Shown here in pieces: positions 1 through 64,000 of a stretch of 64,000 nucleotides of DNA; position 1 is the stretch's first letter, and every line of letters starts with the position of its first letter. The stretch is from assembly GCF_000733855.1 (NCBI RefSeq), contig NZ_JPOJ01000001.1, forward strand, positions 992,001 to 1,056,000. The letters are read 5' to 3'. The DNA is from Methylomicrobium agile (lineage in GTDB: Bacteria > Pseudomonadota > Gammaproteobacteria > Methylococcales > Methylomonadaceae). Under the pieces are notes generated by a model. The model was not told the DNA's origin and searched no databases. It saw nothing but the letters and a program-made list of their open reading frames with translations. A program made the translations under genes and the position numbers.

Positions 1-175
1 CCGGCGAGGCATTGATCAGCAGCCAGTTACGGTTGTCGGTACCGACTGCAATCGAGGACTGGGTGCGGGCCTTGCCGTTCATTTCGCCGCGCCGGATCCT
101 CCGGCAATTGTTGCAGTTGCAATTCCATTGCGGAAAACCGCCGCCGGCTCCGGCGCCGAGAACTCTGATTTTCAT
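1..175 (-). CDS. pqqB: PqqB, PQQ biosynthesis protein (N-terminal part)
   Basis: Only the first 58 codons lie in the window; the gene runs off the left edge. The translated start carries the PqqB hallmarks: a glycine-rich [14 protein letters not shown] stretch near residues 8-21 with a CNCxxC cysteine cluster, then RTQSSIAV and a LLINASP segment. PqqB is a metallo-beta-lactamase-fold protein of the pyrroloquinoline quinone pathway, which supplies the cofactor of periplasmic methanol dehydrogenases. It lies 116 bp downstream of pqqA on the same strand, with a hairpin between them. The ATG at 173-175 is chosen because the conserved MKIRVLGAG start follows directly. Its ribosome binding site is weak. 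Identification is firm; only the rest of the gene is unseen. Confidence 0.95.
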
Positions 176-242
176 GAGGTAAGATGATCCTGCTCTTGCG
201 TGAAAATGCTCATACTATAAGGGAATCCCGATCGTCAGGCAA

Positions 243-272
243 AAAAAAGGGGACCTTGCGATCCCCTTTTTT
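243..272 (-). terminator. Hairpin terminator/attenuator between pqqA and pqqB
   Basis: An 11-bp perfect inverted repeat (AAAAAAGGGGA / TCCCCTTTTTT) flanks an 8-nt loop and ends in a U-run when read in the pqq direction. It starts 20 bases after the pqqA stop codon. It fits a partial terminator that would give much more pqqA transcript than pqqB and downstream transcript. The A/T arms also make it look like a terminator from the other strand. Confidence 0.75.
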
Positions 273-291
273 GACCAGTTCTAACAGCCGA

Positions 292-366
292 TTAACGGTT
301 GTAGATATACATGGTGACTTCAAAACCGAAACGCAGATCGGTATAGCTTGGTGTTTCCCATTTCAT
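292..366 (-). CDS. pqqA: PqqA, PQQ precursor peptide (24 aa)
   Basis: A 24-residue peptide beginning MKWETPSYTDLRFGFEVT and ending MYIYNR, with the invariant Glu and Tyr in an EVTMY core. Known family chemistry: these two residues are cross-linked by the radical-SAM enzyme PqqE and excised to become PQQ. A good ribosome binding site (CTGGAGGT) lies a few bases upstream of the ATG. The gene heads the operon with pqqB and is too short for ordinary gene calling. PQQ serves methanol dehydrogenase, the step after methane oxidation by the pmoCAB product encoded 16 kb away. Confidence 0.96.
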   Translation of the reverse strand: MKWETPSYTDLRFGFEVTMYIYNR

Positions 367-722
367 AGCAGTAACCTCCAGAAGTTATTTGTGTTTATGC
401 CAGCTTGATCAAGTAAGCCAAGCCGAAGTATACGACGAATCTCCAGATCAACGCAACCTTATTGCCCGGTCCCGGACGCCGATCGTTTCAAGTCTTTCGC
501 TCGATTTTCCCGGCCATTTTGTCAAGCTCTTGAGAAGACGCGCGAAAAGGCGACTAAGTTCCTTCGGTTTTTTGCCCGCCGCCGAGTTGCGCCTTGGAAA
601 ATGAAGGCGCCAAAACCGCACAGAAAGAGTGGACTTACGGGTGTTTTTTTAATACGGAAAAGGGTATGATCTTTTTTCACCTGATTTTCGAATATAACTA
701 AAAAAATTCATGAGGAGGCGAT
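367..722. other. Intergenic region upstream of pqqA
   Basis: About 350 bases between divergent genes. It should hold the pqqA promoter, but I see no convincing -35/-10 pair for it. Short open frames here show no family resemblance. An AGGAGG ribosome binding site at its right edge belongs to the next gene. Confidence 0.5.
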
Positions 723-929
723 ATGGGTGAAGTTACCGAACTTTTTCTGGTCATGCTGGTACTCGCGGCGGGCGCGTTTGCGCCGCTCGGCTATTTTATC
801 TATAAATTTTCGCAAACCCAGGCGAAACCTTTCGGCGAAACCGAACCGCATGGCGATAGCCCGTCGGTGATCAACGATTTTGCCGAAAAGATCATCGGCC
901 TGATCAAAGGCCTTGTCAGCGGCAAATAA
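723..929 (+). CDS. Small single-pass membrane protein (68 aa), unknown function
   Basis: Preceded by a strong ribosome binding site (GAGGAGGCG) seven bases or less from the ATG, which supports a real gene. Residues about 8-28 form one hydrophobic helix (LFLVMLVLAAGAFAPLGYFIY). A short charged cytoplasmic or periplasmic segment and an amphipathic C-terminal end (FAEKIIGLIKGLVSGK) follow. No known family is recognised. The gene stands alone and is followed by an intrinsic terminator at 991-1018, consistent with a monocistronic unit. Neighbours give no functional hint. Confidence 0.7.
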   Translation: MGEVTELFLVMLVLAAGAFAPLGYFIYKFSQTQAKPFGETEPHGDSPSVINDFAEKIIGLIKGLVSGK

Positions 930-990
930 CAGCCGCCATCGCCCACCGGCATTTTCAACAAGACGCAACAACCTGCTTGCGAACCAGACC

Positions 991-1018
991 CGCCGGGTTT
1001 CGCTACCCGGCGGCGTTT
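991..1018 (+). terminator. Rho-independent terminator
   Basis: Stem CGCCGGGT (991-998) pairs with ACCCGGCG (1005-1012) around a 6-nt loop, followed by GCGTTTTC. It lies 60 bases after the small membrane protein gene, in the gap between convergent genes. Confidence 0.7.
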
Positions 1019-1091
1019 TCCCGCATTCCCCGGCAAATTCCATCGAGCAGGCCGGAGCGAAGCGCCCGGCAGGGCCCCTCGTCATTCCAAC

Positions 1092-2321
1092 TCAGGAAAT
1101 CGCGAAGCTTTCGCAGAACTCGAGCAAGGACTCCAGGCTCATCGGCTTGGCGATAAAATAGCCTTGCGCCAGATCGCACCTCACCGCTTTGAGCGCGCGC
1201 CAGTCCTGCTCGGCCTCGACGCCTTCGGCGGTACATTTGATGCGGAGCTTGTGCGCCAGATCGATGCTCGACTGCACCATGATGCGCAGCGACTCATTAT
1301 CGGAAAAGCCCTTCACGAAGGTTTGGTCGATTTTCAGCTCGCTGAAAGCGATGCGCGAAATCTGCTGCATGCTCGAATAACCGGTGCCGTAATCGTCTAT
1401 CGACAGCCCGAACCCGCGCATGCGCAGCCGCGCCAGATTTTCCAGCGCGTGGGCCACGTCGGTCATGGCCGCGGTTTCGGTCACCTCCAGAATAAAGTAA
1501 CGGGGATCGACAGCCGCATCGTGCATGACCTGCGTAATCCGGTTCGCCAGCGTCGTATCGGTCAGCGAAGTCAGGGAAATATTGACCGCCATGCTCAGCT
1601 TCCGGCCGCTTTCATGCAGCCGCCGGCAGGCGAACGCGGCTTTTTTCAGGATGGTGAAGGTCAAGCCATCGAGCTTGCCGTTACGTTCGAGTACTTCGAT
1701 AAACGCATGGGGCCCGATCACGCCATGCTCCGGATGGATCCATCGGGCCAATGCTTCCACACCTTTGATTTGCCCGTAAACGACGTCCACTTTCGGCTGG
1801 AAAAACGGCTCGAACTGATCTTTCTCCAAACCGGCCAGAATTTCTTCCAGAGAAAAGTTTGCCGGCAAAGAGGCTATCCTCTCCTGCTTCGGCCAGACGG
1901 CTTCATGCCGGGCTATCAGCGTTTGCAGGCGGGACCGGGTTACGGGTTTTTCGATCGCGCCCAGCAATCGGATTCCGTAGGCCCGCGCCATTGCTTCCAC
2001 CGAAGCGATTAAGGCAGCATCCAGAGCACTCATGATGATCAGTGAAATATCGGCGTAATAACTCCCCATGTGCCGGAAATATTCCATCCCATCCATTTCC
2101 GGCATTTCCAGGTCGCTGAGCACAATGTCGACCGCAGGCGCGGATTGCGCCTGCAATATCTCCAGCGCCTGTTTACCGTCTCCCGCCTGCCGCACCGACT
2201 TCGCCCCCATGGACAACAGCATGTCGGCCAGCGTTTCGCGTTGAAAGTCATCATCCTCAACGACGAGAAAATGCAATTCTCCGGCCTCATCGGCTTTCCT
2301 CAAAATATGTTCATTCGGCAT
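1092..2321 (-). CDS. Response regulator with EAL c-di-GMP phosphodiesterase domain
   Basis: A 409-residue protein. Residues 17-135 are a receiver domain: acidic pocket VVEDDD at 20-25, phospho-acceptor Asp70 in VLSDLEMPEMDG, and Lys125 in IEKP. Residues about 165-405 are an EAL domain with its catalytic set intact: the EAL triad at 189-191, VNIS, EVTET, the DDYGTG loop, KIDQTF and AEGVE, ending in AQGYFIAKP. It should therefore hydrolyse c-di-GMP under phosphorylation control. It overlaps the end of the upstream hybrid kinase gene by 11 bases, so the two are co-translated and probably partners. An ATG at 2339 is an alternative start; 2321 is preferred because GGAT lies upstream at a usable distance. 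Confidence 0.93.
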   Translation of the reverse strand: MPNEHILRKADEAGELHFLVVEDDDFQRETLADMLLSMGAKSVRQAGDGKQALEILQAQSAPAVDIVLSDLEMPEMDGMEYFRHMGSYYADISLIIMSALDAALIASVEAMARAYGIRLLGAIEKPVTRSRLQTLIARHEAVWPKQERIASLPANFSLEEILAGLEKDQFEPFFQPKVDVVYGQIKGVEALARWIHPEHGVIGPHAFIEVLERNGKLDGLTFTILKKAAFACRRLHESGRKLSMAVNISLTSLTDTTLANRITQVMHDAAVDPRYFILEVTETAAMTDVAHALENLARLRMRGFGLSIDDYGTGYSSMQQISRIAFSELKIDQTFVKGFSDNESLRIMVQSSIDLAHKLRIKCTAEGVEAEQDWRALKAVRCDLAQGYFIAKPMSLESLLEFCESFAIS

Positions 2322-5229
2322 CGGACAATCCAGAGACATAACTTTCAAACTTGCGCGCCGCATCGGCCAGGATTTGAATGCCGAGACCTGCGGCATCGAA
2401 ATCGTTCCGCTTCGCGGCTTGCTCGATGGCTGCACAGGCATTCGCGAGTTCGCGCGCGCCCACCATTTTACTGGCGCCTTTGATACGGTGCGCCATGAGC
2501 GCCACGCCGGCCATATCCCGTTCCTCGAAGCGCTTCTGCAATTGTTCGCGGTCATGGCGCTGATGAAGCTGGAATTTGCGCAGCAGCGCAATCTGCCCCG
2601 CCTTATCCGGGACGGTATCGGCAAGCGCGGAAAAATCGACAGGCGCATCGTCCTCTCGCGGGGCGTCTTCAAAAGAAGCCGCCGCCTCGTCCATGCCATG
2701 CCATTGAAGCCTCCGCAAGAGCATCTCCCGTAACACACGCAGATTGGTCGGCTTGACCATGACTTCATCCATGCCGGCGGCACGGCAGCGTTCGTTCTCC
2801 TCGCCAAGGGCGTTTGCCGTACAGGCTACGATCGGTATTGGCGGGCGCGCCTCCCGAAACTCGGCCTTACGGACGGCACGGGCAAGTTCATAGCCGTCCA
2901 TGTTCGGCATATGGCAATCGGTGACGATAGCGTCGATCCGCCGGCTCCGCCAAATCGCCAAAGCCGCTTCTCCATCTTGAGCCGCTTCGGCGCGCAATCC
3001 CAAAATTTCGATCTGCCGCACCAGGAGCGCAAGATTGACGGGATGATCATCGACGGCCAGCACGACCGGGGCACTGGCGGCATCCGCAGCCAGTGGTTCG
3101 ACAACAACTCGCCCGGCATCCCGGGCGAGTTGCTGCACCGGCAGATTCTCGGTCAAAGGCAGGATCAGCGTCAGGCTGAAAGTCGAGCCTTGTCCCGGCT
3201 CGCTTTCCAGATCGAGACGGGCGTTCATCATTTCGGCGAGGCGCTTACAGATCGCCAGCCCCAGTCCGGTGCCGCCGTACATCCGGGCCGTATTCTCGGC
3301 AGCCTGCGCATAAAGCTGGAACAGGCAAGCTTTTTGCGCCTGATCGAGGCCGATGCCAGTATCCCTGACCGAAAAGCGTATTTTTTGAGCGCCGTCGAAT
3401 GGTTCGAGCAATTCGGCGCGTATTTGAACCGAGCCCGCCGGAGTGAACTTGATCGCATTACTGACGAGATTGTTCAGGATCTGCGAAAGCCTGAGGGAAT
3501 CGACAAGATGTGCCTGGCCGATCAGCTCATCGACGTCATGCTGCAGGATCAGTTTCTTCGCGCTGGCGACATGCGCATAGGTATTCACCACATCCTGCAC
3601 GAGCTGAGCGATTGAAGTCGCCTGTACCGAGAGTCCGAGCTTGCCGGCTTCGATTTTCGACCAGTCGAGAATGTCGCTCAAAATCCGCAGCAGGCTGTAC
3701 CCGGAATCGCGGGCCGACTGCAAGGTTTTTTTCTGCTCCTTGTCGAGAGGCGTGAGGGCGAGCAGCTCCAGCATGCCCAACAGGCCACTGAGGGGGGTAC
3801 GGATCTCATGGCTCATGGTTGCCAGGAACGAATCTTTCGCGCGATTGGCGAATTCGGCCTTTTCCTTTGCCTGCTGCAGCAACGCTTCGGTTTCTTTGCG
3901 TTGGGTAATGTCGCGCACGATGCCGATGAGCCGGCGCCCGACATCCAGCCACATTTCGCTGACTTTCAGGTCGAGCGGAAAGATGTCGCCATTTTTACGG
4001 CGCCCTTGGATCTCGCGGACTCGCTCGATGATACGCGCATCGCCGGTAGCGAGATAACGCTGCACATAGCTGTCGTATTCGTCATGGTAGGACGGCGACA
4101 TCAACATTTTGATGTTTCGTCCGATGAGTTCGTCACGCGCATATCCGAAGATACGCTCGACGGCGGGATTTGCCGTTTCGAGGATGCCCTTTTCATCGAT
4201 CGTAATGATGCCGTCGGCCATATTGTTGAGAATAGTCTGAATATGGATAGCGCTGTCGCGCAAGGCCTTCTGCGTAGCATATTCTTCAGTGATGTCGCGG
4301 AAAACCAGCACGGCACCGATGACCTCGCCGTCCCGGCTGCGGATCGGCGCACAATTGTCGGCAATCGAACGCTCGGTACCGTCACGGGCAATCAGCACCG
4401 TATGATTCGCCAGCCCCCGAACCGCCCTTCTCGCCAGGACTTCGATGACCGGAATCGCCATCCGCTGGCGCGTTTCCTGATTGACGATATGAAAGATCTC
4501 GGCAACCGGACGGCCTATGGCTTCCCTGCGCTGCCAGCCCGTCAGCCGTTCGGCTCTCGGATTCAGACGCGTCACCCGCCCCGCCGCATCGGTCGTCAAT
4601 ACGGCGTCGCCGATCGAGTTCAAGGTAACCAAGAGGTTTTCCTCGCTGATGCGCAGGCTTTCGTTCGCCCTGGCCGTCTCCTGCGCACGCAGGTAGACTT
4701 CAGCCTCCATCTTTTTCATCCGCTCGCGCAGCTCTTCGGTGAGCTCGCTTTGTTCAATGCCTTGCTGCTTCAGCCGGACAAACTCGGTCACATCTTCGAC
4801 CCGGTGAATGATATAGGCAAGCGTGCCATCGGCATCGAAAACGGGAGAGTTCAGCGGACTCCAGTAACGTTCCTCGAACTCGCCGCCTTCCGCTTCCGGC
4901 TTGCGAATGTCGTATTTTTGAATGGCCATCGCATGGGCTTTTCCGGTATGCCGCACGGATAGCAAGGAAGCCTGAAGATTGCGCACGCCATCGGCGGACG
5001 GATCGTTAGGATTATCGGGAAAAACGTCGAAAATGCCGCAGCCGATAATTTCTTCCCGGCGGGTCATGGTGGCGCGCGCATAGTCATCACTGACCGCAAC
5101 GATATTGAAATCGTAATTCAGCACAAGATACAAGCCCGGCAGGGATTCGAAGAGCACTCGAAAATCCGGTTCCTGCACCGCCTTGGGGCTTCGTCGACTC
5201 GAAGGCTCTACGTCCCCGGCCTTAATCAT
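2311..5229 (-). CDS. Multi-PAS hybrid sensor histidine kinase with REC and HPt domains
   Basis: A 972-residue cytoplasmic-looking kinase with no obvious membrane segment. Order: PAS at about 20-145, a coiled-coil linker (150-190), PAS at 195-315, PAS at 325-445, and HisKA with His474 in TMSHEIRTPL. HATPase_c follows (N-box near Asn591, DTGIGL, GGTGLGLAI), then a receiver with Asp771 in TDCHMPNMDG, and a C-terminal HPt with His914 in AHRIKGASKMVG. This is the BvgS/ArcB type of His-Asp-His relay, whose final phosphate would go to a separate receiver. The overlapping REC-EAL gene is the obvious target. The start at 5229 is preferred because GGAG sits nine bases upstream. A longer frame from 5361 is open but lacks a ribosome binding site. 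Confidence 0.93.
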   Translation of the reverse strand: MIKAGDVEPSSRRSPKAVQEPDFRVLFESLPGLYLVLNYDFNIVAVSDDYARATMTRREEIIGCGIFDVFPDNPNDPSADGVRNLQASLLSVRHTGKAHAMAIQKYDIRKPEAEGGEFEERYWSPLNSPVFDADGTLAYIIHRVEDVTEFVRLKQQGIEQSELTEELRERMKKMEAEVYLRAQETARANESLRISEENLLVTLNSIGDAVLTTDAAGRVTRLNPRAERLTGWQRREAIGRPVAEIFHIVNQETRQRMAIPVIEVLARRAVRGLANHTVLIARDGTERSIADNCAPIRSRDGEVIGAVLVFRDITEEYATQKALRDSAIHIQTILNNMADGIITIDEKGILETANPAVERIFGYARDELIGRNIKMLMSPSYHDEYDSYVQRYLATGDARIIERVREIQGRRKNGDIFPLDLKVSEMWLDVGRRLIGIVRDITQRKETEALLQQAKEKAEFANRAKDSFLATMSHEIRTPLSGLLGMLELLALTPLDKEQKKTLQSARDSGYSLLRILSDILDWSKIEAGKLGLSVQATSIAQLVQDVVNTYAHVASAKKLILQHDVDELIGQAHLVDSLRLSQILNNLVSNAIKFTPAGSVQIRAELLEPFDGAQKIRFSVRDTGIGLDQAQKACLFQLYAQAAENTARMYGGTGLGLAICKRLAEMMNARLDLESEPGQGSTFSLTLILPLTENLPVQQLARDAGRVVVEPLAADAASAPVVLAVDDHPVNLALLVRQIEILGLRAEAAQDGEAALAIWRSRRIDAIVTDCHMPNMDGYELARAVRKAEFREARPPIPIVACTANALGEENERCRAAGMDEVMVKPTNLRVLREMLLRRLQWHGMDEAAASFEDAPREDDAPVDFSALADTVPDKAGQIALLRKFQLHQRHDREQLQKRFEERDMAGVALMAHRIKGASKMVGARELANACAAIEQAAKRNDFDAAGLGIQILADAARKFESYVSGLSDAE

Positions 5230-5896
5230 GAGCACCGGCTCCGCAAACCGAATCCTGACAACGGACTCCCAGTACCTTCTACAATCATATGCGCCCCCGG
5301 TGGGCGAATGCCCGGCATGAATCGGGAAAACCAAACGAAAGCGATGAGGAAACTCTATCATCGAAACAGAGGCGTCAGGCAGACCTGCCGCCGATTTTCA
5401 AAAATAATCATCCAGATGAGATCATACCGGAACCCTGGTATTTACAAGCGTATGAGAGCGGCCGGCAAAAACTTCGCCTTAACGCCTTACATTCATCCGG
5501 AAATATCTTCAATCGCGGAGCAGAGGCTCGGAACTGCCACGAGAATTCCGTCTTGTCTGTCGCCGGAATGCGGGCGACTCCGTTTAAACATTTTTCTTTT
5601 ATCCCGGCCTTTTACCGAGCGTCTTTGCTTTAAAAATCATCACGGACAATGAAGGCGCGTCCAAATTTCCCCGGCGCTGCCCCGCCGCCTCTTTTCGGCG
5701 TAGAGTCAATCAAGTCGCTAGTTCTATTAGTATCTCATGCTCAATACCGTGTCAAGCCGTCTTTTTTGCAGCGCCGAAAAAAGCCGGTAAACGCACGGTT
5801 TCCCTCCCCCTCGTTCGACCAGCGAATTCGAACATCTCCGGTCTTTCCGCGTTAGTCTCGCCCCCACGAAACCTGTCCGCATCGTTCAAAAAAATA
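5230..5896. other. Intergenic region, no gene recognised
   Basis: About 670 bases upstream of the hybrid kinase and downstream of moeB. Open frames of around 100 codons on the plus strand have no family resemblance and no ribosome binding site. I see no RNA gene or clear repeat. Confidence 0.45.
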
Positions 5897-6652
5897 TCAA
5901 CTCGAAGCGACTCTGCCGCATGCGGGACATTTCGGATTTTTCCTGAACCGCATCGTGTCGAACTCCATCGTCAGCCCGTCCAGCAAGAGCAGCCGCCCGG
6001 TCAATGTTTCGCCAATGCCTGTGATCAACTTCATCGCCTCCATCGCCTGGATGGCGCCGATGATTCCCGTCACCGGCGCTATGACGCCGTTCGTCGCGCA
6101 ATTGAGCGGTTCGTCGCCGTCCATCCGATAGAGGCAGTTATAACAGGGGCTGTCTCCTTTGCCCGGCGTAAATACCGCGACCTGCCCCTCAAAACGGATT
6201 GCGGCTCCCGACACCAGCGGCGTTCGGTGTTCGACGCATGCCCGATTGATCGCAAAGCGCGTCGCGAAATTGTCGCTGCAGTCGAGCACCACATCGGCCG
6301 CTTCGACTTCTGCGGCCAGTTCCTCACCGGCGATCCGCCGCTTGACCACCCGGACATCCACATCGGGATTCAGGCGGCTCAAAGTCTGCCGGGTTGAAAT
6401 GACTTTCGCGGTCCCTATATCGTCGGTGTAATGCGCAATTTGCCTTTGCAGATTGGACAAGTCGACATCGTCGTGATCGAAAATCGCCAGATGACCGACA
6501 CCCGCCGCCGCCAGATAAATCGCAGCGGGCGAGCCGAGCCCGCCGGCGCCGACGATCAGCACCTTGGCGGCAAGCAGTTTCTGCTGACCTTCGACATCGA
6601 TCTGAGGCAGCATGATTTGGCGGCTGTAACGCAAAAGTTGGTTGTCATTCAT
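5897..6652 (-). CDS. moeB: MoeB/ThiF-type adenylyltransferase
   Basis: A 251-residue E1-like enzyme that adenylates the C-terminal glycine of a ubiquitin-fold sulfur carrier (MoaD in molybdopterin synthesis, or ThiS in thiamine synthesis). Seen directly: the nucleotide-binding GAGGLGSPAAIYLAAAGVG at about 36-54, the DLSNLQRQ arginine finger region, and the CSDNFATRFAIN loop. Two zinc-binding CxxC pairs (CYNC and CPAC) frame the C-terminal half. The C-terminal rhodanese domain of longer homologues is absent, so it is MoeB- rather than MoeZ-like. ThiF or HesA cannot be excluded. The gene is single and divergent from groES. Confidence 0.9.
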   Translation of the reverse strand: MNDNQLLRYSRQIMLPQIDVEGQQKLLAAKVLIVGAGGLGSPAAIYLAAAGVGHLAIFDHDDVDLSNLQRQIAHYTDDIGTAKVISTRQTLSRLNPDVDVRVVKRRIAGEELAAEVEAADVVLDCSDNFATRFAINRACVEHRTPLVSGAAIRFEGQVAVFTPGKGDSPCYNCLYRMDGDEPLNCATNGVIAPVTGIIGAIQAMEAMKLITGIGETLTGRLLLLDGLTMEFDTMRFRKNPKCPACGRVASS

Positions 6653-6697
6653 GAGTCATTTGAATTGGCTAAAGTGGCGAGGATGATGCCAAAGAAC

Positions 6698-6725
6698 TTG
6701 ACAGACTGCAAAACCCGTTTATTAT
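6698..6725 (+). promoter_or_regulatory. Sigma-70-type promoter of groESL
   Basis: TTGACA at 6698-6703 and TATTAT at 6720-6725, separated by 16 bases. The -10 box directly abuts the CIRCE operator, so a bound repressor would block RNA polymerase. Confidence 0.75.
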
Positions 6726-6751
6726 TAGCACTCATTAAACGCGAGTGCTAA
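6725..6751 (+). promoter_or_regulatory. CIRCE operator (HrcA binding site)
   Basis: TTAGCACTC (6725-6733), nine spacer bases, then GAGTGCTAA (6743-6751): a perfect 9-9-9 match to the consensus operator of the heat-shock repressor HrcA. It lies 35 bases upstream of the groES start. Established knowledge: HrcA represses groESL until heat or misfolded protein titrates GroEL. hrcA itself is not in the window. Confidence 0.95.
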
Positions 6752-6786
6752 TAATTTTTTACCTTTAATTTTTTCAGGAGAGATTG

Positions 6787-7074
6787 ATGAAAATACGTCC
6801 GTTACACGACAGAGTGATAGTCAAACGCGTTGAAGAAGAAACCAAAACCGCAGGCGGTATCGTGCTGCCGGGTTCTGCCGCCGAAAAACCAAGCCAGGGC
6901 GTCATCCTGGCGGTCGGCACCGGCAAAGTGCTCGACAATGGTGAAATGCGTCCGCTGGAAGTCAAGGTCGGCGACAAAGTCTTGTTCGGCAAATATTCCG
7001 GCAATGAAGTCAAGATCGACGGCGAAGAACTTATCGTGATGCGCGAAGACGACATCATGGGTGTGTTGGGCTAA
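6787..7074 (+). CDS. groES: Co-chaperonin GroES
   Basis: A 95-residue GroES of normal length. It begins [18 protein letters not shown] and contains the mobile loop ([18 protein letters not shown], about residues 18-36) that contacts GroEL, plus the typical [24 protein letters not shown] ending split over the C-terminal strand. The ATG at 6787 is used because GGAGAG lies upstream at the right distance; a TTG one codon earlier is in frame but unlikely. It is the first gene of the CIRCE-controlled operon, 51 bases before groEL. Confidence 0.98.
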
Positions 7075-8784
<1,710 letters not shown>

Positions 8785-8823
8785 TTGCCCTGCATGAATA
8801 AAGCCTTTTCGCTTTAAATCCAG

Positions 8824-8861
8824 AGCCCCGGCTGAATGTGAATTCAGCCGGGGCTTTTTTC
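8824..8861 (+). terminator. Rho-independent terminator of groESL
   Basis: A 14-bp perfect stem (AGCCCCGGCTGAAT at 8824-8837 with ATTCAGCCGGGGCT at 8842-8855), a GTGA loop and a run of six T residues. It lies 40 bases after the groEL stop. Confidence 0.95.
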
Positions 8862-8914
8862 TTTATCGTCTCTGCCAAACAAGCGATACAGCGGATTTTG
8901 CCGGCAGAGTTTTT

Positions 8915-8982
8915 CCGCTTGCCGCTTGCCGCTTGCCGCTTGCCGGTTTTCCGGTTTTCCGGTTTTCCGGTTTTCCGGTTTT
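8915..8982. repeat. Two adjoining short tandem arrays between groEL and lapD
   Basis: Four exact copies of CCGCTTG (8915-8942) run directly into five exact copies of CCGGTTTT (8943-8982). The units differ in length (7 and 8 bases) but share a CCG start. The block sits in the 280-base gap upstream of lapD, about 80 bases before its start codon. Confidence 0.95.
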
Positions 8983-9063
8983 GAAATCTATAGTCTAAAC
9001 TTGGTTGAATAAAGATTTCTGTTTCGAGCCTTTTATCTTGTTCATCGTTGGCAGACTCATTTC

Positions 9064-10965
9064 ATGACATTATCCAAGCAACTGTTACTCCTGATTTCAG
9101 CGCTGTTTTTAGCGATATTCATCGTCAATTATGTCATCAGCATCCACAATATCAGGAGTTATCTGCAAGTAGAATCGCAAGTCCATGCGCAGGATACCGC
9201 GACCTCGCTGGGGCTCTCCTTAAGTCCCCATATTGTCAACGAATCCGACCCGATCCTGAAAACAATGATCAGCGCCATATTTGACATGGGCTATTACAAA
9301 GAGATCAAGCTGGATAATGCTGAAAACAAAACGTTAGTCAAATTAAGCAATAACCAGGTTTTCGATGAAGTGCCGCACTGGTTCGTGAATTTGCTGCCGA
9401 TGGAACCTGCAACCGCGGAAAGCGAAATCAGCGCGGGGTGGACGCCCGGCGGCACCGTTTATGTCACGGTCAACCCCGGCTACGCCTATTTGAAGCTTTA
9501 TCAGCAAGCCCAAAGTGCGTTCTGTTATTCTTTGGTTTCGTTCCTGTTATCGGTGTGCCTGTTGATTTTCGCGCTGCGCTTCACGCTGAAACCGCTCAAG
9601 CACATCAACGATCTTGCTTTGAAAATTGCCGAAGGCCAGTTCGAAACCATCACTCGCTTACCCTGGACCATCGAAGTTAACAATGTCGCAAACTCGATGA
9701 ATCTCATGTCGCGCAAATTAAGCGGCGTGATGGCGAACCTGAACGACAAACTGTCTTCTCTGGGCCGTAAACTGCAGCTCGACAGCTTGACCGGCCTTTA
9801 CAATAAAAGTACTTTCGATTCCGACCTGAAACAGCTTTATCTGGAAAATACCGACGGTTTTCTTTTTCTGGTCAAAACCGACAGCTTGGCAAGCCTTGTC
9901 AAAGAACGCGACAGCGAAGCGATCGATGCTTTTCTGCAAAGCTGCGCTTCGCAATTGAAGCAAACCTCGGAAATCTTTTCGGCCGAAGCCACCGTCTATC
10001 ATTTCTATGGCGCGGAATTCGCTGTACTGGCTCGCAATCTCCAGTGGCCTGAAGCCGAAAAACTGGCAAAATCCTTGAGCCTTGCCTTGACCGAATTAGG
10101 CCGCGTCCATCAGAAAAACGACATCGGCCATATCGGCGTAGTGGCTGTCGACCCGTTAAGCTCTCCCGAAACAATATTGCCCGCCGCCCACGAGGCCTAT
10201 GAACAGGCTGTCGTGATCGGCCCTAACAGCTATTACATCAGAACAGGCGGCGAACAGGCAAAGGATGTCACCGAATGGAAAGCGCTGGTATTCGACATCG
10301 TCGATCGGAATTTCTATAAAATTCAGTTTATCGGCCCGATAATTCATATCGCCGATAACCGGATTTTAATGGAGGAAGCTTTTATTCAGGTCTTCGACAA
10401 GCAAGGCGTCCCTCTGCCGGTCGGGGTATTCGTTTCGATTGCCGAAAAATATGAAAAGATCGTCGCCCTGGATTGCGGCATGATCGAGAAAGTCGTCGCG
10501 CATTTAAACAATACCTCTTCCGCGCAGCATATCGCCATCAATATTTCGACACGAACGATCAAAAACAGCGGTTTCAGGACATGGTTCTCAAATCTCCTGA
10601 AACAGAATACTTCTGCCGCCGCCCGATTGATCATTTGCTCTTCTGCCTATGCGGTAGCCAAGAATTTCGAAGCCTATCATGAATTCATTGATTTTTTACA
10701 TGCTTCCGGCGTACGCGTCATCCTTAAACGCTTCGACAGCCATTCGCTGTCGCTCAATCAGCTCAAAATGTTAAAGCCGGATTTCGTCCGCCTCAGCCAG
10801 GAGTTGAGCAACGGCTTACAAGGCAATGAGGAAAAAATCTCGTTCTTACAGACCGTCAAAGAAATCGGCGAATTGCTGGACATTTCCATCCTTGCCGAAA
10901 ACGTCCGCGCGGATGTCGATTTCGATATCGTCAAGAGTATCGGGCTCGACGGCGCAAGCCGCTGA
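9064..10965 (+). CDS. lapD: LapD-like c-di-GMP receptor with degenerate GGDEF and EAL domains
   Basis: A 633-residue inner-membrane protein. An N-terminal helix (about 7-27) and a second one near 155-175 bracket a periplasmic LapD/MoxY-type sensor domain, followed by a HAMP segment (LKPLKHINDLALKIAEGQFE). The GGDEF motif is replaced by FYGAEF and the EAL motif by EAF in a weakly conserved context, so it should bind but not make or cleave c-di-GMP. Known family role: when loaded with c-di-GMP, the LapD output domain sequesters the periplasmic protease LapG and so protects a surface adhesin. lapG follows 37 bases downstream, which confirms the assignment. The adhesin gene itself is not in the window. 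Confidence 0.9.
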   Translation: MTLSKQLLLLISALFLAIFIVNYVISIHNIRSYLQVESQVHAQDTATSLGLSLSPHIVNESDPILKTMISAIFDMGYYKEIKLDNAENKTLVKLSNNQVFDEVPHWFVNLLPMEPATAESEISAGWTPGGTVYVTVNPGYAYLKLYQQAQSAFCYSLVSFLLSVCLLIFALRFTLKPLKHINDLALKIAEGQFETITRLPWTIEVNNVANSMNLMSRKLSGVMANLNDKLSSLGRKLQLDSLTGLYNKSTFDSDLKQLYLENTDGFLFLVKTDSLASLVKERDSEAIDAFLQSCASQLKQTSEIFSAEATVYHFYGAEFAVLARNLQWPEAEKLAKSLSLALTELGRVHQKNDIGHIGVVAVDPLSSPETILPAAHEAYEQAVVIGPNSYYIRTGGEQAKDVTEWKALVFDIVDRNFYKIQFIGPIIHIADNRILMEEAFIQVFDKQGVPLPVGVFVSIAEKYEKIVALDCGMIEKVVAHLNNTSSAQHIAINISTRTIKNSGFRTWFSNLLKQNTSAAARLIICSSAYAVAKNFEAYHEFIDFLHASGVRVILKRFDSHSLSLNQLKMLKPDFVRLSQELSNGLQGNEEKISFLQTVKEIGELLDISILAENVRADVDFDIVKSIGLDGASR

Positions 10966-11002
10966 TGATGCGCTACAGAAGAGGCCTCAATAAACAAACG
11001 CC

Positions 11003-11581
11003 ATGCCGAGCCTTTTACGTCCTCTTCCCGTCAAGCTGGCCATTTTTTTCCTCAGCCTTGCGATAGCGTGCAATGCATTAGGCTGGATTGAACTGACCAG
11101 CGAAATACTGCTTCAGGTAAAAGCTAAGTATGGTGACCGAGCCGAACGCCGCCTGATCGAATGGCAAAACCTGCTCCGTTCCGCTAAAAATCTGCCCGAA
11201 AAAGACAAACTTGACAAAGTTAATGATTTTTTTAACCTGAATTCGTTATTCGTTGACGATATAATACATTGGAAAGTGGAAGATTATTGGGCGACTCCTT
11301 TGGAATTTCTCGCAACGGGCGCTGGCGATTGCGAGGATTTCGCGATCGCTAAATACTTTACACTGAAAGAACTGGGCGTCGATGAAAATAAAATGCGCAT
11401 CACCTATGTTAAAGCGTTACGATTGAATCAGGCGCATATGGTCTTGACTTATTTCAAAACGCCCAAGGCGGTTCCAGAAGTGCTCGATAACTTGATCCCC
11501 GACATCAAACCGGCTACGCAGCGCACCGACTTATTGCCGGTTTACAGCTTTAAGGAAGCTCTGAATAAGTGGTTTTTATAA
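11003..11581 (+). CDS. lapG: LapG-like periplasmic cysteine protease, 3' end replaced by an IS element
   Basis: A 192-residue bacterial transglutaminase-like cysteine proteinase with an N-terminal hydrophobic export signal (about 10-27). The catalytic triad is visible as Cys110 in GAGDCEDFA, His145 in NQAHMVL and Asp162 in VLDNLI. Known role: LapG cuts the N-terminus of a LapA-type adhesin and releases it when LapD is not occupied. The reading frame crosses into the left end of an IS5-family element at 11554, so the last nine residues (KEALNKWFL) are encoded by IS sequence. The true C-terminus (38 residues) lies beyond the IS at 12736-12850. The intact protein would be 221 residues. Whether the truncated enzyme still works is unknown. 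Confidence 0.92.
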   Translation: MPSLLRPLPVKLAIFFLSLAIACNALGWIELTSEILLQVKAKYGDRAERRLIEWQNLLRSAKNLPEKDKLDKVNDFFNLNSLFVDDIIHWKVEDYWATPLEFLATGAGDCEDFAIAKYFTLKELGVDENKMRITYVKALRLNQAHMVLTYFKTPKAVPEVLDNLIPDIKPATQRTDLLPVYSFKEALNKWFL

Positions 11582-12731
11582 GCGACACCGTGCGACATCC
11601 GTGGCACCTCGCCGAAAATGGGCAAATCCTTCCCGGCAGCGCCCGCTATCGGGGTGATTTCACTCAGTGTTCTCGGTTTTCCAGGGCGAAGGACAAAGGT
11701 CTCCCTAGGTCGGCTGCAGCGCCTGCCGAACGTGATAAAGATTGCCCAGGGCAAACAGCAAGTAGAGTTGTTGGGCATTCTTGAACAGCCCCCGGTAACG
11801 CACTTTGGTATAGCCGAACTGGCGCTTGACGATCCGGAACGGATGTTCGACCATGGCGCGTAACGGCGCCAGCATGTGGTTGTGAAGGGCTTGCTCTACC
11901 GGCAACTCTTCACCCTTCCCCCGCTTGAACGGAAAGGCCCAAACCGGCTCGCCTTCCAGGCGATCCGCCGCTAGATTCCGGTCCTTGCGGGTATAGGCCC
12001 GATCGCCCAGCACGACCCGTTCCTCGCCGTGCAGCAACGCCTCCGTCATGACCCCATCCGCCACCTTGGCGGTGGTCATCTCCACAGTATGCACCAACCC
12101 CGACTCGGCATCGACCCCAATGTGCGCCTTCATCCCAAAGTGGTAATTGTTCCCTTTCTTGGTCGAACTCATCTCGGCATCCCGTTTGCGCGCCCGGTTC
12201 TTGGTGGACGGCGGGGCAGCGATTAATGTCGCATCGACGATCGTGCCTTGCCGTAGCAACAGGCCTTTTTCGGCCAACAGCGCCGCCGTTTCATCAAATA
12301 GGGTTTGTGCTAACTGATGGCGTTCCAGCAGATGCCGGAACTTGAGGATCGTGGTTTCATCCGGCAGGGCGTCCTCGCCCGCATCGAGCCCGGCAAACTC
12401 GCGCAGCAGCGGCATGTCGTGCAATACTTCCTCCATCGCCGGATCGGAATAGCCGAACCACTGCTGCATCAGGTGAATGCGCAACATCGTCGCCAAGGGA
12501 AAGGGGCGGCGGCCTCGGCCCGCTGTCGGGTAGTGCGGCGCTATCCGGCTCGCCCACAAACTCCAAGGCACTACCTGCTCCATCTCTTGGAGAAATTGCT
12601 GCCGCCGAGTCTGTTTCGGTTTCTTCACGAACAGCGGGGCACTGAGTCCGAGTTGCTTCATGGCGGGCACCTATCGAAAATGGCAAGCTGCGGATATTTT
12701 ATCCCAGGCGTAGGACTTATTCAGAGTTTCC
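11554..12731 (-). mobile_element. IS5-family insertion sequence (1178 bp) inside lapG
   Basis: Terminal inverted repeats GGAAGCTCTGAATAAGT (11554-11570) and its partner at 12715-12731 match at 16 of 17 positions. The element is flanked by a 4-bp direct repeat TTAA (11550-11553 and 12732-12735), which fits the YTAR target duplication of IS5-group elements. It carries one transposase gene on the minus strand. Removing the element and one TTAA copy restores an uninterrupted lapG frame reading YSFNGTGLWIA across the junction. Both ends and the transposase look intact, so the copy may still be mobile. Confidence 0.95.
11705..12661 (-). CDS. IS5-family DDE transposase
   Basis: A 318-residue transposase (from ATG 12661; a GTG three codons upstream is possible). 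It has an N-terminal DUF772-type region (GRGRRPFPLATMLRIHLMQQ split over residues 45-65, WFGYSDPAMEEVLHD). The DDE catalytic residues are visible as Asp in TIVDATLI, Asp in VVLGDRAYTR and Glu in MVEHPFRIVKRQFGY. The HFGMKAHIGVD segment is typical of the IS5 group. No frameshift is seen. It is the only gene in the element that splits lapG and reads against lapG. Confidence 0.96.
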   Translation of the reverse strand: MKQLGLSAPLFVKKPKQTRRQQFLQEMEQVVPWSLWASRIAPHYPTAGRGRRPFPLATMLRIHLMQQWFGYSDPAMEEVLHDMPLLREFAGLDAGEDALPDETTILKFRHLLERHQLAQTLFDETAALLAEKGLLLRQGTIVDATLIAAPPSTKNRARKRDAEMSSTKKGNNYHFGMKAHIGVDAESGLVHTVEMTTAKVADGVMTEALLHGEERVVLGDRAYTRKDRNLAADRLEGEPVWAFPFKRGKGEELPVEQALHNHMLAPLRAMVEHPFRIVKRQFGYTKVRYRGLFKNAQQLYLLFALGNLYHVRQALQPT

Positions 12732-12735
12732 TTAA

Positions 12736-12850
12736 CGGTACCGGTTTATGGATTGCCAAATCCCGAAATGCCGGCAAACAGGTAGGCAATTCGGATCGGC
12801 TAAGTTTGTGGAACGATCTCAAGCTCAGAATGCTTAAAAATCCTTTTTAG
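12736..12850 (+). pseudogene. lapG: Severed C-terminal end of lapG
   Basis: An open frame ending at the stop codon 12848-12850 encodes 38 residues beginning (N)GTGLWIAKSRNAGKQVG and ending WNDLKLRMLKNPF. The YSFNxxGLW segment is typical of LapG C-termini. It has no start codon or ribosome binding site of its own and directly follows the IS target duplication. It joins in frame to residue 183 of the upstream part when the IS is removed. Confidence 0.88.
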
Positions 12851-12854
12851 CCCG

Positions 12855-13568
12855 ATGAAACCCCTGTCGTACCAAATCAAGCGTACGTCGAGAGCGTCTA
12901 GAACCCGAATCGTCGTCACCGCCGAAAAAATTGAAGTGATCGCACCGCCTGATGTTTCGGACGACGTACTGCACCAGTTCGTCAAGGAAAAGTGGCCTTG
13001 GATTACTGCCACGATGCAAAGACTAAAAGCCCGTAAAGTACATAGTCAAAGCCTCGCGCCCAAAACTTATCATCACGGCGCTCCCGTTCCTTATCGGGGA
13101 AAAACCTATCCTTTGTCTTTGGCACCGACAAGATTGAAAAGAATCAAGATCGAGCATACCGATGTATTCAAGGCACACATCCCTCATACGCAATGGGAGA
13201 CGGTCAACAGCGAGGAGATTCGCTCCGCCATTATCCGGTGGATGAAGCACAACGTCAAAATCACCGTAGAACAGCTGGTGCTTCAACACGGTCCCAAACA
13301 TCAGCTTTTCCCGAAATCGATTACCATCAAATCTCAAAGATCGCGCTGGGGCAGCTGCGGCATTCATAACGATATCACCATTAACTGGCTTCTGGCGCTG
13401 GCTCCGCTTGAGATTCTGGAATATGTCGTTGTCCACGAACTATGCCACATCAAAGAAAAAAATCATTCGAAGCATTTTTGGTCACTCGTCGCCCAACATC
13501 TTCCAAATTATCGCTGCGCACAGCTATGGCTTAAGCAGCACGGTCAAGTGCTGATGCTGGGCTTATAA
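12855..13568 (+). CDS. YgjP/SprT-like zinc metallopeptidase (DUF45)
   Basis: A 237-residue protein. The C-terminal half carries the WGSCG segment and the HELCHIKEKNHSKHFW signature (residues about 195-210), which supplies two metal-binding histidines, the catalytic Glu and a third downstream histidine. This identifies the YgjP-type M48-related family. The N-terminal half is the usual beta-rich YgjP domain. No signal peptide is present, so it acts in the cytoplasm; substrates are unknown in the family. It starts four bases after the severed lapG end and was probably the next gene of the lapD-lapG transcript before the IS inserted. Confidence 0.88.
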   Translation: MKPLSYQIKRTSRASRTRIVVTAEKIEVIAPPDVSDDVLHQFVKEKWPWITATMQRLKARKVHSQSLAPKTYHHGAPVPYRGKTYPLSLAPTRLKRIKIEHTDVFKAHIPHTQWETVNSEEIRSAIIRWMKHNVKITVEQLVLQHGPKHQLFPKSITIKSQRSRWGSCGIHNDITINWLLALAPLEILEYVVVHELCHIKEKNHSKHFWSLVAQHLPNYRCAQLWLKQHGQVLMLGL

Positions 13569-13856
13569 AAAATCGAGGATCGTTTTGCCATCGTCTCTCG
13601 ACCACAGCACAAATTTGCTCAGGTTTTATCTCAAAATACCGCACTTTCATTGATGCACCACAATAATCATATAGTTACTATATTCTATTTATTAATAAAT
13701 TTTAATTATTCCGCAATTATTTAATATACAAGCATTTTATTATTAGGCTATTTCATATAACGGCTAATTGACATTTTATTAAGATTTTATTTTGAAATCT
13801 GGATTTATTACTTTCCTCATCTATGATTTAATTACGATTAAAAATGGGGGCCTTAC

Positions 13857-14702
13857 ATGTCCAGATTAACTTCTTTGATTTTTTTAACGTTTTTATATTG
13901 CTCTGCATCTTACGCCTATACAGACATTGAAGAGGGCCAGCAAAAATTATTGACGAAGGCTGGAAAGCTCGAACCTCTTAATCCCTGGGAGTCGGCGGTA
14001 CTTTATTGCAAAGCTGCCCGAAACGGCTCTCTTGAAGCTTATTACCGGCTGGGCATGCTGTTTGCCTTCGGCCAAGGCGTTCCTGAAAATAGGGAAGTCG
14101 CCGCCTCTTTATTTGCCACCGCCGCTCAACAAGGGCATTCGGAAGCCGGCAAAATGCTTGAAACCATTCTTTATAGCTCCGACAAGTTGCCCGATTGCGT
14201 TCTTTCGAATACTAAGCCGCCACGCGGTCAGCTTTATTCACGAGGGTTCAACGACGCTACTTTGGATGCAGTTCTCTCTTCACTGAGAAAGGATCGTCAC
14301 TGGATTATCAATATGGTCAAGCAAATCGCCTCCTGGCATCAAGTCGACCCCAGGCTGGCTTTGTCCATCGTCAGTGTCGAATCGGCTTTCCAGGTCAACG
14401 CCCGTTCCAAAGCCAATGCCATGGGGCTTATGCAGCTGATACCGTCAACGGCCACGCGTTTCAGTGTACGGGATGCCTTCGATGCAAGTCAAAATGTCAA
14501 AGGCGGTGTTCGTTATTTACGCTGGCTTCTCGATCGATATAACGGCGACATCGAACTGGTGGCTGCGGCTTATAATGCCGGGGAAGGCGCAGTAGACAAA
14601 TACAAAGGCATACCGCCCTATCCCGAAACGCAGAATTATGTGAATAAAGTCATTCATCGTTACCAATCCCGCAGACATGCCTTCAACCTCGGCAAGTTAT
14701 AA
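13857..14702 (+). CDS. Lytic transglycosylase with Sel1-like repeats
   Basis: A 281-residue exported protein: signal peptide (1-20, ending YCSASYA), Sel1/TPR-like repeats (about 45-100, GSLEAYYRLGMLFAFGQG), then an SLT catalytic domain (about 150-265). The catalytic Glu is in SVESAFQVNARS. The family motifs AMGLMQLIPSTA and AAYNAGEGAVDKYKGIPPYPET follow. It should cleave peptidoglycan glycan strands in the periplasm. It is preceded by 290 AT-rich bases with no gene and stands alone, so its partner system is not evident. Confidence 0.92.
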   Translation: MSRLTSLIFLTFLYCSASYAYTDIEEGQQKLLTKAGKLEPLNPWESAVLYCKAARNGSLEAYYRLGMLFAFGQGVPENREVAASLFATAAQQGHSEAGKMLETILYSSDKLPDCVLSNTKPPRGQLYSRGFNDATLDAVLSSLRKDRHWIINMVKQIASWHQVDPRLALSIVSVESAFQVNARSKANAMGLMQLIPSTATRFSVRDAFDASQNVKGGVRYLRWLLDRYNGDIELVAAAYNAGEGAVDKYKGIPPYPETQNYVNKVIHRYQSRRHAFNLGKL

Positions 14703-15540
14703 GATTCTCTTTGAATCCTGCTTACTGCCTCTTCCCGATCCACTTGCCATGATCATCCGGGTTTAATCAAATGAAATTCTTGTTGCCGTAAAGATTATCC
14801 AAGATCCTCCTTATTCGGAAGCGTTATGTTTACGGATCGCGTAAGCGGCAAAGCGGCCCGCGAAGTCGGATCGCAACACCCTTCAAACTTAGAATTATGG
14901 TTTGTAGGACGCGCCGACGCAGGAGCCGCATCGGTTGCGAATGATGCGTTCACTGCGTTCAGCACATCCAATGGTTCTGACCGTTTCAATTCTCGCTATC
15001 GATCAATTTCTACGTCAAAAGCTGGGCTACCACTATAAAAAAACGGTTCGCCAGTGAGCATCAGTATGAGAATGTGGCTGCCAAACAGGATCAATGAGAA
15101 GCCTGGCAATCGCAACGCGCTGTGTCCTAGCGGTGTTTCTGGATGAAATCGGGAGCACCACGAACCTGCGCAGCCGTTATGGAGGGGCTTTAGATGGTGC
15201 CGGCTGCGTATAGACTGCACCGGAGCCATTGGAAAACTTTGACCTTCATTGCCGGCTTGCGAGTCGCTCGACCGACTGTACCGTGGCGCATGACATCTGT
15301 TCCAGATGCAGCAGTTGACGCTGTAATTGAGCCTTGACCCAAGAACCTCAAGGTCTGCATCCAGTTCATTAATCGCCCGGGTGTCCGATTATGTTTCTCT
15401 GGCATGGGTGAAGGATGGATGGGACGACGGGGTAAAATTTACGGGCATGATACGCGCGACGCGCTGGTGACGAAAATAAACGTCCGGCAAGCGTCGGCGC
15501 ATGAACTTCTACCGCTTCGCCAACCCAATTGCGTTACAGT
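14703..15540. other. Gene-free stretch
   Basis: About 840 bases with only short, unconvincing open frames and no recognised family. The segment continues into IS relics and a palindromic repeat, so it is probably decayed mobile-element DNA. Confidence 0.4.
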
Positions 15541-15594
15541 ACCGATTTAAGTATTCGGCAAATCAGTGCCAGCACCAAGATCAGTGTGGTGAGG
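15541..15594 (+). pseudogene. Relic of an IS21-type transposase (IstA N-terminal segment)
   Basis: In one frame this piece reads TDLSIRQISASTKISVV, matching the helix-turn-helix region of IstA-like transposases of the IS21 family, where LSIRQIS and STKISVG are usual. It has no start and ends after about 18 residues. A matching IstA start lies 290 bases away on the other strand (15832-15879), so the gene has been cut and rearranged. Confidence 0.5.
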
Positions 15595-15682
15595 ACCTGG
15601 TCCCTCTCGTAGTCTAGAGCATTTTCATATCGCGTAAGGGAAGTCCTCACCTTCTGAAAGGTGCCCAGCCGTTAAGTCCAGC

Positions 15683-15742
15683 CCCGTAGGGTACGCTGTG
15701 CGTACCTTTCGACATTGAGGGTACGCACACGTACCCTACGGG
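15683..15742. repeat. Palindromic repeat, family A core (copy 1)
   Basis: Inverted arms GTAGGGTACGCTGTGCGTACC and GGTACGCACACGTACCCTAC around a short spacer, with one base lost from the right arm. The same core occurs at 39579, 43197 and 45117. Here only the core is present, without the longer flanks shared by the other three copies. Confidence 0.9.
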
Positions 15743-15831
15743 TGCAGTCGTCTGGCAATCCCTGACCGGGGCAGGCTCTACCGGAATGACGTGCTTTCCT
15801 TTCGAAGGCCATATACCCAAAGCGAAAATGC

Positions 15832-15879
15832 TCTAAGGATTTCTTTAAGCTTTCGCATTGCTGTCCTCTTGGCTGACAT
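15832..15879 (-). pseudogene. Relic of an IS21-type transposase start
   Basis: From an ATG at 15879 the frame reads MSAKRTAMRKLKEILR, the typical IstA start, then loses similarity at 15831, where an AGAGCATTTTC sequence begins. That same short sequence occurs near 15616 and, as AAAGCATTTTC, near 16250, suggesting an inserted end of another element. The IstA continuation is found inverted at 15541. Confidence 0.5.
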
Positions 15880-16083
15880 ATCCTTTCGAAAATCCGAGGA
15901 CGCACGTCTTCACGTGCTTGCTCGGCCGCCAGCGCTTTTTTGAATCAACAGCGCACGCAGAGTCTCGTCATGCATCGGCAATAACAAAGGTTGGCTCTCG
16001 CGTAAGCTTTGGTTTCCAACGTGCCACTCTCCACACCGCCACTGCTGCTCTGCAACTACTCCACAAACCCACAAACAAAGGGC

Positions 16084-16179
16084 TTACCTTGAGCCACTGA
16101 CCGCCTGGGCAATGACCTGCTCTTCGTCGCAGGCTTCGATCACCCGCGTCCTTAAATCCATCGGATAAGCTTTCGACAT
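16084..16179 (-). pseudogene. Relic of an IS630-type transposase start
   Basis: A 31-codon frame from ATG 16179 reads MSKAYPMDLRTRVIEACDEE and stops at 16084-16086. MSKAYSxDLRxRVIxA is the usual beginning of IS630-family transposases. An upstream GAGGT ribosome binding site is still present. Downstream sequence contains no continuing frame, so it is a truncated remnant. Confidence 0.6.
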
Positions 16180-16292
16180 CAGGACCTCTTTTAACAAAAC
16201 ATGGGCGACGCTTCCAATCGATTAAAGTTTCCGTTTATACGATTTGAAAATGCTTTAGCCTTTCCTACAACCCAATTCTGAATTCTCTCCCA

Positions 16293-16329
16293 TAAAAAAA
16301 CCCCCGCAACTACTTGAATTGCGGGGGTT
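16293..16329 (-). terminator. Rho-independent terminator of pmoCAB
   Basis: An 11-bp stem (AACCCCCGCAA / TTGCGGGGGTT) with a 9-nt loop, ending in a run of T in the pmo direction. It lies about 50 bases after the pmoB stop codon. Confidence 0.92.
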
Positions 16330-16376
16330 CCAATTTTTTAATGATTTATTATTGTTATTAGATCAGCAATCTTCGA

Positions 16377-17621
16377 TTAGATGAAGGTTGGGATCAGAGG
16401 ACCGTCGATTTGGACCAGTTGCTTGTTGCCGTTTTCGTCGTGGAAGAACAGCAAGCCAGCGAAACGGCTATCTGGGTCATAGATCAAGTCAGCCAGACGA
16501 TATACTTCCCAAGCTGCGTCAGACGCAGTGACTTGGATAGTTCTGGTTTGGCCTGGAGCCAGTGGGCTGTTGTCGCTAACAGTCAGACCTTCTGGAGCCA
16601 ACAAGTCATCTGGATAGCCGGTGGTGTCTTCAGTTACGTTAGCATCCAAGAAACGAACGCCAGCGGTGTTGAATTCACCCAAACGGACCGCAGAGTCACC
16701 ATTGTTGGTCACAGTCAGAGTCATGTTCATTGAACGACCTGGTACACGGTAGGTAGCGTCGTCAATTTTAACGCTAACAGTTGGTGTAGGCAGATCAAGA
16801 GGCTTCATACCACGCAACAAACCTGCTTGCAGAGGAGTGGTGATTGGGTATTCAGAGTTGGTTTGTGCCATCGTGAAAGCAACGATACCAATCGCGCCAG
16901 CACCGAAAGCCAAAGCGACTTTTCTGTCAGTTGCAGTGATCAGAGTGTCAGCTTTACCAGCTTCCACTGCGAGTTGACGTGGAATGAACATTGGCTTACG
17001 CATCCAGTAAACCATCCAAGCCACACCGAAAGCATACCAGAAAGCATGCCAGAAGTAGGTGTTGCTCAGGTTGTAAGTTTCCAGATCAACAGTTTGGCCA
17101 GTCAAAGTGGTGATTGGGTTGGTGAACTGGCTCATAGAACCTTCAACCGTTACCCATTTGCCAGGACCGATGATTGGGCCACCGCCTTCTACGTTCATCA
17201 TGGTGTGAACGTGCCAGTCACCTGGACGGCGTGCTTTCAAAAGAACTTTAAACTCATAGGTTTCGCCCAGTTCCAGAGAAACGGAACGAGGAACCAATTG
17301 GCCACCAATCCAAGATCCAGCACGGATAAATACTGGGCCTGGAATACCGATGTTCAAGAAAGCGCTTTCCGGTTTGTCCACAGTTTCTGGCCAGCCTGAG
17401 AATACCAGGAACTTACCAGAAATTGTCATTGTATCATTGACTTTAACAACTTCTTTCGACCAGTTCAGATCGTACCAGTGAATAGTACGCATACGCATGA
17501 AAGCCGCCTGAGACTTTTCACCGTGTGCGGATGCAGCTGGTGTATAGAACATCGCTGCTGCAACTGTCAGCAACAGTGCGACAAAGGACAACTTTGCTAC
17601 CTTGTCTTTAATTAACTTCAT
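16377..17621 (-). CDS. pmoB: Particulate methane monooxygenase subunit B (PmoB)
   Basis: A 414-residue subunit with an N-terminal signal peptide ending at ASA-H. Mature His33 and the HVH pair at 137 and 139 are in the exact positions of the CuB ligands known from Methylococcus capsulatus. Two periplasmic cupredoxin-like domains are separated by two membrane helices (about 185-205 and 230-255). The start at 17621 has a GAGGAGG ribosome binding site; an upstream in-frame extension to 17684 has none. It is the last gene of pmoCAB and is followed by a terminator. It forms the membrane complex that oxidises methane to methanol. Confidence 0.98.
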   Translation of the reverse strand: MKLIKDKVAKLSFVALLLTVAAAMFYTPAASAHGEKSQAAFMRMRTIHWYDLNWSKEVVKVNDTMTISGKFLVFSGWPETVDKPESAFLNIGIPGPVFIRAGSWIGGQLVPRSVSLELGETYEFKVLLKARRPGDWHVHTMMNVEGGGPIIGPGKWVTVEGSMSQFTNPITTLTGQTVDLETYNLSNTYFWHAFWYAFGVAWMVYWMRKPMFIPRQLAVEAGKADTLITATDRKVALAFGAGAIGIVAFTMAQTNSEYPITTPLQAGLLRGMKPLDLPTPTVSVKIDDATYRVPGRSMNMTLTVTNNGDSAVRLGEFNTAGVRFLDANVTEDTTGYPDDLLAPEGLTVSDNSPLAPGQTRTIQVTASDAAWEVYRLADLIYDPDSRFAGLLFFHDENGNKQLVQIDGPLIPTFI

Positions 17622-17737
17622 ATATCCTCCTCTAATAATAGAGAATCTATTTATTCTTGAGTATCTAGTTGATAAATTGTTCATTTATCCACTAGCCATT
17701 TATTTATTGTGTTACTAGCCTCAGAACCTAATAAGAA

Positions 17738-18481
17738 TTAGGTGGCTTGGGTAAATGCGGTGCTGCCGAACCATTTACCGAAGAAGTGCCACAAGAAGTA
17801 GATGATGATACTCACGAAACCAGAGAAGAATGCAGATACTGGAGCAACGTCCTTACCGAAAGTTCTCAGAGTACCTTTTTCAACCATCCGGATATATTCT
17901 GGAGTACCGGTTCTTACATAGTGGTAACCTTGCAAGTCAGCCAGGGTCATTACCATGCCGTTGTATTCAACTGGCACGTGCAATGGAGCGATGACCGGCC
18001 AGTTGCCAGGATAGAACAACAGGCCATAAGCCAAGCCGCCCAGAACCGCAGTCAACTGCATGCTGTTAGACAGCATCAGAATTACGTCCAGAACGATTGC
18101 GCCTGGAACGAATTGTGATGGGAACACGAAGTTAACTGGGAAGTAAGTCCATCCCCAGAAGTTGAAATATCTGTTAACCCATTCGCCGAACAGCAGGCCC
18201 AGAACAGCCAGCATTGCGCCGAATGGCAGACGCCAACGATACCACACAACTGCTTGAACAGCGGCTGGGAAAGTAATACCAACGATTGGCAATACGGTTA
18301 CCCACAGACGACGGTCTTTCCAATCGGTCCAGAAGTCCCAGTCACCACCCGTCAACATGAAGTGAACGTGATAGCCACCGAGAATAATGAAGAACAAAGT
18401 AAAGCAAATTAACCAGTCAAACGTGCGTGAAACTTTGACAGCTTCGGCACGTGAACGTACAGCTGATTGAGATGCGCTCAT
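17738..18481 (-). CDS. pmoA: Particulate methane monooxygenase subunit A (PmoA)
   Basis: A 247-residue membrane protein with seven predicted helices. It begins MSASQSAVRSRAEAVKVSRT and contains the GGDWDFWTDWKDRR region used by the standard diagnostic primers for methanotrophs. Other family segments include FGEWVNRYFNFWGWTYFP (102-119) and VEYNGMVMTLADLQGYHYVRTGTPEY. Sequence and length are of the type I gammaproteobacterial class, not ammonia monooxygenase. The ribosome binding site is TAGGAGGT. It lies between pmoC and pmoB with spacings of about 120 bases on each side, as usual for this operon. Confidence 0.99.
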   Translation of the reverse strand: MSASQSAVRSRAEAVKVSRTFDWLICFTLFFIILGGYHVHFMLTGGDWDFWTDWKDRRLWVTVLPIVGITFPAAVQAVVWYRWRLPFGAMLAVLGLLFGEWVNRYFNFWGWTYFPVNFVFPSQFVPGAIVLDVILMLSNSMQLTAVLGGLAYGLLFYPGNWPVIAPLHVPVEYNGMVMTLADLQGYHYVRTGTPEYIRMVEKGTLRTFGKDVAPVSAFFSGFVSIIIYFLWHFFGKWFGSTAFTQAT

Positions 18482-18603
18482 TAGCTTACCTCCTAAAGGG
18501 TTTAAAATTATTTTTATACTATCTTTCTCTATGCCGTTTCGCCTATTGGAACTTGAGCGAAACGGCCAGGAGATAGTTATTTTACAGGCTACAGCTTAAA
18601 GAA

Positions 18604-19356
18604 TTAAGCCAAGTCTTTTTTCAGCAATTTCGCAAGTGCTTGAACTTCGATGCTCAGAACACCCAATGCACCCAGAGCCGCCCATCCGAAGAATACGAAG
18701 CCATAGTGCAGAGGAGCAACGAACAACTCTTCCATAAACCAGAAAGTGTGACCCCACTCGTTCAAACCAACATTTGGCAGAATCATGAATGGGCCGACAA
18801 CAGATACCATATATTGAATGGAGAAACCATTCGCATAAGTAGGCAGTCTGGTTTTTGCATACAGCAAGGAAGCGCCACCGGTGATGATGTAGATTGGGTA
18901 GCTCAAATAGAATTCGATGATATGGCTTGGAGTGAAGTCAGTATCACGAACGATCGTTTGATGCCACGTGCCATCTTGTTCGGTGAAGTAGCTAGCGCCA
19001 AAGTAAATTGCAGTCGCGTAGCAGCACAGCCAGATCCAGTGAGTAAAGTGTCTTCTCAGTTCTTCTCTTGGAGTGATAGACATGACTTTACGGTCACGGG
19101 TTTTCCAGATGTAGCCCCACAGAATACCTGCGGTTGATACTTCCAGTACGAACTCGATGTACAGGAAATTCATCCAGTAGGTTTCGAATTCTGGTGCGAA
19201 AGAGTCAAGACCGGCGGACCAGCCATAAACACCTTCGTACCAACGAACCCAAGCATAGAATACGTTGTACAACGCGATGCCCAGGAACAGATTTCTTTTA
19301 TTTAACAGCGGTGCTTCCGCAGCATCAGCTTTCACTGATTCAGTTGTAGCTGCCAT
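18604..19356 (-). CDS. pmoC: Particulate methane monooxygenase subunit C (PmoC)
   Basis: A 250-residue membrane subunit. Residues Asp128, His132 and His145 match the CuC ligands Asp156, His160 and His173 of M. capsulatus with a constant offset of 28. Asn199, His203 and His217 match the CuD ligands Asn227, His231 and His245. The GLNEWGHTFWFMEELFVAP segment is intact. A TAGGAGGT ribosome binding site precedes the ATG. It is the first gene of the operon, with a promoter about 120-150 bases upstream. A sequence-divergent second copy elsewhere in the genome is common in this group but cannot be judged here. Confidence 0.98.
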   Translation of the reverse strand: MAATTESVKADAAEAPLLNKRNLFLGIALYNVFYAWVRWYEGVYGWSAGLDSFAPEFETYWMNFLYIEFVLEVSTAGILWGYIWKTRDRKVMSITPREELRRHFTHWIWLCCYATAIYFGASYFTEQDGTWHQTIVRDTDFTPSHIIEFYLSYPIYIITGGASLLYAKTRLPTYANGFSIQYMVSVVGPFMILPNVGLNEWGHTFWFMEELFVAPLHYGFVFFGWAALGALGVLSIEVQALAKLLKKDLA

Positions 19357-19478
19357 TTCTACCTCCTAAAAATTTAACAATCCCCAGCTATTTGGCTGGG
19401 AGTTTCTTGTTCAACTCCATTTCCACATTCACTGGCTTTTGGCCAGGAACCGCACCGAGTCCAGTTTGGTGAGCGGTC

Positions 19479-19506
19479 AGTTTACCAGCTCGAAGCACCT
19501 TGTCAA
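19479..19506 (-). promoter_or_regulatory. Candidate sigma-70 promoter of pmoCAB
   Basis: Read on the minus strand: TTGACA (19501-19506), 16 bases, then TAAACT (19479-19484). It would give a leader of about 110 bases before pmoC. AT-rich DNA with TTTTTTTGACG lies just upstream of the -35 box. No operator is recognised. Confidence 0.6.
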
Positions 19507-19631
19507 GACAAAAAATATTTTCGTCAAAAAAATCGCTCAGCACTCAAACAGGCCGGTATACTAGCGTACGATTAATGTATTGATTTCTGATACAATTGTG
19601 ATGATAAAACTAACCATTGGCGCTTTCATTC

Positions 19632-20081
19632 ATGAACAATTTTTTTAAAAAACATCCTTTTCTTCTACTCGTGGGCGGTCTTGGCTTATTGATTGTATTT
19701 CAAAGAGAAGCGGTCATGCCTCTCGTAACCGAAGTTATCAAGTCCGATGCCTTTTTAGTCGACAGCAAAGACCAAGGCAGCCAGCTTCCCATCTCCACGG
19801 AGATGACGGCGATTGCATTCAACGATTGCAATAATTACATCAAGTCGGAACTCGATTCCGATATTTCCGTAACATTCACGAACAAGCCGGTCAAAGCTTG
19901 GAGCTTGGGCAATTACCAATTTCTGATTAACGCCGACATCAATATCACTGACGAATCCGGCAACATGACCACGAAAAGATATGTTTGCCGAATCACTTAT
20001 GACAAGGGAGACGACCAGGAAGGCGTCCTCGATTTTGACAACTGGACGATGGTAGGCGTCTCCGGCATTGATGAGATCTAG
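19632..20081 (+). CDS. Membrane-anchored protein of unknown function (149 aa)
   Basis: Residues 1-8 are basic and about 10-28 form one hydrophobic helix (FLLLVGGLGLLIVFQ), giving an N-terminal anchor or uncleaved signal. The remainder is a mixed, slightly acidic periplasmic domain with two cysteines (near 72 and 124). I do not recognise the family. The ATG at 19632 is preferred over an in-frame TTG at 19617. It is divergent from pmoC, and the promoter regions are shared within about 270 bases, but nothing shows a functional link to methane oxidation. Confidence 0.65.
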   Translation: MNNFFKKHPFLLLVGGLGLLIVFQREAVMPLVTEVIKSDAFLVDSKDQGSQLPISTEMTAIAFNDCNNYIKSELDSDISVTFTNKPVKAWSLGNYQFLINADINITDESGNMTTKRYVCRITYDKGDDQEGVLDFDNWTMVGVSGIDEI

Positions 20082-20247
20082 CGGAACAGCCATTCATGTT
20101 TTTTAGCGGCGGTTGCCGATTGAATCGGCAATTGGCTGTATGGGCTGCCGCCCGGAGCCGGTCCAGCTACCGGGCGTAAAAAGAAACGAATGCCGGTCAA
20201 TTGAGCCCCAGGGAAGGCGGCTCAACTAGCCATCCCCATAGACTCCT

Positions 20248-20862
20248 TTACGGCTTATCGCCGAACTCCCGCTTCGTCCGATTCAGCCTGTAAGTCTTTA
20301 TCAAAGCCCAAAAAGCCCAGAAATCATACAGCGCATGGATCACTACCGGCGTGAGCAGATTCCGCTCCACCCCGTAATCCATCGACAAACTCAAATAGAT
20401 CCCTATCAAAAACGCGAGAAAGGTATAAAGCGGCGTAACCGCGTGCGCCAGGCCGAACAGAACGTTGCAACCGACCAAACCCGCACGCATTCCCAAAACA
20501 GCCTCCAGCCACGGCTGAATCAGACCCCGGAAAAGAATTTCCTCCGACAATCCCGCTATCGCGGCGAGCATCAGCAAATCGGCCCAGTGCCGCCGATGCA
20601 GGCTGGGACCCAGCGTTTCGAGCAATAACCGTCTGATTTTCTGAAACGCCTCTTGCTGCCGCAGTTCCGCCAGATGAAACAACACGATCATCGGCGCCGT
20701 GCCGATAATTCCGTATAAAATCGCGGCCTCGGAGAAAAACAGCTTTGCAAACGGGTTGATGCCCGCTATCCCACCCAGGATGAGAGCGACCAGGATCAGC
20801 GAGGCCTCGAAACAGCAGGCCTTGAGAAAAAAATCCCGAGATTTGAAAGTGGATTGATTCAT
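20248..20862 (-). CDS. CPBP family intramembrane protease
   Basis: A hydrophobic protein of about 204 residues with several membrane helices. The CPBP (Abi/Rce1-type) motifs are visible: SEEILFRGLIQPWL with the catalytic Glu-Glu and Arg, FGLAHAV with the second-motif histidine, and HALYDFWAFW with the third. Such proteins are membrane-embedded metal-dependent proteases; bacterial substrates are mostly unknown. The start is uncertain: ATG 20862 has no clear ribosome binding site, and a TTG at 20892 is the only in-frame alternative. A decayed relative of the same family lies at 26081. Confidence 0.85.
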   Translation of the reverse strand: MNQSTFKSRDFFLKACCFEASLILVALILGGIAGINPFAKLFFSEAAILYGIIGTAPMIVLFHLAELRQQEAFQKIRRLLLETLGPSLHRRHWADLLMLAAIAGLSEEILFRGLIQPWLEAVLGMRAGLVGCNVLFGLAHAVTPLYTFLAFLIGIYLSLSMDYGVERNLLTPVVIHALYDFWAFWALIKTYRLNRTKREFGDKP

Positions 20863-20972
20863 CGAGGGAGAGAAGGAATAATAGTGTGACAACTCCCCGT
20901 TATGGCTTGCTGCAAACCCGCACGGCCGGACCGTAAACTTCGCTGCATACGTTTCGTATCCTTACTTTAAAC

Positions 20973-21227
20973 ATGCACTGTTTTATTTATAAAAGCCTCC
21001 AAAAACAAGACCTTTATTTATTTCTCCGAAACCAGGACGATTTCTCCTGCCTGCCGGAAGCCTTAAAGGCCTCTCTGGGCAGAATGGAATTCGTTTTCAG
21101 CCTCGAAGTCACGCCGGAACGGAAACTTGCAAGCGCCGATCCGGTTTCGGTGATCAACAATTTAAATGAGCGGGGCTATTTCCTGCAATTGCCGCCCGTG
21201 CTGACCAAGCCCGCAACTTTACAATGA
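20973..21227 (+). CDS. YcgL domain protein
   Basis: An 84-residue protein starting MHCFIYKSLQKQDLYLFL and continuing with DDFSCLPEALKASLGRMEFVFSLEV split over residues 22-50. This is the characteristic pattern of the YcgL family (UPF0745) of small gammaproteobacterial proteins. Function is not established in the family. It is convergent with dcd, with only seven bases between the two stop codons. Length is slightly below the usual 90-100 residues. Confidence 0.88.
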   Translation: MHCFIYKSLQKQDLYLFLRNQDDFSCLPEALKASLGRMEFVFSLEVTPERKLASADPVSVINNLNERGYFLQLPPVLTKPATLQ

Positions 21228-21234
21228 CCACCTG

Positions 21235-21801
21235 TCACGCGCGCGGCAGAGTCACTCCGATTTGCCCCTGGTATTTGCCGCCGCGGTCTTTATAAGACGT
21301 TTCGCAAACCTCGTCGCTGCCGAAAAACAGCATCTGCGCGACACCTTCATTCGCGTAGATTTTCGCAGGCAGATTCGTCGTATTCGAAAACTCCAGCGTC
21401 ACATGCCCTTCCCATTCGGGTTCGAGCGGCGTCACATTCACGATAATCCCGCAACGCGCATAAGTCGATTTGCCCAGGCAAACCGTCAGCACATCCCGCG
21501 GAATACGGAAATACTCCACCGTCCGCGCCAGGGCAAACGAATTCGGCGGAATGATGCAAACATCGGACTTCACGTCGACGAAACTGTTCGAATCGAAATC
21601 CTTCGGATCGACGATCGCGGAATTGATATTGGTGAATATCTTGAACTCGTCCGAACAGCGCACATCGTAACCGTAGCTCGACGTCCCGAACGAGATGACC
21701 CGCCCCTTTTCGGAATCTCTGACTTGGCCGCTTTCAAACGGCGTAATCATGCCGTATTCGGCCGCCATGCGGCGAATCCATTTATCCGATTTAATGCTCA
21801 T
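21235..21801 (-). CDS. dcd: dCTP deaminase
   Basis: A 188-residue cytosolic enzyme that deaminates dCTP to dUTP, feeding thymidylate synthesis. Family motifs are present: [12 protein letters not shown] (37-48), the nucleotide-binding [10 protein letters not shown] near 109-118 and the active-site region [17 protein letters not shown] (123-139). The C-terminal YQGQ segment closes over the substrate. Length is normal for the Gram-negative monofunctional type. It lies 66 bases downstream of mtnC on the same strand and may be transcribed with the mtn genes, though there is no metabolic reason for this. Confidence 0.97.
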
Positions 21802-21867
21802 CGCAGTTTTAAAACCTTAAATAAAGATACAAACATAAAGGGCGCATTGTAACAAATAACCCTAAAA

Positions 21868-22560
21868 TCACCGATCGTTTGAAAAAACGATCTCGATCTG
21901 ATCGAAATCCTGCGCCTGGCGATGCTCCGCATCGGAATCCGGTTTGCCATCGCGGACCAGCCAGACGGTGTGGAATCCGGCCTGCCTCGCCGCATCGAGC
22001 TCTTCTTTGATATCGGACAAAAACAGCAAAGACTCGGGCAACAGCCGCAGCTCGTCCGCAATGCGCCGGTACGAATCGACCTCCCGCTTGCCGCCGATCC
22101 GGGTGTCGAAATAGCCCGAAAACCAGGGCGTCAAATCGCCGTAATCCGTATGCGAGAACAGCAGTTTTTGTGCATGCACCGAACCCGAAGAATAAATGTA
22201 AAGGCCCAGCCCGCAAGCCTTCCACGCCTTCAGATTTCTTTCGGCATCTTCATAAATATGACCGGCGAAGGCGCCTTTCCGGTAGCCTTCTTCCCAAATC
22301 AGCCCCTGCAGCGCCTTCAGCGGCGTGATTTTCTTATCCTGATCGATCCATTCGATCAATTGCGCGATTGTCTGCCCGAGGTCCAACTCTTTTCCTGCCT
22401 CCCAGGAAACATCGCGCAGTAATTGCCGCACTTCGGGATCGTCCGCATGATCCCGCACAAACTCGGCAATATGGACCCGCGCATAGGGAAACAGCACGTC
22501 TTTAACGAAAGACAGCGACGACGTCGTGCCCTCGATATCGGTAACGATCGCTTTGATCAT
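21868..22560 (-). CDS. mtnC: Enolase-phosphatase E1 (MtnC)
   Basis: A 230-residue HAD-superfamily enzyme of methionine salvage. It enolises and dephosphorylates 2,3-diketo-5-methylthiopentyl-1-phosphate to the acireductone. The start reads MIKAIVTDIEGTTSSLSFV, in which the usual DxD of HAD phosphatases is DIE as normal for E1. IYSSGSVHAQKLLFSH is motif II and the FLSDIKEELDAARQAG region is motif IV. Its ATG overlaps the mtnD stop by four bases, and the ATG is fixed by the conserved MIKAI start. Frames open further upstream but only inside mtnD. Confidence 0.96.
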   Translation of the reverse strand: MIKAIVTDIEGTTSSLSFVKDVLFPYARVHIAEFVRDHADDPEVRQLLRDVSWEAGKELDLGQTIAQLIEWIDQDKKITPLKALQGLIWEEGYRKGAFAGHIYEDAERNLKAWKACGLGLYIYSSGSVHAQKLLFSHTDYGDLTPWFSGYFDTRIGGKREVDSYRRIADELRLLPESLLFLSDIKEELDAARQAGFHTVWLVRDGKPDSDAEHRQAQDFDQIEIVFSNDR

Positions 22561-23117
22561 GATAAAGCGGCAACGTATTGATCGAAAGTCGGAAACGATC
22601 GGGCAATGTCGCTGCCGGTAAACGTGGCCACCCAGCCTTCCGGCGTAGTGAATAGCCGGATACATTTGAAACAGGGATTCTCCCCCATATCAAACCAATG
22701 CGTCGTGTTGGCCGGCACGCTAATCAAATCGCCTTTTTCGCAAAGTATTGCATAGACCTTATCACCGGCATGCAGATAAAACAGCCCTTTGCCGTCCACA
22801 AAAAATCGGACCTCGAAATCTTCATGAATATGCTCGGCCAGAAATTTTTCCCGAAACGCCGCCTTTTGCGGATGATCGGGCTGTAGGCTGACCACATCGG
22901 CGGACTGGAAGCCGTACTGCAGCATCAGCCGCTCGACCGAATCCCGGTAGGCTTCGATGACGGTTTCCTGATCGGCATCGTCCGCCAGTACACGGTTCGC
23001 GGTCCAGCGCTCGAACTGCACGCCGATCCGGCTCAACTCGGCCGCAATATCGGAATAGTCGGTGTACAAGGCTCCCGATTGCGGCTGATTATCGGGATAA
23101 ACGGTTAATGCGCTCAT
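22557..23117 (-). CDS. mtnD: Acireductone dioxygenase (MtnD)
   Basis: A 186-residue cupin. The metal ligands are visible in HIHEDFEVRFFV (His, His, Glu) and in NTTHWFDMG (third His). It oxidises the acireductone from MtnC to 2-keto-4-methylthiobutyrate (iron form) or off-pathway products (nickel form). It overlaps mtnB by four bases upstream and mtnC by four bases downstream, so the three genes are translationally coupled in the order B-D-C. Length is normal. Confidence 0.96.
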   Translation of the reverse strand: MSALTVYPDNQPQSGALYTDYSDIAAELSRIGVQFERWTANRVLADDADQETVIEAYRDSVERLMLQYGFQSADVVSLQPDHPQKAAFREKFLAEHIHEDFEVRFFVDGKGLFYLHAGDKVYAILCEKGDLISVPANTTHWFDMGENPCFKCIRLFTTPEGWVATFTGSDIARSFPTFDQYVAALS

Positions 23118-23734
23118 GATCTGTTCGCTCCGTGCAGGCGTAATTCACAATCAAACAAATAATCGAGGGCTTCAAGATGCCGTAAGGTTTCGTCGATCGA
23201 CTCCCCCCAGGTATAAACCCCATGCCCGGCAATCACGTAGCCGTAACAGTCCCGATGCCGGTCCAGGTAGCGTTCGGCTTCCACGGCAAGGCGCGGAATA
23301 TCCTGGTCATTGGCAAAGACCGGTATGACCAGACGGGCTTCGTGAGTGCCAATTCCTCTGAAAGCCTTCAGCAGTTCATAATTTTCGAGCACGATCTCGC
23401 TCTTGAAAATTCTGGAAACCAGTACCGAATGCATCGTATGCGGATGCAATACGCAATTGACGGCGGGAAAACGCTTATACAGGGAAGTATGCAGCAGAGT
23501 TTCCGCGGACGGTTTTTTGCCGTCGAGCGGATTGGCGTCCGCATCGATCAGCATGATGTCCTCGATTTGCAGGCGGCCTTTGTGCTTGCCCGAAACGGTG
23601 ATTGCAATCGTGCCGTCCGGCAGCCGAACCGAAAAATTGCCGCTGGTTGCCGGAACCCAGCCTTTGCCGTCGATAAACCGCCCCGCTTCGCAAAGATCGG
23701 CGGCGGCGTTCAAAAATGCTTCGCTGTATTTCAT
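23114..23734 (-). CDS. mtnB: Methylthioribulose-1-phosphate dehydratase (MtnB)
   Basis: A 206-residue class II aldolase-fold enzyme. Key parts are VPATSGNFSVRL (27-38), VSGKHKG, the zinc-binding HPHTMHS and the AGHGVYTWG segment. It dehydrates 5-methylthioribulose-1-phosphate in the salvage of methylthioadenosine from polyamine synthesis. It is the first gene of the coupled mtnBDC unit. The isomerase MtnA and the phosphorylase or nucleosidase/kinase that make its substrate are not encoded in this window. It diverges from the adaptor gene at 23883, with about 150 bases between. Confidence 0.95.
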   Translation of the reverse strand: MKYSEAFLNAAADLCEAGRFIDGKGWVPATSGNFSVRLPDGTIAITVSGKHKGRLQIEDIMLIDADANPLDGKKPSAETLLHTSLYKRFPAVNCVLHPHTMHSVLVSRIFKSEIVLENYELLKAFRGIGTHEARLVIPVFANDQDIPRLAVEAERYLDRHRDCYGYVIAGHGVYTWGESIDETLRHLEALDYLFDCELRLHGANRS

Positions 23735-23882
23735 GAAATCATGATAAAAAATGCCTGTCGGCGTATTCGGACAAGATTATAAGTTGAGATCGCTAAAGAA
23801 TGTAAACTTAATAGCGTAAAATAGCCGCGCCGGCAGACTTGCAGCCTTTTCTCTCTTGTCTCGTCATCCCACTGAAGCTTCG

Positions 23883-25015
23883 ATGCGCAAAAAAACGCTG
23901 ACCACTTTGGCAATCCTCGCCATCGCCTTCGCGCTGGCAGTCTATTATAAACGCCCCGAGCCGGTGGAGGTGAAAATCGTCAGCATTGAAGAGGGCGAAG
24001 TCCGGTCCACCGTTTCCAATACCCGCGTCGGTACCGTCAAAGCCTGCCGGCGCGCCTATCTGGCGCCGGCAGCCGGCGGCCAGGTTGCCCAACTGAATGT
24101 CAAGGAAGGCGATAAAGTCCGGAAAAACGAATTATTGATGGAAGTCTGGAACCATGATCTGAAAGCGCAACTCGCGCTGCAGGAAGCGCAAATACGCGCG
24201 AACCATGCCGCCGCCGAACAGGCCTGCCAGTTGAAAGGCGGCGCGATCCGGGAAGCCGAGCGCATTTCCCGCCTGCAAAAGTACAACCACATCGTTTCGG
24301 AAGAGCAGGTCGACACGAAAGTCACCAACGCCAAGGCCCAAAGCGCCGCCTGCCTTTCGGCCAAAGCGGCCGTCGATGTCAGCCAGGCCAGCCGGGATGC
24401 GGCCAAGGCCGCCATCGAACGGACCTATGTCGAGGCGCCGTTCGACGGCACGGTCGCTGAAATCAACGTCGAACTCGGCGAATATGTGACGCCTTCGCCG
24501 CCCGGCATCCCCACTCTCCCCGCCATCGATCTGCTCGACGTCAGTTGTCTGTACGTGTCCGCGCCGATCGACGAAGTCGATGCCCCGCAAATCAAGACCG
24601 GCATGACGGCCTATGTATCGCTGGATGCCTTTCCCGGCAGGCGCTCGCTGGGCACCGTCTCGCGCATCGCCCCCTATGTGCTGGAAAAGGAAAAACAGGC
24701 GCGCACGGTCGAAGTCGAGGTCAAGCTGACCGATCCGAAAGACTTGCAGGAATTGCTGCCCGGCTACAGCGCCGATATCGAAGTCTTGTTGGCCGGCAAG
24801 CCGAAGGCGTTGCGCGTACCCGCCGAAGCGGTGATCGAAAATCATAAAGTCCTTTTGCTGAATGAAAACGGCGTGCTGGTAGAACGCACGTTCAAACCCG
24901 GCCTCGCCAACTGGAATTATGTCGAGGTGCTGGAAGGCCTCAAGCCCGGCGACAAGGTCGTGCTGTCGGTCGGCCAGGAGGGCGTGACCGCAGGCGCGCG
25001 GGCACAGGCAAAACC

Positions 25016-25019
<4 letters not shown>
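23883..25019 (+). CDS. HlyD/MacA-type periplasmic adaptor protein
   Basis: A 378-residue membrane-fusion protein. An N-terminal anchor helix (about 6-22) is followed by a first half-lipoyl segment (AYLAPAAGGQVAQLNVKEGDKVRKNELLMEVWN). A coiled-coil hairpin rich in Ala and Gln spans about 95-170, followed by the second lipoyl half (YVEAPFDGTVAEINVELGEYV) and beta-barrel and proximal domains. Its last codons overlap the ABC ATPase gene (GTGA), so the two are translated together. This arrangement is that of MacA-MacB-type exporters, but no permease gene follows. The ATG at 23883 is chosen over an in-frame TTG at 23856. Confidence 0.9.
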
Positions 25020-25717
<698 letters not shown>

Positions 25718-26080
25718 CCTCCGCCCAGTCCTGAAACCCTGCCGCCCGCCCGGATGATGGATGCTTCTTCTTTTCCTGACGTCCATCCATTCGCCTCGGC
25801 GAAAACTCAGCCTCTTTGCAAACCGATGTTTCACCTCTCGCCCTACCCGCCCGGCCTATAGCTCGGCACCTGCTGGATTTCCGGGCAAAACCCTCCTTAT
25901 CTTACTAATTTATATGGTTTTCTAAGGCTGGAAATTATCCGGAAGCTCGGGTAAATTATCGCCGGTCATTCCTTGACCGGGGTTATTTGTTGTAACTCGG
26001 CTGTATCGACCCGTGAATGCGCACGGCAAATTCAATTGATGGCGCCTTCATAATCAATATCCTGACTTACGAGAAATAAA
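25718..26080. other. Gene-free gap after the ABC ATPase
   Basis: About 360 bases where the missing permease gene would be expected. No frame here resembles an FtsX-type permease, and I see no repeat or RNA gene. Confidence 0.45.
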
Positions 26081-26687
26081 ATGAAAAAATAATTTTATTC
26101 GCGGCGGTTTCCGAAATCCTGTATCTCGCCTTTTCTTTTTCCCTATCGCAAACTTACGGACACTGGTCCATTCCGGGAGAACTGATTCGGACCAAAAGGA
26201 AACGTTAACGCCGCCTTTCGCCGCGGCAATCCAATTATTCTTTTTATTTGCGATCGTTTATACCAATACAGAAAATGAAACCGCGCTCTGGCAACTCGTC
26301 TTCTTTATTTCGGGCCTTGCGGCCGGCCTGAGAGAAGAGCTGTTTTACCGGGGCATGATCCAGAAAACCCTGCAGATGAAATACGGCTACACGCTTTCGC
26401 ATCTGCAATACCTCTACCAAGGCCAGTTCCGGGAACTGGCGCTGATCGCCTTCGCCGGGATCATCTTCGGCAGTATTTTCATTCATACGGACAGCGTGCT
26501 GTTCGCCGGACTCGTTCACGGCCTCTATGATGCGATATTGTCGGCCAATCTCGTCCCGTTCAGATTGAGCTATAACGCCTCGCTGCCCATCCTGTTTTTA
26601 ATCACGACGCTGTTCCTGATGCTGTATGCTTTCAAACGCGCTTCCGTACCTTACAACGAAGATCAGGACGGCTTCAGCCTGTCTTAG
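26081..26687 (+). pseudogene. Decayed CPBP intramembrane protease gene (two frameshifts)
   Basis: From the ATG at 26081 the frame stops after three codons because the following A-run has six rather than seven residues. One base further, the frame continues sensibly (IILFAAVSEILYLAF, then SFSLSQTYGHWSIPGE) to about 26190. A second shift leads to the frame reading FISGLAAGLREELFYRGMIQ and on to a HGLYDAILSANLV segment and stop at 26687. The EE and R of CPBP motif 1 and the last His are visible. Reassembled, the protein would be about 200 residues. The final 110 codons remain open from ATG 26355. Confidence 0.8.
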
Positions 26688-26858
26688 CGGCTCTTTTCGA
26701 AGCAGGGGTGACCGACGGTTAGCGCCTGCCTTCCCTACAGCGGACGGCAGACGGGCTTTGGTCAGATCGCCCTGCTTTTTTGTCCGATAAGCCAGTAAAT
26801 CCCTTCCGTCTCAGCCCACTCTAGGTTTCGCATGACACCGGTGAATACATCCGAAAAA

Positions 26859-29800
26859 TTATTTTCCGAAGCGCCCGTACCTCAGCAGCATCCCCGGCAA
26901 TAACAGCAAATTCAGCGCGGTCGAAGACACCAGCCCGCCGATGATGATCGCCGCCATCGGCCCCATGATTTCGCGGCCGGGATTGTCGTTGTCGAACGCG
27001 ATCGGAAACATCGCCAGCGCGGTGACCAGTGCAGTCATCAGGATCGACGGCAATCGTTCCTGGGCGCCCTGCACGGCCGTGTCGAAATTCCAGGCCTTTC
27101 GCTCGATCTCGATCAAATGCCGGTAATGCGAAAGCAGCATGATGCTGTTGCGCACGGTAATCCCGAACAGGGTCACGAAACCGACCAGCGAGCCGATCGA
27201 CAGCGTCGCGCCGGTAACCAGCACGGCCGCAATGCCGCCGATCAGTGCGAACGGCAGATTGCACAGGGTCAGCAGGACATGCCGGAGATTGCCGATCGCC
27301 AGATAGATGAAGATCAGCACGCCCATGCCGGCCAGCGCCGAATGCACGATCAAATCCGCGCGCGCCTTCGCCTGTTCGACTGCCGAGCCGGCGAACTCGA
27401 TATAGCTGTCGCCGGTTTCAGGCAGATCTTTCGCAATCCTGGCTTTCAGGTCGGCCATGAACGCATCCAGGTCCCTGTCCTGGACGTTGCAGGTGACCGT
27501 CTGCCGCCGTTGCGCGCCCTCGTGCAGAATATTGTACCGGGTCAGCCCATAGTGGATATCCGCGACCTGAGCCAGCATGATCAGCTTGCCGTCCAGGGTT
27601 CGGATCGGTAGTTCCGCGAGCGCTTCGGGCCGTTCGCGCAGTTTCGGCGACAGCGCCACCGCAATATTGAAAATCCGGTTGCCTTCGAGCTTGCGTCCGG
27701 TGATCTGCGTCTCGTAGGCAATCCTTAACGTATCCAGCACGGTCTTCGGCGTGACGCCCCAAAAGGTGAGCCGGTCGGGATTCATCTCAATCCGGATCTG
27801 CGGCGCACCGGGCGGCGAACGCACCTGCACGTCGGAGGCCCCTTCGATCTCCTGCAGCAAGGCGGCCAGTCGCCGGGCTTTCTCGTCCAGCGCGTTCAGG
27901 TCGTTGCCGTAGATGTTTACCGCGACCGGCGCGGTGTAGCCGGAAATTGTCTCGTCGATCCGCTCGGTCAGGAAGGTGTTCGCTTCGTACGAAATACCCG
28001 GAAAATCGTCCAGGACGCCGCGGATGCGTTCCAGCACTGCGCCCTGCCCGGAGCCGGACATCGGCTTCAGACGGACTTCATACTCGCTGTAATGGCTGCC
28101 GTAGGTATCGGCACCGCGCTCGGCGCGCCCTGCCCACTGCGACACCGATTCGACGCCCGGAATTTGCAGCATTTGCCGAGTCAGCTGCGTGCCGATCCGA
28201 ATCGACTCCTTCAGGGACGTGCCCGGCAGACTGCTGGTATGCACGATGAAATGGCCTTCGCGCAGTTCCGGCAGAAACTCGCTTTTCAGCGCCGTAAATG
28301 CCAGGAGCCCCGCCAGACAGATGCCCAGGCTGCCGCCGATCACGAGGTTGAAGCGGTGGTAAACCGCGTCGAGCAGCGCCCGATACCGGGGCTTCAGGCG
28401 TTTGATCAACGGAGGATCGTCCGCTGTATAGGTCGAACGGCCCAGCAGCAGATAACAGAGCGCCGGCGTCAGCGTCAGCGCGACCAGCAGCGAGACAAGA
28501 ATCGCCAAAATGTAGGCATAGCCGAGCGGCGCGAACAGACGGCCGGCCACCCCCGGCAGGGTCAACAGCGGCACGAACACCAGCGCCACGATGAAGCTCG
28601 CGTACACGACCGAGCCGCGTACTTCCAGCGAGGCGTTATAAACGATCTCCGACACAGGCATCGGCACAGGCGACAGGCGGTTTTCGCGCAGACGGCGGAA
28701 GATGTTTTCGGTGTCGATGATCGCGTCGTCGACGACTTCGCCGAGCACGATCGCGAGCCCGCCGAGCACCATGATATTCAGGCTCATGCCCGCTTCGAGC
28801 AGCACGATCACCGCACCGACCAGAGACACCGGAATCGCCAGCGCCGCAATGAAGGCGGTGCGGAGACTATACAGAAACAGGTACAAAATGAGCGCCACGA
28901 ACAGCCCGCCGATCAACAGATGGCCGGACAGATTCGACACCGAGCGTTCGATATAATCGGCAGGCCGGAACAGGTGCGGATAAAAAGTAATGCCTTGCTG
29001 TTCGAACAGGCGGTCGAATCCGGTCAACGCCTGTTCGACCTGGCGGGACACCGACAGCGTATTCGCGCCGTACTGCCCGATCACCATCATCACGATGCCG
29101 GCCTTGCCGCCGATCTGCGCCGCGCCGATCGGCGGCTCCGGCGCATAGGCGATCGCCGCCGCATCGCCGAGCGTGACGTTCATGCCCTTGTCGCGCTTGA
29201 CGATGATTTTCGCCAGCTGTTCGGGCGTGGCGGCACTTCCCGCCGTTTGCAGAGTGAAACGCTGGTTGTGGTTTTCGATGAAGCCGCCGCCCTGGATCAC
29301 CCCCGCCTGGGAAGCCGCCTGCGTGATGTCTTGGAGCGCCAGATTGAATTTGCGCAGCCGAACCGGGTCGACCTGAACCTGCAATTGCTTGACGTCGCCG
29401 CCGAACACATTCACGTCCGCGACGCCGGGCACCGCGAGCAGGCGCGGCACGATCGTCCAGTCGACCAGGCTGCGCAGCGCCATCAGGTCCTTGCTGTCCG
29501 ACGTCAGGCCCAGCGTCAGCACGGTCGCCGAGGAGGAGGACAAGGGCACCGCAACCGGAATCACGCCAGGCGGCAAGCGGGAAGGCAATTCGGCCAGACG
29601 TTCCCCGACCAGTTGCCGGTTGCGGTAGATATCGGTCTCTTCGGCGAAATTGACCGTCACGATCGACAGCCCCTGGATCGACTCGGAACGGACCGTTTCG
29701 AGTCCGATCAAGCCGCTGACCGCCATCTCGACCGGCTGCGTGACCAGGATTTCGACCTGCTCGGCCGACAGGCCCGGCGCTTCGGTTTGAATGATCACCC

Positions 29801-29936
29801 GCTTCGGCGAAAATTCGGGAAAGATGTCGAGCCCGGCGGTCGCGAAGCGGTAGCCGCCGTAGCCGAGTATCATCATGGCGATCGCAATCACGACGCCGTG
29901 GAAACGAATCGAAAAACGGACGAGCGCTGCCAGCAT
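26859..29936 (-). CDS. CusA/CzcA-type heavy-metal efflux RND pump
   Basis: A 1025-residue inner-membrane RND permease. Features include an N-terminal helix (about 10-30) and two large periplasmic loops. The fourth-helix motif GEVVDDAIIDTENIFRRL, with its charged residues, is specific to the HME (heavy-metal efflux) branch. TM4-6 and TM10-12 blocks are complete. No frameshift is seen. Normally such pumps are encoded with an adaptor (CusB) and an outer-membrane factor (CusC). Here only a DedA gene precedes it, 30 bases away and co-directional. Metal specificity cannot be read from the sequence with confidence. Confidence 0.93.
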   Translation of the reverse strand: MLAALVRFSIRFHGVVIAIAMMILGYGGYRFATAGLDIFPEFSPKRVIIQTEAPGLSAEQVEILVTQPVEMAVSGLIGLETVRSESIQGLSIVTVNFAEETDIYRNRQLVGERLAELPSRLPPGVIPVAVPLSSSSATVLTLGLTSDSKDLMALRSLVDWTIVPRLLAVPGVADVNVFGGDVKQLQVQVDPVRLRKFNLALQDITQAASQAGVIQGGGFIENHNQRFTLQTAGSAATPEQLAKIIVKRDKGMNVTLGDAAAIAYAPEPPIGAAQIGGKAGIVMMVIGQYGANTLSVSRQVEQALTGFDRLFEQQGITFYPHLFRPADYIERSVSNLSGHLLIGGLFVALILYLFLYSLRTAFIAALAIPVSLVGAVIVLLEAGMSLNIMVLGGLAIVLGEVVDDAIIDTENIFRRLRENRLSPVPMPVSEIVYNASLEVRGSVVYASFIVALVFVPLLTLPGVAGRLFAPLGYAYILAILVSLLVALTLTPALCYLLLGRSTYTADDPPLIKRLKPRYRALLDAVYHRFNLVIGGSLGICLAGLLAFTALKSEFLPELREGHFIVHTSSLPGTSLKESIRIGTQLTRQMLQIPGVESVSQWAGRAERGADTYGSHYSEYEVRLKPMSGSGQGAVLERIRGVLDDFPGISYEANTFLTERIDETISGYTAPVAVNIYGNDLNALDEKARRLAALLQEIEGASDVQVRSPPGAPQIRIEMNPDRLTFWGVTPKTVLDTLRIAYETQITGRKLEGNRIFNIAVALSPKLRERPEALAELPIRTLDGKLIMLAQVADIHYGLTRYNILHEGAQRRQTVTCNVQDRDLDAFMADLKARIAKDLPETGDSYIEFAGSAVEQAKARADLIVHSALAGMGVLIFIYLAIGNLRHVLLTLCNLPFALIGGIAAVLVTGATLSIGSLVGFVTLFGITVRNSIMLLSHYRHLIEIERKAWNFDTAVQGAQERLPSILMTALVTALAMFPIAFDNDNPGREIMGPMAAIIIGGLVSSTALNLLLLPGMLLRYGRFGK

Positions 29937-29966
29937 GCGTTATCCGCCCTGCCTAGACAATGGCCG

Positions 29967-30629
29967 TTAAACCGATGCGGTTTCTGAGGTTTTACTACGG
30001 AAATTCTTCCAGATCTGATGCACGATCGGCAGCAGCGAAATCGCCACGATGCTTAAAATCACCAGTTCGAAATTCTTCTGCACGATTTCCAGATTGCCGA
30101 ACTGGTAGCCCAGCATCGTCAGGCCGCCGACCCAGAGCATCGCGCCGCCGATGCAAAAGCCGAGATAACGCACATAGCACATGTTGCCTGCGCCGGCCAC
30201 GAAAGGCGCGACAGTCCGGACCAGCGGCACGAAGCGCGCAATGATCACGGTGCGGCCGCCGTATTGTTCGTAGTAGGCCTCGGTGCGCTCGATGTACTCG
30301 CGCTTGAAGAAACCGATTTTTTCCCTGGCCTTGATTTTTTGGCCGAGAAACCGGCCCACCACGTAATTCACATTGTCGCCGGTCAACGCGGCCGCGATCA
30401 ACAGCACGATCAGCACGTAAATGTCCAGTTGCCCGGTGCTGGCGGTCAGCGCGCCGGCCGCGAACAACAGCGAGTCGCCCGGCAGCCAGGGCATCACGAC
30501 CAGACCGGTTTCGCAGAACACGATCAGGAACAAAATCGTATAGGTCAGCACGCCGTATCGGGCGAAAATGTCGGCCAGATGCGCATTGATGTGCAAGAAG
30601 AAGTCGAGAACGTGGGTCAATATATCCAT
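29967..30629 (-). CDS. DedA family membrane protein
   Basis: A 220-residue protein with about five or six hydrophobic segments and the DedA/VTT-domain motifs. These are ETGLVVMPWLPGDSLLFAAG (40-59), GDNVNYVVGRFLGQK, and FVPLVRTVAPFVAGAGNM with the conserved arginine. Family members are linked to lipid flipping and membrane-potential maintenance, and some to colistin or alkaline tolerance. It is the first gene of a leftward pair with the CusA-type pump. That pairing may mean only co-transcription. Confidence 0.92.
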   Translation of the reverse strand: MDILTHVLDFFLHINAHLADIFARYGVLTYTILFLIVFCETGLVVMPWLPGDSLLFAAGALTASTGQLDIYVLIVLLIAAALTGDNVNYVVGRFLGQKIKAREKIGFFKREYIERTEAYYEQYGGRTVIIARFVPLVRTVAPFVAGAGNMCYVRYLGFCIGGAMLWVGGLTMLGYQFGNLEIVQKNFELVILSIVAISLLPIVHQIWKNFRSKTSETASV

Positions 30630-30746
30630 AAAAAAATCGAGTTATAAAAGCAATCGGATCAGGAGCCGAACGCTCGACTTCCAAGAAAAGCATATTGATG
30701 AAGCTGGGACACATTATATAGAATAACCGATCCATCCCCCGAATCC

Positions 30747-30998
30747 ATGAGACCGCCGCAAGCCATGTTAAAACAAGTCAAAGATTCACCCAAACTCGAA
30801 CAGTTCAAAGCCCGCCATCCGAACGCCAATGTGGTCGTCATCGTTTTCGCGATCGTGATGTTATGGCGAGGCGCGTGGGGATTGCTCGACACCTACCTGT
30901 TCCCCGGCTCGCCGACCTTGAGCTATCTGGTCTGCATCGGCCTCGGCGCCGCGATCCTGTATCTGGATAATTTCAGCATCGACAATCTGAAGCGGTAA
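30747..30998 (+). CDS. Small membrane protein (83 aa), unknown function
   Basis: Two predicted helices (about 28-48, VVVIVFAIVMLWRGAWGLLD, and 55-75, TLSYLVCIGLGAAILYLD) follow a charged 25-residue N-terminus. An internal Met (codon 7, MLKQVKDSP) is an alternative start. I do not recognise a named family. It is divergent from dedA and stands alone. Confidence 0.6.
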   Translation: MRPPQAMLKQVKDSPKLEQFKARHPNANVVVIVFAIVMLWRGAWGLLDTYLFPGSPTLSYLVCIGLGAAILYLDNFSIDNLKR

Positions 30999-31014
30999 GA
31001 CCCGTTCCAGAGTG

Positions 31015-31100
31015 CCGTAGCCTCGATGCAGTGCAACGAAGCCGAGGGGGGAACCTAAATCGGAGACGGCATTCCTCGATTTCGCTGCGCTTCATCGAGG
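31015..31100. repeat. REP-like palindromic sequence
   Basis: Hairpin CCTCGAT (31074-31080) / ATCGAGG (31094-31100) with a TTCGCTGCGCTTC loop. A related GTAGCCTCGATGCAGTGCAACG stretch begins at 31018 in split form. Sequences of this design recur as intergenic repeats in many proteobacteria; I see only this copy in the window. Confidence 0.5.
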
Positions 31101-31113
31101 CGGCGCCCATCGA

Positions 31114-31725
31114 TTACGTCCTCATCAACCCGTCCAGCGTCAACCCGCAGCTCGGCGCGAACGCCTGCATGAAAAACACCACTTCCGGCTGCCGGTAGCC
31201 GGCTATCGTTTCGGCCAGTTCCTGCGCGGCGGTTTCGAATTCGGTATTGCCAGCCTTCATCTCCGCCTGGCATTTCAGATAAGCGGAGATCTTGTCCGCC
31301 GCCTTGATGATCCGGACATGCTCTTCGGGCATCGCGTCATGCAGGATCAGCGTCTCGAAATCGGCCTGCAGCTCGGACGGCAAGAGTTTCAAGAGTTCCT
31401 TCTCGGCCTGCTTTTCAATCTGCTTGTAGGCGACGTTGATCGCTTCGGAATGGTATTTGATCGGCGTCGGCAGGTCGCCGGTGATCACCTCGGTAATGTC
31501 GTGATAGAGCGCCGCGGCCGCGACCGCGTTCGCGTCGAGATTGCCGCCGTAGTAGCGGTTCTTGATCAACGCCAGCGTATGCGCGATCACCGCCACTTCC
31601 CAGCTGTGTTCCATCACGTTTTCGTCGTGCGCGTTGCGCTTCAGCCCCCAGCGCTTGATCCACCGAAGCCGCGACAGATAGGCGTAGAAAGGGGTCGAAA
31701 CCGAGATTTTTGCCGCATCAACCAT
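31114..31725 (-). CDS. yfbR: 5'-deoxynucleotidase, YfbR-type HD-domain phosphohydrolase
   Basis: A 203-residue HD-domain protein. Metal-binding residues are seen in VMEHSWEVAVIAH (His) and ALYHDITEVITGDLPTPIKYH (His-Asp pair followed by the Glu, Asp and LPTPIKY segment typical of YfbR). The distal Asp is in KAADKISAY. It removes the 5' phosphate from deoxyribonucleoside monophosphates. Its ATG overlaps by one base the stop codon of the upstream small lipoprotein gene, so the two are coupled. Confidence 0.93.
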   Translation of the reverse strand: MVDAAKISVSTPFYAYLSRLRWIKRWGLKRNAHDENVMEHSWEVAVIAHTLALIKNRYYGGNLDANAVAAAALYHDITEVITGDLPTPIKYHSEAINVAYKQIEKQAEKELLKLLPSELQADFETLILHDAMPEEHVRIIKAADKISAYLKCQAEMKAGNTEFETAAQELAETIAGYRQPEVVFFMQAFAPSCGLTLDGLMRT

Positions 31726-31958
31726 CAGAATTCTTCCACAAAGGTGTTGTCCAGCGGCGTCTGCACGTAATGCCTGTGTTCCTCCCAGAAATAATAGTAA
31801 CCCTTGTCGGTCGAAGTCGCCTTGTCGTTTCTGACGATCCGGGTCTTTTCGGTGTTGCCGCCCCTATATTCGACCACCTTGCGCGACATCCGGTTAAACC
31901 AGTCCTGCGAACATCCCGTCAACAGGGCGAACGGGACAAAGGAAATCAATTTTTTCAT
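31725..31958 (-). CDS. Small lipoprotein (77 aa)
   Basis: Starts MKKLISFVPFALLTGC, a lipoprotein signal with the lipobox ALLTGC, giving a mature protein of about 62 residues. The mature part is rich in Tyr, Arg and Asp (GYYYFWEEHRHYV) and matches no family I know. The ATG at 31958 is chosen because the signal peptide begins there; an in-frame upstream extension to 32036 overlaps the rbgA start region and is unlikely. It is coupled to yfbR. Confidence 0.75.
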   Translation of the reverse strand: MKKLISFVPFALLTGCSQDWFNRMSRKVVEYRGGNTEKTRIVRNDKATSTDKGYYYFWEEHRHYVQTPLDNTFVEEF

Positions 31959-32034
31959 GAGGTCTTCGATCAATTTGGCGTGACGATGGGAATTTTGATG
32001 GTTAAATATAGCATTTTGCCCTTCCCGACACATC

Positions 32035-32955
32035 ATGCAGATTCAGTGGTATCCCGGCCATATGCACAAGGCCGGCAAGGAAATAAAGGAAATCCTGCCG
32101 AAAACCGACATCGTGATCGAGGTGCTCGACGCGCGCATTCCGTTCAGCAGCGCCAATCCGCTGCTCGCTTCGCTGCGCGGCGACAAGCCTTGCCTGAAAG
32201 TACTGAGCAAGAGCGATCTGGCCGACCCGGAACTGACCGCCGTCTGGCAGGATTACCTGGAACGGGAGCAAGGCGTCAAAACGCTCGCCCTGACCAGCCG
32301 CGAACCCGAAAAGATACGCAAAATTCCGGCGCTTTGCCGGAACATGCTGGCCGGGCAGATGCAGAACGACCGGATCGTGCACGCGCTGATCATGGGCATC
32401 CCGAACGTCGGCAAATCGACCCTGATCAACATCCTGGCCGGCCGCACGGTCGCCAAGACCGGCAACGAGCCGGCCGTGACCAAGACCCAGCAGCGCATCG
32501 CCATCGGCAGCAACGTCGTGCTGCTCGACACTCCCGGCATGCTCTGGCCGAACATCGAAAACAGGCACAGCGGCCTCCGGCTCGCCGCCACCGGCGCGAT
32601 CAAGGACACCGCGCTGCATCATGAGGCGGTCGCCGCCTTCGTGGCCGGCTACCTGAACCGACAGTATCCCGACTACCTGCGCGAGCGTTTCCGGCTGGAG
32701 CGGATTCCGGAATCCGACGAAGCGGTGCTGGAAGCGATCAGCCGCAAACGCGGCTGCTTGCGCGCCGGCGGGCAGATGGATCTGGACAAGGCGGCCAAAA
32801 TCCTGCTTGCAGAATTCCGCGCCGGTACAGTGGGACGAGTTACCCTCGAAACGCCGCCGATGATGGAACAGGAACTGGCCGAAGTGACTGTGATCCGGGA
32901 GCAAAAGGCGAAGAAGAAGCGTTTGCGCAAGCTGAATAAATTATCTCATGAATAA
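32035..32955 (+). CDS. rbgA: Ribosome biogenesis GTPase YlqF/RbgA
   Basis: A 306-residue circularly permuted GTPase. The G4 motif (LSKSDL, about 58-63) comes before G1 (GIPNVGKSTLIN, about 121-132) and G3 (LDTPGML). The N-terminus MQIQWYPGHMHKAGKEI is diagnostic. The C-terminal helical domain binds the ribosome. Known role in the family: late maturation of the 50S subunit. Length is normal; the C-terminus is lysine-rich. The gene is single and divergent from the lipoprotein-yfbR unit. Confidence 0.95.
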   Translation: MQIQWYPGHMHKAGKEIKEILPKTDIVIEVLDARIPFSSANPLLASLRGDKPCLKVLSKSDLADPELTAVWQDYLEREQGVKTLALTSREPEKIRKIPALCRNMLAGQMQNDRIVHALIMGIPNVGKSTLINILAGRTVAKTGNEPAVTKTQQRIAIGSNVVLLDTPGMLWPNIENRHSGLRLAATGAIKDTALHHEAVAAFVAGYLNRQYPDYLRERFRLERIPESDEAVLEAISRKRGCLRAGGQMDLDKAAKILLAEFRAGTVGRVTLETPPMMEQELAEVTVIREQKAKKKRLRKLNKLSHE

Positions 32956-33117
32956 TTAAACACCCATTCTTTAACCTGCAACATACTACGCGGACTGCCA
33001 GTCATGGCGAATCCGCCTGCGGATGTTACGGGATGATCGAGCCACCCTTCAAGGTCGATGGCCGGCTCCGGCGCGGCAATACCGCCAACCGTATTGCCGG
33101 CTCGATCTTGCGCCCGT

Positions 33118-33609
33118 TCAAACCGGCGGCAGCAAACCTTCTATGGCAGCGGCCAGTTGCTCGGGTTTGGTCGCAGAACCGTAACGCCCCACGACGTCTC
33201 CTTGCCGGTTCACCAGAAACTTTGTGAAATTCCATTTGATCGCGGTCGAGCCGAGAATGCCCTTCGCCTGCGCCTTGAGATACCTGAACAGCGGATCGGC
33301 CTGTTCGCCGTTGACCTCGATTTTCGAAAACATCGGGAAACTGACCCCATAATTGACGGTGCAGAACGACCGGATATCTTCCGCATTGCCCGGCTCCTGT
33401 GCGCCGAACTGGTTGCAGGGAAATCCCAATACCGCCAGTCCCCGGTCGCGGTAGCGCCGGTACAGCTCCTCCAGCCCCTGGTATTGCGGCGTAAAGCCGC
33501 AGCGGCTGGCCGTATTGACGATCAGCAGCACCTTGCCGCGGTATTGATCGAGAGAGGCCTCGGTGCCGTTCAGAGAAGTTACCTTAAAATCATAAATGGA
33601 AGTTGTCAT
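33118..33609 (-). CDS. Glutathione peroxidase (thiol type)
   Basis: A 163-residue thioredoxin-fold peroxidase. The catalytic Cys is in NTASRCGFTPQY (a cysteine codon, not UGA/selenocysteine). The Gln is in GFPCNQFGAQEPG, and the Trp and Asn are in KWNFTKFLV. The second Cys in CNQ fits a thioredoxin-dependent two-cysteine mechanism. The ATG at 33609 has a strong AAGGAG ribosome binding site. It detoxifies peroxides in the cytoplasm. The gene is monocistronic and convergent with rbgA. Confidence 0.93.
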   Translation of the reverse strand: MTTSIYDFKVTSLNGTEASLDQYRGKVLLIVNTASRCGFTPQYQGLEELYRRYRDRGLAVLGFPCNQFGAQEPGNAEDIRSFCTVNYGVSFPMFSKIEVNGEQADPLFRYLKAQAKGILGSTAIKWNFTKFLVNRQGDVVGRYGSATKPEQLAAAIEGLLPPV

Positions 33610-34387
33610 CGTTTTTCTCCTTAAAATTGTGAACACACATCAAGAAATCGGACTGTCGTACCGGCGCGCGCCGTTTTTGCGGCTTGCCGCTCCGGGCGGC
33701 TCTTGCCGGGTCTTTCTCGGACCCAAAATGACGGAAAGCGATTCGGAATATCGCGGGCATCCCCTATTTGCCCCAGAGATTTCTTTTGAAAACAAGCTGT
33801 CGACCATCTCGCCGAATCCTGAATCAATTATGGCGCCGAAATCTTCCCCGCCGCTTACTGAAATGATAAGCGCCTGAATTTTCTCTATTTCAAAAATAAC
33901 ATTCGATTCTTCGATATTAAATGTAAATAAATTTCGCTTGTCAAATATAATACTTAGATTACCATTATCCATCATGTACTTGAATAATTCTTTGTTCGTT
34001 GCGGATCGTTTCGCAATAGCTGGATCATATTAATCGGAGATTCATTTTAAACAGCTTAAATAAAGAAGCCCCTAAATCATGGTTACAGAGTAAATATGCA
34101 ATGAATTGGAAACTTTTTAATGAGAAAAAACTCATAACAAAATTTAAAATCTTTGTTATGGCACTTCTAATTATTATTTATTCCTATTTTGATATTCGAT
34201 TGCTTCGTAAATCCCCTAGCAATTCCAAAACGAAGCGTTAATAAATAAAAAATGCTACCAGATAACCGTTTCGAGACAGCTGGATTACGGTAATCGTGAT
34301 GGTTTTTAAAAGAATGGCTTGGGTTAAAGATTTTACTGGAGAAAAAACTCAGAAATTGCTGAATCATGGCTAGCGAGGCAAGCTCCA
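33610..34387. other. AT-rich gene-poor stretch
   Basis: About 780 bases, clearly more AT-rich than the surroundings from about 33880 on. A 111-codon minus-strand frame (33640-33975) has an unusual composition and no ribosome binding site, and I do not count it as a gene. No RNA gene is recognised. The low GC continues through the next small gene, suggesting acquired DNA. Confidence 0.4.
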
Positions 34388-34825
34388 ATGAATCGGAATG
34401 TCTTCAATGAAAATAAATTTTCAACAACACATAAAGCTATTGCGTGGATAATCCTGGTAATTATAGTTTATGGCCAAATAGATACGATTATACATTTGTC
34501 GCTTGAGCTTCTTCATATTTTATTTGAAATACTGGAGTCGACTCTGGATCACTTAGTAGAACATATTTTTCATACCGATGCCCGTACTACACAGATAATC
34601 AGTTTTTACCTCATACTGATTATTGCGGGACTTGCCTCCTATATACTGATTACCTTGATACCGACAGGGTATTACTTTATTAAATATAGGATTTGCAATA
34701 GTTATCATCGCAGGTGCGAGAAGATTTCTGGCTTGTGGCAGGCGACAAGCACGGTCAACAAAGTCATAGGGTGGGCGGTTTTAGCTGTATTTTCCGGCAT
34801 GTTGGTATTAGGGGTATTAAGTTAA
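34388..34825 (+). CDS. Membrane protein with three helices (145 aa), unknown function
   Basis: Three hydrophobic segments are visible: about 17-35 (AIAWIILVIIVYGQI), 74-96 (IISFYLILIIAGLASYILITL) and 123-143 (KVIGWAVLAVFSGMLVLGVL). A histidine-rich amphipathic stretch (LDHLVEHIFHTDARTTQ) lies before the second helix, and the linkers are basic. I do not recognise a named family. The gene is AT-rich compared with its neighbours and precedes the efflux operon in the same direction, but 118 bases separate them. Confidence 0.6.
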   Translation: MNRNVFNENKFSTTHKAIAWIILVIIVYGQIDTIIHLSLELLHILFEILESTLDHLVEHIFHTDARTTQIISFYLILIIAGLASYILITLIPTGYYFIKYRICNSYHRRCEKISGLWQATSTVNKVIGWAVLAVFSGMLVLGVLS

Positions 34826-34943
34826 GCATAGATAAAATCAGAGAATCAACGAATAAAAATATATCTGAAAAACGGCGAACTACCCATAGAAGGTATTGCA
34901 AAAAATACATCGCCTAGTGTGTTCACCCACTGATTCGATATTC

Positions 34944-36539
34944 ATGGCTATAATTTTTGATGAGCGATTACACGGCTGGCGCTTCGTTCTGTTTAATGCC
35001 ATGCTGGCTTTTGGGCACATGGCGGTATTGTTCAATGCGGGTTCTTATATTGCGTTGATGCCTCATGTCGCCGGTGATCTGGGTGGAGTAAAACCCAGTT
35101 TCGGAACTTGGGCCCAAACCGATTTCATGATTGCCATCGCACTGGGTTTCCCGTTAAGCCGCTGGCTTTCAGGAAAATACGGTACTTGCTCTGTGTGGGT
35201 CACGGCGTTCGTCGTCTACGCGTTGGCGTCTTCTCTGTGCGCGATCAGCGAAACCCTGTGGCTATTCCTTCCTGCGCGCATTTTGCTTGGTTTGGTGGGG
35301 GGACTCACGCTCCCGGTTGGCCAGTCCCTGCTGCTCGAAGAATATCCGGATCACCTGAAGCTGCTGGGCCTGGGGGTATGGGGGCTAGTCAGCATGATGC
35401 CATTCACGATCAGTTTTTCAGTCGGCGGCATTATTGCCGACGAGTTTGGCTGGCGTTCCTTATTTTATTTAAATATTCCCGTCGCCCTCATTGTTGCCGC
35501 AATCACCGGCGCATTGCTTGCCGGCAGAGAATTCGAACGCAGTTACATCCGTTTCGATGCTATCGGTTTTGTGCTTTTAGCCATCGTTTTGGGCGGCATT
35601 CAGACCATTTTGAATCAGGGAAACGATTTTGACTGGCTGGACTCCACTTTTTTGAGCGTACTACTGACCTTGGTCATCGCCGCTTTAATTCTTTTTGTTG
35701 TCTGGGAACTTGGCGAGCGCCATCCGGTGCTGGAAATACGTCTTTTCGGCCATTGCAATTTCACTATCGGCGTGCTCGCTTCGACCGTCGGATTTCTGTT
35801 GATTCAGGGAATCCTTTCGCTGTTTATTGTTCAACTGCAAGTCTTGCTGGGCTATTCCTCATTTTTAGCCAGCATGGTTTTTCTGCCTATGCTCCTGCTG
35901 GCCGTGCCTGTCGCCATTGCGATGCATGTGGTAACCCTGGAATGGGATGCACGCTTGCTGGTCTGTCTCAATTTTCTGAGCTTTGCAGGCGTTTGGTACT
36001 GGCTCGGATTATTCGACGATCCGGGTTCGTTCGATCAAATTTTTTGGCCGATGCTGCTGCTCGGATTTTGTCTGGGTTCGTTTTTTGTGCCGTTGACCCG
36101 TTTAACCGTACACGGCTTGTCGGGTCGACAAGAACGGCGGGCCGCCGAAGAAACCGGCCTGCTGCGTATCGCGGCGGGGGCATTCGGCATTACTTTGCAA
36201 GGCGTTTTATTTTTTCGCAGAACACCGTTCCATCAACTGCATCTGGCGGATAATTTTGGCGGAAGACGCTTCGCCTCGCTAAACCTGCTGCAAGAATTTT
36301 CGCTTCGGTTGAAAACCGCCGGCGTCGCGCCGGAGGCCATCAATAATGAATTCGTGCTGTTCATCAGGAAGCAAGCGGCCATCCTGGCCATGAACGATAC
36401 TTTTTTACTGGCCAGTTATTTATTTGCCGGGCTTGCCGGGCTGATCTGGCTCGCGTCCCCCGTGTACCCTTCTCCACATCCTGGCAGACGCCAAGAGATA
36501 GAAGATATTCAAGCGGAACAATTGATGGAGGAACCATGA
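34944..36539 (+). CDS. MFS drug transporter, DHA2/EmrB-like
   Basis: A 531-residue inner-membrane protein with about 14 helices. DHA2-type features include the early loop SRWLSGKYGTCSVW (motif A region), LPARILLGLVGGLTLPVGQSLL with the motif C/antiporter-type glycine pattern, and the GWRSLFYLNIPVAL segment. Unlike most EmrB proteins it has a short 8-residue N-terminus before the first helix. The ATG at 34944 is preferred; its ribosome binding site is weak. It overlaps the next gene by four bases (ATGA) and forms an operon with an outer-membrane factor and a HlyD adaptor, making a full tripartite exporter. Confidence 0.9.
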   Translation: MAIIFDERLHGWRFVLFNAMLAFGHMAVLFNAGSYIALMPHVAGDLGGVKPSFGTWAQTDFMIAIALGFPLSRWLSGKYGTCSVWVTAFVVYALASSLCAISETLWLFLPARILLGLVGGLTLPVGQSLLLEEYPDHLKLLGLGVWGLVSMMPFTISFSVGGIIADEFGWRSLFYLNIPVALIVAAITGALLAGREFERSYIRFDAIGFVLLAIVLGGIQTILNQGNDFDWLDSTFLSVLLTLVIAALILFVVWELGERHPVLEIRLFGHCNFTIGVLASTVGFLLIQGILSLFIVQLQVLLGYSSFLASMVFLPMLLLAVPVAIAMHVVTLEWDARLLVCLNFLSFAGVWYWLGLFDDPGSFDQIFWPMLLLGFCLGSFFVPLTRLTVHGLSGRQERRAAEETGLLRIAAGAFGITLQGVLFFRRTPFHQLHLADNFGGRRFASLNLLQEFSLRLKTAGVAPEAINNEFVLFIRKQAAILAMNDTFLLASYLFAGLAGLIWLASPVYPSPHPGRRQEIEDIQAEQLMEEP

Positions 36540-38113
36540 TAAGTCCATTGAAACCGCGGCGATGGATGTTGATCTTACTGCTTGTCGTCTCGGGCTGCGC
36601 CTGGATACCTGAAGGAGAAAAGCCTGCGCAGTTTATCGAGATGCCGTCCACGGAACACATCTCATCGCAGGTCCGCGTCGATGAGACAGGGGCTCCGTCG
36701 AAGCAATGGCCGAAACCGGAGTGGTGGCGCGAATTCGGCAGCGATGAACTCAATAGCCTTATGGCAAAGGCTTTACAGGGCAATCCTGACCTGAAGGCAG
36801 CGGCCGCCAGACTGCGTCAGGCGCAAGCCCTGATTCGCGTGGAAGGCGCCCGCCTGCTGCCGTTTCTGGACGCGGATGCGGAGCTTGCGAATGAACGGAT
36901 CTCGGAGCATGGCGTGTATGCGGCGCTCAATCGCGAAGAGGCGGCCGGCGCCAATATTGTCTTCGGAAAAATGAATCCCTTGAGTTTACGCTACGAGTTC
37001 GATTTCTGGGGGAAATACCGCGCGGCGCTTGAAGCGGCAATCGGCGAAGCGGCTTCCGAAGACGCGGAACTGGCCGAAACCCGGCTGCTGTTGACGACTG
37101 CGATCGCGCGCTCCTATATCCGCGGCCTAGCGTTGCGCCGACAGCTCGATCTATCCCGAAAAATAGTCGAGTTGCGGAAAGAAATGCTGCATCTGGCCGA
37201 GACGCGGCTCGAATTAGGCATCGATTCCGAAGACCCTGCGGAACAGGCCGGCATCGAATTGGAGGCGGCCAACAAGCGCGAAGCCGGTATTCGGGATCAA
37301 TTGGATATTCAGAAAAATCTGCTGGTCCGCTTGACAGGAGACGGACCGGTTTCACTGGCTAACCTGTTCACCGCCGGGATTCATGATTCAAAAGCACTGC
37401 AATTGCCTGCGAAGCTGCCTCTGGAACTGCTGGCCCATCGTCCCGATCTTGCGGCGGCCTTGCGCCGCGCCGAGGCCGCTTCGGAACGCATAAAAATGGC
37501 CAAAGCCAGCTTTCTGCCGACGATCGATCTCACGGCATTCGCCGGCATAAACGCTTTGGCAATGACCAAAGGCGCAAGCAGTTTAGCCAACCTATTATTT
37601 TCAGGCTCCAGTTTCTCTTATGGCGTAGCGCCCGGCCTGCGCCTTCCCTTGTTCGAAGGCGGGCGGCTGCGAGGAGAATTATCGGCCCAACGCGCCGAAT
37701 ACGACGGCGCAGTGGAACTTTATAACGACACCTTGCTGCATGCCGTGCAGGAAGTCGGCGATAGCCTCAGCAGTTGGGAGGAAACCCATGCCATATTGAA
37801 AGCTCAAGTTCGCTTACTGTCTTCGTCGCGCAAGAACCAAAGGCTTGCGGAAGATCGTTTCAGTATCGGCGTGGACGATCGCCAAGCCATGCTGAGCCGC
37901 GCACACGCCGCGCTCGACCAGGAATTTGCCTTGCAGACAGTGGAAGCCGATCATTGGATTGCCAGGGTGGATTTAATCGAAGCGCTAGGCGGGGGATACG
38001 CCAATGATCTTCGGATCGTGCAACAGAAAATCGCCCACTCGCAGGACCATCCCGAAGGTTTCGGCTTGTTCGGATGGTTGCTTGCCATGCCGGCCATATT
38101 CAACAAAAACTGA
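36536..38113 (+). CDS. NodT-family outer-membrane efflux lipoprotein
   Basis: A 525-residue TolC-like channel protein. The signal ends in a lipobox (LLLVVSGC), and the mature part has the typical PEWWREFGSDELNSLMAKAL start and two repeats of the helical-barrel domain. The LLAHRPDLAAALRRAEAASERI motif marks the NodT family. It sits between the MFS pump and the adaptor, overlapping the former by four bases. It would provide the outer-membrane exit. Length is slightly above average because of a longer C-terminal tail. Confidence 0.93.
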   Translation: MISPLKPRRWMLILLLVVSGCAWIPEGEKPAQFIEMPSTEHISSQVRVDETGAPSKQWPKPEWWREFGSDELNSLMAKALQGNPDLKAAAARLRQAQALIRVEGARLLPFLDADAELANERISEHGVYAALNREEAAGANIVFGKMNPLSLRYEFDFWGKYRAALEAAIGEAASEDAELAETRLLLTTAIARSYIRGLALRRQLDLSRKIVELRKEMLHLAETRLELGIDSEDPAEQAGIELEAANKREAGIRDQLDIQKNLLVRLTGDGPVSLANLFTAGIHDSKALQLPAKLPLELLAHRPDLAAALRRAEAASERIKMAKASFLPTIDLTAFAGINALAMTKGASSLANLLFSGSSFSYGVAPGLRLPLFEGGRLRGELSAQRAEYDGAVELYNDTLLHAVQEVGDSLSSWEETHAILKAQVRLLSSSRKNQRLAEDRFSIGVDDRQAMLSRAHAALDQEFALQTVEADHWIARVDLIEALGGGYANDLRIVQQKIAHSQDHPEGFGLFGWLLAMPAIFNKN

Positions 38114-38139
38114 AGCGAGTTTTGTCAGTGACAAGTTCT

Positions 38140-39339
38140 ATGAAAACGCGTCATCAAAGTCTTCGCGCCCGCCGTAAGCGGCGCCTGCAATGGATTGTTT
38201 CAATAGGGGTCTTGGCGGCTTTGATTTATACCGGTTATTGGTTGTATCGCCGTGACTGGATCGTCAGCCACAATGCCTTTGTCACCGGCAACCTGATTCC
38301 GGTCGAGGCGGACGCGACCGGCATTGTGACTCATGTATGGGTGGAGGAAAGCCAATTTGTCAAAAAGGGCGATCTTTTGGTCCGCCTTGACGAACACCGC
38401 GCTCAAACAGCCTTAAAGCAGACCGAAGGCGAACTCGGGCAAACGGTACGGGAAATCGGCGCGCTTTTCGCCACGCATCAGCAAATGTGTCAAAAACTCA
38501 TTGGGCGTTCTTCAAAACTGGCCCGGGTGCGCCATGATGTCGTTCGGTTTCGGCAAGGCGTACCCAGCGGTTCGGTGTCGCAGCAGGTTTTGCAAAACGC
38601 CGAAGATCAAATGGCGGCGCTGGATGCCGAGATGCTGGAGGCAAGGTCCGAACTCGAGGCGATTCGAGCCAGAATCGGCGGCACCAGCCGAGCGAATCAT
38701 CCTGACATCGAAGCGTCCAAGCATCGATTTATCAAGGCTTACATCGAATATACCCGCCAGCGTATTTATGCGCCGGTTTCAGGCTATGTCGCAAAACGGA
38801 AGGTTCAGGTCGGCGACCGGGTGCAACCGGGAGATTCTCTGATGACGTTGGTTCCATTGAATCATCTGTGGGTCGAAGCGAACTTACGGGAAACCGAGCT
38901 GCAACGCGTACGACCAGGCCAGTTGGCGGAGGTTGCCGTGGATCTTTACGGAGGAAACTACACGTTTCAAGGGACTGTTGAAGGGTTGGTGCCGGGGACC
39001 GGCAGCGTTTTCGCCTTGTTGCCTCCCGATAACGCAACCGGAAACTTCATCCATATCGTCGAGCGGGTACCCGTTCGCATCGCCTTGCGGGAAGACGAAT
39101 TATTGGCGCACCCCATTCGTCCGGGGCTTTCCACCGTTACCTCCATTCATGTGGACAACACGGAAAAATCCCCGGAAGATTCGCTCACGCAAGCGGTCAG
39201 CCAGGAATATGAAACGGATATTTTCGCGGATGAACTCGCCGAGGCAGAAGCCAAGGCGAAAGCCATCGTCGCCAAGAACTTGATTACGCCCGACGCGACG
39301 CTGGATTCGGATTGCGGCAGGGTGGCGCTGAAAAAATGA
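38140..39339 (+). CDS. HlyD/EmrA-type membrane fusion protein
   Basis: A 399-residue adaptor with an anchor helix (about 18-38, WIVSIGVLAALIYTGYWLY). It then has the lipoyl motif AFVTGNLIPVEADATGIV, a coiled-coil hairpin and YAPVSGYVAKRKVQVGDRVQPG. The C-terminal tail is unusual: about 50 residues rich in Ala, Glu and Lys (DELAEAEAKAKAIVAKN). It bridges the EmrB-like pump and the NodT channel encoded directly upstream. ATG 38140 is used; a GTG at 38128 and a frame from 38074 are alternatives. It is the last gene of the operon, and repeats follow. Confidence 0.9.
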   Translation: MKTRHQSLRARRKRRLQWIVSIGVLAALIYTGYWLYRRDWIVSHNAFVTGNLIPVEADATGIVTHVWVEESQFVKKGDLLVRLDEHRAQTALKQTEGELGQTVREIGALFATHQQMCQKLIGRSSKLARVRHDVVRFRQGVPSGSVSQQVLQNAEDQMAALDAEMLEARSELEAIRARIGGTSRANHPDIEASKHRFIKAYIEYTRQRIYAPVSGYVAKRKVQVGDRVQPGDSLMTLVPLNHLWVEANLRETELQRVRPGQLAEVAVDLYGGNYTFQGTVEGLVPGTGSVFALLPPDNATGNFIHIVERVPVRIALREDELLAHPIRPGLSTVTSIHVDNTEKSPEDSLTQAVSQEYETDIFADELAEAEAKAKAIVAKNLITPDATLDSDCGRVALKK

Positions 39340-39404
39340 TCGGCCGACTCGGTCCCGGTCGAGACAGCATCCATTATTTTGCCCCCGTCGCCAATGCCGT
39401 TAAG

Positions 39405-39425
39405 TTAAGGAAACTCTGATCCTAC
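39405..39425. repeat. Possible solo end of the lapG-splitting IS5 element
   Basis: TTAA (39405-39408) is followed by GGAAACTCTGA (39409-39419) and TCCTAC (39420-39425). The IS end at 12731 reads GGAAACTCTGAATAAGTCCTAC split by five extra bases (ATAAG). The match includes the TTAA target. A copy of the ATGCCGTTAAG sequence lies just before it. Confidence 0.45.
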
Positions 39426-39493
39426 AACGATTTTAACCAGCATATGGCGGAGCCGGTTCCCCAGGTTTGCTTATTAAGGATTTGGTCGATCAT
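39422..39493 (-). CDS. Possible 23-residue peptide at the end of a family A repeat
   Basis: From an ATG at 39493 preceded by a strong GAGAGGAGG ribosome binding site, the frame encodes 23 residues. It begins MIDQILNKQTWGTG and ends in SAICWLKSL. The ribosome binding site and the MIDxIL start recur in the other long copies of the repeat (43090, 45011), but the following residues differ completely. It may be a real peptide or only the captured 5' end of a gene duplicated with the repeat. Confidence 0.3.
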   Translation of the reverse strand: MIDQILNKQTWGTGSAICWLKSL

Positions 39494-39781
39494 AACGTCC
39501 TCCTCTCGTTTCCCTCGCCGAACGCTTATCGTGATACCCCCTTGCCGGCTTGGGTTACATCCCAAAGGGCACAAGCCGCGGTAGGGTACGCTGTGCGTAC
39601 CGTTCCCGCTCCGATGGTACGCACAGCGTACCCTACCGCTGAAAAGAGTGACGAAGCTTGCAAAATAGGGGTTGTGTTTAAAGAATGCTCTACCCGTTGC
39701 CGCCCTACGAAGGACCTCATAACGCGCGCCGCGCGCGGGAACGATCAGGCGGAACGCCGGGAGGTTATTTTTAGCCACATC
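39475..39781 (-). repeat. Family A long repeat (copy 2)
   Basis: About 305 bases filling the gap between the HlyD and YdjM-like genes. Read on the minus strand it has a GTGGCTAAAAATAAC start, a GCGCGCGGCGCGC palindrome, the central hairpin GTAGGGTACGCTGTGCGTACC and its inverse (39579-39638). It then has a CCCAAGCCGGCAAG segment and a ribosome binding site plus ATG near 39493. Copies at 43090-43356 and 45011-45228 share this order in the same orientation. Confidence 0.88.
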
Positions 39782-40390
39782 TTAAGTTTTAAACTGCCGG
39801 ATGAACTGCCTGGGTATCACTTTAGTGACCGCATCGCCCGAAAAATTCTTCAATTGGCTCTGGCACAAAGCGATCAGCCTTGTCGTGTGGACGCCATTGA
39901 ACAACAGGCCATCGGCCACCCCGGCGCACAGGCTCCAGGATAACAGGATCACCACGAATTCAAGGTTGCCGCTGCGCCACATGGACAGCGAATGGCGCCG
40001 AAAAATCCACGGTACGCCCATCGGATTGGGCCAATCGGTAAGCAGATGCATGAGTCCGCCTGCCGCAAATCCGAAGGCGACGGGCGCCCACCCTGCCGAA
40101 TTGAGGCTGACATACGAGTACCACAGCAGCGTTACCCAGGGAATGCCCCAATGGGTCAAGGTGCGATGCGTAATCCATAAACGGCGTTTCCCACGATGTT
40201 TCTTTCGCCACCACGCGATTTCCAGCCAGTCCGGAGCCGTTCCTCCCCACGCGCCTGCCACCAATGCCAGCATCGCCAGCAATTGAAATGGTCCTCCTGC
40301 GCCTCGATGTACCACAATCACAGCCGCAAGTATGCCGGCAGCGATACCGGACGCTTGATGAGCTTTTTTCGACGCCATGGATTCCTTCAC
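39782..40390 (-). CDS. YdjM-type membrane-bound metal-dependent hydrolase (DUF457)
   Basis: A 202-residue protein with about four membrane helices. The conserved residues of the family are visible: the N-terminal KKAHQASG with the first histidine, the GGTAPDWLE acidic site, WITHRTLTHWG (His-x-x-x-x-His) and GGLMHLLTDWPNPMGVPW. It acts in the inner membrane; the substrate is not established. The stop codon touches the edge of a family A repeat. ATG 40378, four codons in, is an alternative start. Confidence 0.85.
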   Translation of the reverse strand: MKESMASKKAHQASGIAAGILAAVIVVHRGAGGPFQLLAMLALVAGAWGGTAPDWLEIAWWRKKHRGKRRLWITHRTLTHWGIPWVTLLWYSYVSLNSAGWAPVAFGFAAGGLMHLLTDWPNPMGVPWIFRRHSLSMWRSGNLEFVVILLSWSLCAGVADGLLFNGVHTTRLIALCQSQLKNFSGDAVTKVIPRQFIRQFKT

Positions 40391-40631
40391 TCAAAACCGG
40401 ACATTTTACAAAATAACCCGTATAAGATGAAACCGGGTTACCGGTTTCCGCGGTTTGAAGGGCTAGGCGGCGCTAGATTTTTACCGGCTTGATAGACCCG
40501 GGCCGAGCCATTCGGGCTACCCGCCTGCCGGCCCCACCATTTGCCGGAATGGCATGAGTCGTAACGGCTAACTCGACCTGCAAAATAATCCCCATGCCGT
40601 TAAGTTAAGAAATCCGGGGCCGGACAATAAG

Positions 40632-40700
40632 TGTAGCGCACTGGTCTCTATGGGTAACCAGCGATTGCGTGGTGGATGCGCTACGCTTATCCACCCTACA
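40632..40700. repeat. Palindromic repeat with GTAG/CTAC ends
   Basis: Begins TGTAGCGCACTGG and ends CCACCCTACA, with an internal hairpin GGTGGATGCG...CGCTTATCCACC (40671-40695). Just upstream (about 40594-40610) lies a free copy of ATGCCGTTAAGTTAAG, the terminal sequence of the family C repeats. The 250 bases between the YdjM-like gene and here hold no gene. Confidence 0.7.
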
Positions 40701-40765
40701 GGCCGGCAACTCAAAGGCACACGGAATAGCCGGGTGCCTATTGACCGGTGCGGAAGGCATAAAAA

Positions 40766-40797
40766 AACGCCGGAGGATGCGATGATCCCTCGGCGTT
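40766..40797 (-). terminator. Rho-independent terminator
   Basis: Read leftward: stem AACGCCGAGGGAT / ATCCTCCGGCGTT with one mismatch, a 6-nt loop and a run of seven T. It lies about 60 bases after the stop of the winged-helix gene and may close the minCDE transcript as well. Confidence 0.85.
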
Positions 40798-40858
40798 GTC
40801 AGTTTTACGGCAGGTTCGGAATCGATCGGAGCCTGCCGGGATGAATGGGGGTGCTGCT

Positions 40859-41056
40859 TTATTTCAACGACAAAGTTTCCGCGCGGCCTACCATTTCGAT
40901 ATTCAGCTTGTCTTCTTTCAAAAGCCAGCCGATCGCGCGCTGGACGTCGTTTTTGTTTTCACCGGTTTCGACGGTGATTTTGTTGACGCTGGACGGTCCG
41001 TTCTGATTCAGATAATGCCAAATCTTGCCCGCCACGTCGCCTATGCTATCAGCCAT
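40859..41056 (-). CDS. Small winged-helix protein (DUF2582)
   Basis: A 65-residue protein whose whole length is one winged helix: DVAGKIWHYLNQNGPSSV, then KITVETGENKNDVQRAIGWL as the recognition-helix region, then KEDKLNIE for the wing. This fits the DUF2582 family. The ATG at 41056 has an excellent AGGAGG ribosome binding site; an in-frame extension to 41074 does not. It follows minE by 30 bases in the same direction and probably shares its transcript. A role in division is not implied. Confidence 0.85.
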   Translation of the reverse strand: MADSIGDVAGKIWHYLNQNGPSSVNKITVETGENKNDVQRAIGWLLKEDKLNIEMVGRAETLSLK

Positions 41057-41086
41057 AAAAGCCTCCTGTTGCACTGATTGAGAAAA

Positions 41087-41356
41087 CTAAGATTTTTTAG
41101 GGGGTTGATCCGGCAGCACGATGTTCAGCTCGAGCGTTTCCTGATTGCCGTCCTGTTCGAAATTGAACGAAATCGCATCCTGGTTGACGTTTACGTGCCT
41201 GCGGATCACCTCCAGCAATTCTTTCTGCAATTGCGGAAGATAGGAAGGCTGGTTGCGCGACACTCTTTCGTGCGCCACCAGAATTTGCAGCCTTTCTTTG
41301 GCAACGGATGCAGAACTAGGCCGCGAAGTTCTAAAGTAATCCAGCAAGCTCATCAT
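41087..41356 (-). CDS. minE: Cell division topological specificity factor MinE
   Basis: An 89-residue MinE. The N-terminal amphipathic membrane-targeting segment (MSLLDYFRT) is followed by the MinD-activating stretch ASVAKERLQILVAHERV (about 17-33) and the C-terminal dimerisation domain (LPQLQKELLEVIRRHVNV). It stimulates the MinD ATPase and drives pole-to-pole oscillation. The start overlaps the minD stop; a second ATG one codon later is equally possible. Length is normal. Confidence 0.97.
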   Translation of the reverse strand: MMSLLDYFRTSRPSSASVAKERLQILVAHERVSRNQPSYLPQLQKELLEVIRRHVNVNQDAISFNFEQDGNQETLELNIVLPDQPPKKS

Positions 41357-42162
41357 CCTCTCCCGAAGAGTTTCCCGAAGAGTCCTTTCTTCTCATCGAT
41401 GAATCGGTGGGGCCGGTCTTCCCCCAGATAGCGGGCGACGATATCGGCATAAGCCTGGCCCGCGTCGCTCTTTTCGTCCAGAATCACCGGAACGCCGGAG
41501 TTCGAAGCATTCAATACCGATTTCGATTCCGGAATCACGCCGAGCAAATGCAGCGACAGGATTTCCTGCACGTCGTCGACGCTGAGCATTTCGCCCAGTT
41601 TCACCCGCTCGGGCGAATAACGGGTCAACAGCAAGTATTCCTTGATCGGCTCCTGGTTCTGCTCGGCGCGGCGCGATTTGCTGGCCAGAATGCCTAACAT
41701 GCGGTCGGAGTCGCGCACCGAAGACACCTCCGGATTGGTGACCACGAAAGCGTCGTCGGCGAAATACATCGCCAGATGCGCTCCCTTTTCGATACCCGCC
41801 GGCGAATCGCAAACGATGTATTTGAAATCTTTGGACAATTCGTCCAGAATCTTGCCGATGCCTTCCTGGGTCAGAGAATCTTTATCGCGCGTTTGGGAGG
41901 CCGGCAAAATGTACAGATTGTTGCAATGCTTGTCCTTGATCAACGCCTGATTCAGCGACGCCTCGCCGCTGATCACGTTGATCAGGTCATAAACGACCCG
42001 GCGCTCGCAGCCCATCACCAAGTCCAGGTTGCGCAAGCCGACATCGAAATCGATGACGGCGGTTTTATGGCCTCGTTTCGCAAGTCCCATCGAAATGGCG
42101 GCGCTGGTGGTGGTTTTGCCAACTCCGCCTTTACCTGATGTAACGACAATGATTCTGGCCAA
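41353..42162 (-). CDS. minD: Septum-site determining ATPase MinD
   Basis: A 269-residue ParA/MinD ATPase beginning MARIIVVTSGKGGVGKTT, with the deviant Walker A (KGGVGKTT) at 10-17. Asp in VIDFDVGLRNLD and CDSPAGIEKGA give the Walker A' and B regions, and the C-terminal amphipathic membrane-targeting helix is KKGLFGKLFGR. With MinC it blocks FtsZ rings away from midcell. It follows minC by 29 bases and overlaps minE. Confidence 0.99.
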   Translation of the reverse strand: MARIIVVTSGKGGVGKTTTSAAISMGLAKRGHKTAVIDFDVGLRNLDLVMGCERRVVYDLINVISGEASLNQALIKDKHCNNLYILPASQTRDKDSLTQEGIGKILDELSKDFKYIVCDSPAGIEKGAHLAMYFADDAFVVTNPEVSSVRDSDRMLGILASKSRRAEQNQEPIKEYLLLTRYSPERVKLGEMLSVDDVQEILSLHLLGVIPESKSVLNASNSGVPVILDEKSDAGQAYADIVARYLGEDRPHRFIDEKKGLFGKLFGRG

Positions 42163-42191
42163 TGGTGTTTCCTCCGAATAGAGCGTATGAG

Positions 42192-42929
42192 TTAAATTTC
42201 TTTGATGATCAGCGAATGATCCTGAAGATAAATCTGTACCGGCTTATGCCGGAACTCCTTGGACAGGTCTTCGCTGACTTTGTAAATGCCTGCGATCGAA
42301 ATCAGTTCCGCCTGCAGATCGGAACAGAAAATCCGCGCTTTTTCGTTACCCTGTACCCCGGCCAGCGCCCGGCCGCGCAGAGAACCGTAGACGTGAATAT
42401 TGCCCTCGGCCATGATCTCGGTGCCGGAACTGACCGTCGCCAGCACGATCAGGTCGCCGTGCGAATAAACGCGCTGGCCCGACCGCACCGGCTGGGTGAT
42501 CAACAGCGTGGAAGCGTCCTCGTTCGGGGCCGGCTGCTCGGGTGTGGCCGCAAGCGTTTTGGTTTTCGCGTTTTCCTGGGACGATCCGCCGCCATGCAAG
42601 GCATGAACCGGAATGCCCAGTTCCAGGGCCTGCCGGTTTTGTACGGCATTGCCGCCGCGCAGGCCGATCGGCAATAAATTCAGCTCCCTGATCGCCTTGA
42701 CCAGAACCGCCAACGGGACATCCAGATTGCGCTTATTCAATTCCTGCAGATCCAGCAGGATCGGAGAATGTTTGAAAAAATCCGGCGCCAGGGCGATTTT
42801 TTCTTGGAGTTGTTGTTCGATGTGCTGGAGGCTGTTGTTGAATAAGACCAAAACGGGTACTGAAAAAGTACTGCTTTTAAATTCCAGCGCCTGGGGGCTG
42901 GAAGACGTTTTTTGGGGGTCTGTCGACAT
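42192..42929 (-). CDS. minC: Septum-site determining protein MinC
   Basis: A 245-residue FtsZ-ring inhibitor. The N-terminal domain (about 12-105) is followed by a variable acidic linker and the beta-helical C-terminal domain. The latter has the MinD-binding RSGQRVYSHGDLIVLATVSSG pattern (split, about 148-168) and HVYGSLRGRALAG. It is the first gene of the leftward minCDE operon. The upstream 590-base gap carries a long family A repeat and no gene. Confidence 0.97.
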   Translation of the reverse strand: MSTDPQKTSSSPQALEFKSSTFSVPVLVLFNNSLQHIEQQLQEKIALAPDFFKHSPILLDLQELNKRNLDVPLAVLVKAIRELNLLPIGLRGGNAVQNRQALELGIPVHALHGGGSSQENAKTKTLAATPEQPAPNEDASTLLITQPVRSGQRVYSHGDLIVLATVSSGTEIMAEGNIHVYGSLRGRALAGVQGNEKARIFCSDLQAELISIAGIYKVSEDLSKEFRHKPVQIYLQDHSLIIKEI

Positions 42930-43089
42930 CCGTCAATCTGCTGAATTCAGTTGTGGTTCTGATTTTATCATTAACTATGTAAAAAGCATACATTATCAGC
43001 GTATTATCGCCGAACAAGCCCGATTGGCGCACGGTTCGCGCCGCGGGATGCGGGCGCTGCGGCTATCGGTTTCGCGGAATGGTTTTCGG

Positions 43090-43356
43090 CTTAGGATTGG
43101 GTCGAGCATCACTTCCCCTCTCGTTTTCTCGCCGAGCGCTTATCGCGGTACTCCCTTTGCCAGCTTGGGTTATACACCCAAAGGGCACAAACCGCTGTAG
43201 GGTACGCTGTGCGTACCATTGGGGAGGTGAAAAGGTACGCACAGCGTACCCTACTGTGTTTAAACCCCATTGTCACCCTATGAGGTGTCTCATGACGCGC
43301 GCCGCGCGCGGGAGCGATCAAGGCGGCATGCCGGAAGATTGTCTTTAGCCACATCC
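43090..43356 (-). repeat. Family A long repeat (copy 3)
   Basis: Same order as copy 2 on the minus strand: GATGTGGCTAAAG start, GCGCGCGGCGCGC palindrome, central hairpin with 21-bp perfect arms (43197-43217 and 43234-43254), a CCCAAGCTGGCAAAG segment, then a ribosome binding site and ATG reading MLDPILSRKP. The remaining gap from minC to the next gene (42930-43522) shows nothing else. Confidence 0.88.
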
Positions 43357-43522
43357 AAAGCGTGAGTCAAGAAACGCCGGATAAATCGTTCCCGCCCGGC
43401 AAAACACTGCAGCCCTGCCACCCGAATCCCGACACACAGGACTGACTAACGTTAAACAATCGCCGCATCGGCCTGCACATCCAGCCGGCGGGATCACGAC
43501 CCGAAAAAAGCCAAGTCTCCGC

Positions 43523-44098
43523 TCAATGCATGACCAACGCCGATTGCAGCAAATTTGCAGTCGTCGGGCCGCCAGTGGTTCTCACATAATCGACGACGAC
43601 CGGAATAAATTGGCTGACCATGCTCTGCGGCATGTTCAGTTGCTGAAACGAAGCGGCAAGCGACGTCATCGTGTCGATCGACCCGCCCAGGTCGCCCACC
43701 GCCGGCATGGTTTGGGACAGAGGCGGGCCGACTTGCGGAGCGGCCGCCAGCATATCGGACATGCCGGGAACCGATTGGGATAAATGATCGAAAGCTTGCG
43801 GCGCCATTCGGGCTTGGGCGGCCTGAAATATGGCCCCTGCCCCGCCAAGGGCTTGCTGCCGGGAAACGCCGAGTCGATTGACCAGGACATCGGTTAAAAC
43901 GGCTGGCTGGGCCGGCGTGCCGGTCGCGGCGGTTCGGCCGGCCTGCATCACCGCCCTTCCCGTCTCCATGGTTCGTCCGGCAGTCTCCAAACCTCGATCG
44001 ACGGTACCGAAAACCCGTTCGCTGCCATTGCTCGCGCAACCGGCAAGCGCAATCGAAATGAATGACAGCGTTATTTTTATACGGTCTGAATTTTTCAT
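43523..44098 (-). CDS. DUF2780-type lipoprotein
   Basis: A 191-residue protein with a lipoprotein signal (lipobox IALAGC near residue 20) and a strong GAGGAGG ribosome binding site. The mature region starts with a Gly/Thr/Ala-rich linker (to about 65). A helical domain follows (TDVLVNRLGVSRQQALGGAGAIFQAA, split over 69-95), which matches the DUF2780 (VcgC/VcgE) pattern. Function is unknown. The protein is probably attached to the outer membrane. It diverges from the next gene. Confidence 0.8.
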   Translation of the reverse strand: MKNSDRIKITLSFISIALAGCASNGSERVFGTVDRGLETAGRTMETGRAVMQAGRTAATGTPAQPAVLTDVLVNRLGVSRQQALGGAGAIFQAAQARMAPQAFDHLSQSVPGMSDMLAAAPQVGPPLSQTMPAVGDLGGSIDTMTSLAASFQQLNMPQSMVSQFIPVVVDYVRTTGGPTTANLLQSALVMH

Positions 44099-44343
44099 GG
44101 CAATGCCTCCTCAAAGACCCTTTCAACCTGTTCAGACCGGCAGGGAATACCGTTAGCTCAAAAATGTTTCGAGCCGCCAAATTAGTCGGCTTTAAAAAAC
44201 CCAACGGACTCTTTAAAATCTAATTTTCGGTATCCTGCATGCATTGCAGGTCAGCCGAAAAAGTCCCCGGCGTAGGCGGCAAAACTCGCGCGCACTATTG
44301 CAGGGAGTGTAAATTTTAACGATCCGAATCAAGGAGAACCGAC

Positions 44344-44847
44344 ATGGCAACAAAATCCGATTTTTCTTCTGCCGAATGGGAGGTATTGAGAGATGCGCCC
44401 CATCTTGTGATTCTTGCGGTCACCGTAGCCGGCGCCAGCGGCTTTTTCGGCAGCATCGCGGAAGCATTGGCCCCGTCCGGCATCATCAATGAGGCTTTGC
44501 AAGGCAGTAATCCATTATTGCGGGAAGTGTGCGGGCGGGAAGAAATCAAATCCTCGATCGAATCGATTAAAGAACTGGCCAGGGCCAGCGGCGATTTTGC
44601 CAACATTCAGGCTGTTTTGCGCCAGGAAGCCGTAGATAAATCGCGGACCGCGATCGGGATTTTGCGGAAGAAAGGATCGCCCGAAGATGTCTCCGTCTAC
44701 AGGGATTTCCTGATCCATCTCGGCGACAAGGTCGCCAATGCGGCCAAGGAAGGCGGATTTCTCGGTTTCGGCGGCGAGCGGGTCAGCGAACACGAACGGA
44801 CCCTGTTGGCCGAACTGGCCGAGGCGGTGGGCATGCTGCAGGCCTGA
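44344..44847 (+). CDS. Conserved cytoplasmic protein (167 aa), unknown function
   Basis: The start is supported by AAGGAG seven to eight bases upstream. The protein is mostly helical, with a Gly/Ala-rich hydrophobic stretch (VILAVTVAGASGFFGSIAEAL, split over 21-41) that is not long enough to be a sure membrane helix. A C-terminal segment has a GGFLGFGGERVSEHERTLL loop. I recall no function for such proteins. The gene stands alone; a family A repeat follows. Confidence 0.65.
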   Translation: MATKSDFSSAEWEVLRDAPHLVILAVTVAGASGFFGSIAEALAPSGIINEALQGSNPLLREVCGREEIKSSIESIKELARASGDFANIQAVLRQEAVDKSRTAIGILRKKGSPEDVSVYRDFLIHLGDKVANAAKEGGFLGFGGERVSEHERTLLAELAEAVGMLQA

Positions 44848-45010
44848 TGCCTACTCTATTATTGAATAGGAGGCCCGTTAATGCAGCGTTTCAGGGCAGA
44901 CCCGAAGCTAAAACGATGCCGAATCAAACCCGTCTTTTGCAAGCTGCGGGCTTTCTGTCGACCGCCTGTCCGGATTGGCACCGTTTCGTTTTCCTTCAAC
45001 CCCTGATTGA

Positions 45011-45228
45011 GCTTAGGATTGGGTCGATCATCACTTCCTCCTCTCGTACTCTCTCCCAGCGCTTATCGTGATACCCCCTTTGCCGGCTTGGGTTCCCCCC
45101 CAAGGGCGCAAACCGCTGTAGGGTACGCTGTGCGTACCATTGGGGGGGGGGTGAAAAGGTACGCATAGCGTACCCTACAACTGAAAATAGGAACGCTCAG
45201 GCGGTATGTCGGGAAGTTATTTTTTAGT
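45011..45228 (-). repeat. Family A long repeat (copy 4)
   Basis: A shorter copy that lacks the GCGCGC palindrome. Central arms TGTAGGGTACGCTGTGCGTACC and inverse lie at 45117-45138 and 45158-45179, and the loop carries a run of nine to ten G. On the minus strand it ends in GAGAGGAGGAAGTG-ATG reading MIDPILSSIRG before a stop. It fills most of the gap between the preceding gene and the 45224 gene. Confidence 0.88.
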
Positions 45229-45610
45229 GGGTCTTGTCGTAGATGGCTTTCATTTCTTTAAAAGAAGCCAGGGATTCTCTCAGATTTTGTTCCGCCGGCT
45301 GCATGTTGCCGCTCTTCAAGTCGGCCTGGGCCTTGACCATGGTGTTAACCGCTCTTTGGCGTTGACGTTCGGTCACCTCGAAGCGAAACTCTTTTTGCTG
45401 TTGGCGGGCCGTACCGATCACTTTGCTGACCGCGGCGTTGTCTTCACCTTTTTCCAGCATGCCGACAGCCTGCTCGAGGCTGGCAATCGTGCTTTCAACG
45501 GCAGTCTTTACCGCCTCTTCGCCGACCGGCTTGGAGAATGCAGAAGTTGAAGCGGTAAAAAGGGTTGCCGCCATCGTTAAGGAAACCAGTGCATTTTTAA
45601 AAGAATTCAT
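45224..45610 (-). CDS. Exported helical protein (128 aa), unknown function
   Basis: A signal peptide (about 1-25, SLTMAATLFTASTSAFS) is followed by an all-helical mature domain rich in Ala, Gln, Glu and Lys. Two repeat-like helices (TAVESTIASLEQAVGMLEKGE and VNTMVKAQADLKSGNMQPAE, each split) suggest a small TPR-like or four-helix fold. No family name is certain. The gene ends inside the edge of a family A repeat. ATG 45610 is chosen as the start of the signal peptide; an ATG three codons upstream is possible. Confidence 0.7.
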   Translation of the reverse strand: MNSFKNALVSLTMAATLFTASTSAFSKPVGEEAVKTAVESTIASLEQAVGMLEKGEDNAAVSKVIGTARQQQKEFRFEVTERQRQRAVNTMVKAQADLKSGNMQPAEQNLRESLASFKEMKAIYDKTH

Positions 45611-45933
45611 GACGATCATTAAACCTAATAAATTGATAATGTTGTTGTTTTTATATAGTCATCAACATGAGGCTTCATACAAAAAATCGCACAAATTCAA
45701 ATTAACTGACTAAATAAGTCAGTTATTCTAGCACATAAATTTTGAACTTCGTTACGGTAAGCTCCCGCGTGAACAAAACGCATTGCTTGGACGCCTTCTC
45801 TTACGCGATCAGCGCGACGCCTGTTTTATCCCGATGCCTGCAAAGCCATTACGGTAAAATGGCGGAGCGTAAGCCCGAAACCGCTTGCGCCCTTGTCCCC
45901 TAAATCTTTTACTTATCCTTTCGGAACAACACC
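45611..45933. other. Intergenic region upstream of ybiT
   Basis: About 320 bases between divergent genes. The first 100 bases are AT-rich and probably hold promoters. I recognise no specific site, RNA gene or repeat. Confidence 0.4.
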
Positions 45934-47526
<1,593 letters not shown>

Positions 47527-47590
47527 TATCGCTGTTTGGGTTGCGCTTTGCGCAATCCGACTTTGATTTCTCCGATGCACCGGGTTAATT

Positions 47591-48034
47591 ATGAACGATT
47601 ACATACTCCTCCTGCACCTCCTGGCAGCCACAATCTGGACCGGCGGACATCTGGTTCTGGCCATTACGATTCTTCCCAGAGCACTGAAGGAGAAATCGCC
47701 CACGGATTTATTACGCTTCGAAGCCGGTTACGAAAAGGTGGGAGTCCCGGCGCTCGCGATTCAGGTAGTCACCGGATTACTGTTGGCCCATAATATCATG
47801 CCGGACATTGCCATGTGGTTCAGCTTCGACAACCCCCTATCGCGATTGATTTTACTAAAACTCGGTTTACTCTTGGCGACCCTCCTGTTTGCCATAGATG
47901 CAAGGCTGAGAATCATCCCGAATCTGACTGAGGAGAACCTGATGCCTCTGGCGTATCACATTATTCCCGTGACGGTGATTTCCGTTCTTTTTGTCATCGT
48001 GGGAGTGTCATTTAGAACCAGCGGGCTACTTTAA
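47591..48034 (+). CDS. CopD-like membrane protein
   Basis: A 147-residue protein with four helices (about 2-20, 50-68, 82-100 and 120-142). Histidines are placed near helix ends (LLHLLAATIWTGGHL, LLLAHNIMP, AYHIIPVTV). The LLHLLAAxIWxGGH opening is typical of the CopD/DUF2269-type small membrane proteins, some of which bind haem or copper. Copper handling would make sense in a methane oxidiser, but the sequence does not prove it. It follows ybiT by 64 bases. Confidence 0.75.
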   Translation: MNDYILLLHLLAATIWTGGHLVLAITILPRALKEKSPTDLLRFEAGYEKVGVPALAIQVVTGLLLAHNIMPDIAMWFSFDNPLSRLILLKLGLLLATLLFAIDARLRIIPNLTEENLMPLAYHIIPVTVISVLFVIVGVSFRTSGLL

Positions 48035-48066
48035 TTCGGGATAAGCCATTATATCCGAGGCAGCTC

Positions 48067-48142
48067 TGTAGGGCGTTTTCGCGATAGCAAAACGCCAACA
48101 GGCTTCAAAGAGGCGGATTGCCTTCGGCGAATCCGCCCTACA
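48067..48142. repeat. Family B double-hairpin repeat (copy 1)
   Basis: 76 bases bounded by TGTAGGG and CCCTACA. Two internal hairpins: GGCGTTTTCGCGATAGCAAAACGCC split as GGCGTTTT / AAAACGCC, and GGCGGATT / AATCCGCC. Further copies lie at 49698, 50522 and, inverted, 54013. This one lies between convergent genes and could act as a bidirectional transcription end. Confidence 0.93.
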
Positions 48143-48148
48143 AGCTTC

Positions 48149-49564
48149 CTACAGGCTTCCGGAAAGGATCAGCTTGGCCAGCCGCAGGGCATGGATACGC
48201 AGTTCGGGAACCGCGATCGCTTCCCAATAGCGGGCTTTGAGCATCGGCCCGATGTAAAACAGGTCGGGGACCGATTGCCCGTCAGTGCCGACGACCCGAT
48301 ACTGATCGTCCACTTCCAAGCCGATTCTCGCCGGGTCCTGCTGGATCAGGCCCTCGTCCCGCAACTGGGCAAGCAGCGGAATGTCCGAGGCGGCGAGGTT
48401 GTAATTGGGGCCCGTGCAGTTGACCATCGCGCCCACCGTCAATTCCCGGCGCGTTTCCGCATGGCGCGGCCGGACGACGACGGTAACGGCGTCTCCCTCT
48501 TTTCGATAGCTCAGGATCTTGCCCGCCACGATTTCCGCCTGCCCGGAATGCGCCATTTGGTGCAAACGCTGATGCGCGCAGGGCGCCAGACGATGGCGGT
48601 GAATATCCCAGTACGCCTGGACGTGAACCAGAAACCGTCGCCGCTCCGTCAAGGGCAAACGCCGCCAGATCTCGGGCGTATGCGGACGCAGCTCGTTGAT
48701 CGCATCGCGCCAGTTGCCGCCCTCGGCTTCCCTGCGCCGCGCTTCCCGGCGCAGCGCGCGCATATAAGCGCGAACCGAGCAGGAGGCTGCCGCCTCCTCC
48801 AGATAGGCGGGAAAAGCGGCCGTAACGGGCGGCCTGGCGGTGAACCGATGTCCTTGCGGCAATAAACCGCGGCGGGAGAGAAGAAAAACTTTTCCGGAAT
48901 TGCTGTTCCGGGTCAGCCTGAACAACACGTCGATCGCGGTATGCCCGCTTCCCAGCAAGAGAATGGGCTTGTCGGCGTCCACCCGGTCAAGGCCGGCGAA
49001 ATCCCAGGGATTCGCAATGTAATTGCCGGGTTTGAAGCCATCCGGCGCCGGTCTCAAATTTCCGGGCAGAGCGTGTCCAAGCGCGAGCACCACTTGGTCT
49101 GCGGACAGGCTCCGGCTGTCCTCCAGTTCCACCGAAAATCCGCCTCCCTCTTCCCGAGGGCGAACGGAAAGCGCTTCTCCACTGATTTTTTGAACGGCGA
49201 TGGGACTGCCTTTTTCCGCTTCGGCCAAGGTAGATTCCAGGTAGTCGCCGTAAATGCGCCGGGCGATAAACGACGAGGCGTTGAAAGCCGGATCGATATT
49301 CCGGCAATAATTGACGAAATGATCGGGATCGTCCGCCAATGCGCTCATATTGCCGGCCGGGACGTTCAATACGAAATTGTCGTCCCAGGTGCGGTAGGCA
49401 AGCCCGCGCCCGAAAGGGGCCTTGCGTTCCACCAAAACCAGGCGCACCGGGTCCCCAGTGTTTTGGCGAAGGATGTTCACGGCCGTGAGCGTGCCGCTGT
49501 AACCGGCACCTAAAATGACGATCGTGCGTTTCTGAAAGGAATTATTGTCTTTTTGCGTCGGCAT
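48149..49564 (-). CDS. FAD/NAD(P)-binding flavoprotein (YdhS/HpnW-type fold)
   Basis: A 471-residue protein. The dinucleotide motif IVILGAGYSGTLTAVNILR lies near residues 14-32. The FGRGLAYRTWDDNFVLNVPAGNMSAL region (split, about 55-80) marks the NAD_binding_9 group. A second Rossmann motif LLLGSGHTAIDVL lies near 195-207, and a C-terminal CTGPNYN / LFYIGPM block follows. It is related to FAD-dependent oxidoreductases of unknown substrate. The ATG at 49564 (MPTQKDN) is chosen; an upstream frame to 49603 adds residues without similarity. Confidence 0.82.
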   Translation of the reverse strand: MPTQKDNNSFQKRTIVILGAGYSGTLTAVNILRQNTGDPVRLVLVERKAPFGRGLAYRTWDDNFVLNVPAGNMSALADDPDHFVNYCRNIDPAFNASSFIARRIYGDYLESTLAEAEKGSPIAVQKISGEALSVRPREEGGGFSVELEDSRSLSADQVVLALGHALPGNLRPAPDGFKPGNYIANPWDFAGLDRVDADKPILLLGSGHTAIDVLFRLTRNSNSGKVFLLSRRGLLPQGHRFTARPPVTAAFPAYLEEAAASCSVRAYMRALRREARRREAEGGNWRDAINELRPHTPEIWRRLPLTERRRFLVHVQAYWDIHRHRLAPCAHQRLHQMAHSGQAEIVAGKILSYRKEGDAVTVVVRPRHAETRRELTVGAMVNCTGPNYNLAASDIPLLAQLRDEGLIQQDPARIGLEVDDQYRVVGTDGQSVPDLFYIGPMLKARYWEAIAVPELRIHALRLAKLILSGSL

Positions 49565-49697
49565 TGTGGGCGGATTCTCGAAAAGTGAACGGGAAAAACA
49601 CAAACAAAGGCGGAATGTGCTTTTAAGTGTATTACCGATGCCTTATTCCAAGCAAGGCTATTCGCCTGTAACGAAGCAGCTCCAACCCAAAGAGATC

Positions 49698-49779
49698 TGT
49701 AGGGCGTTTTCGCGATAGCAAAACGCCGGCATATGCTTCAAAGCCATTGGCGGATTGCCTTCGGCGAATCCGCCCTACA
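49698..49779. repeat. Family B double-hairpin repeat (copy 2)
   Basis: 82 bases from TGTAGGG to CCCTACA with both hairpins intact; the linker between hairpins is five to six bases longer than in copy 1. It sits in the 500-base gap between the flavoprotein gene and the small exported protein. The rest of this gap shows no gene. Confidence 0.93.
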
Positions 49780-50063
49780 AGTACGAGCTTGCTTTTGAAT
49801 TCAACCGTCGATATTGTTACCCGGCACGAAAATGCCGGGCAACAATAAAGCCATTGCCCAAACCTACGCGACCGAACCACAAAACGGCCCTGTTTTTGCA
49901 TGTATCGGCGACTGCGGTCACAGTATCGACGCTGCCGGAGCCGGATCGGTTCCTGACCGCCTCCGCCGCGGAACCCGCACTCGTCATAGCCCTGTCCGGA
50001 TGGGTTCGGCGCGAAACATGAACCTTTACATTCGTCCTCCAAACCAACAACGAGAAACCGTCC

Positions 50064-50495
50064 ATGTACAACGTGATCAAAAACTTTACCCCTTCAATGC
50101 CAATCATCGCCGTTTTTATCGTGGCCCTTGCAAGCATCGGCGATGGCCTGGCGGCCCCGGCAGACGAGCCGGTCCCCAATCTTGTCGGCATTTGGGCGGG
50201 AGAAAACCACACTTACTCCGACAAAAAGGGCCATTTGAACTGGACGAAGACGATAGAAATATTCGAACAGAAAGGGCGCATATTCAAAGGGCAATTTACC
50301 TATTCGGCCGGGACAAAGCATTTCTTCGGCGTCATCTATCCCGATAACACGACGTTTACATGGGTTGCGGAGGATAGCCAGGGTTATAACCACGGCCACA
50401 TTCACAGTAACGACAAGATCAGCGCCTGTTACGTGGAAGCCGGCGGCGACGCGACCGTGGGCTGTGCCGAATTGACCAGACAGCATAAACCATGA
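50064..50495 (+). CDS. Exported protein (143 aa), unknown function
   Basis: A signal peptide (about 1-30, PIIAVFIVALASIGDGLAA) is followed by a compact beta-rich domain. It has a VGIWAGENHTY start, a GRIFKGQFTYSAGTKHFFGVI core and two cysteines (CYVEAGGDATVGC) that could form a disulfide. The pattern resembles small lipocalin-like or DUF-type periplasmic proteins, but I cannot name the family. It stands alone between two family B repeats. Confidence 0.65.
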   Translation: MYNVIKNFTPSMPIIAVFIVALASIGDGLAAPADEPVPNLVGIWAGENHTYSDKKGHLNWTKTIEIFEQKGRIFKGQFTYSAGTKHFFGVIYPDNTTFTWVAEDSQGYNHGHIHSNDKISACYVEAGGDATVGCAELTRQHKP

Positions 50496-50521
50496 TGCCA
50501 GCCTGGCGCTGTAAACAAATC

Positions 50522-50600
50522 TGTAGGGCGTTTTCGCGATAGCAAAACGCCAACAGACTTCAAAGCAATGGCGGATTGCCTGGCGGCGAATCCGCCCTAC
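50522..50600. repeat. Family B double-hairpin repeat (copy 3)
   Basis: 79 bases from TGTAGGG to CCCTAC. The second hairpin loop reads GCCTGGCG instead of GCCTTCGG. It lies 25 bases after the stop of the exported protein, in the 340-base gap before the RND pump. The rest of the gap is empty. Confidence 0.92.
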
Positions 50601-50835
50601 GGACTGACTCGAAATAAAAAGCATGCCCGCCCCCTGTTGATCTGCAAACACCCCGTGCCTCTCGCCTGCTGGTTTTTCAACAAGACCAGGCCGTAAAACA
50701 CCTTCACCTTCGCCAAACAACCGCCAAACCGCGGACAAACAGGCGCAATGCGCCGGTTGGCATGTAACTTGCGCTATCCGGTTACCCGCGTTTTCAATTC
50801 AGGCTCCATCACAACGGATCGTTCAAGCCCTCTTC

Positions 50836-53800
50836 ATGTGGATCGTTCAAATTGCTCTCCGCCGCCCCTATACCTTTATCGTGGCGGCCCTGCTGATTCT
50901 TTTGTCTACCGTTTACGTACTGCGCAAAATGCCGACCGACATCTTTCCGACGATCGACATTCCGGTCGTTGCGATGCTCTGGCAATACAACGGCATGACC
51001 GCGAAGGAAATCGCCGACCGGCTGACCGGTTCGGTCGAACGCTCGATGAGCCTGATCGATGGCATCGAGCACAGCGAATCGCTGTCTTATGCCGGCGCGG
51101 CGGTGATCAAGGTGTTTTTCCATCCGGGCACCGACATCCGGACCGCGATCGCGCAGGTGATGTCGAGCAGCAATTCGGTCTACCGCTCGCTGCCGACCAA
51201 CGTCTCGCCGCCCCAGGTGATCCAGTATTCGGCCTCCGACCTGCCGCTGGTGCAGCTCGGCATTTCCAGCAGCACGGTGCCTGACACCGAGGTGAACGAC
51301 CTGACCAACAACATCGTCCGGAATATGCTGCAATCCAAACCCGGCGTCGCGATGACCTACCCGTTCGGCGGCAAAAGCCGGCAGATCACTGTCGATACCG
51401 ACGTGCCGGCGCTGCTGGCGCGCGGGATGACGCCGACCGACCTGTCGGATGCGCTGGCCGAGCAGAACCTGATCCTGCCGACCGGCACGATCAAGATCGG
51501 CCCGACCGAGTACGACGTGACGCTGAACGGGGCGGTCGCGGCGATACCGCGCCTCGCCGACCTGCCGGTGCGCACCGACCACGGCGCGACCACGCTGATC
51601 CGCGATGTCGCGAACGTCCGCGACGGCACGGCTCCGGTCACCACGATCGCCCGCCAGAACGGCGAACTCGGCATTCTGACCTCGGTCTTCAAGGTCGGGC
51701 GCACCTCGACCCTGGAAGTGGTCGAACACGTCAGACAGGCGATTCCGAAAATGCTCGGGCTGATGCCGGAGGGGATCAACATGCGGCTGATGTTCGACCA
51801 GTCGCTGTTCGTGAAAGCCGCGATCGGCAACGTGCTGCACGAAGCGCTGATCGCGGCCGGCCTGACCGCCGCGATGCTGCTCTTGTTTCTGGGCAATTGG
51901 CGCACCACCTGCATCATCGCGGTCTCTATCCCGCTGTCGATCATGGTGTCGCTGATCGCGCTGTACCTGATCGGCGAAACGATCAACCTGATGACGATGG
52001 GCGGCCTGGCGCTGGCGGTCGGCATTCTGGTCGACGACGCGACCGTCGAGATCGAGAACATCGAGCGGCAGATGCTGCTCGGCAAGCATCCGCGCCAGGC
52101 GATCCTGGACGGCGCGGCCGAGATCGCGATGCCGGCCTTCGTCTCGACCCTGTGCATCTGCATCGTGTTCGTGCCGATGTTTTTTCTGACCGGCGTCGCG
52201 CGCAGCCTGTTCGCGCCGATGGCCGAGGCGGTGGTGTTCGCGATGCTGGCCTCCTACGCGCTGTCGCGCACGCTGGTGCCGACCCTGGTGATGTTTGTGA
52301 TGGCCGGCCATCACGGCCATACGGACGCGCCGCCCCGCCATGCCCTCGCGCATGCGTTCAGCCAGTTGCATCAGGCTTTCGAACGCGGTTTCGAGGCCTT
52401 CCGCAGCCATTATGTCGTGCTGACCGCCCATCTGCTGAACCATCGGCGGCGCTACGGTTCGACGATCCTGGGTTTCTGCCTGTTATCCTTGGGCCTGACC
52501 CCCTTATTGGGCCGCGACCTGTTCCCGGCGGTCGATGCGGGCCAGATACGGCTGCATGTCCGGGCGCCCTCCGGCACCCGGGTCGAAGAGATGCCCCAGC
52601 AGATCGACGCCGTGGAAGCCTTCATCCGCCAACGCATCCCTCCGGCAGAACTGAGCGACATGCTGGATATCGTCGGCGGCCCTTACAGCACCCGGAACAC
52701 GCTGTTCGGCAACTCCGGCACGGTCGAAGCGGCCGACACCGAAATCATGATTTCGCTGACGCCGGGACGCCATGCGCCCAGCGCCGACTATATCCAATCC
52801 CTGCGCGCCGAACTGCCGCGCCGCTTCCCGAACCTGGAGTTCTTTTTCCAGCCTGCCGACCAGGTCAGCCAGACGCTGAACTTCGGCGTGCCGGCGCCGA
52901 TCGACGTGCAGTTCATCGGCGGCAAACCGGACGAAGTGATGCCGCTGGTCCGGGCGTTTCAGAACCGGCTGCGGCAGATTCCAGGCATCGTCGATGCGCA
53001 TATTTACCAGCGCCTGAACCGGCCGGCATTGGACCTGGAAATGAACCGCGCTCAACTGCAACAGTTCGGCCTGTCCGCGCGCGACGTGGCGCAAAACCTG
53101 CTGCTGACCTTGAGCGGCAGCATGCAGACCGCGCCGTCGTACTGGCTGAATCCGAACAACGGCAATACGGTCAATATCGGCGTGATGGGCAATCCGCTGA
53201 AACTCGACAGCCTGGACGCGCTGCTGAGCACGCCGGTCCGCGGCAACAGCGGCCCGCCGCAACTGCTGGGCAATCTGGTCAAACTGAAACGGTCGCAGCA
53301 GCCGGCCGCGGTGACCCACTACAACGCGGACAACGTTTTCAATGTTTACGCCAGCGTCGAAGGCCGCGATCTCGGCTCGGTCAGCGGCGAGATCGACCGA
53401 CTGATCGGCGAAACCCGCCCCGCCTTGCCCCGCGGCGTCGAGCTGGCGGTGCGCGGCCAGATCGAAACGCTGAACGGCTCCTTTGTCGGGCTGGCGTCGG
53501 GTCTCGCGGTCGCCATCGTCTTGCTGTATCTGCTGCTGGTAGTGAATTTTCAATCCTGGCTGGACCCTTTGATCATCGTCAGCGCCCTGCCCGCGGCGCT
53601 GGCCGGAATCGCCTGGATGCTGTACCTGACCGGCACGACGCTCAGCATTCCGGCGCTGACCGGCAGCATCATGGCGATGGGCGTGGTGACCGCGAACAGC
53701 ATCCTGCTGGTCTCGTTCGCGCGCAGCCGGCTGGAGGAAGGCGTGCCGCCCGCGACCGCCGCGCTGGAAGCCGCCGCGACCCGGCTCCGGCCGGTGCTGA

Positions 53801-54000
53801 TGACCGCGTTCGCGATGATCGTCGGGATGCTGCCGATGGCGGTCGGCTGGGGCGAAGGCGCCGAACAGAACGCGCCCTTGGGCCGGGCGGTGATCGGCGG
53901 ACTCACCTTCGCGACCGCTTCGACGCTGCTGTTCGTGCCGATCGTGTTCGTGGCGGTGCATCAATGGTTGCAGCACCGGCAAAACCGGATAGCCGTTTGA
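50836..54000 (+). CDS. RND-type multidrug efflux pump (HAE-like)
   Basis: A 1054-residue inner-membrane permease. The N-terminal helix (about 11-30) is followed by a periplasmic porter domain starting RKMPTDIFPTIDIPVV. The fourth-helix motif GILVDDATVEIENIE has the Asp pair of proton-translocating RND pumps, and TM10-12 (MAMGVVTANSILLV) is complete. The sequence lies in the MexF/MdtB-like broad group that also includes pumps of unknown substrate. It starts an efflux locus whose adaptor, TetR regulator and outer-membrane factor lie downstream. No frameshift is visible. Confidence 0.94.
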   Translation: MWIVQIALRRPYTFIVAALLILLSTVYVLRKMPTDIFPTIDIPVVAMLWQYNGMTAKEIADRLTGSVERSMSLIDGIEHSESLSYAGAAVIKVFFHPGTDIRTAIAQVMSSSNSVYRSLPTNVSPPQVIQYSASDLPLVQLGISSSTVPDTEVNDLTNNIVRNMLQSKPGVAMTYPFGGKSRQITVDTDVPALLARGMTPTDLSDALAEQNLILPTGTIKIGPTEYDVTLNGAVAAIPRLADLPVRTDHGATTLIRDVANVRDGTAPVTTIARQNGELGILTSVFKVGRTSTLEVVEHVRQAIPKMLGLMPEGINMRLMFDQSLFVKAAIGNVLHEALIAAGLTAAMLLLFLGNWRTTCIIAVSIPLSIMVSLIALYLIGETINLMTMGGLALAVGILVDDATVEIENIERQMLLGKHPRQAILDGAAEIAMPAFVSTLCICIVFVPMFFLTGVARSLFAPMAEAVVFAMLASYALSRTLVPTLVMFVMAGHHGHTDAPPRHALAHAFSQLHQAFERGFEAFRSHYVVLTAHLLNHRRRYGSTILGFCLLSLGLTPLLGRDLFPAVDAGQIRLHVRAPSGTRVEEMPQQIDAVEAFIRQRIPPAELSDMLDIVGGPYSTRNTLFGNSGTVEAADTEIMISLTPGRHAPSADYIQSLRAELPRRFPNLEFFFQPADQVSQTLNFGVPAPIDVQFIGGKPDEVMPLVRAFQNRLRQIPGIVDAHIYQRLNRPALDLEMNRAQLQQFGLSARDVAQNLLLTLSGSMQTAPSYWLNPNNGNTVNIGVMGNPLKLDSLDALLSTPVRGNSGPPQLLGNLVKLKRSQQPAAVTHYNADNVFNVYASVEGRDLGSVSGEIDRLIGETRPALPRGVELAVRGQIETLNGSFVGLASGLAVAIVLLYLLLVVNFQSWLDPLIIVSALPAALAGIAWMLYLTGTTLSIPALTGSIMAMGVVTANSILLVSFARSRLEEGVPPATAALEAAATRLRPVLMTAFAMIVGMLPMAVGWGEGAEQNAPLGRAVIGGLTFATASTLLFVPIVFVAVHQWLQHRQNRIAV

Positions 54001-54012
54001 TGGCGCGTCGAA

Positions 54013-54089
54013 TGTAGGGTGGATTCGCCGCCAGGCAATCCGCCTCTTTGAAGGGGATTGGCGTTTTGCTATCGCGAAAACGCCCTACA
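54013..54089. repeat. Family B double-hairpin repeat (copy 4, inverted)
   Basis: 77 bases, in the opposite orientation to the other three copies, inserted between the RND pump and its adaptor gene. Ends TGTAGGG / CCCTACA; hairpins GGATTCGCC-type and GGCGTTTT / AAAACGCC intact. Transcripts crossing it would carry two stable stem-loops between the two coding regions. Confidence 0.93.
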
Positions 54090-54138
54090 GCTCTACGCCT
54101 CTACAGTTTTATCAAAATAACCCAATAGGAAGAAGCTT

Positions 54139-55467
54139 ATGTCCAGTCAACTCTCGCCTACCTTCGCTTTTCCGCCCGCGGGCCGTCCCCGGCGAACGCT
54201 GGCCAGGGCCGGCGCGGCCGCGTCGATTCTGCTATCGCTGCTGCTCGCCGGCGGCGGCTGGCGTTATGCGGTCAACCGGAGCGAAGCGCAAACCCTGCGC
54301 GAAAATACGCTCGCCAGCCTCCGGCGCAGCGTGATCGCGGTGCATCCGAAGCCCGGCGAGACTTCACGCAAACTGGTGTTGCCGGCCAGCCTGAAAGGTT
54401 ATTCCGAAACGCAGGCTTTCGCGCGCACCAACGGTTATCTGAAAGCCTGGTACAAGACCATCGGCGATAAAGTCAAGAAAGGCGACCTGCTGGCTGAAAT
54501 CGACGTGCCGGAACTGGAACACGAACTGGCGCAAGGCCGGGCCGCGCTGGCGCAGGTGAAAGCCCGGCGGGAGCTGGCGCATTCGACCTGGGAGCGCTGG
54601 AACCAGTTGAGCCTGACCGACGGCGCGCCGCGCCAGGAGGTCGACGAGAAGCATGCCGCCTTTCTGCAGGCGGAAGCCGATCTGGCCGCCGCGGCCGCGA
54701 ATGTGAAGCGCCTGGAAAATATCGAAAACTACCGCCGCGTCGTCGCGCCGTTCGACGGCGTGATTACGCGCCGCGCGGTCGATGTCGGCAGCCTGATCGG
54801 CACCGGCGCCCAGGAGCTGTTCGCGCTGACCCAGACCGATCCGCTGCGCCTGAGCGTCTGGGTGCCGCAAGCCTACGCGGATCAGATCAAAGCCGGCCAG
54901 ACCGTGTCGGTACGTCCGCTCGACGGGCAGGAAAAACCCTTAAAAGCCCATATCGACCATGTCGCCGGCGCGCTCGATCCGCTCACCCGCTCCCGCCTGG
55001 CCGAAATCAGCCTGCCCAATCCGGACGGCAAACTGCTGCCGGGGGCTTATCTGGAAATCGCGATCGACGTTGCAGTCGACGCCAGCCCGTTGGTGGTGCC
55101 GGCGAATGCGCTGGTGATGGATAAGGAAGGCGCGCACGTCGTGATCGTCGACGGCGAAGGCAAGATCGCTGTGCAGCCGGTCAGGATAGGCCGCGATTTC
55201 GGCCGCGAAGTCGAAATTCTGGAAGGGATTGCCTTGAATGATATCCTGGTAGCCAGTCCTTCCGACTTGCTGACCCAGGGCGAGGCGGTCAGCGTGGTGG
55301 AGGCCGGGGGGCAAGCCGAAAGAGAAGCCGGTCGCCACGCTTTAAAAAAACGGAAATTCATCGCTTACTTGGCTACCCAAGACCTGCCAGGGTTTGAAAA
55401 CCTGGCAGGTCGGCAAAACGCCGGCCAACGCATCGAAAATCGTTTTAATCCGCTGCTTCCGGAGTAA
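54139..55467 (+). CDS. RND efflux periplasmic adaptor
   Basis: A 442-residue membrane-fusion protein with an anchor helix (about 27-46), the lipoyl segment RTNGYLKAWYKTIGDKVKKG and a short coiled coil. Then come the VVAPFDGVITRRAVDVGSLIG half-lipoyl block and the barrel domain (PLRLSVWVPQAYADQIKAG). Partner of the pump encoded 138 bases upstream. The last 40 residues (from about RHALKKRKF) have no family similarity. They are encoded partly by a perfect 11-bp palindrome (55381-55411), so a repeat has replaced or extended the original C-terminus. Confidence 0.9.
   Translation: MSSQLSPTFAFPPAGRPRRTLARAGAAASILLSLLLAGGGWRYAVNRSEAQTLRENTLASLRRSVIAVHPKPGETSRKLVLPASLKGYSETQAFARTNGYLKAWYKTIGDKVKKGDLLAEIDVPELEHELAQGRAALAQVKARRELAHSTWERWNQLSLTDGAPRQEVDEKHAAFLQAEADLAAAAANVKRLENIENYRRVVAPFDGVITRRAVDVGSLIGTGAQELFALTQTDPLRLSVWVPQAYADQIKAGQTVSVRPLDGQEKPLKAHIDHVAGALDPLTRSRLAEISLPNPDGKLLPGAYLEIAIDVAVDASPLVVPANALVMDKEGAHVVIVDGEGKIAVQPVRIGRDFGREVEILEGIALNDILVASPSDLLTQGEAVSVVEAGGQAEREAGRHALKKRKFIAYLATQDLPGFENLAGRQNAGQRIENRFNPLLPE
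55381..55411. repeat. Palindrome inside the adaptor reading frame
   Basis: GACCTGCCAGG (55381-55391) pairs perfectly with CCTGGCAGGTC (55401-55411) around GTTTGAAAA. It is translated as part of the adaptor tail (DLPGFENLAGR). Such GACCTGCCAGG palindromes are common intergenic repeats, so one here inside a gene end is unusual. Confidence 0.85.
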
Positions 55468-55570
55468 CAAGGTTCCAGCAATCGCTGCTGCTCATCCACC
55501 AACCGTTTCTCGCGCACTCCTCGTACCGGCCGTCCTGCCCAGATGCTCCTTAGGCTTTCGTCAAAAAACA

Positions 55571-55722
55571 ACTTCCCCCTTTGAAAAAAGGGGATCGAGG
55601 AGGATTTGTTCGATAAATCGCCTCCTGCCCTCGGCAATCGCTCCTGCATTACTCTCGATCGCGTGTTCCCGACGCAATCTACCTCCAGCCTCCCTGCAGT
55701 CGTCTTTTTCAAAGAGGGGAGT
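55571..55722. repeat. MITE-like element with inverted ends
   Basis: About 150 bases with ends ACTTCCCCCTTTGAAAAA and TTTTTCAAAGAGGGGAGT (16 of 18 positions complementary). An internal AGGGGATCGAGGAGGATTTG stretch follows the left end. It fills the middle of the 400-base gap between the adaptor and the MBL remnant. No coding frame. Confidence 0.75.
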
Positions 55723-55866
55723 GAATAATCCACTTTTCATAACCATCCATTTCGGAAAGTTATTTTCCACCAGATCCTCAATCAATACCGGCTGGTATGC
55801 GTCTTGCACGCCAGCGAATCTCATTGCCAATTTTTTCTGCCTTTTAATCCCCTCAAAGGAGACAAT

Positions 55867-55929
55867 ATGTCCAAATCCTTCCCTGCGTTTGCCGCCCTGA
55901 CCGCGGCACTGGCCGCGGCCGCGAAGTGA
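55867..55929 (+). pseudogene. Detached signal-peptide start of the MBL hydrolase gene
   Basis: From ATG 55867, behind a CAAAGGAGA ribosome binding site, the frame reads MSKSFPAFAALTAALAAAAK and then stops at 55927-55929. This is a typical exported-protein start. The main MBL frame begins within the stop region in another frame, so the signal sequence and enzyme are no longer joined. Confidence 0.75.
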
Positions 55930-57197
55930 AAAACTATACCGCCGACATCGATTACACAACCGCCAGCGCCAGGGTGCAGATCAGTCGCCAGCAAATCATC
56001 GAACCCGGACGCAACCGACCGGCGCCGACCCTGCAAACAGTCGAACAATTCCTCAGCGGCAATACGGCCTGGAACGTGGCGCCGCCTGCCGCGAACGCAC
56101 CGAATTCCGCACCGACCGTTACGGCGCAACCGGCCGCCGTCGAAGAACGCACCGCCGAAATCTTGGCCACGCCGCGAGGCTTCGTCAAAGCGGCCATTCA
56201 GCATCATGCCGAGCAGCGGGACGTCGACGGCGGCACCGAAATCGCGTTCACGATCGACGGCAAGCACCGCTACGTCGGCTTGCTGAACGACAAGCACCAA
56301 TTGGAGACCGTGCAGACCTGGATAGACAACCCGGTGCTGGGCGATACGCTGGTCGAAACGCGCTACAGCGATTACCAGGACTTCGGCGGCATTCGGTTCC
56401 CCGGCCATATTGCGCGCAGCCAGGGCGGTTATCCGGTGCTGGACATCGATGTGACCGCGGTCAAAGCCAATCCGGCAGTCAATATTGCGGTTCCACCGGA
56501 AGCCGCGAAGGCGCCCGCCATGAAGGTCGCCGTCAACGAGCTCGCCAAGGGCGTCTATTATCTGACCGGCGGCACCCACCACAGCGTCGCGATCGCGCAG
56601 AAAGACCATATCGTGCTGATCGAAGCGCCGCAGAACGAAGAACGCTCGCTGGCGCTGATCGCCAAACTGAAGGAAATCATTCCGAACAAACCGGTCAAAT
56701 ACCTGATCAATACGCATGCCCATTTCGACCATGCCGGCGGCCTTCGCACCTTCGTAGACGCGGGCGCAACAATCGTGACGCCGGAGCCGAATCCGGTTTA
56801 TTACGAAGCGATCTGGGCGGCGCCTCATACGATCCGTCCCGATCGGCTGGCCGCGTCGAAAAAACCGGCCCGTTTCGAAAGCTTCACCGGCAAGCACGTA
56901 CTTTCGGACGGCAAGCGCGCCATCGAAATCCACACGCTGGCCGGCAATAGCCATAACGATGCGTTCGCCGCGGTCTATCTGCCCAAGGAAAAAATCCTGA
57001 TCGAAGCCGATGCCTATACCCCGGCCGCGGCCAACGTTGCGCCGCCGGGATCGCCGAACCCTTACTCGGTCAATCTTTACGATAACATCCGCAAATTGAA
57101 GCTGAACGTCGAGAAGATCGCCGCCCTGCACGGGCCGCGCGTCGCGACGCTGGACGATTTGCGCGCCGCGATCGGCCTGCAGACCAGCGCCCGCTAA
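55926..57197 (+). CDS. MBL-fold metallohydrolase lacking its exported N-terminus
   Basis: A 423-codon frame with a GTG first codon. The N-terminal third (KNYTADIDYTTASARVQISRQ) resembles the accessory domain of periplasmic MBL-fold hydrolases. The catalytic half has the NTHAHFDHAGG metal-binding motif (residues about 261-271), a second-site His in LAGNSHNDA and the EADAY Asp. From memory of the family, about 45 residues between the signal peptide and this point are expected; they are missing, and the frame is shifted by one base relative to the signal sequence. It probably is not exported, or not translated well. It lies within the RND locus. Confidence 0.82.
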   Translation: MKNYTADIDYTTASARVQISRQQIIEPGRNRPAPTLQTVEQFLSGNTAWNVAPPAANAPNSAPTVTAQPAAVEERTAEILATPRGFVKAAIQHHAEQRDVDGGTEIAFTIDGKHRYVGLLNDKHQLETVQTWIDNPVLGDTLVETRYSDYQDFGGIRFPGHIARSQGGYPVLDIDVTAVKANPAVNIAVPPEAAKAPAMKVAVNELAKGVYYLTGGTHHSVAIAQKDHIVLIEAPQNEERSLALIAKLKEIIPNKPVKYLINTHAHFDHAGGLRTFVDAGATIVTPEPNPVYYEAIWAAPHTIRPDRLAASKKPARFESFTGKHVLSDGKRAIEIHTLAGNSHNDAFAAVYLPKEKILIEADAYTPAAANVAPPGSPNPYSVNLYDNIRKLKLNVEKIAALHGPRVATLDDLRAAIGLQTSAR

Positions 57198-57239
57198 ATC
57201 CGCCTCCAACGCCCCGGAAGCGCCTGGGCTTCCGGGGCC

Positions 57240-57352
57240 AATGCCGTCAAGATAAACCGGAATCAGACCGCTTAAAAGGAGTGATAAAGCGGGTTTTGTC
57301 AACTTGTTTGCAAAGCCCGCTTTGCAACGCCGAGGCTAAACTTGACGGCATT
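57240..57352. repeat. Family C repeat (copy 1)
   Basis: 113 bases with perfect 12-bp inverted ends AATGCCGTCAAG / CTTGACGGCATT and an internal AAGCGGG / CCCGCTT hairpin. It resembles the element at 60112. A GCCCCGGAAG / CTTCCGGGGC hairpin (57211-57238) just before it may end the MBL transcript. The remaining gap to the TetR gene is empty. Confidence 0.85.
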
Positions 57353-57604
57353 GCCTTCGGGGGCGATAGACCGTTTTTTACATTGCACTCAAACGATTTT
57401 CATTCTCCGCACGAAACTGTTGATCAGCCAACACCCCACAAGCAAAAACTGCTGCGGATTCAGCAGTCTACCGCCGACTCTAAGTACAAGTTCCCATTCA
57501 AAACAAACGGTTATTCGATGGCACGAAGCCTGCTTACTCTAAAGCCGATTTGAATTTCAAATTTCAATTATCCGGCTCACGCCCTACGACTTCATTCGAC
57601 CTGC

Positions 57605-58246
57605 ATGACTGATCTGAAAAAAAAATCGGAGCGCACGCGCAACCGACTCTTGACTGCCGCCAGCCGCATCTTTGCCGAGAAAGGCTTTCAGGAAGCGACG
57701 ATCGCGGAAATCTGCGAACAGGCGCAAACCAATATCGCTTCGGTCAACTACCATTTCCGGGACAAGGAAACCCTGTACCTGGAATCCTGGCGTTTCGCCT
57801 TCAACCGCGAACTTTCGCAGTATCCGCCCGACGGAGGCATATCCCGCGACGCCGCCCCGGAGAAGCGCCTGGCCGCGCTGATCCATTCGCTGATCGAACG
57901 GGTCGCCGACGAGGACGGCTATGCGTTTGCGATTCTCTACAAGGAAATGGCGCGGCCGACCCGCTTGCTGGCGGACATCCTGGAAAAGGAAATCGAACCG
58001 CAACGCTCGCAGATGTTCGAACTGCTCCGCGAATGCCTCGGCCAGGCCGCCGAGGAGCGGCATTTGCAGTTTTGCCACGACAGCATCATGGGGCAGTGTT
58101 TCCAGCTGCTGCGCCTGAAGCAAATCCAACTGGCCCGGCACCGCCGCCAGCCTCCCGCCGCCAACGGCGACATCAAAGCCTATGCCGACCATGTCGTGCA
58201 GTTTTCGTTGGCCGGCATCCAGGCGCTGCGTTCCCGATTCCCTTAA
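57605..58246 (+). CDS. TetR/AcrR-type regulator (CerR-like)
   Basis: A 213-residue repressor. The N-terminal helix-turn-helix reads TRNRLLTAASRIFAEKGFQE then ATIAEICEQAQTNIASVNYHFRDKETLY (split over 10-57). The C-terminal domain belongs to the CerR/YbiH (DUF1956) group. In known cases such regulators repress adjacent HlyD or RND export genes and respond to their substrates. It lies between the adaptor/MBL region and the outer-membrane factor, so control of this efflux locus is a fair inference. No operator is recognised. Confidence 0.9.
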   Translation: MTDLKKKSERTRNRLLTAASRIFAEKGFQEATIAEICEQAQTNIASVNYHFRDKETLYLESWRFAFNRELSQYPPDGGISRDAAPEKRLAALIHSLIERVADEDGYAFAILYKEMARPTRLLADILEKEIEPQRSQMFELLRECLGQAAEERHLQFCHDSIMGQCFQLLRLKQIQLARHRRQPPAANGDIKAYADHVVQFSLAGIQALRSRFP

Positions 58247-58349
58247 TCCGTGAAGTGCTTTCATGCCGGACCGACTTTTGTCCTCCGCCGATCGAAACTT
58301 TTAACCGTCCGCCCGCTCGGCGGTTCACTCTTCACCTACACCCTAAAGT

Positions 58350-58498
58350 GTAGGATGGGTACGACTGCACGAATGCAGGAGATAGGGCAACGCATGGAGC
58401 GGTTGCCGCGAGCGAAGCGAAGCGAAGCGAAGCGAAGACCAGCATAAGATTGTGGCGAGTTTCGATCGATGGGTTTCGCTTCGCTCTACCCATCCTAC
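58350..58498. repeat. Repeat with GTAGGATGGGTA ends and a (GCGAA)5 tract
   Basis: Inverted ends GTAGGATGGGTA (58350-58361) and TACCCATCCTAC (58487-58498) enclose about 125 bases with five exact GCGAA units (58412-58436). Next to its right end lies a free TTAACTTAACGACATTG sequence like the ends of family C. It fills the gap between the TetR and outer-membrane factor genes. Confidence 0.85.
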
Positions 58499-58542
58499 GG
58501 CCCATTAACTTAACGACATTGCCCACCACCCCGATTATTCTC

Positions 58543-60021
58543 ATGCGCTTTAGGATCATTCCCGCTTTGATTTGTCACTTGGCCGCCGCCCAATTAACCG
58601 CCTGCGCGATCGGACCGGATTATAGCCGCGCGCCGGCCGCTACTTCTGCCCAATTCAAGGAGATGAAAGGCTGGCATGAGGCACAGCCGCGCGATACCGC
58701 CCTGCCCCAAAAATGGTGGCGGCTTTTCGACGATCCCGAACTGAACGCGCTGGAAGAACAGGTCGCCCAGGCCAATCAATCGGTGGCGCAAGCCGAGGCC
58801 CAGTATCGCCAGGCCCAGCATCTGGTGCAATCGTCGCAATCGTCCCTGCTGCCGGTCGCGACGCTGACCGGCACGCTGAACCGATTCAAGGCCGCGTCGG
58901 GGCAGAGCCTCGCGCCGACGGGAATCCGAAACCTGTTCGGCCTCGGCGTCGGCGCGGTCTGGGAGCCCGACCTGTGGGGGAAAATCCGCCGCCAGATCGA
59001 AGCCAACACCGGCAACGCGCAGGCCAGCGCGGCGACTTTGCACGCGCTGATCCTATCCAGCCAGGCAATGCTTGCGCAGCACTATTTCCATCTGAAGATA
59101 TTGGATGCGCAGAAAGCCCTGCTCGACGATACGGTAGCCGCCTATGCGAAAACGCTCGACATCACCCAAAACCGCTATGCGGTGGGCGTCGCGGCCAAAT
59201 CCGAGGTGGTGCAGGCCAAGGCGCAACTGCAATCGGCCCGCGCCCAGGCCGTGGACCTCGGCGTGGAACGGGCCGCGCGGGAACACGCGATCGCGGTACT
59301 GATCGGCAAGACGCCGGCAGAATTCTCGCTGCCGCCGGCGCCGCTACAGGTTGAGCCGCCGGCGATTCCGGTCAGCCTGCCTTCCGAACTGCTCGAACGC
59401 CGCCCCGACATTGCCGCCGCCGAACGCCAGATGGCTGCGGCGAATGCCCGGATCGGCGTCGCCAAGGCCGCCTATTTCCCGTCCCTGAATCTGGCGGTCA
59501 GCGGCGGCTATCAATCCGGCGACGCCGATACCTTGTTCACGATGGCGCGCCGCTATTGGGCGCTGGGCCCGGCCGGCGCGGCGCTGACCCTGTTCGACGG
59601 CGGCGCCAAGAACGCCCAATACCAACAGGCCATCGCCGCGCACGACGCGACCGTCGCCGCCTACCGGCAGACGGTGCTGACCGGGTTCCAGGAAGTCGAG
59701 GACAATCTGGCCGCATTGCGCATTCTGGCGGAAGAAGTCCAAGTACAGGATGAGGCAGTCACCGCCGCCGAACAGGCGCTGGCGTTGATGCTCAATCAAT
59801 ACAAGGCCGGCGCCGTCAGCTATCTGAACGTGATGACCGCCCAGACCGTCGCGCTGTCCAATCAGCAGATCGCCGTGCAGTTGAAAGGCGAACAGTTGAA
59901 CGTCGCGGTGCTGTTGATCAAGGCCCTGGGCGGCGGCTGGAACGAGCGCTTGCTGCCGACGGAGGACGAGGCCGACGGCGACCGCAAATGGACGGATTAT
60001 CTGATATTGCCGGTGGATTAA
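58543..60021 (+). CDS. NodT-family outer-membrane efflux lipoprotein
   Basis: A 492-residue TolC-like factor. The signal sequence ends in a lipobox (AQLTAC), followed by the family start AIGPDYSRAPAATSAQF and the PQKWWRLFDDPELNALE segment. ELLERRPDIAAAERQMAAANARIGVAKAAYFPSL (split over about 282-315) marks the NodT group. It would complete the RND pump and adaptor encoded 3-8 kb upstream. The ATG at 58543 is chosen because the lipoprotein signal starts there; an upstream frame from 58450 runs through repeat DNA. Confidence 0.92.
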   Translation: MRFRIIPALICHLAAAQLTACAIGPDYSRAPAATSAQFKEMKGWHEAQPRDTALPQKWWRLFDDPELNALEEQVAQANQSVAQAEAQYRQAQHLVQSSQSSLLPVATLTGTLNRFKAASGQSLAPTGIRNLFGLGVGAVWEPDLWGKIRRQIEANTGNAQASAATLHALILSSQAMLAQHYFHLKILDAQKALLDDTVAAYAKTLDITQNRYAVGVAAKSEVVQAKAQLQSARAQAVDLGVERAAREHAIAVLIGKTPAEFSLPPAPLQVEPPAIPVSLPSELLERRPDIAAAERQMAAANARIGVAKAAYFPSLNLAVSGGYQSGDADTLFTMARRYWALGPAGAALTLFDGGAKNAQYQQAIAAHDATVAAYRQTVLTGFQEVEDNLAALRILAEEVQVQDEAVTAAEQALALMLNQYKAGAVSYLNVMTAQTVALSNQQIAVQLKGEQLNVAVLLIKALGGGWNERLLPTEDEADGDRKWTDYLILPVD

Positions 60022-60111
60022 GGTCTATCTCATCACGCAAGCAAATCCGATGCGCCTCCTGCGTCGGCACATCCTACGCATTTTTCATCTGCCAGAGTTT
60101 GGAAGGAGTCT

Positions 60112-60232
60112 TGGCAGTTAAGATAGGCCGGAACCGGCTCGCTTAATGGCGTGACAAAACCGGCTTTGTCGCTCCGTTTCGTCATGCGCAAAGCAAGCTT
60201 TGCGACTCTTCGGGGCTCAACTTAACGGCATA
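60112..60232. repeat. Family C repeat (copy 2)
   Basis: About 120 bases with imperfect inverted ends (GGCAGTTAAG / CTTAACGGCATA). The right end GGCTCAACTTAACGGCAT matches GGCTAAACTTGACGGCAT of copy 1. Internal hairpins AAACCGG / CCGGCTTT and GCAAAGCAAGCTTTGC are present. It is the main content of the 460-base gap before nhaD. Confidence 0.8.
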
Positions 60233-60484
60233 GCCAAAAAGGAAAGAGGAATTAATTCAGAGCTTTCTTTGATTACCGGACCGTTTGGGTTCGAGCCGCT
60301 CCGACAGCGCGGATTTATATCAAAGAGCAAGGACAGAACCGCTCCATGACACCTAAATCCACCTCAATAATTTACAAATAAGAAATGCTCTGTTTCAAAA
60401 TTGCAAGCAAATCTTTACGATATTTTTACCTGGAAAACTCTAATCTACGCCCATCGTTGCAACCACATTAGGCGCCCGTAACCG

Positions 60485-62053
60485 ATGGACATGACTTACC
60501 ATACCTTATCTTTGCCATTTCCCGGCCTTGGCCCCGTCAAAAAGCCGCAAGATCATGGAGAATCGGGCATCCCCTCCGGATTTCCAATAAAAAAATCCCG
60601 CTACTGCATCAATAGCCTCCCGTTCTTCGTTTCAATCCTGGCTTTTCTGTTACCCTCGCCGGGTTTTGCGCAAGAGGCAGCGGCCGCAACACAAGTCGAC
60701 TTGCAGCATCATTTCATCGGCTATTTGACGATCGCAATCACGGTCATTGCCTACATCATCGCCATGACCGAAGACCTGCATCAACTGAGCAAGGCGAAAC
60801 CGATGGTATTGGGCTCGGTGCTCATTTGGTTCGCGATCTTTATTTATTATTCGACCTCATACGGAACGGCAAAGGAAATCGTCCCCATCTTTCAAAGCAA
60901 TTTGATGGCGTATGCCGAATTGTTTCTGTTCATCACCGTGTCGATGACTTTTTTGAATGCCATGACCGAGCGGGGTATTTTCGACTCCCTGCGCATCGTA
61001 TTAGCCAATAAGCAGTACACTTATCGGCAGTTATTCTGGATTACCGGCGCGCTGGCCTTTTTGCTGTCCACCGTGATCAGCAGCCTGGCGGTGGGTTTGT
61101 TGATGGGATACATCATATTGGAGATAGGCAAAGGCCAGTCCAAATTCGTCGGTCTGGCTGGCTTGAATGCGGTGGTCGGCGCCAATGCCGGCGGTACGAT
61201 GAGTCCTTTAGGCGGTATTTCGACCTTCTTCGTCTGGCAGCAGAATGCGTTGCAGTTCACCGAATTTTTTACTTTAACGATCCCCTGCATAGTAAACTTT
61301 CTGGTACCCGCATTCATCATGCAGTTTTCGGTGACCAAAGAAACGCCCAATTTCTCCAAAGAAAAGCCGGTTTTAAAGCGCGGCAGCAAACGGATCATTT
61401 TCATCTTCATCCTCACCTTCAGCACGGCCATTCTGTCGAACGTCTTCCTCGACATGCCGGCGATCATCGGCATGATGTTCGGCCTGGCGATGCTGCAATT
61501 CTTTGCTTACTATTTGACCAAATCCGAGAAAATCCATCATTTCCTGACCGAATATGAAGAACACGAAAAACAAAGCTATATCGAATCGCAAAAAGGTTTC
61601 GACGTTTTCAAATGTATTGCGGGCGTCGATTGGGATACTCTGCTGTTTTTCTACGGCGCGATGATGATCGTCGGCGCGCTCAGCTTCCTGGGCTATCTGG
61701 ACGCCATGGCGCATTACCTGTTTACGGTCATCGGCGCCACCGTGGCGAACATCCTGATCGGTCTGTCGTCTTCGGCCATCGACAACGGCACGTTGATGTT
61801 CGCGGTGTTGAACATGCATCCTTCTTTCGAGTTCGGGCAATGGCTGTTATTGACCTTTACCCTGGGTGTCGGCGGCAGCCTGTTGGCGATCGGTTCTGCG
61901 CCGGGGCTGCATGTCTTGGGCTTGATGAAAGGACGCATGAAAGAAGGCGAAGGGTATACCTTTACCCTGCATTTACGCTGGATGCCGGTCATTTTATTGG
62001 GCTTCTTCGCCGGTATTTTTACGCTTTGGCTAATAAACGGCGGCAAGTTTTAA
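60485..62053 (+). CDS. nhaD: NhaD-type sodium/proton antiporter
   Basis: A 522-residue inner-membrane protein with about 12 helices after a 60-residue N-terminal region ending in a cleavable-looking signal (FLLPSPGFAQEAAAA). NhaD/ArsB-type motifs are visible: GLAGLNAVVGANAGGTMSPLGGISTFFVW (split, residues 220-248), the SSSAIDNGTLMFAVLNM site with the conserved Asp, and GVGGSLLAIGSAPGLHVLGLMKG. It exchanges Na+ or Li+ for protons. The first 40 residues are not typical, so a later start (for example near the signal helix) is possible. A porin gene follows five bases after the stop. Confidence 0.9.
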   Translation: MDMTYHTLSLPFPGLGPVKKPQDHGESGIPSGFPIKKSRYCINSLPFFVSILAFLLPSPGFAQEAAAATQVDLQHHFIGYLTIAITVIAYIIAMTEDLHQLSKAKPMVLGSVLIWFAIFIYYSTSYGTAKEIVPIFQSNLMAYAELFLFITVSMTFLNAMTERGIFDSLRIVLANKQYTYRQLFWITGALAFLLSTVISSLAVGLLMGYIILEIGKGQSKFVGLAGLNAVVGANAGGTMSPLGGISTFFVWQQNALQFTEFFTLTIPCIVNFLVPAFIMQFSVTKETPNFSKEKPVLKRGSKRIIFIFILTFSTAILSNVFLDMPAIIGMMFGLAMLQFFAYYLTKSEKIHHFLTEYEEHEKQSYIESQKGFDVFKCIAGVDWDTLLFFYGAMMIVGALSFLGYLDAMAHYLFTVIGATVANILIGLSSSAIDNGTLMFAVLNMHPSFEFGQWLLLTFTLGVGGSLLAIGSAPGLHVLGLMKGRMKEGEGYTFTLHLRWMPVILLGFFAGIFTLWLINGGKF

Positions 62054-62058
62054 TTTTT

Positions 62059-63225
62059 ATGAATAAAAGTCACTGTTTATTAAGCATCTGCAGTCTTTTC
62101 GTATTGAACCCCGTAGCAAGCGCGGACGATACGCCGACCGGCTTGATTGCCGAACTTTCCGGAAAAGAGGCTTCCGACTGGATGGGTTTACGGAAATATG
62201 GGGTGACTGTCGGCGGCTGGGCCGCCGCCGGCATCAACTACAACACCGACACGCCCGGCGATCGCAGCAACGGCCCGGTGTCCATGACGGACCGGAGCGA
62301 AGAATTCAATTTGTATCAATTGGACCTGTTCGTCGAAAAAGCCGTTGTCAAGGGGACGGCCTGGGACGTGGGCGGACGTTTCGACTTCATGTTCGGCACG
62401 GACACCCGCTATGCCCAGGCGACCGGCCACTGGGACGACGCTTTGATCAGCGAACGCGACCTGCGTTTTTACGACATCGCGCTGCCGCAGGCTTATGTGG
62501 AAGTCTTCGCCCCCATCGGTAACGGCCTGAGCGGAAAGTTCGGACATTTTTACACCCTCCTCGGTTACGAATCGGTCCCGTCGGCGCCGAATTTCTTCGC
62601 TTCGCATAGCTACAGCTTCAAGTCCTCTCCGTTTACGACGACCGGCGCGCTGTTCAACTATGCGCTCAACGAGCAATGGAGCGTCAACCTCGGCGCGGTG
62701 ACCGGCGGGGATAACTTCGACCGCGATCTCGGCGCCTGGAGCCACATGAGCGGACTGACCTGGGCCAATGCCGAAACCGGCACGACGCTTTCCTTTTCGG
62801 TGTTGCAGGGCGATGTCTATGAAAACCAAAGCTCCGAGCTGGTGTATTACTCGGCCATTCTGCAGCAGGATCTCGGGCCGTGGCGCTATGTGCTGCAGCA
62901 TGACGGCGGCAGCCAGCGTCATGCCGTTCAGGGCCAGGATGCCGAATGGTATTCCATCGTGCAGTACCTGAGCTATCAGGTCGCCGAAACCTGGGGGGTG
63001 GGCATTCGCGGCGAATGGTTCCGCGACGACGACGGCGCGCGCTATGCCGCAGGCGCCGCCAACTATTACGCGCTGACCGCCGGAGTAAACTGGAAACCCA
63101 AGGATTGGCTGATGATCCGGCCGGAATTTCGCTACGACTGGAGCGAGGCGCAAACCGCGCCGTTCGACGGCGGACGGCAGGCCGACCAAGTATTGCTGAA
63201 CGTGGATGCGGTTATCCAATTCTGA
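62059..63225 (+). CDS. Outer-membrane beta-barrel porin (BBP2-like)
   Basis: A 388-residue protein with a signal peptide (about 1-22, ending PVASA). A GGWAAAGINYNTDTPGDRSNGP segment and many alternating aromatic strands follow, ending VLLNVDAVIQF with a terminal Phe as in barrel proteins. The GHFYTLLGYE and FKSSPFTTTGALFNY segments are typical of the BBP2/DUF1597 porin family. It starts five bases after nhaD and so is co-transcribed with it. What it passes is unknown. A long frame starting at 61612 in the same phase runs through nhaD and is not the real start. Confidence 0.85.
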   Translation: MNKSHCLLSICSLFVLNPVASADDTPTGLIAELSGKEASDWMGLRKYGVTVGGWAAAGINYNTDTPGDRSNGPVSMTDRSEEFNLYQLDLFVEKAVVKGTAWDVGGRFDFMFGTDTRYAQATGHWDDALISERDLRFYDIALPQAYVEVFAPIGNGLSGKFGHFYTLLGYESVPSAPNFFASHSYSFKSSPFTTTGALFNYALNEQWSVNLGAVTGGDNFDRDLGAWSHMSGLTWANAETGTTLSFSVLQGDVYENQSSELVYYSAILQQDLGPWRYVLQHDGGSQRHAVQGQDAEWYSIVQYLSYQVAETWGVGIRGEWFRDDDGARYAAGAANYYALTAGVNWKPKDWLMIRPEFRYDWSEAQTAPFDGGRQADQVLLNVDAVIQF

Positions 63226-63257
63226 TACGAGCCTCATGCTATGTGGCTAAAGACACG

Positions 63258-63440
63258 ATGAAAATGAAAACGAGAAAGTCCTTGCTGCACGAGGCCCCGA
63301 CCTGGGCCGACGCCTGGGACACCACGCTGCTCTGCGCGGGGGAACGGGAAGCCGCGCGCCTCGCCGATGCGGAGGACCTGGCAGTGATCTTCCCGGATAA
63401 TCTTATGGCTGCAAACATTTTTATCGTTCCAGCGGCGTAA
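63258..63440 (+). CDS. Possible small protein (60 aa) before the KdpD-type sensor
   Basis: From ATG 63258 a frame of 60 codons reads MKMKTRKSLLHEAPTWADAW and on to a TAA at 63438-63440. The next gene starts one base later, which suggests translational coupling. There is no clear ribosome binding site and no family resemblance. It may be a leader or not a gene at all. Confidence 0.35.
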   Translation: MKMKTRKSLLHEAPTWADAWDTTLLCAGEREAARLADAEDLAVIFPDNLMAANIFIVPAA

Positions 63441-63441
63441 C

Positions 63442-64000
63442 GTGCGTGAACTGGACCCCGAATTCTTCTCGGCCCACGCGAACCGGACGGAGATCCGCAA
63501 GCGCCGCGGGCGCCTGAAGATTTTTTTCGGCGCGGTGGCGGGCGTCGGCAAAACCTTCACCATGCTTGAAGTCGCCCGGGCCCACCAGGCCGAGGGCTGC
63601 GAAGTGGTGGCGGGCCTGGTGGAAACCCGCGGCCGCGCCGATACGGCGGCGCAATTGCAGGGGCTGGAGCTGCTCCCTCCGCAGATCAGATACCATCAAG
63701 GGACCAGGCGCGCGGAGTTCGACCTGGACGCCGCGCTGGCACGCCATCCGGATCTGATCCTGGTGGACGATCTGGCCCATACCAACCTGCCCGGTTCGCG
63801 CCATCCCAAGCGCTGGCAGGATATTCGGGAATTGCTGGACGGCGGCATCGACGTCTATACCACCCTGAACGTACAACATCTGGAAAGCCTGCACGAGGAT
63901 GTCGGACGCTTCGCCGGAATCCGGGTGTGGGAAACGGTGCCCGATACCGTTTTCGAGGAAGCCGACGAGGTGGAACTGGTGGACCTGCCGCCGGACGACA
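63442..64000 (+). CDS. kdpD: KdpD-type sensor protein, N-terminal domain (runs off the window)
   Basis: 186 codons are visible from GTG 63442. They show the KdpD sensor-domain signature: RRGRLKIFFGAVAGVGKTFTML with a Walker A (GAVAGVGKT), GLVETRGRADTAAQLQGL, LVDDLAHTNLPGSRHPKRWQDI and TTLNVQHLESL. In known KdpD this cytoplasmic domain precedes a USP domain, four helices and a histidine kinase that controls potassium uptake. Shorter stand-alone forms also exist, so the full architecture cannot be judged. Position after nhaD and a porin suggests a role in ion homeostasis. Confidence 0.9.
   Translation, partial: MRELDPEFFSAHANRTEIRKRRGRLKIFFGAVAGVGKTFTMLEVARAHQAEGCEVVAGLVETRGRADTAAQLQGLELLPPQIRYHQGTRRAEFDLDAALARHPDLILVDDLAHTNLPGSRHPKRWQDIRELLDGGIDVYTTLNVQHLESLHEDVGRFAGIRVWETVPDTVFEEADEVELVDLPPDD

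Follow-up and report, generated by a model that had tools for sequence, protein, structure and literature searches.

In this work, the only lapG of the Methylomicrobium agile genome was found to be interrupted near its 3' end by a complete IS5-family element, within a window of 64,000 nucleotides (the whole stretch of DNA that was analysed). We hypothesize that a recently active copy of this element entered a TTAA site in the gene, and that the product is a LapG which stops in the beta-4/beta-5 hairpin. Such a protein would keep the N-lobe, the calcium-site residues, the catalytic triad and the LapD-docking strand beta-4, and would lose beta-5, the linker and the C-terminal helix, including the near-invariant N184 and W189 and the invariant W209. 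In view of the conservation of this tail, the short LapG most likely lacks stability or has poor activity. The single retention-module adhesin would still be exported, but it would stay in the outer membrane and be released hardly or not at all under c-di-GMP control, and LapD would be left without a working protease to hold. The explanation as a whole, namely an insertion that truncates LapG and a resulting loss or strong impairment of adhesin release, is considered probable. Its structural side is almost certain. That release is lost or strongly impaired is likely, a step drawn from the conservation of the tail; what we infer is that the short protein is unstable or inactive and that adhesion is changed.

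The features of the locus, in window coordinates, are the following.
9064–10965, plus strand: lapD, c-di-GMP receptor, 633 aa, uninterrupted
11003–11581, plus strand: lapG open reading frame in its present form, 192 aa (183 native residues and nine IS-encoded ones, KEALNKWFL)
11550–11553: target duplication TTAA, left copy
11554–12731: IS5-family element, complete and 1178 bp long, with a minus-strand transposase; the genome has ten near-identical copies, this one included
11554–11570: terminal inverted repeat of 17 bp, low-coordinate end
11705–12670, minus strand: IS5-family transposase, 321 aa from a GTG, or shorter from an in-frame ATG at 12661
12715–12731: terminal inverted repeat of 17 bp, high-coordinate end
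12732–12735: target duplication TTAA, right copy
12736–12850, plus strand: severed 3' end of lapG, holding the rest of the 38-residue tail (beta-5, linker and C-terminal helix) and the stop codon, frame open

The coordinates that the earlier note had given all proved correct on re-examination. The two ends of the element read GGAAGCTCTGAATAAGT and GGAAACTCTGAATAAGT and are identical at 16 of 17 positions. The transposase scored 310.5 bits against the NCBIfam IS5 model NF033581 (transpos_IS5_4, cut-off 140) and carries the Pfam domains DDE_Tnp_1 and DUF772. When the flanks were joined by script, with the element and one TTAA removed, an open LapG frame of 221 residues was obtained, as had been claimed before, and it was likewise right that 38 residues are swapped for nine IS-encoded ones while the triad is retained. 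A chance ORF of 177 aa on the plus strand (12317–12850) leads from the element into the severed tail, where its frame is the native one of lapG; it is without a Pfam match and could be misannotated as a gene. The particulate methane monooxygenase operon pmoCAB is located further along the window (16377–19356, minus strand) and, together with the kinship of the best matches, indicates a gammaproteobacterial methane oxidiser.

The release circuit in this genome and in the family

The circuit was searched for LapD, adhesin and transporter, and to judge from open frames and profile matches these three look intact. LapD carries the Pfam domains PF16448 (LapD/MoxY periplasmic), PF00990 (GGDEF) and PF00563 (EAL), and aligned over positions 1–636 of 647 to the NCBIfam model NF045673, with a score below the cut-off. 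The genome encodes one retention_LapA adhesin above the cut-off (NF033682, 98.2 bits against 50), an open frame of 3,280 aa with Ig-like and cadherin-like repeats and RTX at the C-terminus. Its N-terminal segment has a DP followed by AAAG, which fits the cleavage consensus of LapG, DP and [T/A/P]AAG (PMC13090378), and this motif makes the adhesin a candidate LapG-dependent substrate. A transporter of the LapB/LssB type is also present (TIGR03375, 1006.8 bits, cut-off 693.1). A second LapG that could compensate was not found: neither the protein search nor the Pfam search of the genome gave another C93 protease. Together with the intact adhesin, transporter and LapD, this makes the loss of release more plausible.

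The same neighbourhood without the element is found in a congener (G001), whose DNA continues across the junction base for base like the joined flanks and so provides a natural empty site for the insertion. Its groEL and ygjP are about 93% identical at the DNA level without gaps, and between groEL and lapG the lapD gene and the first lapG codons are deleted (L117:6898-9957). What remains of its lapG is a pseudogene, 86% identical, with 10 gap openings and several stops, and no retention_LapA adhesin was matched in that genome.

Among 179 genomes of the family, 34 encode a retention-module adhesin above the cut-off, and 32 of these 34 also have an intact LapG. One of the two exceptions is the present genome; the other, G174, is a MAG-like assembly that is 92% complete and split into many contigs. 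By comparison, an intact LapG occurs in 20 of the 145 genomes without such an adhesin (Fisher p = 2e-19, uncorrected for relatedness). These counts suggest that genomes of the family retain or lose LapG and retention-module adhesins as a pair, and that the present genome is a rare mismatch. Broken lapG genes were also seen in G001, G066 and possibly G104, none of which has an adhesin above the cut-off; the present genome is unlike them in that the adhesin is still there. The lapG-like sequence of G066 (C1:3274824-3275271) has several stops and is apparently another, independent decay. Elsewhere in the survey, G008 has a strong match to the LapD-type periplasmic domain (2.4e-32) with neither a C93 protease nor a retention-module adhesin and may hold an orphan LapD, and its genus-mate G034 has all three.

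These decayed genes raise the possibility that the Lap circuit had already become dispensable in the genus and that the insertion is neutral decay. This is conceivable but doubtful. The congener without lapD, adhesin and functional lapG speaks for it, as do the G066 and G104 cases, but in the present genome the frames of adhesin and LapD are fully open, the transporter match is strong, and the element is the only sign of decay. That the genus had lost the Lap system ancestrally was rejected, as the lapD, adhesin and transporter genes are open here. Neutral loss would moreover be compatible with loss of function, so that this alternative is about fitness and not about mechanism. On the gene content of this and the other genomes, the interruption appears recent and isolated, in a circuit for adhesin release that is complete in other respects.

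Copies of the element and age of the insertion

Ten full-length copies of the element are present in the genome with 99.3–100% identity, and four of them, including the lapG copy, are identical. The transposase frame is open in every full copy, and each is flanked by a 4-bp duplication (six TTAA, two CTAA and two TTTA). So many near-identical copies with open transposases suggest recent activity of the element. No comparable copy was detected in 40 relatives, among them the only congener searched (G001), and the search returned short, weak matches in five of the 40 and nothing more. Since four copies including that in lapG are identical and the element was not detected in relatives, it probably moved recently. 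The duplications at all ten copies and the unoccupied site of the congener, with the same bases across the junction, argue that the arrangement did not arise by chance. The insertion in lapG is real and young relative to the other copies. The earlier note had taken the intact pair of ends as the sign of a recent insertion; the recent date was borne out, and its basis is mainly copy identity and absence from relatives, not the intact ends.

Three other copies also seem to interrupt or adjoin genes. Long open frames lie on both sides of L009 and L010, and by sequence reading these are putatively carbon-starvation-protein-like and methyltransferase-like, respectively; at L003 a frame of 365 residues terminates at the element. 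A second, related and older set of four copies (L011–L014) is about 84% identical to the lapG copy and has the same end sequence.

The insertion could also be derived from culture or be polymorphic, in which case natural cells would mostly carry an uninterrupted lapG. We regard this as rather unlikely: the four identical copies and the absence of the element from relatives would agree with such an origin, but identical copies do not place the event in culture. Either origin is, in any case, compatible with loss of function.

What is left of LapG

The truncated LapG keeps the triad C110-H145-D162 and the adjacent calcium-site residues D109 and E111, each of which is invariant in the 96 relatives aligned. 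It passes the Pfam family PF06035 (Peptidase_C93) with 52.5 bits against a gathering score of 27, and it fails the NCBIfam LapG model NF045674 with 226.3 bits against a cut-off of 320. The latter match spans profile positions 27–181 of 221, and positions 182–221 are unmatched. Judged by these profiles, the present gene is a broken LapG and not a complete member of the family.

Because the truncated protein served as query in retrieving the relatives, the tail played no part in their selection. The 38-residue tail aligned in all 98 full-length relatives from other genomes (100 loci minus two G001 pseudogene entries) and in 25 further LapG loci of the same family, 123/123 in total. In the 96 alignable sequences, N184 and W209 are conserved in 96/96 and W189 in 94/96. 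The earlier note had named two outcomes that would undo its claim, a tail foreign to LapG C-termini and relatives whose lapG ends at the equivalent of 11581 without an element; the alignment excludes the first, and no case of the second was seen. Indeed, no natural tail-less LapG was found among the relatives examined. As all 123 keep the tail, with an invariant tryptophan far past the cut, it is probably under selection.

The position of the cut can be read from the AlphaFold2 model of an intact Methylobacter relative (L037). In this model a strand ends at F189, which corresponds to F183 of the window, and is followed by a short strand at 194–196, a strand at 204–207 and a helix at 213–224. 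According to these modelled positions, the cut falls in the hairpin after beta-4 and before beta-5. Cross-links between LapG and LapD of P. fluorescens were obtained at the LapG residues A169, Y176, V205 and Y206 (PMC4359373). These sites correspond to A144, F151, V180 and Y181 here, at a constant offset of 25; a comparison with a P. fluorescens LapG homologue bears this out, both in the kinds of residue and in the distances between them. The four positions all precede the cut and are retained in the truncated LapG.

The AlphaFold2 model of the truncated LapG has a high-confidence core (mean pLDDT 91.2), and only about the last 12 residues are of low confidence. Among solved structures it aligns best to those of LapG (4U65: Z 25.1, 165 residues, rmsd 2.0). 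The stability of the protein is outside the reach of such a model, and the alignment used may bias its end; the model indicates that the fold does not need the tail in order to be modelled, and says nothing on stability or on whether the tail is dispensable. The aligner placed W190 of KEALNKWFL on the invariant tail tryptophan, and the model has a short, low-confidence helix there. The idea that these nine residues stand in for the lost helix was set aside, as the alignment itself may have produced the effect.

It is unlikely, in our estimation, that the short LapG folds, works and cleaves the adhesin, perhaps with altered control by LapD now that the strand covering the docking surface is gone. 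For such a working form there are the retained triad, D109 and E111 and the four LapD-contact equivalents, together with the core kept by AlphaFold2. The lost part also lies at the flexible margin of the fold: beta-5 is reported to be less rigid than the LapG core and to peel away upon LapD binding (PMC4359373), so it may be dispensable for catalysis. Against it stand the retention of the tail and its tryptophan in 123/123 relatives, the lack of a natural tail-less form among those examined, and the score below the cut-off of the LapG model. That the short protein is a working variant which would bind LapD whatever the state of c-di-GMP, or cleave while LapD no longer holds it, with release rewired and not abolished, is judged more improbable still.

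An assembly artefact has a negligible probability: an element repeated ten times can mislead assemblers, but the 4-bp duplications are clean at all ten sites, the 4.53-Mb assembly has 4 contigs and an estimated completeness of 100%, and the empty site of the congener equals the joined flanks.

Comparison with known systems

An IS-interrupted gene is an ordinary kind of event, and the element does not differ in kind from other IS5-family insertion sequences, with which it shares a transposase above the model cut-off, a length of 1.2 kb, short inverted ends and 4-bp target duplications, mostly YTAA. Among titles and abstracts, the literature search gave no apparent report of an IS insertion in lapG, and for LapG in methanotrophs it gave passing mentions only. 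Beyond the insertion, the analysis adds that the system is otherwise intact, that an empty site exists in nature, and that LapG and adhesin are paired across the family. If release is lost, the strain would be a lapG mutant of natural origin in which the other parts of the circuit are present, and strong attachment or clumping would be predicted in a methane oxidiser. The case also raises the question of the role of the conserved C-terminal tail of LapG with its invariant tryptophan.

In Desulfovibrio vulgaris, also an environmental bacterium, unintended laboratory evolution is reported to have made the genetics of biofilm formation differ between nominally identical cultures (PMC5646257). The system and the outcome are different there, and for the lapG insertion an origin in culture is no more than a possibility. 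The LapG proteins of Pseudomonas fluorescens (PDB 4U65) and Legionella pneumophila (4FGO/4FGP/4FGQ), which belong to Peptidase_C93, have the same fold as the truncated LapG and share with it the triad, the calcium-site residues, the LapD-contact positions and a neighbouring lapD; unlike them, the truncated LapG is without the last 38 residues and has nine IS-encoded ones instead. In P. aeruginosa, loss of lapG leaves the adhesin CdrA on the cells and leads to hyper-aggregation in a wspF background (PMC4694147). The outcome predicted here is alike, with the adhesin kept on the cell and more aggregation. However, those lapG knockouts were engineered, whereas the present case is a natural truncation of the tail in which the catalytic core is still encoded.
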